Notes under the pieces: model-generated
Told to the model about the DNA's origin: nothing
Databases searched by the model: none
The model's input: only the letters and a program-made list of their open reading frames with translations
Program-made: the position numbers and the translations under genes
Source of the DNA: Pedobacter sp.
GTDB lineage: Bacteria; Bacteroidota; Bacteroidia; Sphingobacteriales; Sphingobacteriaceae
Assembly: GCF_031119335.1 (NCBI RefSeq)
Contig: NZ_JAVHXT010000001.1
Location: forward strand, 220,448 to 284,447
DNA: 64,000 bases
Direction: 5' to 3'
Shown: positions 1-64,000 of the stretch, in pieces
How the letters are laid out: every line of letters begins with the position of its first letter
Position numbering within the stretch: the first letter of the stretch is position 1

Positions 1-63
1 AAGATTAGTGCGGCAGAGTTAAAAGAGATAATTGACTTGATTGAAAAACCTGAAGATAAATAG
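1..63 (+). CDS. BlaI/MecI/CopY-type transcriptional repressor, C-terminal fragment (truncated by window start)
   Basis: Frame 1 reads KISAAELKEIIDLIEKPEDK* and lies directly upstream of a BlaR1-type peptidase, the usual BlaI-BlaR order. Confidence 0.65.
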   Translation, partial: KISAAELKEIIDLIEKPEDK

Positions 64-65
64 AT

Positions 66-1568
66 ATGCCACATCTTTTTATTATTCTGTTAAAGATAAA
101 CTTAGTGCTGCTGCTATTTGCTGCCACTTATTATCTGATATTACGCAGATTAACTTTTTACGTTCTAAATCGCTGTTTTTTGGTGTTTGGAATTGTTTTT
201 TCTACAGCTTATCCGTTCATTGATTTAACAGAATTTTTCGATAAGCAGGAAGTAGTTGCCTACTTGCCACAGCTTAACCAAAAAGCTTCTGAGTTGGTGC
301 CTACAGGGTTTTTTATCAATAATTGGCCTTATTTAAGCGCTTTGTTTTATCTGGGCGTTTTGGTGATGACTGTGAGGTTGGCTATTCAATTTATCTCACT
401 TTATAGAATTCACCGCAAATCTAGCCCGAGTACGGTTGCTAATTACAACGTTAGAACTTTGAACGAGAGTGTTAGTCCATTCTCTTTTTGGCAAACTATT
501 TATGTTAACCCGAGCTTACATAACGAAAAGGAACTGGATACCATTTTAGCGCACGAAACGGTGCATGTAAAACAATGGCACTCTGTAGATATTATTTTGG
601 CCGAGTTGAGCGTGGTTTTCTACTGGTTTAACCCTGGAGTTTGGTTAATGAAAAAGGCGGTGAAAGAAAACCTAGAGTTTATTACCGACCAAAAGATACT
701 TAAAAAGGGGATGGATAGAAAAGCCTATCAGTACAGTTTGTTAGGCGTTGGACAATTAAATACTTCGGTGCCTATTGTTAATAACTTTAATCTTTCAGAT
801 TTAAAGAAGCGTATCAAAATGATGAACGTAAAGCGCTCGTCGAAGTTAACGTTGAGCAGATACGCCTTGGCCTTACCTGTATTGTTATTAACTACGTTGG
901 CCTTTACCATTTCTAAAAAAGAAGTAAAAGCGCATTTACCACAATTAGCCAAAATTATTCCTCATTTAACTGTTGATGAGGAAGTGAAACCAGAAGAGAA
1001 AGTGGTAGTGACTGCTCGTAAAAAAGAAAAAATAGTTAAGAATAAGATAAAAGAAGAGCCAGTTAAAAAAGACACGCTTTATAGGATAAACCATATTGTA
1101 AGCACACTTTTTTTCGATAGAGATACCAATGCAAGCGGTAGACCCAGTTTAAGCGAAATTAAGGAAATGATGGCTGCTGTTACAGAAAAACTTGGACTGC
1201 CTCGCACTCAAAAACCTATTGTTAACGGAAAGATAAGCCAAGTTTTCGTTTACAAAAAAGATAGTACAATTGCTGGTGCAATGGGCGAAAGTCCTAAAGT
1301 GTCTATTAAATTTAAATCTATAGGCAAAGTTGAAGAAGTTGATTTGCCAATTCCAAATGGGGAGAAGATGATTATAGTTAGAGGTTTTAAGAAAACTGCC
1401 GATAGCGTTTCTCTCGATGACGTAAAAATGATTGTCAACGGAAAAGCTTATCCTTCGAAGGAATTAAGCAACATCAATCCAAATGAAATTCAGCACGTAC
1501 AAGTAATAAAAGGCGAAGGAAAAAAATCTCAGATACACGTAGAGCTTAAGAAAAGAGCTGAACTTTAA
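66..1568 (+). CDS. BlaR1/MecR1-like M56 family antirepressor metallopeptidase
   Basis: N-terminal TM helices, zinc-protease motif HETVHVKQWHSVD, C-terminal periplasmic region. Confidence 0.85.
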   Translation: MPHLFIILLKINLVLLLFAATYYLILRRLTFYVLNRCFLVFGIVFSTAYPFIDLTEFFDKQEVVAYLPQLNQKASELVPTGFFINNWPYLSALFYLGVLVMTVRLAIQFISLYRIHRKSSPSTVANYNVRTLNESVSPFSFWQTIYVNPSLHNEKELDTILAHETVHVKQWHSVDIILAELSVVFYWFNPGVWLMKKAVKENLEFITDQKILKKGMDRKAYQYSLLGVGQLNTSVPIVNNFNLSDLKKRIKMMNVKRSSKLTLSRYALALPVLLLTTLAFTISKKEVKAHLPQLAKIIPHLTVDEEVKPEEKVVVTARKKEKIVKNKIKEEPVKKDTLYRINHIVSTLFFDRDTNASGRPSLSEIKEMMAAVTEKLGLPRTQKPIVNGKISQVFVYKKDSTIAGAMGESPKVSIKFKSIGKVEEVDLPIPNGEKMIIVRGFKKTADSVSLDDVKMIVNGKAYPSKELSNINPNEIQHVQVIKGEGKKSQIHVELKKRAEL

Positions 1569-1583
1569 GTTCGGCTCTTTTTG
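1554..1583. terminator. Bidirectional intrinsic terminator between convergent genes
   Basis: AAAAGAGCtGAACTTtAAGTTCgGCTCTTTTT stem. Confidence 0.7.
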
Positions 1584-1584
1584 C

Positions 1585-2163
1585 TTATAGTATGTTTTTT
1601 AATCTTAAATGCTGTATGAGCATAATTGTCTTTGCATCTTTAATCTCACCGTTGTCAATCATATTTAATGCATCTTCAAAAGCTAGCTCTAAAACTTTAA
1701 TGTGTTCCTCTTCCTGAGCTAAGCCGCCGCCTTCGTTTACTTTCATAGATTTTTCATAAGCAGCAACAAAAAAGTAAAGAATTTCGGTTACAGAACCTGG
1801 TGACATATAAGCTTCGAAAACTTTGTGTATATCGGTTACTTTATAACCCGTTTCTTCTTCTGTTTCTCTTTTAATGCAGTCTTCTGGATTGTCTTTGTCT
1901 AATAGGCCTGCGCAGGTTTCTATTAACATTCCCGAAGGGTTTCCGTTGAGATAAGTTGGTAAACGAAATTGTTCGGTTAGGATGATAGTTTGCTGCTCTT
2001 GATTATAGAGTAGGATAGTGGCACCGTTTCCTCTGTCGTATGCCTCACGATTTTGAACTTGTTTGCTTCCATCTGGTCTGGTAAACTCGTAAGTTATTTT
2101 TCGAAGTGTATACCAGTTGTCACTTAGAATTTCGGTGTTTAAAATATGGATATCGTTGATCAT
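1585..2163 (-). CDS. nudK: NUDIX hydrolase, GDP-mannose pyrophosphatase NudK-like
   Basis: Nudix box GLLDKDNPEDCIKRETEEETGY; NudK-like N-terminus. Confidence 0.8.
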   Translation of the reverse strand: MINDIHILNTEILSDNWYTLRKITYEFTRPDGSKQVQNREAYDRGNGATILLYNQEQQTIILTEQFRLPTYLNGNPSGMLIETCAGLLDKDNPEDCIKRETEEETGYKVTDIHKVFEAYMSPGSVTEILYFFVAAYEKSMKVNEGGGLAQEEEHIKVLELAFEDALNMIDNGEIKDAKTIMLIQHLRLKNIL

Positions 2164-2292
2164 TATTAAGATTTATAGATAGACGCAATTTTGATGAATT
2201 TGTAACGAAGCAAGTTGAAATATAGTGCATAAAAAAGCGGAAGTACCGATGAGGTAAATCCGCTTCATAAAATCTTTCCTTTTTTTGGATGC

Positions 2293-4938
2293 TTAGTAAT
2301 TAAACGTTACTCTAAACATCGCAACCCTTCCCGGAATTTCGTACCTGCCTACCGTTAATGCGTTTGCAGAAACGTTAATGGCTTCAAATCTCTTCACATT
2401 CGCTAAGTTGGTAATACCAAATTCTAGATCTGTTTTAAGCTTTAGTACTTTATATCGGATATTAAAATCTGCAAACAAGTACTTCAAATCTGCTTGACTA
2501 GACTGCTTGGTAAAGATGTGCTCTGCAGAAAGGTTCAAAAACACCGATTTCAAAACCGTTGCCGTTAGTCCAGATTGTTGCCTTAATTGCTGGAAATTAG
2601 TACCAATACCAGTGTTAGTAGCTTTATTTCTGTTATCTGTAAACGTGCCCGTGTAAGAGAAGTTCATGAACTTGGTCAGTTTGGCTTCAATACCCGCTTT
2701 GTAGATGTAAGTATCTGCTTCAAAAGGTAATAATTGATTATTCTGCAACTGTTGGAATTGACTATGTGAATAGCTAAATCCTGCGTTTACTGTGCTTCTC
2801 AGTGCAAATAAGTACTTGCTCAAACCCGAGTTTACACCCAAACTTTTCATTTGATTTTCTAATGGAAGCACAATACGTTGTTGTGTATTATTGGTTAAAG
2901 TATAAGCAGAAATCGTATTTAAATCAGTAATACTATAAGTAATTCCTACGTTACCGAAAATCATTTCTATCGCCTTGCGGAAATTAAAATTACCAGAGAA
3001 AGCGTGCGAAGAACTTTCTGAAATAGGAGCATTGTTAGCAAAGAGAGAACGATAGTTGCGTAAAACCGTTCCGCTATAAACATCGTCTATGGTGCCAAGG
3101 TTGTTTCTAAAGATATAAGCTGCACTTACATAATTTTCTGGACTGGTTTGGTATTTGAAATTAACCGATGGATTGATAAAGAAACGCTCCAAGTTTTTAT
3201 CTACGCTGTGGTTTGCATCATCATAACTAATGTTGTTATAACTCACAGGAACTCTAACGGCGGCAGTAATTTTATCGGTAGTGTATTCGTAAATGTTTTC
3301 TAGATAAACCCTAGATCTTAACCAATTCAAATCGTTCAGTGTGCCTGGTGCTGCAAGCTCACTGTTGCCATTAGTTTGCATTTTCGTTAAATCTGAGCTT
3401 AGATTTTGGTGCTGTACCAAAAAGCCTGCCCTATATGTCTGCACAAATTTACCTGAAGGGAATGCCATCGAAGCAAAGTTGTTGGTATAAAGCGTTGGCA
3501 AATCTAAATATTGGTTTAAACTGGCATAAGGCGTACCATTGTTTAGGATTTCCTCATTTAAACCGGGTTTAATATCTAAATACTCTGGCTGTGTTGTTCT
3601 GCTAAGCGACGAAGACAGATGAAGCATATTCCCCGATTTCAGTTTTTTGCGATAGCCTAAATCGTTCGATAAGGTGAACATATCTTGCCTTAGCGATTGG
3701 AAAGCACCTATGCCATTGATAAATACATTAGAATTGGTACGAGTAGGATTATACTCAGCAACAAAAACATTATTAAAATAGTAACCATCTGTATTGCCGT
3801 TTAAGGTAAACTGACCTCGTAATTTTTGTGGATTTAAGAAATTATCCTGATTTTCTTGGTAGTTAATTGTTTGGCCAGCTAAGCGGGTTTCTGATGATTT
3901 AAAATAGATTTGCCTGCGCTCATCGTACAGATAAGAAACATTAGCCCTTAACTGTAAGTCATTGTTAAACTTGAAAAGGTTGTTCAAATTAGCTTGACCA
4001 GCTTTGTTAAACAACGAGCGGCTTTGCGGTAAATTTGGTACGCCAGCTGCACCAGCAGAAAGTAAATTGCCCGGTTTAGAGTTGTCATTTGCGATAGGAT
4101 TAAAAGCCATGAGGTCTAGTCCAGGGTCTATACCAATGTTATTGCCTTTTAGGTTGTTCAGAAACTTCACTTTTTTATTAAAGAGCATGGCATTTACATT
4201 ACCGTCAAAACGTTCTGGAGTTCCCAAACCAGCTTTAACTTCGCCCATCACCTTTAGCTTTGCTTCGTCTTTAATCACTAGGTTTAAAGCTACATCATCA
4301 CTGGTGTTGTTTTTTTGCAGCATTTTAATCGGCTGGTCTTTCTCTATTACCTGCACTTTGTCTACCGCACCATGGGGGATAGCTTTTGTGCCAATACCGT
4401 ATTTGTCTTCCAGTAAATTATCTCCATCAATATACATGTTAGAAATGTTCTTGCCATTGTAGCTAATTTTTCCGTTCTCTGCAACTTCAATTCCAGGCAT
4501 TTTTCTTAAAACATCGCCAATGTTGCGGTCTTGTTTATCGGCAAAGTCTGAAGTTTTGTAGTTCAACGTATCTCCGTTTGAGCTTAATCTAGGGCGATTT
4601 TTAACTTCCACTGTTTTCAGACTAATTTCACTTTCGGCTAAAACAATTTCGCCGCTATTGTTAAAATCTGCTAGTTTGATGCTTTTTTTTTCAAAACCTA
4701 AAATGCTGAAATCTAGTATCAAGTCGTTCGAGGTTTCGTCAGTATTAATTACAAAATCTCCTTTTTCGTTTGTTCTAGAGAAACCAAGCGTGCTTCCTTC
4801 TTTGTCTTTTAAACTAACCATGACAGAAGGAAGCGGCTTAGCTTTTATGTCTTTAACCTTGCCCTTAATTTGCTTTTGGGAAAAAGCAGCAACAGTACTA
4901 ACGCTCATTACGATGAGCATAAATAATACCTTTTTCAT
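2293..4938 (-). CDS. Outer-membrane beta-barrel / TonB-dependent receptor-like protein with carboxypeptidase-regulatory-like N-terminal domain
   Basis: Signal peptide MKKVLFMLIVMSVSTVAAFSQ (internal start preferred over the ORF start at 4980), IKGKVKD...PLPSVMVSLKD CarbopepD-like region, plug-like RKMPGIEVAENGKISYNGKNI, long beta-rich C-terminus. Confidence 0.85.
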   Translation of the reverse strand: MKKVLFMLIVMSVSTVAAFSQKQIKGKVKDIKAKPLPSVMVSLKDKEGSTLGFSRTNEKGDFVINTDETSNDLILDFSILGFEKKSIKLADFNNSGEIVLAESEISLKTVEVKNRPRLSSNGDTLNYKTSDFADKQDRNIGDVLRKMPGIEVAENGKISYNGKNISNMYIDGDNLLEDKYGIGTKAIPHGAVDKVQVIEKDQPIKMLQKNNTSDDVALNLVIKDEAKLKVMGEVKAGLGTPERFDGNVNAMLFNKKVKFLNNLKGNNIGIDPGLDLMAFNPIANDNSKPGNLLSAGAAGVPNLPQSRSLFNKAGQANLNNLFKFNNDLQLRANVSYLYDERRQIYFKSSETRLAGQTINYQENQDNFLNPQKLRGQFTLNGNTDGYYFNNVFVAEYNPTRTNSNVFINGIGAFQSLRQDMFTLSNDLGYRKKLKSGNMLHLSSSLSRTTQPEYLDIKPGLNEEILNNGTPYASLNQYLDLPTLYTNNFASMAFPSGKFVQTYRAGFLVQHQNLSSDLTKMQTNGNSELAAPGTLNDLNWLRSRVYLENIYEYTTDKITAAVRVPVSYNNISYDDANHSVDKNLERFFINPSVNFKYQTSPENYVSAAYIFRNNLGTIDDVYSGTVLRNYRSLFANNAPISESSSHAFSGNFNFRKAIEMIFGNVGITYSITDLNTISAYTLTNNTQQRIVLPLENQMKSLGVNSGLSKYLFALRSTVNAGFSYSHSQFQQLQNNQLLPFEADTYIYKAGIEAKLTKFMNFSYTGTFTDNRNKATNTGIGTNFQQLRQQSGLTATVLKSVFLNLSAEHIFTKQSSQADLKYLFADFNIRYKVLKLKTDLEFGITNLANVKRFEAINVSANALTVGRYEIPGRVAMFRVTFNY

Positions 4939-5007
4939 CAGAATGTGTGTTAGATGAAGGCCTGCCAGGTTTGCTGACAAGCCGAAAATAGTTTGTTTGG
5001 TTTGGTT

Positions 5008-5955
5008 TTATTTTTTCTTCTCTGGAAGTTCAATAGGATTGTTCAACACAAACTTTTTCGCACCCCCAGGGCCAGCTACAAAGCTGGTGCTAGTTTTTAC
5101 ATTTGCACCCATGTTTCTTCCTGCCATTTGCGCATTTGCAAACCCAATCGGGTCTTTATCTCTAGCTTCTTTCAGTTTGTCAATCTCTTTCTGCGATGTT
5201 TTAATTGCATCGGTAGGTAGTTTAATTTCACCGCCTAAGTAAGTGTCACCGTCCATTCCTCTTAACTTAAATGTACCTGTTGTTCCATTTGGTAGCGTAA
5301 CAGTTTGGTCGGCTTCTTTAGGTTTGTCTTCTTCTGTTACTTTATCAATACCAGCAAATTGGAATTTCACTTCGTTTTTTTCATCATGAGCTTCTATAAT
5401 TAAGCCCGGTAAACCATTCAATTTCCACGGACCGCTTTGGAAAGCTAAATCTGGTGCAAACCAGGCAATCCAGTTTCTACCTTTAAAGTAAGTAGTTGCT
5501 TTTTGGCATTTTACACCTGAGAAACTAGCGGTGTCTTTGCTGATTTTCCAATTAATTGAAGGTGCCTTTTCTTCGATTAAATAATTACTAATCACACGTT
5601 CTTTGGTGAAAAATTTGTTCTCGTTAGCAAAATAGAAGTAATCTACTTGAGTTACTGGCTTAGATGAAGTTCTATTAATATTGATGGCAGTAGGTCCGCC
5701 AGCTTGATTTCTAATCTGCTCTTCAAGAGATTTGCGGATTTCCATATCTCTGTTGATTTTATCGTAACTCGTAAACACCGAAGCGTTTTTACCAATCACC
5801 AAAAGCATGTTCTCGGTGTAGAAATCATTTCTTTGAGTAGTATCTCGCATGTGTGAAAGTGTATATCTCACCCTAGCTAAAGCCTTATCAGCATTTTGAG
5901 CGAAAGCCGAATTACTTATGGCAGCCGCAATTAATGTAAGTTTTAAAATCTTCAT
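5008..5955 (-). CDS. GLPGLI family secreted protein (paralog 1)
   Basis: GPWKLNGLPGLIIEA motif, signal peptide. Confidence 0.9.
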   Translation of the reverse strand: MKILKLTLIAAAISNSAFAQNADKALARVRYTLSHMRDTTQRNDFYTENMLLVIGKNASVFTSYDKINRDMEIRKSLEEQIRNQAGGPTAININRTSSKPVTQVDYFYFANENKFFTKERVISNYLIEEKAPSINWKISKDTASFSGVKCQKATTYFKGRNWIAWFAPDLAFQSGPWKLNGLPGLIIEAHDEKNEVKFQFAGIDKVTEEDKPKEADQTVTLPNGTTGTFKLRGMDGDTYLGGEIKLPTDAIKTSQKEIDKLKEARDKDPIGFANAQMAGRNMGANVKTSTSFVAGPGGAKKFVLNNPIELPEKKK

Positions 5956-6031
5956 GTGTTATAATTAAGTTTTCGTAAAGCTACGAAATATTCGTAGATA
6001 GGAATATGATTTAACAAAATTTAACTTTCTT

Positions 6032-6883
6032 TTATTGTCTATATTGTGCTTTCATAAATCCTTTTGGATCTTGTTTATAAGCTTCTTCCAATCTTTTAAA
6101 TTTCTCTTTTGTAGTTTTTATAGCGTTCGAAGGCAATTTTATAATATTATCGAAATAAGCATTAGCAGCATCAAATCCCATAAAGTAGTCAATCGGACTA
6201 ATGGTTCCTAAGGTGTTCGTATTATCTTTTTTAGCATCATTCTCGCGGTAAAAATCACCATATTTAGCATTTTCTAAACCAACAAACTTAATACTGATCT
6301 GCTTGTTCTCTGTAGAAGCTTCTAGGATAAGCCCCGGTAAACCATTTAATTTTTCTGGACCAAAAGGAAAAGGTATACTGCTAGCAAACCAAGCTGTCCA
6401 TAAATTTCCGTCGATTAGCGCAATAGCTTTTTCGCATTTTAGTCCATTAATTGTTAGTTTGTCTTTCGCTATTTTCCAATTAATTAGCGGCTTTTCTTCT
6501 TCGTACAGATAATTAAATTGAGTAATACTTGCCTTGGTATGAAATTTATTTTCATTACCAAAGTTGAAATAGCTGAAATTATGCATCCAATCTGTGGCCT
6601 TTTGGTCAATCTTAAAAACAGTTGGCTTTCCATTAGAATTATTATTATTAAGTAGAGCTCTTTCTACAGATATGTGATGTTTTATTCTGTCTATACTGGT
6701 GTAGAAAGATACGTTTTTACCCATAAAAAGCGCCATCTGTTGTGTTTTAACAGGTTTTCTAATAGTAGTGTCTGCTTGGTTAGTGTAGGCGTAGTACGCT
6801 CTGGCAATAACAGTATCAGCCCTTTGAGCAAATAAGCCAGTTGTTAGTAAGCACAGGCATATTGTGTTAATAAAGATTTTCAT
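6032..6883 (-). CDS. GLPGLI family secreted protein (paralog 2)
   Basis: GPEKLNGLPGLILEA motif, signal peptide. Confidence 0.9.
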   Translation of the reverse strand: MKIFINTICLCLLTTGLFAQRADTVIARAYYAYTNQADTTIRKPVKTQQMALFMGKNVSFYTSIDRIKHHISVERALLNNNNSNGKPTVFKIDQKATDWMHNFSYFNFGNENKFHTKASITQFNYLYEEEKPLINWKIAKDKLTINGLKCEKAIALIDGNLWTAWFASSIPFPFGPEKLNGLPGLILEASTENKQISIKFVGLENAKYGDFYRENDAKKDNTNTLGTISPIDYFMGFDAANAYFDNIIKLPSNAIKTTKEKFKRLEEAYKQDPKGFMKAQYRQ

Positions 6884-6899
6884 GGTAAATGATTAAGAG

Positions 6900-7802
6900 T
6901 TATTTTAATTCTATTGGATTGTTAAAAATCATTGCAACAGGCGTTGGAGTTTTTAAAGCCGGAAATTGCTTTGCAATATTTAAAAGACCTTCCATCGGTG
7001 TACCTGTAAGCTGCGCTTTGGCGAAACCATAAGGATCTTCGTTCTTGGCCTTCTTAAGTCGGTTTAATTCCTCTTTACTTACCTTTAATGCTTTAGCAGG
7101 TATTCTTATTTCGTTACCCATCATCTCTGTCGCTAGTGTCTTTTCATCTTCGGTACTATTTGTTTGATCAACCGCTTTTACCGTTACAGCCTCAAAGCCG
7201 GCAAACTGAAATTGTACTTCTTTTTTTTCATCGTAGGCATCAATAATTAATCCCGGTAAACCATTTAATTTCCACGGTCCATTAGCAAATGGCAGTTCTG
7301 GAGCAAACCAGGCAATCCAATTTCTTCCTTTAAATGTAGCGGTTGCTTTTTGACATTTTAGTCCAGAGAAACTCATGGTATCGCGTTCAATCTTCCAATC
7401 AATTTTGGGTATTTCTTCTTCTACCGTATAGTCGTGCATTAATTTTTCGGCAGTAATCAACTTATTTTCTTTGTTAAAGGTGTAGTACTCCGTTTCTATA
7501 GTTTGTTGTTTTCTGTTAGATGTTATCGTAGCGCCATTCAGTGTGCCACCATTGTTCTTTATTTGCTCGGCAACGTGTTTTTTAAAATTAATTAATTGGT
7601 TAAGTCTAACATTACTCGTGTAAAGTGTGGCGTTTTTGCCAATAATGAGTACCATTTCTTCTACCCAAGGCTTGTCTTTTTTGTTGGTGTCTATCACATG
7701 AGAGAAATTATACCTTGCTTTGGCTACGGCCAATTCTGGCTGTTGCGCAAAAGATATTGTACATAAACAAATACCAATTAAAGCTAAAATGTTCTTTTTC
7801 AT
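6900..7802 (-). CDS. GLPGLI family secreted protein (paralog 3)
   Basis: GPWKLNGLPGLIIDA motif, signal peptide. Confidence 0.9.
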   Translation of the reverse strand: MKKNILALIGICLCTISFAQQPELAVAKARYNFSHVIDTNKKDKPWVEEMVLIIGKNATLYTSNVRLNQLINFKKHVAEQIKNNGGTLNGATITSNRKQQTIETEYYTFNKENKLITAEKLMHDYTVEEEIPKIDWKIERDTMSFSGLKCQKATATFKGRNWIAWFAPELPFANGPWKLNGLPGLIIDAYDEKKEVQFQFAGFEAVTVKAVDQTNSTEDEKTLATEMMGNEIRIPAKALKVSKEELNRLKKAKNEDPYGFAKAQLTGTPMEGLLNIAKQFPALKTPTPVAMIFNNPIELK

Positions 7803-8040
7803 TATTTTATGTTTTTCGTAAATCTACGAATATTTCGTAATAATGCAAACGTTTATTATTTTTTCGAAAGCGAATTACTGCAGCATGGGTTGGGCTAGTC
7901 CCGCTTTCGCTCATAGCCTTCGCTACGTTGCGCTTACGCTAAATCGCTACGGGCTAATCCGCTCAATCGGGTTTAGGTAACAAAAACCTGTGCACAGCAT
8001 CTGCATTTAAACCCGATGGGAACGGAATACTTTTTTGTTG

Positions 8041-8118
8041 CGTCATTTCGAACGCAGAGAGAAATCTCTAAGTTAAAAGCAGCTATCAAACAGATTTCTC
8101 TCTGCGTTCGAAATGACG
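8041..8118. repeat. REP/MITE-like element with 27-bp perfect inverted arms
   Basis: CGTCATTTCGAACGCAGAGAGAAATCT (8041-8067) / AGATTTCTCTCTGCGTTCGAAATGACG (8092-8118). Confidence 0.9.
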
Positions 8119-8331
8119 GTTGGAGAACACAAAAAAGATTACAGCGTACAGCGGGGCTACACTTAGCTACGCAGGGGAGGTACTGATTTCTTGAAAAATC
8201 ACAAATCATCAATTATCAAAAATTAGCCGCCAACCTAATGAATCAATGACCAATGAACCAATGAACAGTTAACCAATTAACCGATTTCAACAATTAACCA
8301 AAATACGTAATGAAATATTTTCTGCACGCTA

Positions 8332-8362
8332 TTGTGTTTGAGAATTAAAAGTTCTATATTTG
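8332..8362 (+). promoter_or_regulatory. Bacteroidota-type promoter upstream of rplU (-33 TTG, -7 TATATTTG)
   Basis: TTG at 8332-8334, 20-nt spacer, TATATTTG at 8355-8362. Confidence 0.6.
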
Positions 8363-8405
8363 CACCTCGAATAAAAATAAATAGAAATAAAATAATTATT
8401 TAACA

Positions 8406-8717
8406 ATGTACGCAATAGTAAATATAGCAGGGCAACAATTTAAAGTTGCAAAAGACCAGCACCTTTTTGTACACCGTTTACAAGGAGATGAAGGCGCTAG
8501 TATTGAATTTGACAATGTATTGTTGGTTGACAATGGTGGTAAAATTTCTGTAGGTGCGCCTGCGGTTAAAGGAGCTAAGGTTGCGGCTAAAATCGTGTCT
8601 CATTTAAAAGGTGATAAAGTAATCGTTTTCAAAAAGAAACGTAGAAAAGGTTACAAAAAGAAAAATGGTCACCGCCAGTCATTCACGAAAATCCAGATTG
8701 AGAGTATCACTCTGTAG
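8406..8717 (+). CDS. rplU: 50S ribosomal protein L21
   Basis: [18 protein letters not shown]...[22 protein letters not shown]. Confidence 0.98.
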
Positions 8718-8776
8718 TTAAAATTATTTGCAAATTCAATGATTAGCTTTTTGCTAATTGTTTAAAAGATAAAAAC

Positions 8777-9208
8777 ATGGCACATAAGAAGGGAGCCGGT
8801 AGTTCAAAAAACGGTCGCGAGTCGCATAGTAAACGTCTAGGTATTAAAATTTTTGGTGGTCAAGAGGCTATCGCTGGTAACATCATCGTTCGTCAGCGTG
8901 GTACAAAACACCACCCAGATAAAGGTGTTGGCATTGGTAAAGACCATACTTTATTTGCTTTGGTACCAGGTATTGTTACTTTCAAAAAGAAAAGAGATAA
9001 TAAATCATACGTTTCTGTATTACCAGCTGTAGTAGAAGATGCTGCTCCTGCTAAGAAAGAAGCTGCTCCTAAAGCTGAAGCTAAAAAAACTGCTGCTCCT
9101 AAGAAAGCTGCAGCTCCAAAAGCAGAAACTGCTGAGAAAGCAGAAAAAGCACCAGCTAAAAAGGCTGCTAAAGTTGAAGAAGCACCTGCTGCTGATTCTG
9201 CAGAATAA
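8777..9208 (+). CDS. rpmA: 50S ribosomal protein L27 with long Ala/Lys/Glu/Pro-rich C-terminal extension
   Basis: [24 protein letters not shown] core followed by about 57 aa of low-complexity tail. Confidence 0.97.
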
Positions 9209-9230
9209 TATTTGTAATTCCATTACATTC

Positions 9231-9263
9231 AAAAGCCCTGAGAATTTCTCAGGGCTTTTTTTG
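9231..9263 (+). terminator. Intrinsic terminator after rpmA
   Basis: AAAAGCCCTGAGAatTTCTCAGGGCTTTTTTT. Confidence 0.9.
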
Positions 9264-9410
9264 TGATCTAATGATTGAAAATACTGGTAGGTTTTTTTGC
9301 TCTTCAAAAATTTAGCTACACTTTCTTTCAGTTTTCCACTCGCTTTGCTGCGGTCGAAATAACAGGTTACAAGCTAAAAGATTGAGCTATTTATCTTAGC
9401 GAGAGATTTA

Positions 9411-9632
9411 ATAACCTGAGTTCGATTATTATTTCAATGAAAATATTGCTTTGCCTTCGCTATGCCTAGGCGTAACCTCATGCTGAATTTATTTCAGCAT
9501 CAGTTTTGTGTATAACCGACCCTGAAATAAATTTGCTTTGCAGCTACTTCGTGGTCAGGGTGACGACAACCATAAGCTAAAACGCCTATTTAATAGTGGA
9601 AAACACACAAATAATAATCGAACTCAGGTTTA
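9411..9632. repeat. MITE-like element with 22-bp terminal inverted repeats
   Basis: AACCTGAGTTCGATTATTATTT (9413-9434) inverted at 9609-9630 AAATAATAATCGAACTCAGGTT. Confidence 0.75.
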
Positions 9633-9839
9633 TAAATAAATTTGGTGCTTAATTAATTATTTGGCTCAAAGTTCTTCTTTAGTGTACGGACTTGCATTTG
9701 CTGTAAATAAAAACAAGTTATAATGTCCTTAAGCTTTAGATAGAGCGTCTAAATAACGATTTGTTAAGAAGAGCAGTTGAAGCTTAGAAAAGAAAACGGG
9801 TGGAAGGTCCTTCCAACCATTTTCTTATGGGGATTTCTA

Positions 9840-12800
9840 TTATTTATAGGCCAATTGTTGATTGTCAGCCTCTATAACCTGTTTGTAAAGAGCATTAAAC
9901 TCGCTTACTTTTTCTTTTGCTACAAAGTCTTTTTTAAAGGTCATTTCACGTTTAATAATAATTGTGTTTCCTTTTGGCTGACTGTTTAATCTATAGCTGA
10001 AAAACTCATTGTCGATAGTAAGTGGCTTAACAGTTTCCATTAATTTTTTGCCTTCTGGTAAAGTAAGTTCAATTTGCTCATCATTAGAGTCAGACCAAAA
10101 TAATTGGGTAAGATCTATACCAAAATGTCTAGGCTCGGTTACCGTTAAAGACGATGGCGCAACCGCTGTTGTCCAAGGGAGAGCAAAGATATTCATACCT
10201 GCCACTGGTTTACATACTTTTAAGATATTATAAGTAGAAGATGCTCTTAAGGTGTCTGAAACCGAAGTTTTAGGATCTAAATTCTCGAAACTTAAAGAAA
10301 TGGCTTCGTTATCAGGGTATTTTCCACTTATTTCGTCTTTCATTTTCTTCAATTGGTCTTTCGGAGAAAGATCTTTAAAGCTATAACGAATGTAGCTGGC
10401 CATAGAACCTGTGCAGAAATTAGTTTCTGTTAAATGCATATCGGCTCCTTTGATAGCTACTTTAGTAATGTAGCTCATCCGATTTTGTACTCGGTTTTTT
10501 GGTCGCAATTTAATGAGTTGGTTACTAGTTGCGTTAATTGGTAAAATAGAAGCGCCTAAATCGTCGTTACTGAATGAAGAAAAAGGTAAAACGTTAGAGG
10601 TAAGTTCTATATAATGTTCAGTACCTCCAATGTTAGCCTTGGCAATGCAATGGTTAAAATCGATACTAGGTAGTAATAAGGTGTTCTGTCCGTTATCTCT
10701 AGTTTTTACCAGTACTAGCTCTGCATCTACACCTACTTGTTTACACATGGCAACAAATAACGTAGAAACATCTTTACAATCGCCAATTCGTGAATTTATT
10801 ACTGTAGCCGGCGACTGTGGAACAATTCCACTTTGCCTAAATGATACAGAGCTGTAAGAAATATTTTGGGTAATGTATTGGAAAATCTTTTTAACTTTCT
10901 GCAGTTCTGTAGGCTTCTGCCCTGCAAATAGTTCGTCTGTTAATGTTCTAATTTCATAGCTACTTCTTGCCTTTGCGGTTGCTAAGTTATTATACCAATT
11001 AGAAACAAATTGCCAATCTGGTATGGTAGAGATGTATAAGATATTAGCAACATCGTCAAGCGGCGGCATTTTGTCTTCGTAGATCATACCTGCTGTATTA
11101 GTTGCTTCCCATTTGTAAAGATCAAATTCGTCGGCATCTACTTTTTTAGCTGGTATATCTTCAAGTGAAAATTTATGGTTAAATTTTTTATTCTTACTTA
11201 TTAATAGCGAATACTTATGGTTGATATATCGGCTACCGTGAGAAAAGTAAAAGGATGTCCAAAAGTGTGAAGTAAGACTGCCAACATTATAATTTCTTAG
11301 CTTGTAACGTATATTAATCACGTCTCCAACTTCTAAATTGGTAAATACTAGTTGGTTATCATTTTGCTCTGCTGGGGTTTTAGTACCATTTGACTTAATA
11401 GTTTCGGCTGCTTCTACAATTAAAGTTTGGTCGCTGTTGTAAGAGATATTGTACTGTTTGTAAGTTTCCAAGCCTTTAGCTGTGAATACTTTGGATGTTA
11501 AGAAATGTTTTTCTTCTGAGCCGCCATTTTCATAAACCACAGTTTGTACTTCTTCATTCAGAATAATAGAATGGTCATCTGGATAATCGGCTGCTTTGGG
11601 TGCACTTTTAATTTGCGCTGCTACATTTGGTTGCTCAAAATAGCTGAATACATCTTTGTTTTTCTTCAATCTGCGTAACTGCTCAATCGCTTCGTAATTA
11701 TTTGGGTTAATGCTGAGCGATTTTTTATAAGCTTCTTCTGCCTTGGTATTTTCTTTGCGAGCTTCGTGAATTGTACCTAAGGTTTTGTAGTACGAAGCAA
11801 TGTAGGGGGCTAATGCAATGGCCTTATTAATGTATTCTTCTGCCTTGTCATACTTTTGTAGCGTATAGTATTTACTGCTTAAATCACTATAGATACCAGT
11901 ACTCCCCGGATCTAGTTTAAGCTTTTCTAAATAGATGTCGAAACCGCCTTTGCTATTTCCCTTGTTAAAATAAGTGTTGGCTAAAATAGTAGCGTATTCG
12001 TAATCTTCATTTTCATTTAGATACTTGGTAAGTATGCCCTCGGCCTGAGAACTTTTTTTGATTTCTTTCTCTAATATATATTTGATGTATGAGAAGTTTC
12101 TGTTTTGTGGCCATCTTTTATAGGCTTTTTCTACTAATCCAATAATTTTGTCTTGCTCATTTCTTTTTCCAGATAAAGCTATTTTTTTTGCAATTACGTC
12201 TTCATCTTCTCCAAATCTCTTTTCTAATTCGCTTGCTATTTCTTCTGCTTTATCATAGTTTTCTTGGTTGTAAAATTCGCTGTAAGCTAATTTTAGGGCT
12301 TGTGTACTTTTAGGGTCTGCAGTTTTGATTTGTTCTTGTAGAGTTTCTACGCCAGTACGGTTATCTTCCTTCGAATGCAAGGCAATCATCAAGGTGTTTA
12401 TAAAAGTGCTTTCAGGGAACTTTTGCTTTAATTTTTCTAAGATAATTCTCGGTTCAAATACAAAATCATCTCTTAGATATAATTTAGCTAATAATAATTG
12501 ATTTAGATAGTTAGAAGTATCTGAAGCGACAAGGTTTTTGAAATATGCATACGATTTTGGTGTAATGCCCACTGCTTTGAAGCTACCCTCTTTTTGGTAG
12601 GGCTGATATTCATCTAAGTTGGTGATACCCGGAATTGGATAACCGTTAGCATCAGTTATTCTTATCAGGAAATTTGAGTTATTTGCGTAACTCTCTCCAA
12701 TTTGTACTAAAATTCTGTTGTTCCCTTTGTTAAGTTTTACAGTAGAAATGTAAGCGTCTAAGTCGTTGTTGCGTTCTTCTGCTTCGGTAATAATCAGCTG

Positions 12801-13571
12801 GTCGTTTACCCAAACTTTTACCGAGCCAGAAACACCAATTCTAAGCTGACCTTCTATATCGGTTGGGGCATTAACGAAGCTTTGTGCAAATACGATTGCA
12901 TTGTAAGCATCGTCATAGAAAGTAAAATCGAACCATTTATCACGTTTAAGGTGCGGCACTTTTCTCCATCCAAAATTGATGTTCTTTTTGCCTATGAATA
13001 CTGCATCCATTTGTGGATTGTTTAGCGGAGCATGTATTTTATCGAAACCGCTAGTTGAGATGTTTTCGAAAGTACTTGTAACTAACCAATTGTCTACGCT
13101 GCCTATTTGAGCAAATGCTTTTTCGGCATCAGCTAGTTTTTTAACGCTTTTGTAATGTTTTCCAATTACCGAATATGCCATTGCGTTAAGTGAACCATCG
13201 TAAGCTTTGTTTTTCACGATTTCATTCATTAATGCTAATGCAGCAGGTGTAATTTTACTGTAGCTACTGTTTACCGCTGGGCTACGCCACAATGCAGAAA
13301 GATAAGGTTCTGCATTTTTGCTGTTCAGGTAAAATTTCTGGAAATAGTTAAATGCATCATCATTTTTTTGCTCCAATTCGGCGAGCAAGCTCAAAGATAA
13401 ATAGGCATCGTTTGCGAACTCGGGCCGTTTGCTCAGCTCCTCAAATTCTTTTTTGGCAGCTTCTGTATCATTTTTGAGGAAGCTTTCCCATGCACTTTTA
13501 AAGCTATTTTGAGCGTTTGTCGTGAAGCAGAATAAAAGTGAGATCGATAAAAAATAGACAGTTTTCTTCAT
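9840..13571 (-). CDS. Large secreted TPR protein with DUF3857 / transglutaminase-like domain
   Basis: TPR-like repeats; transglutaminase-like GIVPQSPATVINSRIGDCKDVSTLFVAMCKQVGVDAELVLV. Confidence 0.8.
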   Translation of the reverse strand: MKKTVYFLSISLLFCFTTNAQNSFKSAWESFLKNDTEAAKKEFEELSKRPEFANDAYLSLSLLAELEQKNDDAFNYFQKFYLNSKNAEPYLSALWRSPAVNSSYSKITPAALALMNEIVKNKAYDGSLNAMAYSVIGKHYKSVKKLADAEKAFAQIGSVDNWLVTSTFENISTSGFDKIHAPLNNPQMDAVFIGKKNINFGWRKVPHLKRDKWFDFTFYDDAYNAIVFAQSFVNAPTDIEGQLRIGVSGSVKVWVNDQLIITEAEERNNDLDAYISTVKLNKGNNRILVQIGESYANNSNFLIRITDANGYPIPGITNLDEYQPYQKEGSFKAVGITPKSYAYFKNLVASDTSNYLNQLLLAKLYLRDDFVFEPRIILEKLKQKFPESTFINTLMIALHSKEDNRTGVETLQEQIKTADPKSTQALKLAYSEFYNQENYDKAEEIASELEKRFGEDEDVIAKKIALSGKRNEQDKIIGLVEKAYKRWPQNRNFSYIKYILEKEIKKSSQAEGILTKYLNENEDYEYATILANTYFNKGNSKGGFDIYLEKLKLDPGSTGIYSDLSSKYYTLQKYDKAEEYINKAIALAPYIASYYKTLGTIHEARKENTKAEEAYKKSLSINPNNYEAIEQLRRLKKNKDVFSYFEQPNVAAQIKSAPKAADYPDDHSIILNEEVQTVVYENGGSEEKHFLTSKVFTAKGLETYKQYNISYNSDQTLIVEAAETIKSNGTKTPAEQNDNQLVFTNLEVGDVINIRYKLRNYNVGSLTSHFWTSFYFSHGSRYINHKYSLLISKNKKFNHKFSLEDIPAKKVDADEFDLYKWEATNTAGMIYEDKMPPLDDVANILYISTIPDWQFVSNWYNNLATAKARSSYEIRTLTDELFAGQKPTELQKVKKIFQYITQNISYSSVSFRQSGIVPQSPATVINSRIGDCKDVSTLFVAMCKQVGVDAELVLVKTRDNGQNTLLLPSIDFNHCIAKANIGGTEHYIELTSNVLPFSSFSNDDLGASILPINATSNQLIKLRPKNRVQNRMSYITKVAIKGADMHLTETNFCTGSMASYIRYSFKDLSPKDQLKKMKDEISGKYPDNEAISLSFENLDPKTSVSDTLRASSTYNILKVCKPVAGMNIFALPWTTAVAPSSLTVTEPRHFGIDLTQLFWSDSNDEQIELTLPEGKKLMETVKPLTIDNEFFSYRLNSQPKGNTIIIKREMTFKKDFVAKEKVSEFNALYKQVIEADNQQLAYK

Positions 13572-13627
13572 AACTCAATTATAATCATTTTTTAATGACT
13601 AATCTTTGCCAGAAGAAAATTTATATG

Positions 13628-14590
13628 CTAATTTTCTCGCTCCATAATTTGCTTAGTCAACTCACGCAAGTAAGTTTTTCTGTTCTCTACAACTTCTAGC
13701 ATATCAAGCCCCTGGTATGCTTTAGCAAGGTACTGTTTCATTTGTGTTTGAGCCAATTCCTTGATGTTGTAGTTGTTGTAAAGAGCAGTTACAGCCTCAA
13801 CCTTTTGGGTAGCACTTTCGTGTTCGCCTAAAAGGATATCAGTTTCTGTAGGCTCAATTAGTGCTTTTGCCTTTAAATGTAGAAATGTTTTTTTGTTGGC
13901 GATGATATCTCCACCAACCTGCTTTCCAAATTTTTCTGGATCTCCATACACATCTAAAATATCATCTTGCAGTTGAAAAGCCACACCCAAGTTTTCTCCG
14001 AATTGATAAAGTAATTCCGCGTTTTTCTCATCGGCCCCGCCAACAATGGCGCCTAATTTCATAGCACCGCCTAGTAGTACGGCAGTTTTAAGCCTAATCA
14101 TTTCAATGTATTCTTCAATACTTACATCATCTCTGGTTTCAAATTCCATATCTAATTGCTGCCCTTCGCAAACCCCTTGTGCAGTTTGATTAAAGGTATC
14201 TAGCACAGGTTTTAAAACGCCGATATCAACTTTAGAAAGGTGTTTATTAGACTCTACCATCATCACATCGCCACTTAAAATGGCATTGTTAACGCCCCAC
14301 TTTTCGTGTACGGTTTGCTTGCCTCTGCGTAAAGGAGCATTGTCCATAATATCATCATGAACTAAAGTGAAGTTGTGGAAAGTTTCAATAGCCAAGGCTA
14401 CATCAAGTGCTTTGGTAACTTCGTCGGTAAAAAGTTCGGTAGCCATTAAAACCATTACAGGTCTAATTCTTTTACCACCTAAACTCATAATGTATTTTAT
14501 AGGCTCGTATAAATTCGCTGGATTTGCAGGGTATGCTATTTTTGGGATAGCATTTTCGATCAATTTTTGTAATTCTGTAGGGTTATGCAT
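13628..14590 (-). CDS. Polyprenyl synthetase family protein
   Basis: DDIMD and QLQDDILDVYGD aspartate-rich motifs, GGKRIRP. Confidence 0.93.
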   Translation of the reverse strand: MHNPTELQKLIENAIPKIAYPANPANLYEPIKYIMSLGGKRIRPVMVLMATELFTDEVTKALDVALAIETFHNFTLVHDDIMDNAPLRRGKQTVHEKWGVNNAILSGDVMMVESNKHLSKVDIGVLKPVLDTFNQTAQGVCEGQQLDMEFETRDDVSIEEYIEMIRLKTAVLLGGAMKLGAIVGGADEKNAELLYQFGENLGVAFQLQDDILDVYGDPEKFGKQVGGDIIANKKTFLHLKAKALIEPTETDILLGEHESATQKVEAVTALYNNYNIKELAQTQMKQYLAKAYQGLDMLEVVENRKTYLRELTKQIMEREN

Positions 14591-14592
14591 TA

Positions 14593-15768
14593 TTATGGAT
14601 CTATCATAGTGCCAAATGCAGATTTGCTTTCCATCATTTTAATGAAAGAATCTTCTAAAGCGGTTTGCTTTACAATAGGATTATCTTTCCAAAAATCTGG
14701 TTGATAAGCAATCGATTCGATTATGGCTTTGTCTTGTACTTTTCTATTTAATTCAGTAAATTTTTGAGTTTTCAAATTTTTATCTAACTGGAATACCGTT
14801 AGCATAGAGCTAATAACAGGATTTAGCGCTCTGCCTCTAATATTTAAGTTAAGATATAATTTTGAGGATATGCTTTCTAAAATAGGAATATCGGTTTTGG
14901 CGCCATTAAATGTTGCTATTGTGGTGCCTGCAGGTGGTATTTTGGAGGTCACATTAATGGTCATGGGTAAGTTGAAAATGCTGTTTTCCAATCGGTAAAC
15001 ATTAGTATCTTCTACACCAATGTAATAGGTAGAGTTAATGTAGAAATGCTTCTTGCTACCTTTGTATTTACAAGACACTACAGCAATATCCTGCTCTTTT
15101 TGTTCTATATATTTTTCGATGGTGATTTCAAAATCTTTGAGGCTTTTTAGTGTGACAAACTTTCCCGATTTTCGATCTTCGAATAAATAGCCAGCTAGCG
15201 CAAAAGTTAGGTACGATTGATTGCTCATAGAGAAGGAAACGCCTTCGTTAAGTTCGGCAAATCTGCTCTGTTTCGCTAACCAACCTTTAACTTTAGAAAC
15301 ATTAAATTCAAGATCATAAAATAGCTCGTAAATCTGGCTTGGTTTGCCATTAATAGAGGTCAATTGTCTGTAAAAAGCGTTGCCATGGAAACTTTCCTTT
15401 TGAAATTGAGTAGCTTTTTCCAATGCTGCTTTCACCAATCTTTGTCCACGATAAGGATCGACTACGACTGTTTTAAGATTAATAGCGGCAGGTTTTAGTT
15501 TAACGAATAAATTATTGGCAGCGTTTATTTCGTTTTCTAGCAACAAATAGCTGACGTGACTATACCTTAATTTAGCAGGTAGATTAAGACCTTTAAGTAT
15601 AAACTCACCTGCATCATTAGTAACAGTACTAATGTTCGTACCTACAATGCCAATAGAGACAAACGGAATTGCTTCTCCCGTAGTTTCATCTACAATTTTA
15701 CCTTGTATGGTTTGAGCCTTTGCAACTGTGCATGTCATCAGTAAAAGAAATAGAAAGTAATGGCGCAT
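14593..15768 (-). CDS. Carboxypeptidase-like regulatory domain-containing secreted protein
   Basis: Start at MRHYFLFLLLMTCTVAKAQ (signal peptide); IQGKIVDETTGEAIPFVSIGIVGTN CarbopepD_reg-like. Confidence 0.8.
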   Translation of the reverse strand: MRHYFLFLLLMTCTVAKAQTIQGKIVDETTGEAIPFVSIGIVGTNISTVTNDAGEFILKGLNLPAKLRYSHVSYLLLENEINAANNLFVKLKPAAINLKTVVVDPYRGQRLVKAALEKATQFQKESFHGNAFYRQLTSINGKPSQIYELFYDLEFNVSKVKGWLAKQSRFAELNEGVSFSMSNQSYLTFALAGYLFEDRKSGKFVTLKSLKDFEITIEKYIEQKEQDIAVVSCKYKGSKKHFYINSTYYIGVEDTNVYRLENSIFNLPMTINVTSKIPPAGTTIATFNGAKTDIPILESISSKLYLNLNIRGRALNPVISSMLTVFQLDKNLKTQKFTELNRKVQDKAIIESIAYQPDFWKDNPIVKQTALEDSFIKMMESKSAFGTMIDP

Positions 15769-15827
15769 TATAGATGTTGAATTGTTGTGTTGTTTTATTG
15801 TTGTTAAATTAGCCCCTCTCTCCCAAT

Positions 15828-15984
15828 AAATCCTATCGTGTGGATACATCTCATTCCTCCCCCTTGAATCCCCCTCCAAAGGGGGACACGTAGCGCTTAA
15901 GCATTTTGCATATCCCCCTCTCCGAGGGGGCAGGGGGAGGAAAATGGCATTTGCTAATATTTGTGTCCACACGCTAGGATGAAT
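15828..15984. repeat. REP/MITE-like intergenic element with imperfect terminal inverted repeats
   Basis: ATCCTATCGTGTGGATACA versus TGTGTCCACACGCTAGGAT, with inner G/C-rich arms CCCCCTCCAAAGGGGG / CCCCCTCTCCGAGGGGG. Confidence 0.7.
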
Positions 15985-16069
15985 TGGGATCTCTCCCCTG
16001 TAGGTAGAGAGTTCGTTCTTTGGAAGGTTGTTGCGTAAGTCCATCTGTTTGGTGAGATTACGGAGGGGC

Positions 16070-18205
16070 TTAATCCTGTACCAATGAAAAATCTATCTGA
16101 CGTTTAGATAAATCAACCTTCTTCACCTTAATCTGCACTTCATCTCCAAGTTGATATTTACGTTTTTTACGCTGCCCAATAATACAGTAATTTTTTTCAT
16201 CAAGTACATAAAAATCATCACTGATATCACGTAGACGTATCATTCCTTCACACTTATTCTCTTCAATTTCTACATACATTCCCCATTCGGTAACGCCAGA
16301 AATTATGCCGGTGTAAACAGAACCAATATTGTTTTCTAAATATTCTGCCTGTTTATATTTCACCGAAGCTCTTTCTGCATCTGCAGCACGTTTTTCCATT
16401 GCAGAGGAGTGTACACTTGCTGCTTCATATTCCTCGGCATTGGCCGATTTGCCACCATCAAGGTAAAGCGCTAGAAGGCGATGTACCATTACATCGGGGT
16501 AACGACGGATAGGAGAGGTGAAGTGTGTATAGTAATCGAATGCTAAGCCGTAATGGCTTGTTTTCTTCGTAGTATATATTGCTTTTGCCATAGAACGGAT
16601 GGCCAAAGAAGTAAGGATATTCTGTTCTTTTTTGCCCTCTACATCTGCCATTAAATAATTTAGGGACTTGGCAATGGCCTTATCAGATTTGGTATCGATT
16701 TTATAACCAAAGCGAGAAGCAAAAGTGGCGAAACTGGTCAAATTTTCCATGTTTGGCGAATCGTGCGAACGATAAACAAACGTGTATTTCTGCTTGCCTT
16801 TTCCTTTTTTCGCAATAAATTCAGCTACCTTTTTGTTAGCTAAAAGCATGAAATCTTCGATGAGCTTGTGTGCGTCTTTACGTTCTTTCACATATACGCC
16901 AATTGGCTTACCGAAATCATCCAATTTGAATTTAACTTCAGTACTCTCGAAGCTGATAGCGCCGTTTTTAAACTTAGCATCTCTTAATACGTAAGCTATC
17001 TCATTAAGCTTTAGGATTTCTTCTGTATAATCGCCGGCTTTGTTTTCTATTACTTCCTGCGCTTCTTCGTAGGTAAAACGTCTGTTTGAGTGGATTACCG
17101 TACGACCAAACCATTGATTGTGGATATTTGCGTCATCATCCATTTCAAAAACAGCTGCAAAACACAACTTATCTTCATTAGGGCGAAGTGAACAAACACC
17201 ATTACTTAATCGCTCTGGCAACATTGGGATCACTCTATCAACTAAATAAACGGAAGTGGCTCTATGTTCTGCTTCTTTATCTAAGCTGCTATTTGGGGTT
17301 ACGTAATGGGAAACATCTGCAATGTGGACACCAATTTCGTAATGACCATTGTCCAGTTTTTTGAAGGAAATAGCATCATCAAAATCTTTAGCGTCTATTG
17401 GATCAATAGTGAAAGTAACAGTATCTCTAAAATCCCTACGTCCTTTGATATCTTCTTCGCTAATTTGCTCTGGAATGGCGTTGGCTTCTTTTTCAACTTC
17501 AGATGGAAAACTCAACGGAAAACCATATTCGGCTAAAATGGCATTCATTTCGGTGTCGTTTTCACCCTGCTCGCCTAAAATATGTATAATTTTTCCGATT
17601 GGATTTTTTGCGCCTTCTGGCCAATCTTCCAATGCCACCTGCACTTTCTGACCATTTTTAGCGCCGTTTAAATCGCCGAGCGGTACAAAAATATCATGCA
17701 ACATTTTTCGGTCATCAGGAATTACAAAGGCAAAACGTTCAGATACTTTGGCTACGCCTATAAAATCTGTTTTTGCTCTTTTAATGATTTCTACAATCTC
17801 GCCCTCGTTCTTTCTACCGCTTTTTTTCTTGGCGAAAACATAAACCTTCACCTTGTCGCCATGTAATGCGTTTTTTAACTTTCGTGGCGCAACAAAAATA
17901 TCCTTCTCAAACTCATCATCAGGCACAATAAATGCAGAGCCGTCTGCGGTCATATCAACCGTACCAGTTACAAAGGTTTTTAGGTCCTTCATTTTGAACT
18001 TACCTCGTTCTGGTCTAACAAATAAACCTTTTTCGGTCTGTTCAATGAGAACTTCAAGTATTGTATCTATAGATGCCTTATCATCTAAGTTTAAACGGCT
18101 AGCTACCTGCTTATGGTTAAGTGCAATGTTCTTGTTTTTGTCAAAAACATCGCTTATTAACTGAGTGAGAACTAGTTTGAATTGTGCGTTCTTATTTTTT
18201 GCCAT
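16070..18205 (-). CDS. rnr: Ribonuclease R
   Basis: RNB motifs TIDPIDAKDFDDAISF, HYGLAFDYYTHFTSPIRRYPDVMVHR, C-terminal S1 domain. Confidence 0.95.
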   Translation of the reverse strand: MAKNKNAQFKLVLTQLISDVFDKNKNIALNHKQVASRLNLDDKASIDTILEVLIEQTEKGLFVRPERGKFKMKDLKTFVTGTVDMTADGSAFIVPDDEFEKDIFVAPRKLKNALHGDKVKVYVFAKKKSGRKNEGEIVEIIKRAKTDFIGVAKVSERFAFVIPDDRKMLHDIFVPLGDLNGAKNGQKVQVALEDWPEGAKNPIGKIIHILGEQGENDTEMNAILAEYGFPLSFPSEVEKEANAIPEQISEEDIKGRRDFRDTVTFTIDPIDAKDFDDAISFKKLDNGHYEIGVHIADVSHYVTPNSSLDKEAEHRATSVYLVDRVIPMLPERLSNGVCSLRPNEDKLCFAAVFEMDDDANIHNQWFGRTVIHSNRRFTYEEAQEVIENKAGDYTEEILKLNEIAYVLRDAKFKNGAISFESTEVKFKLDDFGKPIGVYVKERKDAHKLIEDFMLLANKKVAEFIAKKGKGKQKYTFVYRSHDSPNMENLTSFATFASRFGYKIDTKSDKAIAKSLNYLMADVEGKKEQNILTSLAIRSMAKAIYTTKKTSHYGLAFDYYTHFTSPIRRYPDVMVHRLLALYLDGGKSANAEEYEAASVHSSAMEKRAADAERASVKYKQAEYLENNIGSVYTGIISGVTEWGMYVEIEENKCEGMIRLRDISDDFYVLDEKNYCIIGQRKKRKYQLGDEVQIKVKKVDLSKRQIDFSLVQD

Positions 18206-18354
18206 AATTGTTTTGCAATTGTACCGAAGATAACAAATGTTGGCATAGGAATGTGTTTTTTAAGGCAAATAAATGCTTTTATCATCAATGCCTAAACGCA
18301 AAAAGAGCCCCGAATAAATTCGAGACTCCTTCAAAAAAAATTACCAATTATCTG

Positions 18355-19563
18355 TTAAGATTTTTTAAGATTGAAAACATAAGTTCCTCTACTTCCGCAA
18401 GCTACAAATACATAGCTGCCTGCAATTCTAGAGCTAATTACATTAAAATTGCCACCAAATGTACTTTGGAAGTGTGTTTTAGCAATTACTTTGATTTTAT
18501 TGTTTTCAATTTGTGCTACTACTAAGCTGTTGCCAGTAGAAACGTATATTTTATCTGCTACGATAGAAATCGAATTTACCCATCCACCAACATCTACCTG
18601 ATCTAACAATGCATTGGTAGTTTTGTCTACGTGAATTAAATAGTAGTTGTTACCGAATAAGAAGTTTCCATTAGTTAGAGAAGCTACAGATCCAATGCCA
18701 ACGCTGTTACTAGGAATTGGCCAATGTTTGTAATTAGTTTCTGCAGCAGTATTTGCATCAAAAGTAGCATAGCTGTAACCGTTGGTAGCGATGATATCGC
18801 GGTTAGAAATAGCGATAGATCTCGATCCTCCGTAGGGTTGAAAGGCTGTTCTGCTAGCTTTTTGCCCGTTGAAAGAAATTACGCTGATACCACCATTTGA
18901 AGAAGAGGCAGCATATAATTTACCGTTATATTCGTTGTATTTTACGTCTTTTGTTGAATAACCTTCTAAACCTACTGCTTGAGGCTCTGATAAACTGCCT
19001 CCATTGGTTTTCACGATGCCAACTACAGCAGGAGCTGGATATTTGTAGCTTTCGTAAGTTTTTAAATCCATACCTAGATACAAACGACCGCCACCGTTGT
19101 TGATACAAGTAATGTCTGCATCTGGAGTACTAACCGAAGAAACTAACTGAGGGACGCCAGATTGGATTTGGATAACATCTACACCGCCGCCATAAGCAGC
19201 GCCTGGAGTTTGATAGGCAATAGCGTAGTTGTTGCCATAAGCAGAAACTTCTAAAGCACTTAAAGGATTGTTATTTACACCCAATTGAGGCTCAATTTTT
19301 CCTTTATAAACTAATTGAAAAGGAAATGCTGTAGCAGTTGCCTCGGTAGTTTTTCCGAATGCGTTGGTCTCGGTTTCAGCTTGAAAGTTCAAGGTTACAC
19401 CTTCGTTAGTTAAATCTACGCGGTTTGAAGAGGTAGTGTTATCAATTTTAATGATTTTCGCAGCTTCATCTTCTTGCACAACTTCTTGTGTTTCTTTTTT
19501 ACAAGAGTAAATAGTTGCTGATAACAAAAGCGCTGCAACTAATAAATACTTGTTTCTTAACAT
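18355..19563 (-). CDS. Lipoprotein with predicted beta-propeller-like repeats
   Basis: Lipobox LLSATIYSCKK; repeating LYLGMD/LYAASS/IYVSTG-like strands. Confidence 0.6.
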   Translation of the reverse strand: MLRNKYLLVAALLLSATIYSCKKETQEVVQEDEAAKIIKIDNTTSSNRVDLTNEGVTLNFQAETETNAFGKTTEATATAFPFQLVYKGKIEPQLGVNNNPLSALEVSAYGNNYAIAYQTPGAAYGGGVDVIQIQSGVPQLVSSVSTPDADITCINNGGGRLYLGMDLKTYESYKYPAPAVVGIVKTNGGSLSEPQAVGLEGYSTKDVKYNEYNGKLYAASSSNGGISVISFNGQKASRTAFQPYGGSRSIAISNRDIIATNGYSYATFDANTAAETNYKHWPIPSNSVGIGSVASLTNGNFLFGNNYYLIHVDKTTNALLDQVDVGGWVNSISIVADKIYVSTGNSLVVAQIENNKIKVIAKTHFQSTFGGNFNVISSRIAGSYVFVACGSRGTYVFNLKKS

Positions 19564-19739
19564 CTTTTTTTAGTTTAATTTATTTTCTATATCGAAAAAT
19601 TATACCAAAAAGGAGTAAATGCGAAAAATGGTCTTACAATAGTGTTTGAGGTGTTTTTGTAAAACTATAAGTTGTGGAATTGGGGATTTTTAAGGTGTGA
19701 TTACTCTTTTTTTGAGTAATCAATTCCCCGTTTTTGTTG

Positions 19740-21446
19740 TTAGAAATTTCCTGGTATGGCGTCTATTAATTTTTGGGTATAAGCTGCTTTTGGTTTTTCA
19801 TAGATTTCCTCAGGGAAACCTTGTTCTTCTATTTTTCCCTTATTCATGATAATCATCCTATCGGAGATGTGTTTTACCACGGCCAAATCATGGGATATAA
19901 AAATGTAGGTCAATCCAAATTCTTCCTGCAAATCTCTTAACAGGTTTAAAACCTGTGCTTGTACCGAAACATCTAATGCCGAAACGGATTCGTCGCAGAT
20001 GATGAATTTTGGTTGAAGCGCCAAAGCACGTGCAATTACGATACGCTGCCTCTGTCCGCCAGAAAACTCGTGCGGATAACGGTTGAAGTGTTCTGCACCT
20101 AGGTTTACCTTTTCTAAAAGTTCTATTACGTGCGCTTTTCGTTCCGCGTCATTGGCATGGATGTTATGTACCACTAGAGGCTCCATAATTGATTGCCCAA
20201 CGGTGATTTTCGGGTTTAATGAAGAGTAGGGATCTTGGAAAATAATTTGAACGTCTCTGCGTAATTTCCTGAGTTCTTTTTTGTTTAAGTGGGTGATATC
20301 CCTACCATCAAAAATTAACTGACCAGAAGTAGGTTCTACTAAACGTAAAATTGTTCTTCCTAAAGTGGTTTTTCCACAGCCCGATTCGCCAACCAAGCCT
20401 AAGGTTTCTCCAGGGAAAACTTCAAAAGAAACCTGGTCAACTGCTTTTACATAATCATGTGTTTTACCAAACAAACCTTTTTTGATCGGGTACCAGGTGC
20501 ATAAGTTCTCGACTTTTAATATAGGAGCCTGGTTGTAGAGTTTTGCTCTTCGTTGGTTTACTTCTTCCTGTGTAAAAGCGTTTTTAGCTAAAAGATGCTG
20601 CAAACCTACCTCCTTATCTTCGTTAAGAAAGTCGGCTACGGTAGGCAACTTTTTGAGTAATCTTTTTGGCGATGGCCTACAAGCTAATAAACCTTTTGTA
20701 TACGGATGTTGCGGGTTTTCGAATAGTTGTTCTGCTTTTCCTTGTTCTACGATATCGCCTTTGTACATTACCAAAAGTTCATCGGCAATTTCACTCATCA
20801 ATCCCAAATCATGGGAAATGAAGATCATGGCCATATTACGTTCGGTTTTTAGACGCGATAACAACTGTAAAATAGTTTTTTGAACAGTTACATCTAATGC
20901 CGTTGTTGGTTCATCGGCAATTAATAATTCGGGGTTACAGCTTAAAGCCATGGCAATCATTACCCGTTGCTTTTGCCCGCCAGAAAGTTGGTGCGGGTAG
21001 CTTTCAAAAATATTCTCAGGACGAGGCAGTTGCACTTCCTTAAACAAAGCGATGGTTTGCGCCTTGGCAGTTTGTTTATCCACCTGTTGGTGCAACATAA
21101 TGGCTTCCCTAACTTGTTCGCCACAGGTAAAAACTGGGTTTAGTGAAGTCATTGGTTCCTGAAAAATCATGGCGATTTTGTTGCCACGATATTTCCTGAT
21201 TTCTTGGTCGCTTAAACTGAGTAAGTCGATAGTGTCTAGGTTAATTTCTCCATCTATCTGGGTGTGCTTACTGTCGTGCAAACGCATAATAGAGAATGAA
21301 GTCACCGATTTGCCTGAGCCAGATTCGCCAACAATGCCCAAAACTTTACCTCTTCCGAGATTAAAACTTACTTTGTGAACAGTTTCTAGCCAAACTTTGT
21401 CTTCTTGGTTATAAAATTTTACGGCAAGGTCTTTTACTTTAAGCAT
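19740..21446 (-). CDS. Dipeptide/oligopeptide ABC transporter, fused dual ATP-binding protein (DppD-DppF / YejF-like)
   Basis: Two Walker A ([16 protein letters not shown]) and two signature motifs ([16 protein letters not shown]). Confidence 0.93.
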
Positions 21447-21575
21447 TTATCAAGCGGATTTAACCATATAGACACATAGCATTACGTTTTTTAAATTGAA
21501 ATTCATTAAAAATTGATGAATTTGAAAAATGCTATCGATTTTGAAACTTATGTGCCTATGTGTTTCATTTTATCA

Positions 21576-22289
21576 TTACTTCACTAAAGTAATATTTTCT
21601 TGCGTAATTATTGGCAATCCTTTAAAGCGTAACAACAATTGTGCAGTAGTAATTACATCATTCTGGCAATATTTAGCAATTCGAGTTAAATCTTTTTGTT
21701 GGTAATAGATTTCCTTAACCTGACTGCCATCGATATCATTTTTAGGAGTGGGCAAATCAAATATCGCAGCTAGTAAATTTAAAGAAGTGTAGTTTTTATA
21801 ATCACCGAATTTCCAAAGTTCCATAGTATCTAAATGATGAATTTCCCAAGGTTTCTTGCCAGCTATTTGTAATGGTGCGGGGATTGGCAAGCCGTTAATC
21901 AGCATTCTTCTGCATAAGTACGGAAAATCAAATTCCTTACCATTGTGTGCACAGAGTTGTAAGTTTTTAGTGTGCTTATTTATGAGGTTGATGAATTGTT
22001 TCAGTAAAATAGTTTCATCGTGGTGGGCAAATGAACACACTCGCAAATGAATTTGCTTTCGCTCTAAATGATAGATACCAACGCTGATACAAACAACCTT
22101 TCCGAACTCTGCCCAAATGCCAGCTCTATCGTAAAATTCCACCGCCGTCTGTCCGTCTTTACGTTGGTAGCGGCTTTTTTGTTCCCAAAGTTCTTGTAGG
22201 TGTGGTGGTAGCTCTTCAAACTTTTCCTTCTGTGGAACGGTTTCAATATCAATCACAAAGACATTGTTTAGCTTAAGGTCTTTTAGCAT
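21576..22289 (-). CDS. 3'-5' exonuclease, DEDD family (PolB-associated exonuclease-like)
   Basis: FVIDIETVPQ, CAHNGKEFDFPYLCRR, YCQNDVITTAQL. Confidence 0.85.
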   Translation of the reverse strand: MLKDLKLNNVFVIDIETVPQKEKFEELPPHLQELWEQKSRYQRKDGQTAVEFYDRAGIWAEFGKVVCISVGIYHLERKQIHLRVCSFAHHDETILLKQFINLINKHTKNLQLCAHNGKEFDFPYLCRRMLINGLPIPAPLQIAGKKPWEIHHLDTMELWKFGDYKNYTSLNLLAAIFDLPTPKNDIDGSQVKEIYYQQKDLTRIAKYCQNDVITTAQLLLRFKGLPIITQENITLVK

Positions 22290-22392
22290 AGTGGATAGGA
22301 TAGGTGTATATCCAAATTAGTAAATTTTTGTTAATTCTCCCGCAGATTTTCGCTGATGTTTCCGCAGATTTAAGAAGATAAGGCGAATTTCG

Positions 22393-22477
22393 TCATTGCG
22401 AGGTACGAAGCAATCCTACAACTGTCGCTAAGCAATAACCATAGCTCTAAGATTGCTTCGTGCCTCGCAATGAAGTG
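22393..22477. repeat. REP-like inverted repeat
   Basis: CGTCATTGCGAGGTACGAAGCAATC ... GATTGCTTCGTGCCTCGCAATGAAG. Confidence 0.8.
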
Positions 22478-22623
22478 AGGAGAGTTCAATACCTAGGGAA
22501 TTACAATGAAGCTAATCTCAAGTTAACTTAGGTGTCTAAGGTGGTTAATTAAAACAAAAAAATCCCTTCCGAAAATGGAAAGGATTAATCTATGCTTAAC
22601 AAAACCCTTTGACGATGTTGGGA

Positions 22624-24015
22624 TTAAACGTAACCTAGAATTTTAAGCACCTGCTTACTATTTTGCTCTTCGCCAAAAACTTCGAAGTTAAAAGTCTCAT
22701 CGCGGTTTCTGCGGATAATTACATGCTTTGGACTAGGCAATAAACAGTGATGGATACCACCATAACCACTTAAAACTTCCTGATAAGCACCCGTATTAAA
22801 GAAGCCTAGATATTGCACTTTACGTGTTTTAGGCATAAACACACTGTTCATGTGTGCCTCTTGGTTGTAGTAATCTTGCCCATCGCAAGTAATACCACCC
22901 AAGTTTACGCGTTCGTATTCAGCATCCCAATTGTTGATAGGTAATAATACATATTTTTGGTTCAGCGCCCAAACATCAGGCAAATTGGTGATGAAAGAAC
23001 CATCCAACATCAACCATTTTTCACGGTCATTTTGTTGTTTACGGCCCAACACTTTGTATAAAATTCCTGAAGCTTCAGCAACCGTGTATTTACCAAATTC
23101 AGTAATGATATCTGGTTCAACAACATCGTGCTCTGCACAAATTTCCTTGATACGTTTTACAATCTCGTTTACCATGTACTCGTAATCGAAATCGAACACC
23201 AAACTATCTTTAAACGGCATACCACCACCAATATCTAAAGTATCTAGTTCTGGATTGATTTTCTTGAACTTGCAATACAAGGTCACATATTTCTCTAATT
23301 CATTCCAGTAATATGGCGTGTCAGAAATACCAGAATTAATAAAAAAGTGCAATAATTTCACCCTAAAATTTGGGTTTGCAGCCACTTTACTGTTGTAGAA
23401 ATCAATTACATCTTCCATACGTACACCTAAACGAGAAGTATAGAATTGCGAATCTGGCTGCTCTTCAGCTGCAATACGGATACCCAAGTTACAAGGTGTA
23501 TCCATCTCAATTTCATCGTCGTAAAGGTTAAACTCTTCTTTGTTATCTAATACCGGAATGATGTTTTTATAGCCATCATGCAACATATCGATAATATATT
23601 GTTTGTATTGGAAGGTTTTAAAACCGTTGCAGATAATGGTTGTTTCTTTAGTCAGGTTGCCCTTTTTCTCCAAAGCCTCAATCATTGGCATATCAAAAGC
23701 CGACGAAGTCTCCAAGTGGATATCGTTCTTTAAAGCCTCTTCAACAATGTGTTTAAAGTGCGAACTTTTTGTACAATAGCAGTATTTGTAGTCGCCACGG
23801 TAATTATTCTTGATAATTGCCTGCTGAAACAACAATTTTGCCTGCTGAATTTTCTTGCTTACCATGGGTAAGTAAGTGAAACGCAATGGCGTACCATAGG
23901 TTTCAATCATTTCCATCAAGTTTAAATCGTGGAAATATAATTCATCATCTATAATGCTATAGCCCTCTTGCGGGAAACCAACACTCAGATCAAGAAATTC
24001 TTCGTAACTCTGCAT
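22624..24015 (-). CDS. speA: Arginine decarboxylase (PLP, Orn/DAP/Arg decarboxylase fold)
   Basis: YCYCTKSSHFKHIVEEAL PLP-lysine region; LDTLDIGGGMPF; ITEFGKYTVAEASG. Confidence 0.85.
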   Translation of the reverse strand: MQSYEEFLDLSVGFPQEGYSIIDDELYFHDLNLMEMIETYGTPLRFTYLPMVSKKIQQAKLLFQQAIIKNNYRGDYKYCYCTKSSHFKHIVEEALKNDIHLETSSAFDMPMIEALEKKGNLTKETTIICNGFKTFQYKQYIIDMLHDGYKNIIPVLDNKEEFNLYDDEIEMDTPCNLGIRIAAEEQPDSQFYTSRLGVRMEDVIDFYNSKVAANPNFRVKLLHFFINSGISDTPYYWNELEKYVTLYCKFKKINPELDTLDIGGGMPFKDSLVFDFDYEYMVNEIVKRIKEICAEHDVVEPDIITEFGKYTVAEASGILYKVLGRKQQNDREKWLMLDGSFITNLPDVWALNQKYVLLPINNWDAEYERVNLGGITCDGQDYYNQEAHMNSVFMPKTRKVQYLGFFNTGAYQEVLSGYGGIHHCLLPSPKHVIIRRNRDETFNFEVFGEEQNSKQVLKILGYV

Positions 24016-24475
24016 TGTCTAAAAATTTTTGCAAAAATGTAATTTTAAATCGATAAAAATGTAGACTAAATAACATTTTTATATTAACTCTTAAAAAGAG
24101 GTTTAGTTTTTACTTTTTGTAAAGAGATGGAGAGTTTTTGTGTGTTTATAACTGCTTGTTTATCTTTTTGTTGTGGTGTTTTGTGTTTGTTTTGTAGACT
24201 TTTTGGGTAAAACTAAAATTGATGTGATTTTTTCACTCGTTAACATCATATAATTTACCTCTTCGTTTTTTTAGTTTTGAAAAGCAATTGCAGTACCGTT
24301 TTGGTTACGAAAGTCCCGCTTTTTGTTATAAGTCCCGATAAAATCGGGAGCTTTTCACTTCAATCGGGTTTGATGAACGAAGTGATGTGCTAAAAACTTT
24401 GTTAATCTTTATAGACTTGGTGCTGAGAAGATTGACAAAGCTGTAAGAAAAGGTCTGTGGCACAAAGAACCTTGG

Positions 24476-25030
24476 TTACTTTGGAAGTAACACATCGCTA
24501 ATTACATGTATCACGCCGTTAGATGCCTTTACTGTAGAAATAATCTCGCTACCGTTTACATAATTTTTTCCATCCTTTTGGGTAATTTTTACCTTGCCAC
24601 CAAAAACCATGTCATATTCCAAGCCATCTTGAAGTAGAACACCATCTAATACACCAACATAGGTGTGGTAGCCAAGTATATTACTTAAATCATCTTTTTT
24701 TTCTGGTTTTAATAAATCTTCTACAGTGCCTTTTGGCAACTTGTCGAAGGCTGTATTTGTTGGCGCAAAAACCGTGAACGGACCTGCGTTGCTAAGCGCA
24801 TCAGTCAATCCAGCAGCTTTAACAGCAGTAACTAAAGTAGTAAAGTCTGGACTTTTTGCCGCTACTTGAACAATGTTGGGATTGGAGACGTCGTCAACAA
24901 CGGCCGATTGTCCGACGCTATTTTCTGAAGCGCTAGCATTGTCTGATGTTTCGGTTGTGTTTTCGGGCTGGTTGTTGGTACAAGCCGTGAATAGGATTGC
25001 GGCTACAAGAGCAAATAGAATTTTTTTCAT
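24476..25030 (-). CDS. Fasciclin domain-containing lipoprotein
   Basis: Start at MKKILFALVAAILFTACTNN (lipobox); GPFTVFAPTNTAFDKLPKGTVEDLL; NGVIHVISDVLLPK. Confidence 0.92.
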   Translation of the reverse strand: MKKILFALVAAILFTACTNNQPENTTETSDNASASENSVGQSAVVDDVSNPNIVQVAAKSPDFTTLVTAVKAAGLTDALSNAGPFTVFAPTNTAFDKLPKGTVEDLLKPEKKDDLSNILGYHTYVGVLDGVLLQDGLEYDMVFGGKVKITQKDGKNYVNGSEIISTVKASNGVIHVISDVLLPK

Positions 25031-25265
25031 GATGCATATTTTTATTACGAAAATATTTCTGTTTCGCATATAAAAGTATGATTTGAATCATCCTGCCTCA
25101 TTGCTATAATGACGACGAAGCACCCGCAAAACGAGCCTGAATGTTACTAAAAAAACAATGAGCCAACAAATGAAAAATCCTAAAGCGAATGATAATCATA
25201 GTTGTATGATTGGTTTGCTTCGCAGCTACTTCGTGGTCGTAAACTCGTAATGACGACCTGTTAAG

Positions 25266-26180
25266 CTATCGTTTCAACGGCAAATGTATTTCTGCCAACA
25301 TACACCTTGCACTACCGCCACCATTTTGCTCAATAGTATAAATTGGAGCCGTTACAATCTTAGAAAATGCAGATAACGCTGTAATCTGTGTGCCATGCAA
25401 AGCTTTTAACGCCTGCTCCGACATTACCAATAGGCTTTCGCCATCTTTATTTTGCACTTCTAACATATTACCAGCAAAGTGGTTCATCTGCTCAAACGAA
25501 ATATCGATAACGGTTTTATTGGTGGCTTTAAAGCTTTCTAAAACGGCTATTTTGTCTTCCGTATATTTAATGCTATCCAAACAAACTACAGTAAATTTTT
25601 CTCCAATGCACATCATCACATTGGTATGGTAAATAGGGAAGCCGCCTTCATCTACAGCCTGAAATGCGACCACTCCGTAGCCACTTAGCATCGCAAAATT
25701 TTCTAACACTTCTTTATCGGTGCGCACACTTAAGCAAGCATAGGCAATTTTGTTTGTTCTGTCTAAAACCATACTGCCGGTGCCTTCCAAAAAGCGTTCT
25801 TGTAGTTCGAAAAAGCTTAAATCTGTTTGGTGGCTTACTTCAAAAGTCTTTGCTAAATAATCAATAATATCTTTTCTGCGTTCCTGTCTGCGGTTTGGCG
25901 AGTGCATCGGATAAAGAAAAACACTACCATCTTCATGAAAAGAAACCCAATTGTTCGGGAATATCGAATCGGGCGTTTCGGAATCTAATGTGTCGCTAAT
26001 TATGGTTACATCTACACCATTTTCTCTAAGTATATTTACAAAGCCATCAAACTCAGCTAAGGCTTTTTGTTGAACATTTTCCTGTTCGCTAGCCATCTGA
26101 AATTTATTGTCATCGGCAGTTTGCTCGTTGAATTTAAAATCAACCGGGCGTATCATGAGTAGGTGTGAAGTTGTTTGCAT
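25266..26180 (-). CDS. ctlX: Amidinotransferase-family hydrolase, citrulline utilization hydrolase CtlX-like
   Basis: MIRPVDFKFNEQTADDN; FPNNWVSFHEDG; GGGSARCMLAEIHLP. Confidence 0.85.
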   Translation of the reverse strand: MQTTSHLLMIRPVDFKFNEQTADDNKFQMASEQENVQQKALAEFDGFVNILRENGVDVTIISDTLDSETPDSIFPNNWVSFHEDGSVFLYPMHSPNRRQERRKDIIDYLAKTFEVSHQTDLSFFELQERFLEGTGSMVLDRTNKIAYACLSVRTDKEVLENFAMLSGYGVVAFQAVDEGGFPIYHTNVMMCIGEKFTVVCLDSIKYTEDKIAVLESFKATNKTVIDISFEQMNHFAGNMLEVQNKDGESLLVMSEQALKALHGTQITALSAFSKIVTAPIYTIEQNGGGSARCMLAEIHLPLKR

Positions 26181-26182
26181 TC

Positions 26183-26485
26183 TTATTTTTCTTTGAGCCT
26201 ATTTTTATAGTCCATCTGCTCGTGTAAAATTCTTACAATTTCGATGTTGTCTAGTTTCGTTTGATGGTAAAATATAATATGTTTACCAATATTTACGCCC
26301 AATATTGCTTCACCGATATCATCATACTTTTTCCCTATTTCTGGCTTTTCTGCAATTTGGTTAAAAGTGTAAATCAGGAGTTCATAATATTTATCCGCTT
26401 GCTTTTCAGACCAAGTATGGTAAGTGTAGTGCCAAATATCAGTCAAGTCCTCAACGGCTTTATTAGTCAGTAAATAATTAGCCAT
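26183..26485 (-). CDS. parE: ParE-family toxin (RelE/ParE superfamily)
   Basis: YLLTNKAVEDLTDIWHYTYHTWSEKQADKYYELL; small ORF overlapping ParD-like ORF. Confidence 0.9.
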   Translation of the reverse strand: MANYLLTNKAVEDLTDIWHYTYHTWSEKQADKYYELLIYTFNQIAEKPEIGKKYDDIGEAILGVNIGKHIIFYHQTKLDNIEIVRILHEQMDYKNRLKEK

Positions 26486-26726
26486 TTTTGCTTTTTGCTT
26501 TTAGAGCGGCTAAATGTTCTATTGGATCGAAATTATGGGCAATTCCGCTATTTAAACCTTCTTGAATAGCTTTTTTCAAAACAATTGTTTTGTTTTCTTC
26601 CTCTTCTAAAAGTCTTAAGCCAGCACGTATCATCTCGCTAGCATTTTTATAACGGCCTTTTGCGATACTATTTTCAACAAATTCTTCAAAATAGTTGCCT
26701 AACGATACAGAAGTGTTATTCCCCAT
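26478..26726 (-). CDS. parD: ParD-family antitoxin (RHH)
   Basis: NTSVSLGNYFEEFVENSIAKGRYKNASEMIRAGLRLLEEEE. Confidence 0.92.
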   Translation of the reverse strand: MGNNTSVSLGNYFEEFVENSIAKGRYKNASEMIRAGLRLLEEEENKTIVLKKAIQEGLNSGIAHNFDPIEHLAALKAKSKNG

Positions 26727-26846
26727 GATTTTTTAATTTCTTTAACTAAAGTTACCAATAATTGGTAACTTTAGCAACCGTTTTATGTTGAGTTAAAGTC
26801 TGCAATCCCGTTTGGCATTAGTTAACCAATTCAAACGATTAAACAA

Positions 26847-28307
26847 TTAACCAATTTCATCCCTTAACAAAGGTAAGCTCATACAATGAAAACCACCTCT
26901 AGCCCTAGATAACTCAGCCGATGGCATTAAAACTAAAGTGTCGGTTAAAGTTTCTACATCTACCTTTCCACTTTCTAAATCTTGTATTAAATCTTGAACT
27001 TTTACCACATTAAACCCATTTGCTTTAAAAGCCTCTACGGTTTTATCATTACGGTCGTAGCCTAAAACTACGCCTTCTTTTAGTGCCAAAAGGTTACAAG
27101 AGTCGGTCCATTGCTCGCGGCTATCGTAGGGAAAAGTATTACCGCCACTGTAAATTACTTTAGTAGGCGTGGTACTGCCTAAATCGTTTCTACTGATATC
27201 ATCTAGCAAAGCCTCTACATGTTCAAAGACCTTTGGCTGTCCTGGTTTATTTTTGTGAAACTGGATAGCGGTAGTAGCTTCCAATTTTTCAGGTTCTTTT
27301 AAAAAGTGGATAGGCTCGGTAGCATCGTAAGCCGGACTATGCGCAATACTGTGCAAAATCACCCAAGTATCACGTTTTACCTGAGTAAAAACCGTATCTA
27401 GGTGCATGTAGTCACGCTTAGCTGGAATTTTTACTACTGTTACTTTCTCTACCACGTTATTTTCAAATAGCAGTTTAATGGCTTCATTAGCACCTTCTTC
27501 CGAAGTACGTTCGCTTACGCCAATGAGTACATGGTTTGGTGCAACCATCATTACATCGCCACCTTCTAAAGTAGTTCGAAACTCAGGTTCATCACCAGGA
27601 CGCAAAAAGTGCATGGTAGGGTCTGGTATTTCAATAATGTTGTTTTGGTAAGCTTCAAAAAACGGGTGGTTAAAGAAAATATAACGCATCAACATCGTTT
27701 CACGAACACGGGCCTTTTTAGCAGGCTTGTTCAGTAAAATATGGCTGTTAATGGTAGTACCAACATCGCGGGTGAAAATCAGGTTCGGTACTGGCGCAAA
27801 AATCATGGTATCATCGGCCATAGTGCCCGAAATAAAAATCTCTGCCAGTTCCTTAGGTTCGGTAGCGGTAAGTTTTAACTGTAGTTTGTACGTACAGCCT
27901 TCAATAGCGCAAACGGCTGCCGTTAGTTTCTTGCGGATGTACTCGTCGGCCAAAATATCTGCCAATAAATTTTGCAGTTCCACCACATTTTCTGAGTTAT
28001 GGAAATTTGGGTGGTTTGGCTTGTAAAAGCCTCTATTTGTAGCTTCGCTATCTATTTCTGCCAGTTTTCCTTTAATTTTTTCAGGATCAAGGAAATACAT
28101 TAACAGTTTGGTATAGTAATCATATTCGTCTTTACGGATCGTATCTAAATGTACAATATCCTCAAAAAGCCAATCTTGCGCTTTAGAAGGTACCACTTTG
28201 CCCAATCCGCTATCAGGACTGTGCACCAATAATTTTCTCAATCTTCCAATTTCGGTAGTAACGCCTATTTTAAAAACGCTCTCAAACGCTTTGTTCCGCA
28301 TGTTCAT
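26847..28307 (-). CDS. Arginine deiminase family protein
   Basis: EIGRLRKLLVHSP, FTRDVGTTI, EGGDVMMVAPN, HLDTVFTQV, RGGFHCMSLPLLRDEI. Confidence 0.9.
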   Translation of the reverse strand: MNMRNKAFESVFKIGVTTEIGRLRKLLVHSPDSGLGKVVPSKAQDWLFEDIVHLDTIRKDEYDYYTKLLMYFLDPEKIKGKLAEIDSEATNRGFYKPNHPNFHNSENVVELQNLLADILADEYIRKKLTAAVCAIEGCTYKLQLKLTATEPKELAEIFISGTMADDTMIFAPVPNLIFTRDVGTTINSHILLNKPAKKARVRETMLMRYIFFNHPFFEAYQNNIIEIPDPTMHFLRPGDEPEFRTTLEGGDVMMVAPNHVLIGVSERTSEEGANEAIKLLFENNVVEKVTVVKIPAKRDYMHLDTVFTQVKRDTWVILHSIAHSPAYDATEPIHFLKEPEKLEATTAIQFHKNKPGQPKVFEHVEALLDDISRNDLGSTTPTKVIYSGGNTFPYDSREQWTDSCNLLALKEGVVLGYDRNDKTVEAFKANGFNVVKVQDLIQDLESGKVDVETLTDTLVLMPSAELSRARGGFHCMSLPLLRDEIG

Positions 28308-28837
28308 ATCATTTTGGTGTTGCTACAAAACTATTCTTTTTTTTGAAAGGCACAAGTTGGTTCAATAGTTCATATGTTTACTTGTTTATTAATTGGATGT
28401 TTAGTTTTTTGAAAAGCAATAGTGGTGCTGCTATTAGCGTACGGCCCCGCTATACCCTGTAGCCTTCGTTCGCAAACGCTCTCTCGGGGCTGTCGTTTCT
28501 ATCGGGTTTAAATAATTCAAGACTTTGATATTATGTACCAACCTCCAAAACTCATCTTTGCGTTCTTCGCGAAAACTTCCAAAACCTTTGCGGTTGAATT
28601 TTTAACGCAAAACAAATAAGAGTTACGCAAAGAACGCAAAGTTTAAAGTACTACACTTGCCACCTAAACCCGATAGGAGTGAGCATCCCGATTTATCGGG
28701 ATAAAACGGATAGCGGGACTGCAAAATGATAGTAGAACTGTATCTGCTTTTCTAATCATAAAATTATAGTTTAAATACTCCAAAACCTTTTAGCTTTAGT
28801 CTTTAAGCTTTCAGCTATAATCGCTATTTTTGGCACT

Positions 28838-30790
28838 ATGAATTTTATCATCGCTGGCGCAGTTGAGGCCGTTAAAGAATTATATGGGCAGGAAATTGCC
28901 GAAAATGTAATCAATATACAAGAAACACGTAAAGAATTTGAAGGACAAGTAACCATTGTGGTGTTTCCAATTGTGCGGTTTTCTAAAAAATCTCCAGAAG
29001 AAACAGCGAATGATATCGGCTCGTTTTTACAGCAAAATGTAGCAGAAGTTACAGGTTTTAACGTAGTAAAAGGTTTCTTAAACTTGGTTATTGCCGAAAG
29101 CTATTGGATTGATTTGTTTAATAACACCTTATTGCAGCCAGATTTTTTATCGATAAAGCCACGTGGCGAAAAAGTGATGGTAGAATATTCATCGCCAAAT
29201 ACCAACAAACCTTTGCACTTAGGGCACGTACGTAATAATTTATTGGGTTACTCGGTTTCTGAATTGCTAAAAGCCGATGGTTACGAGGTAATCAAGGTGA
29301 ATTTGGTTAACGATAGGGGTATCCATATCTGTAAATCGATGTTGGCTTGGCAAAACTGGGGCAATGGCGAAACTCCTGAAAGTTCGGGCTTAAAAGGCGA
29401 CCACTTGGTAGGTAAATACTATGTTTTATACGATAAAAAAGAAAAGGAAGAACTTCAAAATATAATTTCAACTTACCATGAAATTGGAACAACACTTTCG
29501 CAGTTTCAAAAAGATAAATTTGGAGGTGCAATTGGTGTCTTGCAAACTGCTTTAGACCAAAATGACCCTCAGGCATTAAAACGTGGATTTGATATTTTTG
29601 CATCTACGGTTCAAAATATAATTAATAGATTTCAGTCAGAAGAGAACTTCGATAATATACAAGAGTTTGTAACTTTAGTTAATAACAGCTCATTTGTGTC
29701 AGTTGCAAAGATGCTTCAGCAATGGGAGCAAGGCGATACAGAAGTGGTTGGTTTGTGGGAGAAAATGAACGGCTGGGTTTACGAAGGTTTCGACGTGACC
29801 TACAAAAAACTAGGCGTAGATTTCGATAAATACTATTACGAAAGCAATACTTATTTGCTTGGAAAAGATACGGTTGAAGAAGGTTTGGCCAAAGGTGTTT
29901 TCTTTAAAAAAGAAGACGGTTCGGTTTGGATTGACTTGACTGCCGATGGTTTAGACCAGAAATTGGTTTTACGTGCCGATGGTACTTCGGTATATATTAC
30001 GCAAGATTTAGGTACTGCCCAAATGAAATACGACGATTTCGGGATGGATAAGTCGATTTATGTGGTGGGTAACGAACAAGATTACCACTTTAAGGTGTTG
30101 TTCTTAATCTTAGAGAAGTTAGGCAAAAGCTGGGCGAAGGGTTTGTATCACTTATCTTATGGCATGGTAGATTTACCTAGCGGGAAGATGAAAAGTCGTG
30201 AGGGAACTGTGGTAGATGCTGATGACCTAGTGAACGAAATGGTAGAAACCGCCAAGCAAAAGACGGAAGAATTAGGTAAAACCAACGATTTCTCTGAAGC
30301 TGATAAGGAAGATTTGTATACGACCATTGGTTTAGGTGCTTTGAAGTATTTCTTACTGAAAGTAGAACCTAAAAAACGTTTGCTGTTCGACCCTGCGGAG
30401 AGTATCGATTTCCAAGGAAATACTGGTCCTTTTATTCAGTACACCCATGCCCGTATCAAATCTTTATTGAGCAGAGCTGATTACCATTATGCGGTGGCCG
30501 ATTATAGTAATATTAAACTCACACCAACAGAACTAGAAATGGTGATGTTGTTGGCGAAATATCCAACGGAAATTTCAGAAGCGGCGAAGGCTTATAGTCC
30601 GGCGTTTATTGCGAACTATTTATACGAAGTGGCGAAGTTGTTTAACAAGTTTTACCATGAAACGCCACCAATTATTAAAGAGGAAGATACGGCGGCAAAA
30701 CAGCACCGCTTAAATCTTTGTAAAATTGCTGCCGATGTGATTAAATCTGGTATGGGTATTTTAGGGATTAAGGTGCCTGAAAGGATGTAA
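28838..30790 (+). CDS. argS: Arginyl-tRNA synthetase with an atypical insertion
   Basis: VEYSSPNTNKPLHLGHVRNN (HIGH), MKSREGTVVDADDLV (KMSK-like), C-terminal anticodon-binding DALR region. Confidence 0.96.
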   Translation: MNFIIAGAVEAVKELYGQEIAENVINIQETRKEFEGQVTIVVFPIVRFSKKSPEETANDIGSFLQQNVAEVTGFNVVKGFLNLVIAESYWIDLFNNTLLQPDFLSIKPRGEKVMVEYSSPNTNKPLHLGHVRNNLLGYSVSELLKADGYEVIKVNLVNDRGIHICKSMLAWQNWGNGETPESSGLKGDHLVGKYYVLYDKKEKEELQNIISTYHEIGTTLSQFQKDKFGGAIGVLQTALDQNDPQALKRGFDIFASTVQNIINRFQSEENFDNIQEFVTLVNNSSFVSVAKMLQQWEQGDTEVVGLWEKMNGWVYEGFDVTYKKLGVDFDKYYYESNTYLLGKDTVEEGLAKGVFFKKEDGSVWIDLTADGLDQKLVLRADGTSVYITQDLGTAQMKYDDFGMDKSIYVVGNEQDYHFKVLFLILEKLGKSWAKGLYHLSYGMVDLPSGKMKSREGTVVDADDLVNEMVETAKQKTEELGKTNDFSEADKEDLYTTIGLGALKYFLLKVEPKKRLLFDPAESIDFQGNTGPFIQYTHARIKSLLSRADYHYAVADYSNIKLTPTELEMVMLLAKYPTEISEAAKAYSPAFIANYLYEVAKLFNKFYHETPPIIKEEDTAAKQHRLNLCKIAADVIKSGMGILGIKVPERM

Positions 30791-30800
30791 TTTTTACGCT

Positions 30801-31454
30801 ATGAAAAACACCCTTTTTATAGCTTTGTTATTATTCGCATTTAGTGTTAATGCCCAAAAGAATATCATATTTAAAGATGATTTTGAGGGATATGACAACG
30901 ATTGGAAACTCGTTAGTACTAAGGAATTTAAAGTGAAGCAAGAAGAGGGTAAATTGTTTATAAGCAAGGCCACTCAAAATAAAATAATGAATGGTTGTTT
31001 ATGGTATAAAAAAACAATACCTAATTTTGACACCAGCAGTGATTTCTCTATCAAATTTGACGCAAATGCAGTTTCTTCAGAATTTGTAACTACAAGCTTT
31101 GATATACAATGGGGGAAGATTTATGAGGCTGATGGTGTAAGTATTAAATCTTTGCATCAACTTGATTTTGCGATCGATAAAGTTAGGCTTAGCAAGTTTG
31201 AAATGGGCAAAGGGGGGTGGACTTACTACGCATGGTCAGACGAAGTTTATGATCCATTGTTGAATAAGTTTAAAGCCGAACGAAATACGTTTCATAATTA
31301 CGAAATTATGCAAGAGGATAAGCTCTTAAAAGTTATGATAGACGGAAAGTTAGTTTACAAAATAGCAATTGAACCTAAAATTGGAAGTGAAATTGGCTTT
31401 CAACGTTGTTTAAAAGGGGAACTTTTGTTTGATAACATCGTGATAAAGCAATAA
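30801..31454 (+). CDS. Secreted protein of unknown function (possible lectin/LamG-like jelly-roll fold)
   Basis: Signal peptide MKNTLFIALLLFAFSVNAQ; beta-rich. Confidence 0.5.
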   Translation: MKNTLFIALLLFAFSVNAQKNIIFKDDFEGYDNDWKLVSTKEFKVKQEEGKLFISKATQNKIMNGCLWYKKTIPNFDTSSDFSIKFDANAVSSEFVTTSFDIQWGKIYEADGVSIKSLHQLDFAIDKVRLSKFEMGKGGWTYYAWSDEVYDPLLNKFKAERNTFHNYEIMQEDKLLKVMIDGKLVYKIAIEPKIGSEIGFQRCLKGELLFDNIVIKQ

Positions 31455-31475
31455 CAATAAAATCGTAGATATCGC

Positions 31476-31512
31476 AAAGTGCTTGTTTTTTAATTTTACA
31501 AGCACTTTTTTT
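31476..31512 (+). terminator. Intrinsic terminator
   Basis: AAAGTGCTTGTttttaatttTACAAGCACTTTTTTT. Confidence 0.85.
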
Positions 31513-31573
31513 CGTTTTAAAAGGTCTATCTCGCTAAGTTTAAAGTCTATTAAAGTAACCTAACCACACCAAA

Positions 31574-33109
31574 ATGAACAAGCTACTTGTATTATTGCTG
31601 ATATGCTTACTATTATGCGCTAGCTTATTTGCCCAGCAACAAAAAGCCGACATCTTTATTAAAAATGCCTGTGTTTTCCTAGGCGACGGAAAAGACTCTG
31701 TTTTTACTAATGTTGGAATTACAGGCAAACGAATATCTTACATAGGCAAGGCATCCATTAATGCTAAAGAAATTATAGATGCGAAGGGAAAATACCTTGC
31801 GCCAGGTTTTATTGATACACATACCCATGCCGATAGGTGGATTGAAGATAAAAAACGTAACCAAATGCTACCGTGGATTTATCAAGGCGTAACCTCTGTT
31901 TTTGCAGGTAACGATGGTTTTGGAACCTATAGAATTGCTGAACAGATGAAAGAATATGAGCAAATTGGTATCGGTACCAACTTTGCACTGTACGTAGGCT
32001 TTGGTCCAGTACGACAAGCGGTATTGAACAATAAAAATGCTGTGCCAACAACAGAACAGATTGTGCAAATGAAACAGTTAATTGCTTCGGGGATGCAGGC
32101 TGGAGCTATCGGTTTTAGTACAGGTTTGATTTACCTGCCGCAGATGTATTCTAAAACTGATGAAATTGTAAGCTTGTATCAAGAGGCGGCAAAGTTTAAT
32201 GCCATTTACGATACGCACATGCGTAACGAAAGCACAAAGGTGTTAGAAAGCATAGACGAAACTTTAAAAATTGGTGCCGATTTGAACTTGCCCATCCATA
32301 TTTCGCATTTAAAGATTGCAGGTGAGAGTGTTTGGGGGAAATCAACAGAAGTGATTGCGAAAATTAACGAAGCAAGAGCAAAAGGCTTGAAAGTTACTGC
32401 TAATCAATATCCTTTTATCGCTTCGTCTACCAGTTTAAAAGCAACCTTAATGCCCGATTGGGCGCAAGAAGGAGGTTCAAAAGCAACCTTGGCTCGCTTT
32501 GAAAACGAAACAGACTTAGCTCGTATCAAGAAAAGCTTACAACAAAAATCGCCTTTGGTATATAAAAGAGTGGTAGTGATGTCGAAGAATAAAAAACTGG
32601 CGGATATTACTGGGAAATCTATTGAGGATATTGCCAAAGCTTGGAATATGTCTGTTGAAGATACTGTTATCGAAATTTTTAAGAAAGATATAGGTGTTTC
32701 TTGTGTTAATTTTTCGATGAATGAAGAAGACGTAATCAATTTTATGAAGCAGCCTTGGGTAATGACGGGCTCAGATGGCGGAGGTTTACATCCACGTACC
32801 TACGCTACTTTCACGAAAATTATCGAAGATTATGTATTGAAACGTAAGGTGATGTCGATGTCGTGGGCCATACATAGAGCTACAGGATTAACTGCCGAAA
32901 CATTTGGCATTAAAGATAGGGGATTAATTAAAGAAGGTTATTACGCAGACCTCATTCTTTTCGATCCTGCAAAAGTAAAAATGAATTCAACTTTCGCTCA
33001 ACCAGAGCAATTATCAGAAGGAATGGAATATGTATTTGTAAATGGCGTTAAGGCAATAGACAAAGGTGCAAAGACTGGAAGTTTATCTGGGGAAATCATT
33101 AAAAAGTAG
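31574..33109 (+). CDS. N-acyl-D-amino-acid deacylase / D-aminoacylase family amidohydrolase (secreted)
   Basis: APGFIDTHTHADRW; HISHLKIAGESVWGKS; MTGSDGGGLHPRTYATF. Confidence 0.88.
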   Translation: MNKLLVLLLICLLLCASLFAQQQKADIFIKNACVFLGDGKDSVFTNVGITGKRISYIGKASINAKEIIDAKGKYLAPGFIDTHTHADRWIEDKKRNQMLPWIYQGVTSVFAGNDGFGTYRIAEQMKEYEQIGIGTNFALYVGFGPVRQAVLNNKNAVPTTEQIVQMKQLIASGMQAGAIGFSTGLIYLPQMYSKTDEIVSLYQEAAKFNAIYDTHMRNESTKVLESIDETLKIGADLNLPIHISHLKIAGESVWGKSTEVIAKINEARAKGLKVTANQYPFIASSTSLKATLMPDWAQEGGSKATLARFENETDLARIKKSLQQKSPLVYKRVVVMSKNKKLADITGKSIEDIAKAWNMSVEDTVIEIFKKDIGVSCVNFSMNEEDVINFMKQPWVMTGSDGGGLHPRTYATFTKIIEDYVLKRKVMSMSWAIHRATGLTAETFGIKDRGLIKEGYYADLILFDPAKVKMNSTFAQPEQLSEGMEYVFVNGVKAIDKGAKTGSLSGEIIKK

Positions 33110-33221
33110 TTTTCAGTTTCAGTTGGCGATTTTCAGTAGACATTTTGTAGTCAACAATTAACCAATGAACTGTGCACAGTTAACCAATTAACCTATATTT
33201 GCCTTTCTTAAATCCCAAACA

Positions 33222-33986
33222 TTGACTACAGAACTTATTTTACTTTGCCTAGCTGCTTTTGGCGCAGGTTTTATCGATGCCATTGTAGGTGGTGGAGGCT
33301 TGTTGCAAACACCGGCAACTTTGCTCATATTACCTCAATATCCAGTAGCTACTTTATTGGGTACGGTTAAAATACCATCGTTAGCTGGTACCGCGGTAGC
33401 AGCAGTTAAATATGCCAAACAGGTAAAATTTAACGGACTGATTTTAGCAGGTTGTACCATTGCTGCTTTTATTGCATCACTTTCTGGGGCTTATTTGGTA
33501 AGCACCATAGATAACCACCATATTAAGCCAGTAATCTTAGTTGTACTGGTGGCAGTTGCTCTATATACGTATTTCAATAAAAGCTTCGGCGTACAGCAAG
33601 AGAAGAACCATACAGCAAAAAGACAACTGCTATTGGCCTGTCTGTTTGGTTTAATTATCGGTTTTTACGATGGTTTGATTGGCCCAGGTACAGGCTCATT
33701 TTTAATTTTGGCCTTTGTTGGTATTTTAGGTTTCGATTTTATCGGAGCAAGTGCCCATGCTAAAATCGTAAACGTAGGGACAAATTTAGCCGCGTTAGTC
33801 TATTTCAGCTCTACAGGTCATGTGCTGTTTCAATATGCTATTCCAATGGCCATATTCAATATATTAGGTTCTTTCTTAGGGGCTAAATTAGCTTTGCTAA
33901 AAGGTAATAAGTTCATCCGAATCTTTTTCTTAATCGTAGTTTTCGGTACGATATTAAGATTTGCCTACGATGTGTTTTGGAAGTAG
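33222..33986 (+). CDS. TauE/SafE family sulfite exporter / TSUP permease (TTG start)
   Basis: AAFGAGFIDAIVGGGGLLQTPATLL, FGLIIGFYDGLIGPGTGSFLI; preceded by TATATTTG at 33194-33201. Confidence 0.92.
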   Translation: MTTELILLCLAAFGAGFIDAIVGGGGLLQTPATLLILPQYPVATLLGTVKIPSLAGTAVAAVKYAKQVKFNGLILAGCTIAAFIASLSGAYLVSTIDNHHIKPVILVVLVAVALYTYFNKSFGVQQEKNHTAKRQLLLACLFGLIIGFYDGLIGPGTGSFLILAFVGILGFDFIGASAHAKIVNVGTNLAALVYFSSTGHVLFQYAIPMAIFNILGSFLGAKLALLKGNKFIRIFFLIVVFGTILRFAYDVFWK

Positions 33987-34012
33987 GATAATCTTAGTAG
34001 ATTTGCTTATCT

Positions 34013-37000
34013 ATGTCTAGATTATCCTTTCAATTTGCTCTCGTTACACTATTGCTCTTCTTCTGTTTAGATACTAAGGCAGAAATCTTCGTAGTAACTT
34101 CAAATGCCGATGCTGGAGCGGGAACTTTGAGGGAAGCCTTAGCTAAAGCTGCTGCAAATGGAGTGGTTGATAAAGATTACATTCACTTTAATATTTCTCA
34201 AAATGAACCAAAAATAGCAATTGGTTCTAGTTTAATTCTTTCGTCTAATCTAGTTATTGATGCAACAACACAAACTAGTAATTATCTTGGTTCATCAACT
34301 ACGAAAGTAACTTTACTGACTACAGTGCCTTATACGGATAATGCTTCTGTAATTGGTTTTCAAGGGACTTCAATAAAGGATGTGGAGATTTATGGTTTTT
34401 ATTTTCAGCAGTTTGTGAATTATGCTCGATATGCATCGCCAATTTCTATTATATCTTCTGAAAATATAATTGTCGGCGCACCAGGAAAAGGTAACGTTTT
34501 TTTGAATGCAGACGTTCAGATGTATTTTTCGAGAGTAAAAAAGGTTAAAATTTCTTCAAATTGGTTTGGTTTTAATCCAGAGAGAAATACGGTTGGGGGT
34601 ACTGCGTTTGGGATGTCTCATAGAATTTTAATGTGTGATGATGTTACCATTGGAGGTGATACCAGAGAAGAAGGGAATGAATACGGAGGATACTGTTTTA
34701 ATGGAATGTCAATAAGTGGTGTAGATCCTACAACGCAAACAGTGGCACATATAGGGAATGTTTGTGTGATAAAAAACAATAAATTTAAAGAGGATATCAT
34801 TACCCCTGTTGTTTCAATTGGAACAAATATAATTCGAGATTTTAAACGTATAGAACTAGTAGATAATTATTACGTTTTAAGAACGGCCTTTAATTTTAGG
34901 AACATATCAGAAGGTGGAATTGTTCAAGGTAACAAATTTGGAATAAGTTTAGTTAATCCAAACTTGCAAAACCAGGGAGGGGTTTCCATGATTTTTGAAA
35001 ACTGTTATAACATGAAAATTGGAGGAGATCTTCCCAATCAGACTAATATTTTTTCTAATGGAGGTGGTATTTATGCTGATGGATGTGGGGATGTTTTATT
35101 GACCCAAAATTCAATTTATTGCAATTCTTATGGTCTCATTTACACATCTCAAAATTCTAAAGTTGTTATTCCAAAAGTAGAGATTTTGTCTTACGCAAAT
35201 GGATTGGTAAGTGGTTCTGCAACTCCTAATAGTTTGGTAGAAGTTTTTTTAGATGGAGAATGTGCAAGATGTGAGGCCAAAACTTTTTTTGCTTCAGTTC
35301 AAGTGGGGGCAGATGGATTTTGGTCTACAACAGTACCGATTAATAGTGGGTTTACTGCATCGGCATCGCTTAACAATAGAACTTCTACATTTGTAGGTTT
35401 GTCTGTTGTGCAAAGCGATGTTAGAATTAAAAATGCTTCATGTGGCGAGGCAAATGGTGGTGTTACAGGAATAAAAGTAAGTAATTTTACAAGATTGGAG
35501 TGGAGGAATGCTCAAAATGAAATTGTTTCAACCGAATTAGACCTTAAAAATGTTATCCCCGGAATATATGGTTTTACTGCATTTATGGGGGATGCTTGTA
35601 AAACTCCTGTAGCGTATTTTGAAGTTAAAGAAGCTACTCCGATACTAAATTCAAGATTTGTGACAATAGCACCTCAAACATGTGGTCAACAAAATGGTGC
35701 AATAAGAAATCTTTCATTTAGTAATAGCTCTAATTTCACACTTAGTTCAATACTATGGTTAAATGAAAATCAAGTTGAAGTTGGCAATAGTCTTAATCTA
35801 ATTGGTGTTGGAGAAGGTAGTTATCATTTAAAAGTAACAACAATGGATGGCTGTGTAAAGATTTTCGGCCCTTTTGATGTGCCGTCTCAGGGTTTGCCGA
35901 AGATTAATGAAGCAGCAGTTATTGTAAGAAACTCTACCTGTAATTTAAATGATGGGGCTATAGAAAACGTAGTGATGTCTAATCCGGGTAATTACACTTA
36001 TTCCTGGAAAAATGATAATGGGCAGATTATTAATACCTCAAGTGTATTGCGAAATGTGATAGCAGGTAAGTACTATTTAACGGTAAAAGATCAAAGTGGG
36101 TGTGAAAGTAAGGTTTATGATTTCGCTATAACAGAGTCTAACGGCATCACCATCAGCGACACCCAAAAACAAGTCTTTAACCCCACTTGTGTAGGCAATA
36201 ACGGAAGTATCAAGAACCTACAAATTACAGGCGCTACATCCTACATTTGGAAAAATAGCAGAGGTGAAACAGTAGGTAGGCAAGCCAATTTAGAGGGAAT
36301 GCCTCCAGGAAATTACCAGCTTACCGCTTCAAATCCTTTTTGTAGCAAAAATTATGATCTTACGCTAACAGCCGAGCCAAACCTGATCAATTTTCAAGGT
36401 ACAACGAAGACCATCACCGATGCCTCTTGTGGATTAAATAATGGAAAGTTAACTGTAACACTACAAAATGTTATACGTTTACCAAAGAACTATCGCTGGG
36501 AAGACGCAACAGGAAGAACAGTAGGAGGAAATACCAATATACTCGAAAATGTAGATGCGGGAACATATCGTATATATGGAATAGACGATAATGGTTGTGA
36601 AATATTCTTAGCTACTTATACTATTAACAGACAATCGGAACTTACATTAACAGCCAGTAATTACCGCATAGTAAATGATAATTGTAATCAAAAGCTAGGA
36701 AGTATCTCTGGCTTACAAATTAATGGTGGTGTAGCCCCGTATACTTATAGATGGACTAATCAAGCTGGTGCTCAAATAGGTAATACCTTAGATATCAGTA
36801 ATTTATCTAAAGGCAATTATACCCTACAAGTTATTGATGCGCTAAACTGCTCGCCACTAGTATCAAATTTTACAGTAGATAATCAGGTTGGGCAGGTAGC
36901 AGAACCGACGGTAACACCGTTACAACTATGTGCCCCAAGCGAAGCTACCTTACGGGTTAATGGCTCTTCTACAGCCACCAATTATGCGCTTTACGCTAGT

Positions 37001-37408
37001 AAGCAATCAATGTCGGCTATAGAAATTTCTACTAATGGTATTTTTAAAATAAATGCCGATGGAGATAAAAGTTATTTCGTGGCACAACGCATTGGCGATT
37101 GTGAAAGTGAGAGAGTAGAGGTGAAAATAACTGTAGGCTTATCTGGTTTGACAATATCTAATACCATTACACCAAATAATGATGGCATTAATGATGTATG
37201 GAATTTAAAGGGAGTAGAAAATTATCCGATGGCACATATACAAATCTTTAATAGATCAGGTAGCAAAGTCTTCGAAAATTTTGGATATAAAGTTCCTTTT
37301 GATGGGACAAGCAACGGCAAAATTCTTCCTGTTGGTGTTTATTACTACATAATAAAATTAAGTGCCGCATGTGAATTGCTTACCGGCACTTTAACTTTAA
37401 TCAGATAG
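34013..37408 (+). CDS. Large secreted protein with SprB-like repeats and T9SS type B (gliding motility-associated) C-terminal sorting domain
   Basis: Repeats beginning [SNT]C...NG.I..; C-terminus NTITPNNDGINDVWNLKGVENYPMAHIQIFNRSGSKVFE. Confidence 0.88.
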   Translation: MSRLSFQFALVTLLLFFCLDTKAEIFVVTSNADAGAGTLREALAKAAANGVVDKDYIHFNISQNEPKIAIGSSLILSSNLVIDATTQTSNYLGSSTTKVTLLTTVPYTDNASVIGFQGTSIKDVEIYGFYFQQFVNYARYASPISIISSENIIVGAPGKGNVFLNADVQMYFSRVKKVKISSNWFGFNPERNTVGGTAFGMSHRILMCDDVTIGGDTREEGNEYGGYCFNGMSISGVDPTTQTVAHIGNVCVIKNNKFKEDIITPVVSIGTNIIRDFKRIELVDNYYVLRTAFNFRNISEGGIVQGNKFGISLVNPNLQNQGGVSMIFENCYNMKIGGDLPNQTNIFSNGGGIYADGCGDVLLTQNSIYCNSYGLIYTSQNSKVVIPKVEILSYANGLVSGSATPNSLVEVFLDGECARCEAKTFFASVQVGADGFWSTTVPINSGFTASASLNNRTSTFVGLSVVQSDVRIKNASCGEANGGVTGIKVSNFTRLEWRNAQNEIVSTELDLKNVIPGIYGFTAFMGDACKTPVAYFEVKEATPILNSRFVTIAPQTCGQQNGAIRNLSFSNSSNFTLSSILWLNENQVEVGNSLNLIGVGEGSYHLKVTTMDGCVKIFGPFDVPSQGLPKINEAAVIVRNSTCNLNDGAIENVVMSNPGNYTYSWKNDNGQIINTSSVLRNVIAGKYYLTVKDQSGCESKVYDFAITESNGITISDTQKQVFNPTCVGNNGSIKNLQITGATSYIWKNSRGETVGRQANLEGMPPGNYQLTASNPFCSKNYDLTLTAEPNLINFQGTTKTITDASCGLNNGKLTVTLQNVIRLPKNYRWEDATGRTVGGNTNILENVDAGTYRIYGIDDNGCEIFLATYTINRQSELTLTASNYRIVNDNCNQKLGSISGLQINGGVAPYTYRWTNQAGAQIGNTLDISNLSKGNYTLQVIDALNCSPLVSNFTVDNQVGQVAEPTVTPLQLCAPSEATLRVNGSSTATNYALYASKQSMSAIEISTNGIFKINADGDKSYFVAQRIGDCESERVEVKITVGLSGLTISNTITPNNDGINDVWNLKGVENYPMAHIQIFNRSGSKVFENFGYKVPFDGTSNGKILPVGVYYYIIKLSAACELLTGTLTLIR

Positions 37409-37434
37409 CCTAAATTATACACTAAAGTTTGCCC

Positions 37435-38592
37435 TTACTTCTTCTTGATCACACCCGATTTAGTTTTTACATCGCCCTTTCTTCTATAGATGGCAAACGT
37501 CATGGGGCTTTTAGCAGGTCTTTCGTCGCCAAATAGTACTCCCCAGTGTTTAAAACCATCACTTCTATCGAAAATTACTTTTAGCACGGCAATAATTGGC
37601 ATAGATAGGAACATACCAGATATACCGGCAATGGTTCCGCCGATTACCACCCCGAGAATAGAAACAAGTGCATTGATCTTGACTTTAGAGCCTACTATAC
37701 GAGGCATCAAAATATTATTGTCGAAAAACTGGACTACAGCAATCACCAATAAAACAGTAATTACAGGACCTAATTCTGGCGAAGAGGTTAAAGTAATCAG
37801 TACACCTAAAATATTTCCAATAAGTGCACCAACATACGGAATCAAGTTTAATATGGCGAAGATAACACCGATCAACAGGGCATGTTTAATTCCGAATAAC
37901 ATCAATGCACAGCCTAGCAAAATTGTCATGTAGGTAATCTGGATCAGTAAACCTACCAAGTAATTTTTAATAATCGCTTCTGCTTCGTAAGCAGCTTCCT
38001 TTACTTTAGGGTGATGTTCGGTTTTAAACCACATGAACAGGAAGCGTAGTAAAATATCTTTATAAAAAAGAATAAGATAGATATAGATTGGGATTAGGCC
38101 CAAAAAGACAAAAATACTACTCAACGTAACCGCTGCACCGCTTGCCGCTTTTCCAGCCATATTCAATAGGTCATCACTTTTTTCGGTGATAAATTTCTTC
38201 TGCTTGCTAATAGAAAAATCGGTAAAGCTGCTAATCCATTCCTGTAACGATTGGAGATGCTTGGCAACATTCTCCTTAATTTGAGGGAAATCGTTAACCA
38301 ACACGCCAATTTGAGCAGAAAAAAACCAAATAATCCCAGCTATAAAAATAAATACCAATAAAATTGGAAGAATGATAGCTAAGGCTTCAGGGAATTTAAA
38401 TCTCCTTAAAAAGCGATAAACAGGTAACAACAAAATACTGATAAAAAATGCCATGATTACTGGCATGATAATGTCGCTCGCGATAGCAAAAATGGCAATA
38501 CATAAAACTAAACCTAATAATTCTACGGAACGTTTTACGGTTAAAGGCAGTTCTCTCATATGAAGATGGGTGCAAAATTTAATCCCTAACAC
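37435..38592 (-). CDS. AI-2E family transporter (permease)
   Basis: Multi-TM; GLIPIYIYLILFYKD, LNLIPYVGALIGNILGVLI. Confidence 0.9.
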   Translation of the reverse strand: MLGIKFCTHLHMRELPLTVKRSVELLGLVLCIAIFAIASDIIMPVIMAFFISILLLPVYRFLRRFKFPEALAIILPILLVFIFIAGIIWFFSAQIGVLVNDFPQIKENVAKHLQSLQEWISSFTDFSISKQKKFITEKSDDLLNMAGKAASGAAVTLSSIFVFLGLIPIYIYLILFYKDILLRFLFMWFKTEHHPKVKEAAYEAEAIIKNYLVGLLIQITYMTILLGCALMLFGIKHALLIGVIFAILNLIPYVGALIGNILGVLITLTSSPELGPVITVLLVIAVVQFFDNNILMPRIVGSKVKINALVSILGVVIGGTIAGISGMFLSMPIIAVLKVIFDRSDGFKHWGVLFGDERPAKSPMTFAIYRRKGDVKTKSGVIKKK

Positions 38593-38732
38593 TAAAGTAG
38601 GGAAATTGTTTGGATGCTATTTAGTTTATTTGGTTAACTGTGGAATTGTTTAATCGGTTAACTGAAAAATGCCAACTGAAGACTGTACACTGGCAAATGA
38701 AAACTGTGAACTGAAAACCGTACTTTTGCACC

Positions 38733-40091
38733 ATGTTAAACAACGATACCATTATTGCTTTATCTACGCCGCCTGGCAGTGGTGCCATTGGGGTGATCCG
38801 TCTTTCTGGGCCAGCAGCCATTAGCTTAACCAATCAGGTTTTTGCGGGAAAAGATTTAGAAAAGCAAGCTACCCATACTTTACATTTTGGTTTAATTAAA
38901 GATGGGCCAGTGGTGATAGATGAAGTAGTAGCATCGTTATTTGTTGGACCAAAATCCTACACCAAAGAAAATGTGGTTGAGATTTCTTGTCATGGTTCCA
39001 ATTACATCATCCAGCAAATCATTAGTTTGCTAATCAACAAAGGCGCAAGGGCCGCCAAACCTGGAGAATTTACCTTGCGTGCTTTTTTAAATGGCGGTTT
39101 AGATTTAAGTCAGGCAGAAGCAGTGGCAGATTTAATTGCTTCGGATAGTAAGGCCTCTCACGAAGTAGCGATGCAGCAAATGCGTGGTGGTTTTTCTAAT
39201 GAGTTAAAGGATCTACGTGAGCAATTGATCCATTTTGCCAGTATGATAGAGTTAGAGCTCGATTTTGCCGAAGAAGATGTAGAATTTGCGAATCGTGACC
39301 AGTTGCGAGATTTGGTGCAACGTATCAACAAAGTGCTACAAAGGTTAATCCACTCGTTCGAAGTAGGTAATGTGATTAAAAATGGTGTGCCTGTAGTTAT
39401 TGCGGGTAAACCCAATGTTGGTAAATCAACCCTGTTAAATGCCTTGTTGAATGAAGAGCGTGCCATTGTTAGTGAAATTGCAGGTACTACTAGAGATACC
39501 ATAGAAGATGAAATCAATATCAATGGCGTAGTGTTTAGGTTTATTGATACCGCAGGTATCCGTGAAACTGCTGACGTAATTGAAGCAAAAGGGGTGGAGC
39601 GTACGCTAGATAAAATGAAGCAGGCAAAGCTGATCATTTATATGGTAGATGCGCAGGAAGATGCTGCCGAGGTTTTAGTGCAGTTGGAAGGCTTAAAAAA
39701 GCAGTCTATCCCGTATTTATTTATCGTTAATAAGACAGAGCTGTTAAATGCTAGTCAAAAAGATTTCTATCATGGACACGAGGCTTTACTTATTTCTGCG
39801 AAGGAAAAAGTAGGGATGGATCTTTTAGAACACGCACTGCTAGAGAAAGTAAATTTAAGCAACATTAACACTAGCGAAACTTTAGTGACCAATATTCGCC
39901 ACGTGGAAGCATTAAAACAAACGCAGAACTCCTTAAATAGCGTACTAGAGAATATCTATAATCCAGTTACTTCAGATTTTTTAGCTATGGATATCAAGCA
40001 GGCACTTCATTATCTAGGCGAGATCACAGGTACCGTTACGACGGATGACCTGCTAGAAAACATCTTTACGAAGTTTTGCATCGGCAAATAA
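38733..40091 (+). CDS. mnmE: tRNA uridine-5-carboxymethylaminomethyl(34) synthesis GTPase MnmE
   Basis: DTIIALSTPPGSGAIGVIRLSGP; GKPNVGKSTLLNALL; DTAGIRET; C-terminal FTKFCIGK. Confidence 0.98.
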   Translation: MLNNDTIIALSTPPGSGAIGVIRLSGPAAISLTNQVFAGKDLEKQATHTLHFGLIKDGPVVIDEVVASLFVGPKSYTKENVVEISCHGSNYIIQQIISLLINKGARAAKPGEFTLRAFLNGGLDLSQAEAVADLIASDSKASHEVAMQQMRGGFSNELKDLREQLIHFASMIELELDFAEEDVEFANRDQLRDLVQRINKVLQRLIHSFEVGNVIKNGVPVVIAGKPNVGKSTLLNALLNEERAIVSEIAGTTRDTIEDEININGVVFRFIDTAGIRETADVIEAKGVERTLDKMKQAKLIIYMVDAQEDAAEVLVQLEGLKKQSIPYLFIVNKTELLNASQKDFYHGHEALLISAKEKVGMDLLEHALLEKVNLSNINTSETLVTNIRHVEALKQTQNSLNSVLENIYNPVTSDFLAMDIKQALHYLGEITGTVTTDDLLENIFTKFCIGK

Positions 40092-40856
40092 ATAGGTGTG
40101 CTACATCATCCTTGTGTATGTTGAGATGATTGCTTAGTCCATAACTCTTACTTTAAACGTAAATTATTTCTACATTTTAAAAACTATTATGCAAGCATAA
40201 CATGGTACACTCGTAGTACTCTATCCCTACTTGAACCCTACCTTTGATATACTTCAAACGTGCCTTTAATTAATCGTCATACTTCGCTGCCAAGATATGA
40301 TCCTATTGTGTGGACACATCCTTTTGTACTTTCCTTAAAAATTTCGTCATAGATTCGGATTACAAATCCTAGGATAATGCTTCGAGATTGCAAATCTCGA
40401 AGAGCAGGATTTTTTGCTCGCCGCCGCTGGGCTCTTACTTTTTCTCAGATTTTTTTGTTGTTTTTAATTGTCTTCAAGCTTGCTTCGCAGGTTGACCGCA
40501 AAAAGTAACAAAACCGGAGTTTACGGAGCTCATCAGCTTTTCTGATAAACTCTCGGTTGCTTATTTATTCACTTTAGTCTTTGTTTTTAATTGTTTTCAT
40601 GCTTGCTCCGCAGGTTTCTTTCAAAGAAAGTGCTTTGGCTTATTACTGCAGCCCGAAAACCGCATTAGCGTTCTTGAACACCGTTGAAAATCAATAATAG
40701 ATAAATGGTGATAAAATAAGAGACCGAAAATTAGCTGAACGAAGATTTGAGGGGCTATCGCTAGCCAAAAACATATTTTTCTTATCCCGAACTCACGTTA
40801 TTTTAAAATTTTATGTCAGTGAGTATTACTAAATGTTTAATGCCATAATTAAACAA

Positions 40857-40887
40857 AATACCGTAGGACACCACCTACGGTATTTTT
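40857..40887 (-). terminator. Hairpin terminator downstream of the T9SS amidase gene
   Basis: AATACCGTAGG acacca CCTACGGTATT. Confidence 0.75.
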
Positions 40888-40901
40888 AAAAATCATTAAG
40901 G

Positions 40902-43835
40902 CTAGTTTTTTATAATCTTTTTCACTAGAGGTATATTACCGTTAAATTTTAGGAAGTAGATGCCCGAAGCTACATTGTTTAAACTGATAGCTGTTTTGGT
41001 TGTTGAGCCATCTAAAGAGATCTGTTTTAGTATTTTGCCGTTGCTATCTATCAACTGTATTTGATGATAGATACCTGCCACAAACGCAACGTTAACGATA
41101 TCTTGCGTTGGGTTTGGATAAATCTCTACTTTGTTATCAGCTAAAGACACATTAACCACTCGTACCCCTAAATCTGTTATTTTACCGTTCAAATCTTGTT
41201 GTTCTAATCGATAATAATTAATACCATTAACTGGTTTTTTATCATAAGAAACATAATTATAACCGGTTGTTGTATTTCCAAAACTTACAACTTTATCAAC
41301 AACATTAAACTGCTGCCCATCCACTGATCGGGAGATGATAAATTCTTTGTTATCAGTTTCAGAAGTGGTTTGCCACTGTAACTTAACAACTCCTGTGTTT
41401 TGCAGTGTTACATTATAGTTATGTAGTGTAACTGGCAAAGTCACATCAAAATAAGCCAATGCTTTTGCCATAAAAGCCGTAATCTGTGCTTGAGGTGCAG
41501 TTTCTAATGTAAATCCAAGATAAATAAGTGCACCAGGGGTAGTTCCAGATCCAAATGTACCTTTATAGGCAACTCCAGCATAACGTGTTGAGTTATTATA
41601 ACTTAAAATTCGCGTTCCACCGCCAGCACTGTTAATATTATCCGGAAATCTTGCTACATAACTCTCACCAAGGTTTAGCGTTACGCCCTCAAACGGAGTA
41701 CCTGTTATTCCCGTCACAGGATTGTCTATGGCTACAGCGCCGTCACTAACATACGATGCCTTCAAATAGTTGTTCATAAAACTTAAATCGTACTCAGCTA
41801 CAGTAGTAGTTCGCCCTAAATTGTATGCAATTTCTGATCCGGTAATGAGCAGTTTTCCGCCATTATCTAAGAAAGATTTGACTTTATCTTTATTTGTTCC
41901 GTTAAAAACCTTGTCAGCGCTAGAATCGTCCCCGGTAAACCATAGCACAATATCGTAGTCGTTTAATGAAATAGTTCCTGCGTCTATCATCTCGTCGGCA
42001 GCAGAATTAATTCGCATGGTAGCGTTGTCTTTTAACGTATTAAAATAAATGGCAGAAAAATTATGCGATCTCGATTTATAGTCATTAACTCGATCAAATG
42101 CATCAACAATAAGCACCCTTGGCCCTGTTGTAGTATTTATAGTTCTACTATAAACATCACTTGGTACACTTTCAACATCGGGATTAACACCATTGGGAAC
42201 CACCGCAGTAAGTTTGAAATGAACCGCAGGCGTAGTAGGCACCACTAAAAATTGACTTGGGTTTAAACTGACACTTGTTGTGGCGGCTGTTAAGGTAGTT
42301 TCATCAGCAGCTAAGGCCCAACCGCTAAAATTGTCGTCTAAGGCATAATATAAGCGATATCCTTTTAATGTAGGCTCGGTGTTGGCTTTCCACGCTGCAT
42401 TTACTACGTCAGAAGCTCCCGCACCTGTTACGTAATACAGCGTTGGTAATGAAACTGACGGAATTACAACGCCACCGGCAATTCTGCTCAATAAATTTGT
42501 CCAACGTGCAGCAGTTAAATTAGGACAATTGGTATTGCCAACATCATTATGACCATATATGCCACGATCCCCATTAACTCCTCTCCTTACTCTTGGAATG
42601 TTATTTCTATTACAAACATCTATAGCTAGGTTTGCTGCGGCGACTAACATCGGTTCGCTATCCCACATGTCCAAGTTGGTAGCTAAAACTTCATGTTCTG
42701 TACTTACACCTGCACCATTCCATTGTGGATAACCGGTTACACCTTGTGAATAAGCTCGGTCGCTTTCTCTCACTACCTGCGATATTTCACCATCAATATT
42801 TCGAATAGCATAATGAGCGCTCGATGGTGAAGTACGTGTGCAATCACTAAACCAAGCTATTGCACCAGCATAAGTTCCGGTTGCCATATAATGAACAAAA
42901 TAGTATTCGATGTTATAACCGTTTCGCCCTGTACCATAGTTACAAGTTGTAAGTCTGTTTATTGCAGTTGGATAATCGGTGGTTGTACTAGGAACACCTT
43001 GAACACTTCTATTTGTTTTTTCAGGTGCGTTTTTATATTCAGGAATAGTTATTGGTTTAGCGTCAATTTGAATAATTTCTCTCCAAAGCGATACCGTTTT
43101 ACTTCCGTTTTTGATCACATTGTAAAAACTTGTTGCTAGCGAAGTCTTCATTTCTTCGTTGCTTAAACCCGTCAAATCTCTCGTTGCCTCAAACCAATCC
43201 GCTAAATCATCCGATTTAGGTTTGCCTTTTTGATAATGGGCTAACAACGCAGCTGCGGCTCTAATATTTGCTTTGGCTTCATTTTTTATATCTTCAACAC
43301 TTGACTTCGTCAAACTTGCAGCAAGTGTAATTTGTTTGATACGATCCGTTTCTATCAGACCCATCATTCCATAAGAGCCATAAAAAGATGGTCCTGTTTG
43401 TGCCCAATTGCTTTGCACTTGAGCGGCAGCTTTTAATATGATTGCCGGTACTCGAAATTCAGCTGCTGCGTCATTGATATATTTTTCTGTGGTTGCTACA
43501 GACGGATGCGGACGATTTAAAATTTCGGCAAGGTGTTCATGGTCTTCTCCACCATGATCATATTCAATAACTACACCTTGGGTTTTAGCTGATTGATTTT
43601 GTTTTTCTATCGCGGCTTTCCGGTTGCGGTCGGTATTTGAAAGAAAGTCGTTCATGTCTCTTTGCAAAAACACATCACCGTTTCCATAGACATTTTTTTT
43701 TATTGGCGAGCTTAAATGTTTATCTGCCAATTTAATCAAGTCTTCATTGGTTCTTTTGACTTGTGCAATGGCGCTACTTGATATTGCCAAAACTACAGCA
43801 ATAGCTTTTAGAATAAAAGGTAATTTTCTTCTCAT
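40902..43835 (-). CDS. N-acetylmuramoyl-L-alanine amidase with large accessory region and T9SS type A sorting domain
   Basis: Amidase_2-like YNIEYYFVHYMATGTYAGAIAWFSD...SSAHYAIRNIDGEISQVVRESDRAYSQG...GIYGHNDVGNTNCPN; C-terminal KVEIYPNPTQDIVNVAF. Confidence 0.85.
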   Translation of the reverse strand: MRRKLPFILKAIAVVLAISSSAIAQVKRTNEDLIKLADKHLSSPIKKNVYGNGDVFLQRDMNDFLSNTDRNRKAAIEKQNQSAKTQGVVIEYDHGGEDHEHLAEILNRPHPSVATTEKYINDAAAEFRVPAIILKAAAQVQSNWAQTGPSFYGSYGMMGLIETDRIKQITLAASLTKSSVEDIKNEAKANIRAAAALLAHYQKGKPKSDDLADWFEATRDLTGLSNEEMKTSLATSFYNVIKNGSKTVSLWREIIQIDAKPITIPEYKNAPEKTNRSVQGVPSTTTDYPTAINRLTTCNYGTGRNGYNIEYYFVHYMATGTYAGAIAWFSDCTRTSPSSAHYAIRNIDGEISQVVRESDRAYSQGVTGYPQWNGAGVSTEHEVLATNLDMWDSEPMLVAAANLAIDVCNRNNIPRVRRGVNGDRGIYGHNDVGNTNCPNLTAARWTNLLSRIAGGVVIPSVSLPTLYYVTGAGASDVVNAAWKANTEPTLKGYRLYYALDDNFSGWALAADETTLTAATTSVSLNPSQFLVVPTTPAVHFKLTAVVPNGVNPDVESVPSDVYSRTINTTTGPRVLIVDAFDRVNDYKSRSHNFSAIYFNTLKDNATMRINSAADEMIDAGTISLNDYDIVLWFTGDDSSADKVFNGTNKDKVKSFLDNGGKLLITGSEIAYNLGRTTTVAEYDLSFMNNYLKASYVSDGAVAIDNPVTGITGTPFEGVTLNLGESYVARFPDNINSAGGGTRILSYNNSTRYAGVAYKGTFGSGTTPGALIYLGFTLETAPQAQITAFMAKALAYFDVTLPVTLHNYNVTLQNTGVVKLQWQTTSETDNKEFIISRSVDGQQFNVVDKVVSFGNTTTGYNYVSYDKKPVNGINYYRLEQQDLNGKITDLGVRVVNVSLADNKVEIYPNPTQDIVNVAFVAGIYHQIQLIDSNGKILKQISLDGSTTKTAISLNNVASGIYFLKFNGNIPLVKKIIKN

Positions 43836-44225
43836 ACTGAATATATTTTAGTGTTAGGTTTATTAAAAATTCATGCAAAAAAGAGCACACTTTATTCCAT
43901 AGATAACTGATTGATAGTGTAAGTCTAAGAATAATAAATTTAAAATGCAAGTTAATGCGGTTTTGTATTGCAAATCACGTAAAAAACCGCACACAAAAAG
44001 CTTTAGGTGTTATATTTTTCGCTCTGCGCAATCACCGGCGATATTTTGGCATTCTTTACTAATTAACGTCATGCTAGACTTGTGCCTAACAAAATCTGGT
44101 ATAGTCTGAGATCTTAATGCGGTAGTATTATATTTCATTAAGCTTTATCAGCAAACCGGTCAAAAAACGCGGAAGTTTATAAAGCTTTAAGCCCGCCATA
44201 ATAAATCGGTGCTAACCGATAATTG

Positions 44226-44257
44226 AAGCCCACCTGCGTTAATGGTGGGCTTTTTTT
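44226..44257 (+). terminator. Intrinsic-terminator-like hairpin
   Basis: AAGCCCACCtgcgttaatGGTGGGCTTTTTTT. Confidence 0.8.
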
Positions 44258-44690
44258 GGTTGAGATAGGGCAGTGGTTGTAGTGAGGTTATTTGTAAAGT
44301 CTGTTCCTAAGTTCCCTTATCCTCGTGTATGCGGGGATCTTAAAGCGGTGATATTAAGTAAGAAATCAATATCCCTACCCTGTAGCAACTTTAGTCCCGC
44401 TTTACACTATAGTCCCGATAAAATCGGGAGTTGCCGTTGCAATCGGGTTTAATTAAGAAAAGCTTGTGCAAAACACGTAAAACCTTGCATCGTCGTATAA
44501 GCCATTAACCATTCCTAGTTCGTCATCCTCAACTCGATTGGGGATCTTAATGCGTTAGTGTTTAAACCACGCTGTCAAATGAACTAATGAGCAAATGAAC
44601 CAATAAACCCAAAAAAACCATTTCCATAATCCCAATCTTTCCTTTAAATTAGCATAAGCCAAACAACAATCTAAAACGCTCACAATTATC

Positions 44691-45869
44691 ATGGAATATT
44701 TTCCGCTCATTTTACTCTCATTTTTGCTAATTTTAGCTATCATTAGGCCATTCACCGTTTTATTTCATGAGCTGGGGCACGCTGTACCTGCTTTACTAAT
44801 GACCAAAGGAAAGGTAGCGATCTATCTAGGTTCATACGGCGATCCAAATAAGAGTTTACATTTTAATATTGGACGGTTAGAGTTTTGGTCTAAATACAAT
44901 CCCTTTACTTGGCGTGCCGGACTTTGTGTCCCTTCTTCTGCGGATATGTCCTATAGCCAACGTATCATCTTCATTTTAGCAGGCCCACTTGCGTCTTTAA
45001 TTATAGCGTCAATTGCATGTTACTTTACTTTCGCGTTTGACTTACATGGTAGTATCAAAATTATACTCATCATCTTTCTCGGCTCAGCTATCTTCGATCT
45101 ATTTGTCAACTTAAAGCCTTCTGCTAAGCCAATAGCGCTTTACGACGGTAGTTTTGCGCACAATGATGGGTATAGGTTAAAGCAGCTCTACTATTTTAAA
45201 AAGTTACCTGCTACTTACGAAACAGCTGCTAAATTATACAACCAAGAAAAATATGAGGAAGCAGGGGCTTTATTTCATGAAATGTTAGAAAAAGGTATCA
45301 AAGAAACTGATATTTATAGATTAGCCATTATCTCGTTCCTGCAGACAGGAAAGTTCCAATTAGCAAGTATTTGGCTCGACGAATTTACAAAAGCCGACAC
45401 CTTGGACGCTGATGATTTTTCTAACGTCGCACTGGCATATGCTCACATCAATGAGCATCAAAACGCAATTGAATATAATACGAAAGCTTTATTGCTAAAC
45501 CCCGAACATAAATATGCTTTAAATAACAAGGGTTATACCTTAAACCTGCTCAACAAATTTGAAGAAGCCATCCCCTTATTTGATAAAGCTATTGAAATAG
45601 ATAACGACTTTGCCTATGCCTATAATAATCGAGGCCTATCGAAGATCAAAACCGGTCTACAAGAAGAAGGGCTGGAAGATATCAAGCACTCTTTTACACT
45701 CGATGAAAATAATGCCTACGGCTATCGTAACTTGGGTATCTATCATTTAGATAGAGGTGAGCATGTCGAAGCTATAGATCTGTTCAAAAAGGCGAAGGAA
45801 TTAGACCATACAACTCATGGCATTAACGAATTGATTAAAGAAGCAGAAACGGCAATTTATAAAGCTTAA
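44691..45869 (+). CDS. M50-like (HExxH) membrane metallopeptidase fused to TPR repeats
   Basis: VLFHELGHAVPALL within TM segments; C-terminal TPRs (ALNNKGYTLNLLNKFEEAIPLFDKAIEID). Confidence 0.75.
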   Translation: MEYFPLILLSFLLILAIIRPFTVLFHELGHAVPALLMTKGKVAIYLGSYGDPNKSLHFNIGRLEFWSKYNPFTWRAGLCVPSSADMSYSQRIIFILAGPLASLIIASIACYFTFAFDLHGSIKIILIIFLGSAIFDLFVNLKPSAKPIALYDGSFAHNDGYRLKQLYYFKKLPATYETAAKLYNQEKYEEAGALFHEMLEKGIKETDIYRLAIISFLQTGKFQLASIWLDEFTKADTLDADDFSNVALAYAHINEHQNAIEYNTKALLLNPEHKYALNNKGYTLNLLNKFEEAIPLFDKAIEIDNDFAYAYNNRGLSKIKTGLQEEGLEDIKHSFTLDENNAYGYRNLGIYHLDRGEHVEAIDLFKKAKELDHTTHGINELIKEAETAIYKA

Positions 45870-45948
45870 ATTACGGTACAGGCGAAACATCTTTCGCTTT
45901 AAGCTGATATAAAGACGAAAATTTTTCGTTCCCTAATGAAAAACACTA

Positions 45949-46206
45949 ATGAAAAAAGAACTGACAGAATTAAACAATGAAGAGCTTTTAAAGAAGCATA
46001 AAGAACTCAAAAATGGTAAAATAATCAATGCGGCAATTGTTGGCTTTACTATCGGTATTTTCTGTTACAGCGCCTTAAATAATGGTTTTGGTCTATTTAC
46101 GTTCTTTCCTTTATTAATTGCCTATCTGATTATCAAAAACTCAAAAAATGATAAGATTTTAATGGCGGAAGTAGAAAAGGAGTTAAGAACCAGAGGTTTG
46201 GAATAA
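45949..46206 (+). CDS. Small predicted membrane protein
   Basis: 85 aa with two hydrophobic segments. Confidence 0.5.
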   Translation: MKKELTELNNEELLKKHKELKNGKIINAAIVGFTIGIFCYSALNNGFGLFTFFPLLIAYLIIKNSKNDKILMAEVEKELRTRGLE

Positions 46207-46378
46207 AGGACAAATACAAAAAGATAATTTCTAGGGTTCAGCTTCGTACCTGCTTCGGTGCTTCTTCGGTAAAAAGGCCATTTTACCGAAGGCTTCCCGA
46301 ACAAGTACCGAACACAAACCGAACAAGGGTAGGAAAAACCGACCAGTTTCGGATAAAAAAGACAAGGAGTAAGTGTGT

Positions 46379-46640
46379 TTGTGTAGGCAGCCAAGGGAAT
46401 ATCTATATCGCAGATTTTGGCAACCAAAGGGTTAAAATTACCATGGCAGATGAGAAAATTAATACTATAGCAGGATATAAATGGGGTGAAGAAAATGGGG
46501 ATTGGAAGAATGCGAATTGGGCGAGATTAACCAATCCCTTTGCAATTTACGCGGCATCAGATGGCTCTATCCTGTTTTCCGACTTGGGCAACAATCTGAT
46601 CAGAAAATTGACACCAATAAGGTGGGCATATGGTTGGTAG
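46379..46640 (+). pseudogene. Remnant of NHL-repeat beta-propeller protein
   Basis: VGSQGNIYIADFGNQRVKITMADEKINTIAG...ASDGSILFSDLGNNLIRKLTPI: two NHL-like blades with no signal peptide or remaining domain. Confidence 0.6.
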
Positions 46641-46716
46641 TGACATTGTACCGAAGGTTTATCAATAATAAATGGGCGAAAAAGTCACATTTTAACGTTA
46701 AATATCCTGAATTAGG

Positions 46717-47295
46717 TTATTTATGCTGCCAACATTTACCTCCTCCGGCAACCACTCGTTTACAGTATCCACCTGATTTGTTTTTAGCGCCGCACACAGT
46801 AGAGGTAGGAGTGGAAGAACCGCCACCACTATTTCCTCCACTGGAACCTGATCCTATATATTGACCAAAACTTGAACTACCGTTACCGTTTATAGTATGG
46901 TATGAAATACTAGCGGAATTGTATCCTAGGTTGCCATAAATTACCTCTTCGTCCTTTAGAATGTAAGCCGAGATAGATTGATAGGCTGAAAGCGTAGTCT
47001 TAACGTTCAGTTTCAGTTCGAAGCTAACTTTCGCAGGGAATTCGTAGCTCCAGTTTCCTATATTTGATTTCAATGTTTTAGTGTTATTGGAAGCATCGGT
47101 GTATGTAATGTCGCAATAATTGCAATTTACTTCATAGCTATATTTAGGAAAGACCTCTTCATTAGGTTGATCTTCTTTTTTCTTACAAGAAGAGACCAAA
47201 ATAACGGCGAGCATAGCGACATACAATTTAGGAAAATTAAAAAATGATTGTCGATTATATGTTTTAAGCATTTTTTTAAAAGGATTTAAAGGCAC
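46717..47295 (-). CDS. Lipoprotein with C-terminal Cys/His motif (CGAKNKSGGYCKRVVAGGGKCWQHK)
   Basis: Lipobox-like VILVSSCKKK; distinctive CxxK..G..C.R....G.CWQH tail. Confidence 0.65.
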   Translation of the reverse strand: MPLNPFKKMLKTYNRQSFFNFPKLYVAMLAVILVSSCKKKEDQPNEEVFPKYSYEVNCNYCDITYTDASNNTKTLKSNIGNWSYEFPAKVSFELKLNVKTTLSAYQSISAYILKDEEVIYGNLGYNSASISYHTINGNGSSSFGQYIGSGSSGGNSGGGSSTPTSTVCGAKNKSGGYCKRVVAGGGKCWQHK

Positions 47296-47318
47296 GCTCA
47301 GTAAGAACGTGCCACTGT

Positions 47319-48227
47319 TTATTTATTCGAGAGTGTTTTTTTGATGATGGTATCCATGTAGGTGGGTAGGTCTATTCCCTTAATTTGGAAGTCTGTTATC
47401 CCCATTTGCATAAACCAATCTGCCCAATACTTTTTGATTATGTCCTCTTCAAAATCCTTCCCCTTTTGCGGATTGATGCCGATCACTAAAACCTTTAAGT
47501 CTTGAAGGCCACTGGTGGCTGGAATGAAACCGATTTTTGCATCATCCATGCGTTGGGCAAAGTCGGAATGATTTAGTTGGGCGGTTCTGATTAGTTCGGG
47601 ATTGAGGTAAGATGTTTTATTATCTACCTTCAATTTGTTTTCTTGATGGTACATGTAGCCGTCGGTTATGATAACTAATACATTGTGATGCTCTGGCAAT
47701 ATACATTGATCTTTCACCTTGTTTTTAAAGAACGACCAAATATCAGCTCCAATGAACTTGTTTTCTTTTAGAGCTACTTGATAAATCTGTTCAGCAGATG
47801 ATGCGTAAATGGGCGTAATACTAGTTATTTTATCCGGTGTAGCTGTAGACTTGTCAAACACAAATCTCATTTCTTTGGCGAGGTCATTGATCTCTTTCGA
47901 TTTGGGCTCAGGTTCAAAGAAGAGCTGCATGGTTTCATTCATACTACTGATCTTTGTTTTGTTCACATGGTTTTGAAAAGCTTCCGCCAGACTTTTGATA
48001 TAGCCTAAGTCACGCTGATAGATTTCCATTGTTTCACTCGGATACTTCTTTGGGTCTATCCTGTCAGAAAGGTCAAGAAAAATACTTAAGTTAAGATTTT
48101 TTGCATGCTTCTGATTTGAAATGGCCGTTTGTTTTGCAGCTTTTTGAGGTTCTGAATTACAGCTATTTGCGAGAGTTAAGATGATGAGGGCAGCTGCAAG
48201 CAGAACTAAGTGAAAATATTTTTTCAT
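47319..48227 (-). CDS. Lipoprotein with VWA-like fold
   Basis: LIILTLANSCNS lipobox; LNLSIFLDLSDRI, NVLVIITDGYMYHQENK. Confidence 0.6.
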   Translation of the reverse strand: MKKYFHLVLLAAALIILTLANSCNSEPQKAAKQTAISNQKHAKNLNLSIFLDLSDRIDPKKYPSETMEIYQRDLGYIKSLAEAFQNHVNKTKISSMNETMQLFFEPEPKSKEINDLAKEMRFVFDKSTATPDKITSITPIYASSAEQIYQVALKENKFIGADIWSFFKNKVKDQCILPEHHNVLVIITDGYMYHQENKLKVDNKTSYLNPELIRTAQLNHSDFAQRMDDAKIGFIPATSGLQDLKVLVIGINPQKGKDFEEDIIKKYWADWFMQMGITDFQIKGIDLPTYMDTIIKKTLSNK

Positions 48228-48228
48228 A

Positions 48229-49497
48229 TTAAGATACTTTGGAATAAATTAAATGTTGATGCTGAGGCTTTAACAAGTCGAGTTCTTTAAGGTGCTCCTC
48301 TGCGGCGATAGCGCATTCGGTAAGCATTTCATTCTTTCTAGGGTCAGGAAGTGCTAATTCTCCATTAATAGCTTGAAACCAGCCTTCAACATATTGGTTG
48401 TGGTAATGTAGATACTGTTTTACATTGAGAATGAATCCATCAATTTTATTCTGTAGTTCTTCGATTTTGCCTTTAATAGTACTAATCAGTTGCTTGGTGT
48501 TTTCTATGTCTCCTGAAATTTGTAAACGAGTTTCTCCCACACGTTGTAGTTCCTGTTGTTTGTTCCTAATGAAAGCTTTGATTTTGTCAATATTCTCATA
48601 TTCTTTCATTACAAAATCGAAAACTAATCCCCAGATGATATATACTACAAATCCAGCGAAGATGATCATCCAAAACTCTGCCTCTCCAATGGCTACCTTA
48701 AGATTATAAGGCGGGGTAGTCGGTGTTTTGTTGAAATCATAGATTTTTTTCTCGATTTGGTACGCCAATAACCCATCAAATAAAAAGGTGATGAGGAATA
48801 GGGCGGCTAACCTCATGATGTTTTTAATTCCCTTGCCTTTTTGCATCATATGAATGATGTATCCAAGGCCAAGGAAAACAGTTGGAATGGTAACCACTAA
48901 AACACCTTCTAGCCAACTGTCGCTAAACGCATTATTGAGGGCTTGTGAGTCAAAAATTGCTGTACTGAGACTATCGTCTGAAAAGACCTTAAATAGGGCC
49001 GAGTAGGTAGCAGAAATATAAAAAACAAACAAATAGATCGTAATAGGGATCAATAACAGTAAACCAATATAGAATAATGCATGTGGTTGCTTGGTATCAG
49101 TTACACCATGTTTTTCTGGATTGCTACGTACCGTTTCAATATCTTGCTTTATAGCTTCTATTTTTAGATCTTGCTGTTGCAGTTTGTCTTGGTATATGGA
49201 AAGAGCCGTCTCTGCATTTCTAAGTTCTCCTTCTTGTTTAGCTTTATCTTGGATATAGGGTTGTTTAAGCTTATGCTGCTCTTCCTTTAGCCTACGACAT
49301 TGTTCCTCGAAACTGCTGTATACATTTTGCAGGCAAGCTTTTAAGGTCACCGCTTTTCCAGCAGCTTTTTGCGAGGCACCATAACCACTCTGATAATAAC
49401 TGATACGAACTTGAACTTCGTCGTTTTCATTTTCGGCATCTTGTTGCGTTGAAGGTAGCTGTTTCTTTAGGGAGAATAACTTGTTGATTGCTTCCAT
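48229..49497 (-). CDS. Coiled-coil multi-TM membrane protein of unknown function
   Basis: Long Lys/Glu/Gln-rich coiled coils flanking 4 or more TM helices. Confidence 0.6.
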   Translation of the reverse strand: MEAINKLFSLKKQLPSTQQDAENENDEVQVRISYYQSGYGASQKAAGKAVTLKACLQNVYSSFEEQCRRLKEEQHKLKQPYIQDKAKQEGELRNAETALSIYQDKLQQQDLKIEAIKQDIETVRSNPEKHGVTDTKQPHALFYIGLLLLIPITIYLFVFYISATYSALFKVFSDDSLSTAIFDSQALNNAFSDSWLEGVLVVTIPTVFLGLGYIIHMMQKGKGIKNIMRLAALFLITFLFDGLLAYQIEKKIYDFNKTPTTPPYNLKVAIGEAEFWMIIFAGFVVYIIWGLVFDFVMKEYENIDKIKAFIRNKQQELQRVGETRLQISGDIENTKQLISTIKGKIEELQNKIDGFILNVKQYLHYHNQYVEGWFQAINGELALPDPRKNEMLTECAIAAEEHLKELDLLKPQHQHLIYSKVS

Positions 49498-49500
49498 GGC

Positions 49501-49902
49501 TTAATCTTTGATTTTAGTTAACACTTGGGGAAGAGACATTTCTTGTTGGGCACATTCTAACAGAAAAGCGCAGATACCATCTACATTGGAGTCTTCAAAC
49601 TGAAAGCGTCGACAAAATTTTTGAAGCGTGCTGTACTCGTCCTCGGTAACTTCTTTGTCAGCCCAAATCATTACTGAAAGGTCATATAGATATTCTATTC
49701 TTTCTTCTCTAGTGCTGGGGATTGAAATTCTGGCCAATGGATCGGTGAGAATTTTTTCAAGTTGATTGGTTTCTACACCACGCTGTTCTGCAAACAGATA
49801 AAGCTGTTTCATCTCAGGGGTATCAAAGTTCTCATCGGCACAAGCCATTTGATAGAGCCTCAGAAAACGGCTCTGCAGCGTGGCGGTAATTTGGTTTTCC
49901 AT
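49501..49902 (-). CDS. TerB-like protein
   Basis: MACADENFDTPEMKQLYLFAEQRGV...LSVMIWADKEVTEDEYSTLQKFCRRF matches the pattern of a TerB-like acidic helical repeat. Confidence 0.6.
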   Translation of the reverse strand: MENQITATLQSRFLRLYQMACADENFDTPEMKQLYLFAEQRGVETNQLEKILTDPLARISIPSTREERIEYLYDLSVMIWADKEVTEDEYSTLQKFCRRFQFEDSNVDGICAFLLECAQQEMSLPQVLTKIKD

Positions 49903-49985
49903 TTTTCGTCTGTTGGGTTATAATGGCGGTAAGCCACTCTGTTTGTTTATAAATCCAAAACTAAAAGGAGTAAACCTTAAAATTA

Positions 49986-49999
49986 TACGGAAAACCGTA
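49986..49999. promoter_or_regulatory. Palindromic operator-like site TACGGAAAACCGTA
   Basis: Perfect inverted repeat upstream of the TerB-like gene (minus strand). Confidence 0.65.
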
Positions 50000-50035
50000 A
50001 CAGCTAAATAACTGTGTTGTGGTAAAAGGATTGGG

Positions 50036-50701
50036 CTAAATAATGCCCATATCCTTGCAGAATGCAATTAACTGTTCGTTCTTGTTAAAGTCGAGTACAG
50101 TCTTAATGTGATTGAGACGTTTTTCCATTGAACTCTTTCCACTAGGGGAAATATTAAGCTTAACAAGGAGATCAGGTATTTCCTGTAATTTTTTTCCTTC
50201 TGCTAGTAAAGAAAGTACGGTAACATCGTAGTTTGTAAACTGATGACTATGTGATGGATTAATCTTTTCCCTGATTCCTGGTGGCATATAAACTTGTCCC
50301 TTGGCTACAGCTTCTACCGCTTTTTCAAGTTCAATAGCGTCTGTACGGCCTTTTTGCACATAGCCGTCTACCTTTAGGTCTTTGAAATAGGACTGGATCT
50401 TTGCCGTACGATCTTCTCCCGAAAAGATAATGACCTTGAGCTGTGGCTGGATTTCTCTAGCTGCAATAATCAGTTCTACTCCACTTTTCAGCTGCTGTGT
50501 TCTATGGTCTTCGATAAAGGAAATATCAGTAACTAATAAGTCATACGGCCGTCCAGAGTTAAGTTCATTCTTTAAACGAGTAAAGGCGTCATCACAGTAA
50601 TACACATAGTGGCACAATGGTATAGCCAGTTCTTCAATTATTTTTGTTACAGCTTTGCTGCTGTTTTGGTGGTCTTCTGCCACTAGTACTTTTTCGAGCA
50701 T
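50036..50701 (-). CDS. Response regulator (receiver + LuxR-like HTH)
   Basis: KVLVAEDHQNS, LLVTDISFIED, VIIFSGEDRT, YVQKGR receiver motifs; TNYDVTVLSLLAEGKKLQEIPDLL HTH. Confidence 0.8.
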   Translation of the reverse strand: MLEKVLVAEDHQNSSKAVTKIIEELAIPLCHYVYYCDDAFTRLKNELNSGRPYDLLVTDISFIEDHRTQQLKSGVELIIAAREIQPQLKVIIFSGEDRTAKIQSYFKDLKVDGYVQKGRTDAIELEKAVEAVAKGQVYMPPGIREKINPSHSHQFTNYDVTVLSLLAEGKKLQEIPDLLVKLNISPSGKSSMEKRLNHIKTVLDFNKNEQLIAFCKDMGII

Positions 50702-50709
50702 ATTATTTC

Positions 50710-52440
50710 TTAGGTTAATGGAATTCGGATTGTGGCTTGCACACCTCCATTCCCATGGTTGCCAAATATAAAAAGTCCTTTTAGTGCGGCAATACGGCTT
50801 TCCGTATTACGGATACCGGTACCATCTTTCTTTTCATCCAATAGACCAATGCCGTTGTCGCGGTATTGTATTTCCAATTGTTTTTCTTGTAGTGCAAAAC
50901 GTAGTACCACTTGGTTGGCATTACTGTGTTTGCGCATATTGACTAATAGCTCTTGAATGGCCAATATTATTTCATCTTTAACAGTTACGTTTAGTTCGGT
51001 ATTTAGTTTTTCGTCGAGACCTACCGTTAGGATTTTAGTGTCGTGGTTCGAAAATGAAAGGATCAGTTCCTCCACCCGTTCTATAAAATCCATTGGATTT
51101 GCAGAAACGGCATGTGATATTTGTCTAGATTGATTGTATAGCTTTTCAATCTGGCCAATGAGTTTTGGCTTATCTATAGATTCGCTATATTCTACTTCAG
51201 ACATCATACGGTAAAGACCATTGGCTACCACGTCATGTATTTCTTTTGAGGTTTTCAGTTTACTTTCCTTAATCTGCTTTTCCGCCTGTTCGGCCATTCT
51301 GCGTTTGCGATGTCGGTAGATGGTGGCTGAGATGGCACCTATGGCCAAAATGGTCACCACTGCTAGTGCTAACAGCGCATTCCTTCTTTCGATCTGCACT
51401 TTTTTGTGTTCGTTTTCTTGTTCGAGCTTCAGTTTGTCGGATTTATGTTTTTCAGTTTGGTAGCGGATTAGTGCAAATTGGTTTTTGGCTGCACTTCTAA
51501 CAGAAGAAAGACTGTCATCAAGTTTACGGTAACGTTTAAAATAGCTCAGTCTTTTAGTAGGATCTAATTCTGCCAGTTTTCCAATCGCTTCAAGTTCGTT
51601 GTCCGGGTTTTTCAGTTCTAGCGCAAGCTGATACATGAGCTGGCTGTAATATAATGCCGAATCCGGTCTACGGAAAAGATAATAGTCGGTAAGATGAGAG
51701 TAGCTGGAGTTCTGGCCCCATTGGTCGCCGACTTTCTTTCGTAGCTGTAACGCATGCAGGTAGTCGGTTGCGGGGTTGAAACTAGGATTTTGCATCAACT
51801 GTGCCTTGGCAAGATTGGTGAGCGTTCTGGCCCTGTGTTGTGCAGAGGAGGTTTTACCTAGTACCTCTTGGTATAGTTTGATGGCCATGGCATAATTACC
51901 TTTTTGCCGATAGGCATTGGCCAGATTGTTTTTGGTTATATGGAGATGTGAACTGTCTTTGACGAATGGGATGGCCTGGCCATAGAAATCAATGGCATCT
52001 TCATATTTTTTAAGGTCATAGGCAGTGATACCAAGGTTGTTTAGGTTGGCCAGGATACAACGATGATGTTTTTTGTTATTAGGGTTTAGGTAGCGTAGTG
52101 CCTCTATGGAATATTCTTGTCCATTGAAACTATCTCCCTGATCATTAGCTAAAATGCCCATATTGGCCAGAGCATTGGCGAGGTTAAAGCTGTCTCTATA
52201 CTTGATAGCCAATTCTCGAGCCTGTCCGAAGACTAGAAAGGCGCTGTCCAGTTTTCCTTTGTCCCAAAGGCGGTCGGCAATGACAATGAGCGAATCGGAT
52301 GTCAAGTCGGTTGTTGTTTCGCTAATTTTTTCCTGGGGTCTCCCGCAGGAATTAAGGACGAGGATGACCAGTAGTAAATAGTAGTCGAGTTGGCGTTTCA
52401 ATTTTTCCTGTTTTCGACCAAAATAAACAAAACCGTGCAT
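50710..52440 (-). CDS. TPR-containing lipoprotein sensor histidine kinase (LytS/NarX-type)
   Basis: Start at MHGFVYFGRKQ (lipobox VLNSCGR); TPRs; TM; KEIHDVVANGLYRMMSEVEYSE; DNGIGLLDEKKDGTGIRNTESRIAALKG. Confidence 0.85.
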   Translation of the reverse strand: MHGFVYFGRKQEKLKRQLDYYLLLVILVLNSCGRPQEKISETTTDLTSDSLIVIADRLWDKGKLDSAFLVFGQARELAIKYRDSFNLANALANMGILANDQGDSFNGQEYSIEALRYLNPNNKKHHRCILANLNNLGITAYDLKKYEDAIDFYGQAIPFVKDSSHLHITKNNLANAYRQKGNYAMAIKLYQEVLGKTSSAQHRARTLTNLAKAQLMQNPSFNPATDYLHALQLRKKVGDQWGQNSSYSHLTDYYLFRRPDSALYYSQLMYQLALELKNPDNELEAIGKLAELDPTKRLSYFKRYRKLDDSLSSVRSAAKNQFALIRYQTEKHKSDKLKLEQENEHKKVQIERRNALLALAVVTILAIGAISATIYRHRKRRMAEQAEKQIKESKLKTSKEIHDVVANGLYRMMSEVEYSESIDKPKLIGQIEKLYNQSRQISHAVSANPMDFIERVEELILSFSNHDTKILTVGLDEKLNTELNVTVKDEIILAIQELLVNMRKHSNANQVVLRFALQEKQLEIQYRDNGIGLLDEKKDGTGIRNTESRIAALKGLFIFGNHGNGGVQATIRIPLT

Positions 52441-52507
52441 ATTTGCACGGTCTTGTAAAAATGTACGGTTTAGAAACCGTTCGCATGTATGCCTGAACGG
52501 AATTTGA

Positions 52508-52708
52508 TTAAGGTTTTGTAGGCCTGATCGTACCGTTGTCACCATTATGGCCTCCGCCATCACCGTCTTCTCCACCGTTTTCTGGGTCACCTGGAGTACC
52601 TTCAGGGTCGGTGTTGTTAACATGTACTGTAGTATTTCCGTTTCCGCAAGTTTGTTGCGCAGGGGATGCCAAGCCCAATAATATGGCAATAAAAAGAGGT
52701 AAAAACAT
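52508..52708 (-). CDS. Small secreted Gly/Asp-rich peptide
   Basis: Signal peptide MFLPLFIAILLGLASPAQQ then PEGTPGDPENGGEDGDGGGHNGDNG. Confidence 0.55.
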   Translation of the reverse strand: MFLPLFIAILLGLASPAQQTCGNGNTTVHVNNTDPEGTPGDPENGGEDGDGGGHNGDNGTIRPTKP

Positions 52709-52989
52709 TTTTTTAATTTTTAAATTTTGCTCAATGGCAGGGCTTATCGAACCATTCGATAGCTTGCTGCATGTTTAAGCGGCGCCGCTTATTGGGAAGG
52801 TGGTTTGAGCTACTTGGGCGGAAAAAAGGGCTGCTTCCCTTCAGTTCCTATTTCCGCCTTTCGCGGCTCTAGAGATTTCGTTTGCCAAGTATGTGTACAC
52901 TTTGGCTGGCGATTTCGAATACAAAGTTGTGGTGTGCTAAAGACTTGTAGGCAAGACGGTTCCGGTCTTTCCATTCTTTCCGCTAATAT

Positions 52990-53003
52990 TCCGGAAAACC
53001 GTA
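52990..53003. promoter_or_regulatory. Palindromic operator-like site TCCGGAAAACCGTA (one-mismatch variant)
   Basis: 47 bp upstream of the 53050 start codon. Confidence 0.55.
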
Positions 53004-53049
53004 ATTAATTCCGTATATTCCGAGATAATTTCGTGCAAAATCCGACGCT

Positions 53050-54084
53050 ATGTTCTCGACTTATAAGCAAGCCGTACTACATCACTACCTATCGAAAAAG
53101 AATGCTAGCGAACTGCCGATCAGGTTGCGGAAGCCTACGCCGGCGGGCATTAGGGACCATCTGATCCAATATCTAGGTAAGTATTACGATGCCAGAAAAG
53201 ATGAGCAGATTTTAGAGATGTTCTTTAATCATCAAGATGAAGTGGCAGCTTATGCCAAAGCGGTTAATAGAATTGATATAGGCAAGTTTAAGCCTGTGAT
53301 TAAATTCTTAGAAGGCAAAACGCCCAACCCAGAGGATAAGCAAGTTCACCTTGCAGCACTATTGATTGATTTTGAACGGCCTTATATATTTGGCAAGGAT
53401 TACAGTTTAGAAGAAACAGAAGAGAAAGATGCTGCAGAAACTGAAGAGCTGGAAGATTTGGTTAATGAAAATGAATTAGTAGAGGAAATTGAAAAGCAGG
53501 TTAATGAAGAGGGGGGGACTGTGATGTCGACGTTGTTGGCGCCTGTTGAGGATGAAGAAACAGCTGATACGGAAAAACCAAGCCTTGAAGAAAAGCAGCC
53601 AAATAGTGAAGCGTCTATAGGAGAACTTGGTGCAGATGATCATAATAGAAAAAAGGGCAGATTTTTCTGGTTGAAGAATGGCGTTGGCAATAAAGTAAGG
53701 ATGCCATTACTGGTGCTCTCGGCAACAATTTTAGGCTTTGTGGTAAAAGAATTAGTGGTAGGCGTTCCAAATGGAAAACAATGTATGTACTGGAAGAACG
53801 ATCGTTATATTGCTATTGCCTGCAATGAGAAGCTGCCAAAGGAAAGCAAAAAGCTGGGACTTGATACCTTTTTGTTGGATAATTTTAGGCTGATTACCGA
53901 ACCCGACACCATTACCGAGCGCTCCATTGGTAAATTATGGTACCTGAAGCACCAAAAGAATTTCGATTACTTTACAGTAGAGGGAACCCATCCAATCCAC
54001 GGACGAAGATTAAGCCGTTTGAGTGATCTGATCTATAAGAATGAGATCGATGCAAAAAGAAACGGAAAAGCTAGCTCACTATAA
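53050..54084 (+). CDS. Hypothetical protein with a single TM segment
   Basis: Long intact ORF; helical N-terminus, acidic linker, TM MPLLVLSATILGFVVKELVV. Confidence 0.6.
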   Translation: MFSTYKQAVLHHYLSKKNASELPIRLRKPTPAGIRDHLIQYLGKYYDARKDEQILEMFFNHQDEVAAYAKAVNRIDIGKFKPVIKFLEGKTPNPEDKQVHLAALLIDFERPYIFGKDYSLEETEEKDAAETEELEDLVNENELVEEIEKQVNEEGGTVMSTLLAPVEDEETADTEKPSLEEKQPNSEASIGELGADDHNRKKGRFFWLKNGVGNKVRMPLLVLSATILGFVVKELVVGVPNGKQCMYWKNDRYIAIACNEKLPKESKKLGLDTFLLDNFRLITEPDTITERSIGKLWYLKHQKNFDYFTVEGTHPIHGRRLSRLSDLIYKNEIDAKRNGKASSL

Positions 54085-54097
54085 TATGTTGTACTCT

Positions 54098-54111
54098 TAC
54101 GGAAAAACGTA
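54098..54111. promoter_or_regulatory. Palindromic operator-like site TACGGAAAAACGTA (one-mismatch variant)
   Basis: 49 bp upstream of the 48-aa ORF at 54160. Confidence 0.55.
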
Positions 54112-54159
54112 TAGGAGCCAAATTACTTGCTAGTAAATTTGATGCTAAAAGATAACATC

Positions 54160-54306
54160 ATGGAAAAAATTGAAGCAATTAAACCAGGTCCAAAACCTAA
54201 AAAGGATGATGGCACACCAGACAAGAGAAGGAGGGTAACTCCTGAAGTAAAACCTAAGCATCCGGATTTGAAGCCACACAAGCACAGACCTGGAGATTCG
54301 AAGTAA
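54160..54306 (+). CDS. Small Lys/Pro-rich protein (48 aa; below the ORF-track cutoff)
   Basis: MEKIEAIKPGPKPKKDDGTPDKRRRVTPEVKPKHPDLKPHKHRPGDSK*; palindromic operator-like site 49 bp upstream and terminator directly downstream. Confidence 0.55.
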   Translation: MEKIEAIKPGPKPKKDDGTPDKRRRVTPEVKPKHPDLKPHKHRPGDSK

Positions 54307-54310
54307 TTAA

Positions 54311-54342
54311 AAAGGCAGCATTTCGTAATGCTGCCTTTTTTT
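54311..54342 (+). terminator. Intrinsic terminator
   Basis: AAAGGCAGCATTtcgtAATGCTGCCTTTTTTT. Confidence 0.9.
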
Positions 54343-54359
54343 GATCTAGATTATATAGT

Positions 54360-54869
54360 TTAGCGAATGTAGGCGGTACTACAATAACCTATATTTCCCG
54401 AACTAACTACCTTAACCTTTGTCCATTGGTCGTGTTTGCTAATGAATAACAAACGTTGCTTACGCTTCAATTTTTCTACCACAGCGTAAGAACCGCCAGG
54501 CCCTTTGCGTAGGCTAAGCTCACCTGCATTCACTTCTAGATAATCTCGTCCCATAACTTTGGAAGTTACAACTCCTGAAAGATTCGAAGTTCTTTTATTG
54601 CTGTAGTTGCTAGATTTTGTTTTCTTTTTACTGCTAGTGCTTCTGCTAGGATAATAATCAGTAGATGAAGCTGTAGATGGTGCACATACGCCACAAGTAC
54701 CGCCACTACTACAATGTGCACAGCGTGAACAATTGCGACAAGCAGAACAATAGGCTGATCCGGTACATCTGCCCAATGCTTCTTCTTTTAGTTTGGTGCC
54801 AGCTACGCTTTGTGCGTAGCTGCAAATTGGCAAAAGGCAAATGCCCATGAGCGATAAAAGGTATTTCAT
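54360..54869 (-). CDS. Secreted SH3b-domain protein with Cys-rich N-terminal segment
   Basis: CTGSAYCSACRNCSRCAHCSSGGTCGVC; SH3b-like LSLRKGPGGSYAVVEKLKRKQRLLFISKHDQWTKVKV. Confidence 0.75.
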   Translation of the reverse strand: MKYLLSLMGICLLPICSYAQSVAGTKLKEEALGRCTGSAYCSACRNCSRCAHCSSGGTCGVCAPSTASSTDYYPSRSTSSKKKTKSSNYSNKRTSNLSGVVTSKVMGRDYLEVNAGELSLRKGPGGSYAVVEKLKRKQRLLFISKHDQWTKVKVVSSGNIGYCSTAYIR

Positions 54870-54921
54870 TGTCTTTTATTTTTGTGAATTGCGAAGTTAA
54901 TCTAAGCCCAACCTGTCATGT

Positions 54922-54935
54922 TACGGTATTCCGTA
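54922..54935. promoter_or_regulatory. Palindromic operator-like site TACGGTATTCCGTA
   Basis: Between divergent genes 54869(-) and 54970(+). Confidence 0.65.
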
Positions 54936-54969
54936 AGGTTCCAATCTTTGCTGTACTTATTTTGGCTTT

Positions 54970-55179
54970 ATGAAAAAATACATCTATATCATAAGCTTGG
55001 GATTGGCTCTGTTGGCTTGTACCAAAAGTAGTACTGCACCCGAAATCGAGGGCGATAGGGCATGTGGCAAAAATTCTTCAGGACAGCAACTTTATATTGG
55101 TCCCAAAGGCGGTTGTTTTTATAACAACAGTAATGGTAATAAAATCTATGTAGAAAGAAGCGAGTGTAAATGTGATTGA
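54970..55179 (+). CDS. Small lipoprotein
   Basis: MKKYIYIISLGLALLACTKS lipobox; CYS-containing mature part. Confidence 0.65.
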   Translation: MKKYIYIISLGLALLACTKSSTAPEIEGDRACGKNSSGQQLYIGPKGGCFYNNSNGNKIYVERSECKCD

Positions 55180-55190
55180 TTTTTGGCTTT

Positions 55191-55204
55191 TACGGAAAAC
55201 CGTA
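55191..55204. promoter_or_regulatory. Palindromic operator-like site TACGGAAAACCGTA
   Basis: 59 bp upstream of the 55263 start codon. Confidence 0.65.
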
Positions 55205-55262
55205 AAAGTAGCTTGTAGAGAAAATTAATATTTGTTGACGAGAGATTTAGCAAATTATTAAT

Positions 55263-55598
55263 ATGTATCGCCGATTTAAGCCCACAAATTCAAAAGATAT
55301 ACGGAGCGAACCCGATGAAAACCGAAAAGAGCCTACTCATGGTAGCTATGGCGGACTGCTTTTTGACAAAAGATGGCGTAACAAACGCGAAGAAATACTG
55401 CAAAAAGACAATTGCATTTGTCGAATATGTAAATCTAGCGAAGAACTTCAGGTGCACCATAGGCAATATCACTACTTGAAAGCAGAAAAGAAGTTTAAAT
55501 TTCCTTGGGACTATCCAGATCAACTGTTGATCACTCTATGCGAGAAATGCCACCAAAAAGGCCATAACAAATACAAAGTACCAATCATTTATTTATAA
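55263..55598 (+). CDS. HNH endonuclease-like protein
   Basis: CICRICKSSEELQVHHRQYHYLK...LITLCEKCHQKGH. Confidence 0.85.
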   Translation: MYRRFKPTNSKDIRSEPDENRKEPTHGSYGGLLFDKRWRNKREEILQKDNCICRICKSSEELQVHHRQYHYLKAEKKFKFPWDYPDQLLITLCEKCHQKGHNKYKVPIIYL

Positions 55599-55602
55599 CA
55601 AA

Positions 55603-56181
55603 ATGTGGAAATTTTTTAGAAATGAAAGTAAGCTTAATTCAGCAGGGAATGAGCCAAATTTTGAGGGCGCAGCCGCCCCAAAAATAGAAACTACTACAGA
55701 AATCCCCGAACGTCTTTTTATAGAAAAAGAGCAGGTGGAAGAAAAAAATGTTAATGCTAACTCCTTTAAAATAGAAAGTAATATCGAGCAGCTTTTCAAT
55801 TTCCTCGATCGAAACCACGAAACTAAGGGGTATGAAGATGCGCTCATGAACCCAGATATAAGTCATTTGGACCAAAATATACTGGCGCTGAAAAATGATT
55901 TAGAAAGAACAATTCGGAGAGTAAAAACATTTTACGAGGATTTTACTAGGGAAATAGACTTTCATATAGACAGTCGTTCGAGAAGTGGTCTGGTAGATAT
56001 TGTGGACGAACTGAAAATGAAACGCTCCATTGCCGAAAGCCACATGGTAAAAGTGCTAGAAATTGAAAGCGATGCTGCCAATAACAAAGGCGATAGCCAA
56101 GGCATGATCATTAGTTATACCCGAGGGTTTAAAAATGGGCTATCGGCCATATCACATCACTCCATTCTTAAACGTTTTTAG
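55603..56181 (+). CDS. Hypothetical helical protein
   Basis: Intact ORF, tightly spaced between neighbours. Confidence 0.55.
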   Translation: MWKFFRNESKLNSAGNEPNFEGAAAPKIETTTEIPERLFIEKEQVEEKNVNANSFKIESNIEQLFNFLDRNHETKGYEDALMNPDISHLDQNILALKNDLERTIRRVKTFYEDFTREIDFHIDSRSRSGLVDIVDELKMKRSIAESHMVKVLEIESDAANNKGDSQGMIISYTRGFKNGLSAISHHSILKRF

Positions 56182-56183
56182 CC

Positions 56184-57188
56184 ATGAATAAATTTCAAAG
56201 GTGGTGGGTTAAGTTTGGTTGCTTTCTCACAGGTTATGATTTTAATCTATTAAGTAATTGTAGTGAGGTTGCGGTACGTAAGGTGAAAAAATATACCGCT
56301 GCGTTAATCATTATTAGTATTATTTGGGCTTTTGTAGGTTACACCTTTTGTAATCGATACATTAAGTTAGGTCCCTATGAAAGTTTATTCGGAGCTCTAA
56401 TAGCTACCATTATTGTGTTGCAAATTGAAAGACAAATACTTATGGTACAAAAGTCTAGTAACGGTATGGCGTGGGTGAGGGGAACCATTGCGGTGCTCAT
56501 GGCTTTTATTGGTGCCTTGGTAATCGATCAGATCATTTTTAAGGATGATATTGAGAAAGCAAAAATGCAAAGCAATCAAGAAAAGGTTAATCAACTTATG
56601 CCGCTAAGGTCTGCCGAATTGATAAGGCAATTAAAAGAGTTAGATACTACCTTACATATAAAGGAAATAGAGCGAGCTAATTTATTGGCAGATATCAATG
56701 CCAATCCAACAATTAAGATTGTGGAAATTAGCAAGAGCCAAGTTCCAACTACAACTGTTTCAAGGGATACGCTTCAGGGTACTATTTCTAAAGTGGTGAT
56801 GAAAAATGTACAGACCACCAACCTAAAATCGATTCAAAATCCAAAGTATGCACAATTGGCACCACTAGATACGCAAATGGCTGCACTGCTTGTGCAAAAA
56901 ACTAAGAAAGAGGCAGTGCTGCTCGATCTACGTAACGAATTGGAAGTAGAAGTCGGAAGTAAAATAGGTTTTTTAGATGAGTTGAATATGATGATGCAGT
57001 TGCTTTCAGAATCTTCAATTGCAATTGTGGTATACGCCATTTGGTTTTTGTTCCTGCTCTTTTTGGAATTGCTAATTCTAATCAGTAAACGAAGCGATAG
57101 CGATTCGGATTACGATATGGCAATACAGCATCAAATGGCTGTTCACAATAAAAAAATTCAATTATTAATGAAATCTCAAAATCTTTAA
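56184..57188 (+). CDS. DUF4407-like membrane protein
   Basis: WWVKFGCFLTGYDFNLLSNCSEVAVRKVKKYTA...FVGYTFCNRYI...FGALIATIIVLQIERQI. Confidence 0.75.
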   Translation: MNKFQRWWVKFGCFLTGYDFNLLSNCSEVAVRKVKKYTAALIIISIIWAFVGYTFCNRYIKLGPYESLFGALIATIIVLQIERQILMVQKSSNGMAWVRGTIAVLMAFIGALVIDQIIFKDDIEKAKMQSNQEKVNQLMPLRSAELIRQLKELDTTLHIKEIERANLLADINANPTIKIVEISKSQVPTTTVSRDTLQGTISKVVMKNVQTTNLKSIQNPKYAQLAPLDTQMAALLVQKTKKEAVLLDLRNELEVEVGSKIGFLDELNMMMQLLSESSIAIVVYAIWFLFLLFLELLILISKRSDSDSDYDMAIQHQMAVHNKKIQLLMKSQNL

Positions 57189-57200
57189 TAACTAAATCTT

Positions 57201-58388
57201 ATGGCTTGGAAATTTAGAAAACGCATTAAGATCATCCCTGGTATTCATCTAAATATTAGCAGAAAAGGAATAAGCACCACTATTGGCGTAAGGGGTGCAA
57301 GTGTAAACATTGGGCCGAATGGAACATACCTTAACACCGGTATTCCCGGCACGGGTATCTACGATAGGCAGCGAATATCGGGCAATCCAAGAGTAAACGC
57401 AACGGTAACTCCTGCTGTAAATACTGTTCCCAATAGCTATCCGAAGGAAGATCACTTGATCAATACACCAACTGTGTTCGATAATATATTCAGCTTAGAT
57501 GCCAATCAGATTACCTCTAGCGACATGCAGGGTATCAAGGATACTATTCTGATGGCCCATCAACAACGGAAAGAACTTGCGAAAGATCGATTGTCTGTAT
57601 TGTTACAGTGGAAGAAATCACAATCCAGTTTGGTACTGAGCTATTTCTTATTGTACGGTTTCTTTATGAAGGAAAGGACTTTGGCGTTGAAGGTAGATAT
57701 TGCTGAACAAAAAAGAACCATCCAAGCCATAGATCATCAATTAGGAGCTAGTACAGTTGAGCTGGATTTTAACTTTGATGAAGAAATGCGCCTACAGTAC
57801 GAAAAGGTTGTTAATGGGTTTGGGAAACTATGCCGTATGGAAAAAGTTTGGGATATTACTTCTTCTCATGCCAACGATCAGTTTGCTACCCGTTCTTCGG
57901 CAGCTTATAACATCGTGCGCCGCCCAGTAAAGTTTAAGCTAGCATCCCTGCCAGAAATCAAGTCTACAACGCCAGCTATGCTATGGCAGAATGCTAATGG
58001 TGCCGATTTGTATTTCTACCCAAACTTTGTGGTGGTATGGAATAATAAAAACCATTTTGCTATAGTTGGCTACAATGAACTAGACTTGCGCTATAGCACT
58101 ACACGCTTTATTGAAGACGAATGCGTGCCGAAAGATGCGGTGGTGGTAGATAAAACTTGGGCTAAGGTAAACAAGAATGGGCAGCCGGATAGACGCTTCA
58201 AGAACAATTACCAAATACCAATTGCGGGTTATGGTAACATAGAGCTGAGAACAAATACAGGCTTGAACGAACGTTACCTCTTTAGTAGCAACGCCAATAC
58301 TGCAAATTTTAATAAAGAGTTTTTAGAGTATCAAATTAGTTTGTTGAAATTGGAATATGTTCCAGAAGTAAATGTTGTGCAATCCTAA
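57201..58388 (+). CDS. DUF4236 domain-containing protein
   Basis: MAWKFRKRIKIIPGIHLNISRKGISTTIGVRGASVNIGPNGTYLNTGIPGTGIYDRQRI. Confidence 0.88.
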   Translation: MAWKFRKRIKIIPGIHLNISRKGISTTIGVRGASVNIGPNGTYLNTGIPGTGIYDRQRISGNPRVNATVTPAVNTVPNSYPKEDHLINTPTVFDNIFSLDANQITSSDMQGIKDTILMAHQQRKELAKDRLSVLLQWKKSQSSLVLSYFLLYGFFMKERTLALKVDIAEQKRTIQAIDHQLGASTVELDFNFDEEMRLQYEKVVNGFGKLCRMEKVWDITSSHANDQFATRSSAAYNIVRRPVKFKLASLPEIKSTTPAMLWQNANGADLYFYPNFVVVWNNKNHFAIVGYNELDLRYSTTRFIEDECVPKDAVVVDKTWAKVNKNGQPDRRFKNNYQIPIAGYGNIELRTNTGLNERYLFSSNANTANFNKEFLEYQISLLKLEYVPEVNVVQS

Positions 58389-58420
58389 TTCAAAAAATCC
58401 AGATATTCTTTAATTATCTT

Positions 58421-60013
58421 ATGACATCAATAAAGCCTACTATTTATCTTATCAAGGATAATATAAAAGAACCTAAACAGATCTTCAAGAAGAGCTATAG
58501 GTTAATTATGGTTGAAAAGGACGAAGCCGTCCTATTTTATCGAGCAAGTCAAAATAGCACTCCAGATTGGGCAAATTATCTTTCTGAAAATTTTGAAGTT
58601 AGTACAAAGCCTTTTAAGAATTCCTCTTCTTATGCCGTAATTGTACTAAAGATTGATAACCGATTGCTCGCAATACCTTTGGGAATGGGCTTACATTTAC
58701 TCGATTTAACTAAAATTGAATATAATTTCGGTCTGAAGACTGCCATCAACTGCATTCCGAAGGCTGAAATTAGACAGATAGACACCACTACTCCGGAAAC
58801 TAATTCGCAAAAAACAAAGAAACAAGCAGTGACAGGATCAACTCCAGAGGATTTTGGCATTAATAAGCAGAAGGATATCCTGCGGGGGATAGTTGGGAAG
58901 CTGCCGAAAAATCATGAGCTGGGGGATGCATTGGAAGGAAAGGATAGTTTGAGATTGTCAAAAAATGTCGAAGGGTTTATGAAGCTTAAATCCTTGGCAA
59001 AAAAGGTATTAGAGCATTTTGCTTCAACACACTACAAAACTGATTATCCATGGATTGATAATATTGCTATGGTCAGGGATAAATCGCTAATTGAAAAGCT
59101 TACAAAAACGCTAGTTAAAGCGTTAAAATACGGAAAATTCGAAGACATGTTTTTTTCACCACCAGTTTATTATGAAATGATTTTCGATTTCAATGGTTTT
59201 ATTTTTTCCACAGGCGATGGTAAGCGAATCGATAAAAAAGAGACTTTCGAAATGCCAGATATGCTGGATTGGAAGAACAGTGTAGGGACATCGATCAAAG
59301 AGATCTCTTTAGAAAATCTTGATAAGTTCAAAGTCAATCTAGTAAGCGATACACAAAAGAAGGAACAGGATTGGCCACTTCAAAGGTGTCTGTCTTGGGA
59401 AACTGATCTCGAAGGTAAAAAGTACATACTTTCGGAAGGAAGTTGGTATGCTGTAGAATCTTCTTTTTTCGATGAAGTAGAAGATTTTTATGGGAAAAGG
59501 ATTTTAAGTGCACATAGTTTGCCTAGACCATCAAAAAGCAAAATCAAGGAAAGTATTTATAATGAAGAAATCAGTAAAGCAATAAAAGACAGTTATTTAT
59601 TTGATTTAGGGAGCCCGAAATCTAGCTCTTTCAGTTTAGGAAAAGACAGAAACGAAGCTTGTGATGTATTCGATGTAAAAGAAAAAACATTTATCCACGT
59701 AAAAATGGGTAAATCTTCGCCTTCTCTGAGTCACCTGTTTAGACAGGGAGCGTTTAGTGCACAACTTCTCAAACAGGATTTGAAAAGCCGTGATGAATTT
59801 CGGAAGCATTTTACTACTCAAGGGTGTAAGACTGTTGTGATTAATGAGCCATATGTACCTTCAGAGTTTAGGATATTATTCGCCGTGGTACTTGGAAAGA
59901 AGCAGAAGAAGAACATACCATTTTTTAGCAAAGTATCATTTAGAGATATAGCAGAAAATGTTTTAGAACTGATGGGGCACGAGTGCAGGCTTACATATGT
60001 TGATCTTCCTTAG
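58421..60013 (+). CDS. TIGR04141/DUF6119 family sporadically distributed protein
   Basis: SSYAVIVLKIDNRLLAIPLGMGLHLLD...FGLKTAINCI; ...FIHVKMGKSSPSLSHLFRQGAFSAQLL. Confidence 0.8.
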   Translation: MTSIKPTIYLIKDNIKEPKQIFKKSYRLIMVEKDEAVLFYRASQNSTPDWANYLSENFEVSTKPFKNSSSYAVIVLKIDNRLLAIPLGMGLHLLDLTKIEYNFGLKTAINCIPKAEIRQIDTTTPETNSQKTKKQAVTGSTPEDFGINKQKDILRGIVGKLPKNHELGDALEGKDSLRLSKNVEGFMKLKSLAKKVLEHFASTHYKTDYPWIDNIAMVRDKSLIEKLTKTLVKALKYGKFEDMFFSPPVYYEMIFDFNGFIFSTGDGKRIDKKETFEMPDMLDWKNSVGTSIKEISLENLDKFKVNLVSDTQKKEQDWPLQRCLSWETDLEGKKYILSEGSWYAVESSFFDEVEDFYGKRILSAHSLPRPSKSKIKESIYNEEISKAIKDSYLFDLGSPKSSSFSLGKDRNEACDVFDVKEKTFIHVKMGKSSPSLSHLFRQGAFSAQLLKQDLKSRDEFRKHFTTQGCKTVVINEPYVPSEFRILFAVVLGKKQKKNIPFFSKVSFRDIAENVLELMGHECRLTYVDLP

Positions 60014-60168
60014 AAGTTATGATGCTGTTTCATGATTTGAATTTAGATAATTATAATTATTTTAATCCTAAATAAATTTCTCAGAACTATATATGTGCTC
60101 TTAGTAGTTATCCAGATCTCCATAGCTTACAAAGAGAAACATTTTTTATAAACTTAAACTAATATTTT

Positions 60169-60462
60169 ATGAATGAATTCGATGAAAATGATCTGATTAA
60201 CAATGATTATGAGAATACCACTACTAAAGGTGACAATCCGAATTATACGGCCATTCGTGATCGTGAGAGAGTAAGTAAAAAAGAACGTTATGAAGTTGTA
60301 TATTTTTGCAACGCATTTATAAATGACTATAACGTGCCCAAAACAAAAGAAAGTTTTCAGAAAGTTGAAAAACTAATTAGGCTCCCTCAAGCTAGGGGTA
60401 TTATTATGCGTAATGAGCTAAATGATTTTGTAGCGCAAAATTGGAACAAAGCATTAGTTTAA
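60169..60462 (+). CDS. Hypothetical protein
   Basis: 97-aa intact ORF followed by hairpin terminator at 60476-60511. Confidence 0.45.
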   Translation: MNEFDENDLINNDYENTTTKGDNPNYTAIRDRERVSKKERYEVVYFCNAFINDYNVPKTKESFQKVEKLIRLPQARGIIMRNELNDFVAQNWNKALV

Positions 60463-60475
60463 TATGTTGCCAATC

Positions 60476-60511
60476 GAAGACGCCATCCAAATACGTTTAT
60501 ATGGCGTCTTC
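60476..60511. terminator. Hairpin terminator
   Basis: GAAGACGCCAT ... ATGGCGTCTTC. Confidence 0.75.
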
Positions 60512-60591
60512 TAACATTTAGGTGCTCAAGAAATAAATTAGGGTTTTAGCCAAAAAGCTTATCGGCTTATACACTCTTCTTTTTATAAGGA

Positions 60592-60882
60592 CTATATTTT
60601 TGATTTCTTACTTTTAGCTGCTAATGCTTCTTGTTCCGCAATAGTGTTTAGCTTAACGTCTTTAAAAATCTGCTTTTGAAGTTCTCCAGGCTCTACTTCC
60701 ATTGCTAAAGCTATGAGATAGCTTTCTTGGGCGGTAAGTATAGTTGAGGGGTCATTAGAAAGCAAACTTAATCTTGTTTCACTTATTCCTGTTTTTCTAT
60801 AAATCGCAGCTTTATTTGCTGATTTATTAAATAGAAATTTTCCCAAGTTTGTTATTTCCGATTTCTTTTTCACAGTAATCAT
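60592..60882 (-). CDS. Small XRE/HTH-like DNA-binding protein
   Basis: NKAAIYRKTGISETRLSLLSNDPSTILTAQESYLIALAMEVEPGEL. Confidence 0.65.
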   Translation of the reverse strand: MITVKKKSEITNLGKFLFNKSANKAAIYRKTGISETRLSLLSNDPSTILTAQESYLIALAMEVEPGELQKQIFKDVKLNTIAEQEALAAKSKKSKI

Positions 60883-61028
60883 TTCAATAAACTTAGTTAT
60901 TGATGATTGTACTTTATATTTTTGATGTTTTTAATTATATTATATAAAGAATAATTTATAATATCTAAACTTTAATTTTTATATTCGTTTAATAATTAGG
61001 TATTAATAAGAGTCTTGCAACTACAAAA

Positions 61029-61147
61029 TCTGAGGCCGTTGAAGCAAGACAGCAGATTAATGCCCATATCTATATGTAGATGTATATATTTGTACATCGA
61101 AATAGATGTGGGACTGCTGTAAATCCATTTCAACGTAAGGCCTCAGA
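61029..61147. repeat. Long imperfect hairpin / inverted repeat upstream of the sigma factor gene
   Basis: TCTGAGGCC/GGCCTCAGA, GTTGAA/TTCAAC, ACAGCAG/CTGCTGT, CCCATATCTAT/ATAGATGTGGG, GATGTA/TACATC nested arms. Confidence 0.75.
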
Positions 61148-61230
61148 AACTTTAATGTAGTTACGGTATGTAGTCCCACATATATTGTTTGGGCTATTCG
61201 CCACCAAGACTCGTATAATCAAATACGAGC

Positions 61231-61383
61231 ATGGAAAGAAAACAATTAACGCAATTTTCAAAAGCCTATCGTCGCAGTAGGCAGTGCAGCCAATGTTTTG
61301 GCCTTTCTTTACGTACATCCAAACCTGTATCGTTTTATCTTTTTGATCGGCTTTATGCTTTGAAGCCGAAGAATCCGGTGTAA
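61231..61383 (+). CDS. Possible small ORF (50 aa, CxxC-containing)
   Basis: MERKQLTQFSKAYRRSRQCSQCFGLSLRTSKPVSFYLFDRLYALKPKNPV*; hairpin CTCGTATaatcaaATACGAG abuts the ATG. Confidence 0.3.
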   Translation: MERKQLTQFSKAYRRSRQCSQCFGLSLRTSKPVSFYLFDRLYALKPKNPV

Positions 61384-61746
61384 TTCCTCTAACTCCCCTA
61401 AAGGGGAATGTCTGCCTATTGCATTAAGATCCCGTATCAAGCACGGGATGACGCATGATGCAGAAGGATAGTGCTAATTAACTTGGATCCTTCGACACGC
61501 TCCCCGATGATATCGGGACAGGCAGGATGACATTAGGTTTGAAGAGCAATGACGGCAGGGGGGAGGCTTCGGGAAAAATAAGGCTAAAAGCCTCAAGGGA
61601 GAAGTATGCTCAAACCAACCAACAAAATAGATAATCAACAATAAATTTAGGCTCATTGTGGCGCCGTAAGATGAGGCGAAAGCACTCGTTGAGCATTTTA
61701 ATGCACACAATTAATCAAAATTAACCAGCAAAAAAATGAACCTATT

Positions 61747-62532
61747 ATGAAAAGAAATTATGCACTCAATTTTGATCAGTTTAGGGAAGGAAACGAAAAG
61801 GGTTTGACGTTCTTTTATCAATTATGGTATCCTAAATTATATTACTGGTGCTTTAGATATATCAAAGACGATATAAATGCCGACTGCATAGTAAATGAAG
61901 CTTTTTTAAGGTTGTGGTTAGCGAGGAAGCAGATGGAAGTGGTAGAACAGTTGGAGCTATTTGTGAGGAAGTTGATTGCAGATGGTTGCAGGGCTTTTTA
62001 TAAGACGGCTAACCATCAATTTCAGCGTAGTATGTTGCGTTTAGACGAGATAGATGATTACCAAGATTGGATGGCAGGCTTTGATCCGAGATTGGAAAGT
62101 GAAGAGCAAGCGCTTTACGAGCAGGCACCAGATGAACAGCTTAAAGAGCAATGGGCGCAGGTAGAAAGGGTGATCCCCAGCCTTAATTTAGACCAGCAAT
62201 TGTTTGTGCGTTTGTGCATGAAATATGGTTTCGACTATGGTCGTATTGCCTGGCATGTTGGTGGGGTCTCCGATCATCAGGTAGCCCGAAAGGTTGAAAA
62301 AATATTGAAGGAGCTGAAAGCCATCCTTTCCGATACGAAGAAGCTGGGTACCGTTAAGAACAGCCAGTTCACGTTCCAAGGCGATGTAAGCGAAGAACAG
62401 TCCGAAATTTTGCGCATGCGCTATACTTTGGGCTACAGCTTTGCCGAAATCGCCAAGGAGCTGAACTTACCCCAAGGCGATATCCAAAGGACTTTTGTAA
62501 ATGCGATGACAAAGGTTAAGAAGGAAAAATAA
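61747..62532 (+). CDS. Atypical ECF-like RNA polymerase sigma factor with apparent second C-terminal HTH
   Basis: Region 2-like FREGNEKGLTFFYQLWYPKLYYWCFRYIKDDINADCIVNEAFLRLW; region 4-like LNLDQQLFVRLCMKYGFDYGRIAWHVGGVSDHQVARKVEKIL; extra SEEQSEILRMRYTLGYSFAEIAKELNLPQGDIQRTFVNAMTKVKK. Confidence 0.75.
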   Translation: MKRNYALNFDQFREGNEKGLTFFYQLWYPKLYYWCFRYIKDDINADCIVNEAFLRLWLARKQMEVVEQLELFVRKLIADGCRAFYKTANHQFQRSMLRLDEIDDYQDWMAGFDPRLESEEQALYEQAPDEQLKEQWAQVERVIPSLNLDQQLFVRLCMKYGFDYGRIAWHVGGVSDHQVARKVEKILKELKAILSDTKKLGTVKNSQFTFQGDVSEEQSEILRMRYTLGYSFAEIAKELNLPQGDIQRTFVNAMTKVKKEK

Positions 62533-62638
62533 ACAGAACCAAAAAATGGAGTGCCAATGCCCGGCATGAGGGCAGGAAAGACAGTGTGCATGGCAAAATG
62601 AGTTATTATCTATTATAAATGAAATTCAAGCTAAACTT

Positions 62639-63736
62639 ATGGAAACTAAAACCATCATCATTACCCGCAAAATTCAACTCCTTATAGATAGCGAGGATGC
62701 TGAAGTAGTTAAAGAGGCCAAAGCTCAACTCTATCAATGGCAAAACATCTGCTTTAAGGCAGCTAATATGATCATAAGCCATCAGTTTATACAGGAGCAG
62801 GTAAAAGATTTTTTCTACCTCACCGAAGACATCAAGCTAAAGTTAAGCGACAAGAAGAAGGATGAAGATGGCATATTAACGTTATCAAAAGAGGGTACCA
62901 CCTACCATGTATTGGCTAGCCATTTCAAAGGTCGGGTACCTATGAACATGATGGCTAACCTTAACCATAGTTTGCTATCGTACTTCAGTAAGGAAAAAGC
63001 GGCTTATTGGAAGGGGGAGAAGTCGCTTAGAAACTATAAGAAGAATATTCCAATACCATTTAGCGGACGGTCTATTACTAAATTTACGCTTACGCCCGAT
63101 GGTAGGAATTATCGTTTTAAGCTCTTTAAAATTCCTTTTAGAACTTACTTGGGCAGAGACCGCTCTGACAAAAAGATAGTGATGGATCGATTAAGAACTG
63201 GAGCACTGCAGCTTCGTGCCAGTCACTTGCAAATCACACAGGGCAAAGTATTCCTATTGGCCACCATTCAAATGGAGAAAGCGCAACATGAGTTAGATCC
63301 CACGGTTATTGCGGAAGCTTCGCTGTCCATAGAACATCCGGTGGTGGTTAAGATTGGGAAATATAGCTATACCATTGGCAGTAAGGAAGAGTTTTTGCAT
63401 AGGCGTTTGGCCATACAAGCTGCTATCTATCGGGTAAAGAAGGGGGCGAGCTTTAATAGGGGTGGGCACGGCAGAAAAAGGAAGATGAAAAGCTTGGACG
63501 ACTATAAACAACAAGAAAAGCGCTATGTAGATTATAAACTGCATGTGTATAGCCGAATGCTGATTAATTTTTGCATTAAACATAATGCGGCTACGCTGCT
63601 ATTGGTTAATCAGCAGGCCAAGGAAGAGCTAGCCAAAGAAGATCATTTCTTATTGCAGAACTGGAGTTACTATAGTTTGAAAGAGAAGATAAGCTACAAA
63701 GCTGTAAAAGCAGGCATACAATTAATTGTAGAATAA
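62639..63736 (+). CDS. Nuclease-dead, C-terminally truncated TnpB/Cas12f-like protein
   Basis: SLRNYKKNIPIPF; ITQGKVFLLATIQME; IGSKEEFLHRRLAIQ; RGGHGRKRKMKSL; NWSYYSLKEKISYKAVKAGIQLIVE resemble TnpB/Cas12f landmarks. RuvC-I Asp (SIEHPVV) and RuvC-II Glu (LLLVNQQ) are replaced, and the ORF stops before the expected VxPxYTSQxCxxCG zinc-finger/RuvC-III segment. Confidence 0.75.
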   Translation: METKTIIITRKIQLLIDSEDAEVVKEAKAQLYQWQNICFKAANMIISHQFIQEQVKDFFYLTEDIKLKLSDKKKDEDGILTLSKEGTTYHVLASHFKGRVPMNMMANLNHSLLSYFSKEKAAYWKGEKSLRNYKKNIPIPFSGRSITKFTLTPDGRNYRFKLFKIPFRTYLGRDRSDKKIVMDRLRTGALQLRASHLQITQGKVFLLATIQMEKAQHELDPTVIAEASLSIEHPVVVKIGKYSYTIGSKEEFLHRRLAIQAAIYRVKKGASFNRGGHGRKRKMKSLDDYKQQEKRYVDYKLHVYSRMLINFCIKHNAATLLLVNQQAKEELAKEDHFLLQNWSYYSLKEKISYKAVKAGIQLIVE

Positions 63737-63742
63737 ATTTAA

Positions 63743-63830
63743 GGAGGTTGCTTGCACAACCCTAGGGTGAGATCATTGGTACTCACTAAGCTTAGCGTGA
63801 TCTAGCTGGCATGCAACAGAACAAAATTTG
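63743..63830 (+). ncRNA. Candidate omegaRNA/guide-RNA-like unit 1
   Basis: Hairpin 1 GGTTG-cttgca-CAACC, hairpin 2 GTGAGATC-att-GGTaCTCAC, CTAAG, then variable 22 nt cttagcgtgatctagctggcat; begins a few nt after the TnpB-like stop codon. Confidence 0.6.
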
Positions 63831-63867
63831 TTCGCATAAGGAGTTGTTTTGTATTTTTTGATATAAA
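63827..63867 (+). promoter_or_regulatory. Promoter-like linker between array units
   Basis: TTTG, then TATTTTTTG with about 21 nt between them, resembling the Bacteroidota -33 TTG / -7 TAnnTTTG promoter with one extra nt; predicted start falls at the 5' edge of hairpin 1. Confidence 0.4.
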
Positions 63868-63951
63868 AGAGGCTACTTGCATAGCCGCAGGGTGAGATCG
63901 CTGATACTCACTAAGTTTGGTTAATCTGAACCTGTAACTGAACGTAATTTG
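63868..63951 (+). ncRNA. Candidate omegaRNA/guide-RNA-like unit 2
   Basis: Hairpin 1 GGCTA-cttgca-TAGCC, hairpin 2 GTGAGATC-gct-GATaCTCAC, CTAAG, then variable 18 nt tttggttaatctgaacct. Confidence 0.6.
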
Positions 63952-64000
63952 TTCGCATAAGGAGTTGTTTTGTATTTTTTGATATAAAAGAGGCTACTTG

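Follow-up and report, generated by a model that had tools for sequence, protein, structure and literature searches.

A tandem array of probable dCas12f guide RNAs beside a sigma factor gene in Pedobacter

We analyzed 64,000 nt of DNA (hereafter the window) from a Pedobacter sp. whose genome comprises 4.36 Mb in 26 contigs and is 95% complete. With considerable confidence, we interpret the tandem array at the 3' end of the window as the guide RNAs (gRNAs) of a dCas12f-sigmaE RNA-guided transcription system that would act at leaders, several of which precede SusCD-type operons. The original prediction went no further than "structured ncRNA"; the units are very likely guide RNA scaffolds beside the genes for a nuclease-dead Cas12f (dCas12f) and a sigma factor. 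The units were linked to dCas12f, as its very likely guide RNAs, because they lie directly 3' of its gene, which itself follows the gene of an ECF sigma factor.

The sigma factor, dCas12f and the array

The sigma factor gene (61747-62532, + strand) encodes a sigmaE/RpoE-like ECF sigma factor (NCBIfam sigma70-ECF, E=3e-17), whose only strong PDB match is the "RpoE" of entry 9n9q (9n9q_C, phmmer E=4.5e-41). The dCas12f gene (62639-63736, + strand) encodes a protein of 365 amino acids that matches "Nuclease-deactivated Cas12f" (PDB 9n9c_A) with a phmmer E-value of 1.3e-126; in the family searches, Pfam said little and NCBIfam gave weak TnpB/Cas12f2 matches, far below the match to dCas12f. We take PDB entries 9n9c, 9n9m, 9n9o, and 9n9q to belong to a dCas12f-sigmaE system for RNA-guided transcription that was published in 2025. 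The sigma and dCas12f open reading frames are both intact. Judged from its alignment to the active Cas12f 9nzo, the window homolog has lost its nuclease residues: the RuvC-I motif GVDLG reads EASLS, with Ser replacing the Asp, no counterpart of the RuvC-II Glu was found in this alignment, and the C-terminus is ~90 amino acids short, the zinc-finger/RuvC-III part being absent.

The array contains two full units within the window, 125 bases apart and on the + strand. Unit 1 (63746-63786) consists of hairpin 1 (GGTTG-CTTGCA-CAACC, 63746-63761), a linker, and hairpin 2 (63767-63786), and unit 2 (63871-63911) has the same arrangement, with hairpin 1 reading GGCTA-CTTGCA-TAGCC (63871-63886). The letters of both hairpins are as originally predicted, and so are the compensated changes in hairpin 1 (pair 3 from T-A to C-G, pair 5 from G-C to A-T), the G-U that replaces an A-U in hairpin 2, and the positions of the linkers (ctagg/gcagg) and of the subsequent CTAAG. 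The covariance model R1 (cmsearch) gave 58.3 bits (E=2.8e-15) for unit 1, which belongs to the seed of this model, and 58.1 bits (E=3.3e-15) for unit 2.

Each scaffold appears to end in a motif able to pair with the loop of hairpin 1, namely TGCAAC in unit 1 (63812-63817, + strand, pairing with loop TTGCA) and TGTAAC, with one G-U, in unit 2 (63933-63938, + strand); both assignments rest on loop/partner covariation. The predicted guides begin directly afterward: AGAACAAAATTTGTTC at 63818-63833 and TGAACGTAATTTGTTC at 63939-63954, both on the + strand, the latter fitting leaders such as L136 with 2 mismatches. A unit is thus very likely a scaffold that ends in the pseudoknot partner (TGCAAC/TGTAAC), followed by a guide of ~16-17 nt. 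The unit lengths follow from a scaffold of ~72 nt plus a guide of ~16-20 nt, in a repeat of ~125 nt.

Only the 5' start of a third unit (63992-64000, + strand) lies in the window. The original prediction had called for sequence past 64000, and the array does continue there: unit 3 runs into a 100-N assembly gap, beyond which lie two more 3' parts, one the end of another unit and one a degenerate unit that has no hairpin 1 (unit 4), with two further guides, AGAACATTATTTGTTC and AGAACGTTATTTGTTC (L007 3992-4260 for the whole of this stretch). The gap within the array (L007 4001-4100, genome C10:284448-284547) probably stems from near-identical repeats. A second array was found in the same genome, on contig C25. 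Elsewhere in the window, a Flavo-1 RNA (RF01705; 24308-24375, - strand) scored 46.7 bits, above the Rfam gathering score.

Scaffold covariation and distribution among relatives

The two window units had been put forward as strong evidence for selected structure, for which they are thin when taken alone, as their single-sequence folding z-scores (-1.1 and -1.4) are slightly better than those of shuffles and not decisive. The evidence becomes strong with 35 distinct units, including those of Leeuwenhoekiella and Chryseolinea: 97.3% of cells are paired vs 86.6% after shuffling, double-change cells number 60 vs 19, seven pairs are changed on both sides, and 0 of 500 shuffles reach the observed values. 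It should be noted that selection of the 35 units demanded at least four of the five hairpin-1 pairs, which favors hairpin 1 and not hairpin 2. The stems are thus kept in the further units and covariation holds across many relatives, bearing out the proposal that structured RNA units selected for pairing are arrayed in tandem.

The loop CTTGCA, described as invariant, is the same in both window units, but among relatives it reads TTGCA or TTGTA, matching the downstream partner. With the partner scored as the first TRYAAY motif downstream of the hairpins, the loop:partner counts were TTGCA:TGCAA 14, TTGCA:TACAA 0, TTGTA:TGCAA 1, and TTGTA:TACAA 32 (Fisher 4e-11, relatedness of the units being ignored). 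Departures occur in the window array, where unit 2 and a unit past the gap combine TTGCA with TGTAA, and in one unit of the related genome G123, where TTGTA is combined with TGCAA; G-U pairs keep the pairing in each case. As read from these sequences, the hairpin-1 loop and TGCAA/TACAA form a pseudoknot that adjoins the start of the guide.

In the window's genus, dCas12f was detected in 29 of 147 genomes, and a sigma factor homolog lies directly upstream of it in all 38 genus loci examined. The window genome itself carries two complete sigma-dCas12f loci, whose dCas12f proteins are 80% identical. The named relatives are mainly Pedobacter, with Leeuwenhoekiella and Chryseolinea as distant ones. 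The covariance model found 91 distinct units, many of them in its own seed, at 40 of 42 dCas12f loci (1 to 10 per locus, with at least two at 21 loci), and none in eight other loci (leaders or operons, 102 kb). One culturable species with long arrays is P. cryoconitis. A single unit lies downstream of dCas12f in Leeuwenhoekiella and Chryseolinea, and the most divergent Pedobacter loci also have one unit, located either 5' of the sigma gene or between it and the dCas12f gene.

Genome G074 has four dCas12f loci (L079, L092, L094, L100), several of them frameshifted or with stops, and its downstream arrays persist; a frameshifted dCas12f copy is also present in G072 (L098). A record labeled "Flavobacteriaceae bacterium PS02338" (JASCOD010000001.1, L214) matches the locus of G123, a member of the window's genus, and its family label looks wrong.

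Guides and their sites in structured leaders

The bases that follow TGCAAY/TACAAY recur between species as a few classes. The guide GGCGGACTTCATGTTA was looked for in six genomes that have it, or a near variant, in their arrays, and four of these contain one exact match outside the array. These matches (L104, L105, L108, L112) are all intergenic, all preceded by G, and all located in one conserved leader, and three of the four were traced downstream to TlpA-SusC-SusD operons (L161, L162, L165). For this class, guide and site of the same genome agree over 17 nt in G031, over 16 nt in G066, and over 14 nt followed by one mismatch in G042 and G072. Sites upstream of TlpA-SusC-SusD or SusC-SusD genes in relatives are those of L159, L161, L162, and L165. 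For the class CGCTATGGGCTCTATTG, G025 contains a pair of one-mismatch sites, each after G, and one of them precedes SusC-SusD. For the ATGTGGG class, intergenic targets were sought in three genomes, and the raw matches were mostly one-mismatch.

A comparison of 90 candidate guides with 18 leaders gave 13 exact matches and 28 with at most two mismatches, vs 0 leader matches with at most two mismatches (none below 3) for the reversed guides. Of the 28 good matches, 23 have G as the 5' base and 5 have A, and all five A-preceded matches belong to the guide class of the window array. The leader set was fetched in part with two guide classes, the match counts of which are therefore circular; the 5' G was absent from the search patterns. 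The guide classes independent of the leader search are TACTATGGTTTTTCGC, TTCTTAGCGG, AGAACGTTATTTGTTC, and GCTCTATTGTAATTCC. Classes unused in that search also match leaders, TACTATGGTTTTTCGC, AGAACGTTATTTGTTC, and GCTCTATTGTAATTCC exactly and TTCTTAGCGGTACATA with 2 mismatches. Guide-leader matches begin directly after the pseudoknot partner. The guides have the same sense as the leader, so that their pairing partner would be the template DNA strand and not the leader RNA; antisense pairing of the matched guides with leader RNA was rejected, since these guides are leader-sense and fit in antisense with 3 mismatches at best.

The leader is conserved, ~300-600 nt long, and located upstream of TlpA-SusC-SusD operons (L158 on contig C4 of the window's own genome, L134-L148, L161-L165). 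Its type-I form was present in 10 of 10 genomes searched, and it also occurs upstream of the sigma-dCas12f operon in G031, G089, and G082. The consensus fold has 77 pairs, of which 18 show compensatory changes, as well as several constant G-U pairs; because of these two features, a leader acting as RNA fits better than DNA hairpins. The first target site falls within the right arm of the leader's long stem, and guide positions 5-8, which vary among guides and among leaders, fall mostly in an internal loop of the leader. No Rfam family matches either the arrays or the leaders, and the latter are possibly an undescribed leader RNA.

In the window array, all guides are nearly identical and derive from a single sequence class, which is also kept in G123. 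Pattern searches found no perfect target for the window guides in their own 95%-complete genome, and with up to 3 mismatches only coding matches or chance-level counts were obtained there. Genus-wide, the pattern GAACNNNATTTGTTCGNAT was found in arrays and coding sequence only, and the pattern GGCGNNNTTYRYGTMARA of the second locus (locus B) gave control-level matches outside its array, every non-array match being in coding sequence. Relatives' leaders do match the window guides (AGAACAAAATTTGTTC, TGAACGTAATTTGTTC, and the two past the gap) with 0-2 mismatches, ~245 bases in. The best fit to the own-genome leader L141 is that of AGAACAAAATTTGTTC, with 3 mismatches; the same guide has 2 to leader L138. 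The best locus-B guide also has 3 mismatches to the own leader, at positions 5, 7, and 8. The own-genome leader precedes redoxin (TlpA-like), TonB-receptor, and SusD genes, the match of its own guides being imperfect.

The leader stretch matched by the window guides is preceded by A and not G. This could reflect a guide start two bases further on, which would have a G before it, a relaxed TAM, or an array gradually falling out of use. Another reading is that the window array is a degenerate, non-working copy that has lost its targets and survives by repeat duplication, the second locus doing the work. The near-identical guides without an exact genomic target, the A before the leader match, the unit without hairpin 1, and the frameshifted copies of G074 and G072 would all fit such a history, but the dCas12f and sigma reading frames are intact, compensatory changes maintain the hairpins and the pseudoknot, and G123 retains the same guide class. 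We consider this reading unlikely, and favor the interpretation of the array as guide RNAs of a dCas12f-sigmaE system.

A putative target site also lies upstream of the sigma-dCas12f operon in the window (61105-61126, + strand), where a G (TAM, 61105) is followed by ATGTGGGACTGCTGTAAATCC, which a guide from a different Pedobacter locus (L076) matches at 16/16 bases. The site is the left arm of an inverted repeat, and the guide of locus B unit 5 in the same genome, ATGTGGGCGCTGCTGT, differs from it by CG for A. This suggests that the sigma-dCas12f operon is self-regulated through the site. Between site and sigma gene, a small open reading frame of 50 amino acids, ending in FGLSLRTSKPVSFYLFDRLYALKPKNPV, was read from the sequence (61231-61383, + strand), and a homologous stretch (84% DNA identity over 116 bases) is present upstream of the second locus. 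Short open reading frames ending in FDRLYALKPKNPV recur 3' of target leaders and 5' of sigma-dCas12f operons (window 61231-61383; L141, L104, L112), and a DRLYA[L/I]KPKNP-type tail like that of the small ORF recurs downstream of target leaders; these ORFs may be a leader peptide or a repeat. The region upstream of the window sigma gene was rejected as a dispersed element, as only the second locus matched it over any length. A divergent gene for a small protein that looks, by eye, like a helix-turn-helix protein (60592-60882, - strand) lies immediately upstream of the window target leader, and such genes also immediately precede the target site in L158, L159, and L165.

Known systems and proposed mechanism

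In the system that Hoffmann, Sternberg and colleagues reportedly described in 2025, dCas12f with its gRNA recruits sigmaE and RNA polymerase, with a minimal 5'-G target-adjacent motif. The window locus resembles it in a dCas12f of the same family over its full length (E=1e-126), a sigma partner of the same family (E=4e-41), SusC-type target operons, and a gRNA beside the operon. As to the 5'-G, it precedes 23 of the 28 good matches across the genus, but the five of the window array's guide class have A. The RuvC residues are lost, the sigma gene is linked, and the locus encodes a predicted gRNA with a conserved scaffold and 3' guide; targets upstream of susC/susD were found in relatives, and the own-genome leader has an imperfect match. 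Points of difference in Pedobacter are arrays with as many as 10 units whose guides differ, the presence of two loci in one genome, and target sites that lie inside structured leaders. We know of no multi-guide arrays in the published description of the dCas12f-sigmaE system. By analogy, dCas12f loaded with a gRNA would open the DNA at a matching site after G, the sigma factor bound to dCas12f would recruit RNA polymerase, and transcription would start downstream of the target without a classical promoter. The targets would be DNA sites within leaders that are conserved and structured. Several of these sites precede TlpA-SusC-SusD uptake operons, and similar ones are located upstream of the sigma-dCas12f operon itself. 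Given the known system and the targets in relatives, SusCD-type operons would be activated.

CRISPR-Cas12f (type V-F) is similar in that its repeats resemble the TGCAAC scaffold end preceding the guide and that its units are arrayed. Here, in contrast, the full scaffold is repeated in each unit, no acquisition genes were noted beside the window locus, the catalytic residues are absent, and the guides match leaders of their own genus rather than foreign DNA; a role in adaptive immunity was rejected on the last two points.

TldRs, in the account of PMC13418256, which cites Wiegand 2024, are nuclease-dead TnpB repressors. Like the present system, they combine a TnpB/Cas12-like protein that is nuclease-dead with a guide RNA directed to regulatory DNA of the chromosome, and they provide a precedent for the same array serving a repressor, in which dCas12f on leader sites would block transcription. 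Repression would suit those target sites that are deep in the leader, at +245 and +390 relative to the first one, since elongation could be blocked by a complex bound there. However, TldRs lack a sigma partner, and a repressor needs none, whereas a sigma factor adjoins dCas12f in every locus; in the closest structures solved, dCas12f is in complex with RpoE, and the sequence affinity is to Cas12f/dCas12f, with a match far above that to TnpB. Membership in the TldRs was rejected on this basis, and we regard repression as quite improbable. It is less credible still that the units are structured sRNAs unrelated to dCas12f, either trans-acting regulators or REP-like DNA hairpins, which merely adjoin its gene: Rfam has no match and the two window units fold only slightly better than shuffles, but units accompany dCas12f at 40 of 42 loci, as far as Leeuwenhoekiella and Chryseolinea, and occur at 0 of 8 other loci, and the guide-leader matches start directly after the pseudoknot partner.

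The dCas12f-sigmaE reading thus places the array in a kind of system that is already known, within which its multi-guide arrays and the structure of the target leaders seem to mark a variant not yet described. A more tentative proposal, to which we give somewhat less than even chances, is that the arrays are heritable address lists, in which one dCas12f-sigma pair would use several guides, each for a different SusCD leader, the guides arising by duplication and drift and not by CRISPR acquisition. If so, guide and leader would co-evolve, guide positions 5-8 would be one variable address, and a nutrient-uptake regulon would be rewired through point changes in guides. Research on RNA-guided transcription with dCas12f and a sigma factor is at a very early stage, and Pedobacter offers natural systems in 29 of 147 species, with up to 10 guides per array and target leaders legible by visual inspection. 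Genomes can thereby be used to test guide length, TAM, mismatch tolerance, and regulon logic, and the arrays would give multiplexed gene activation a precedent in nature.
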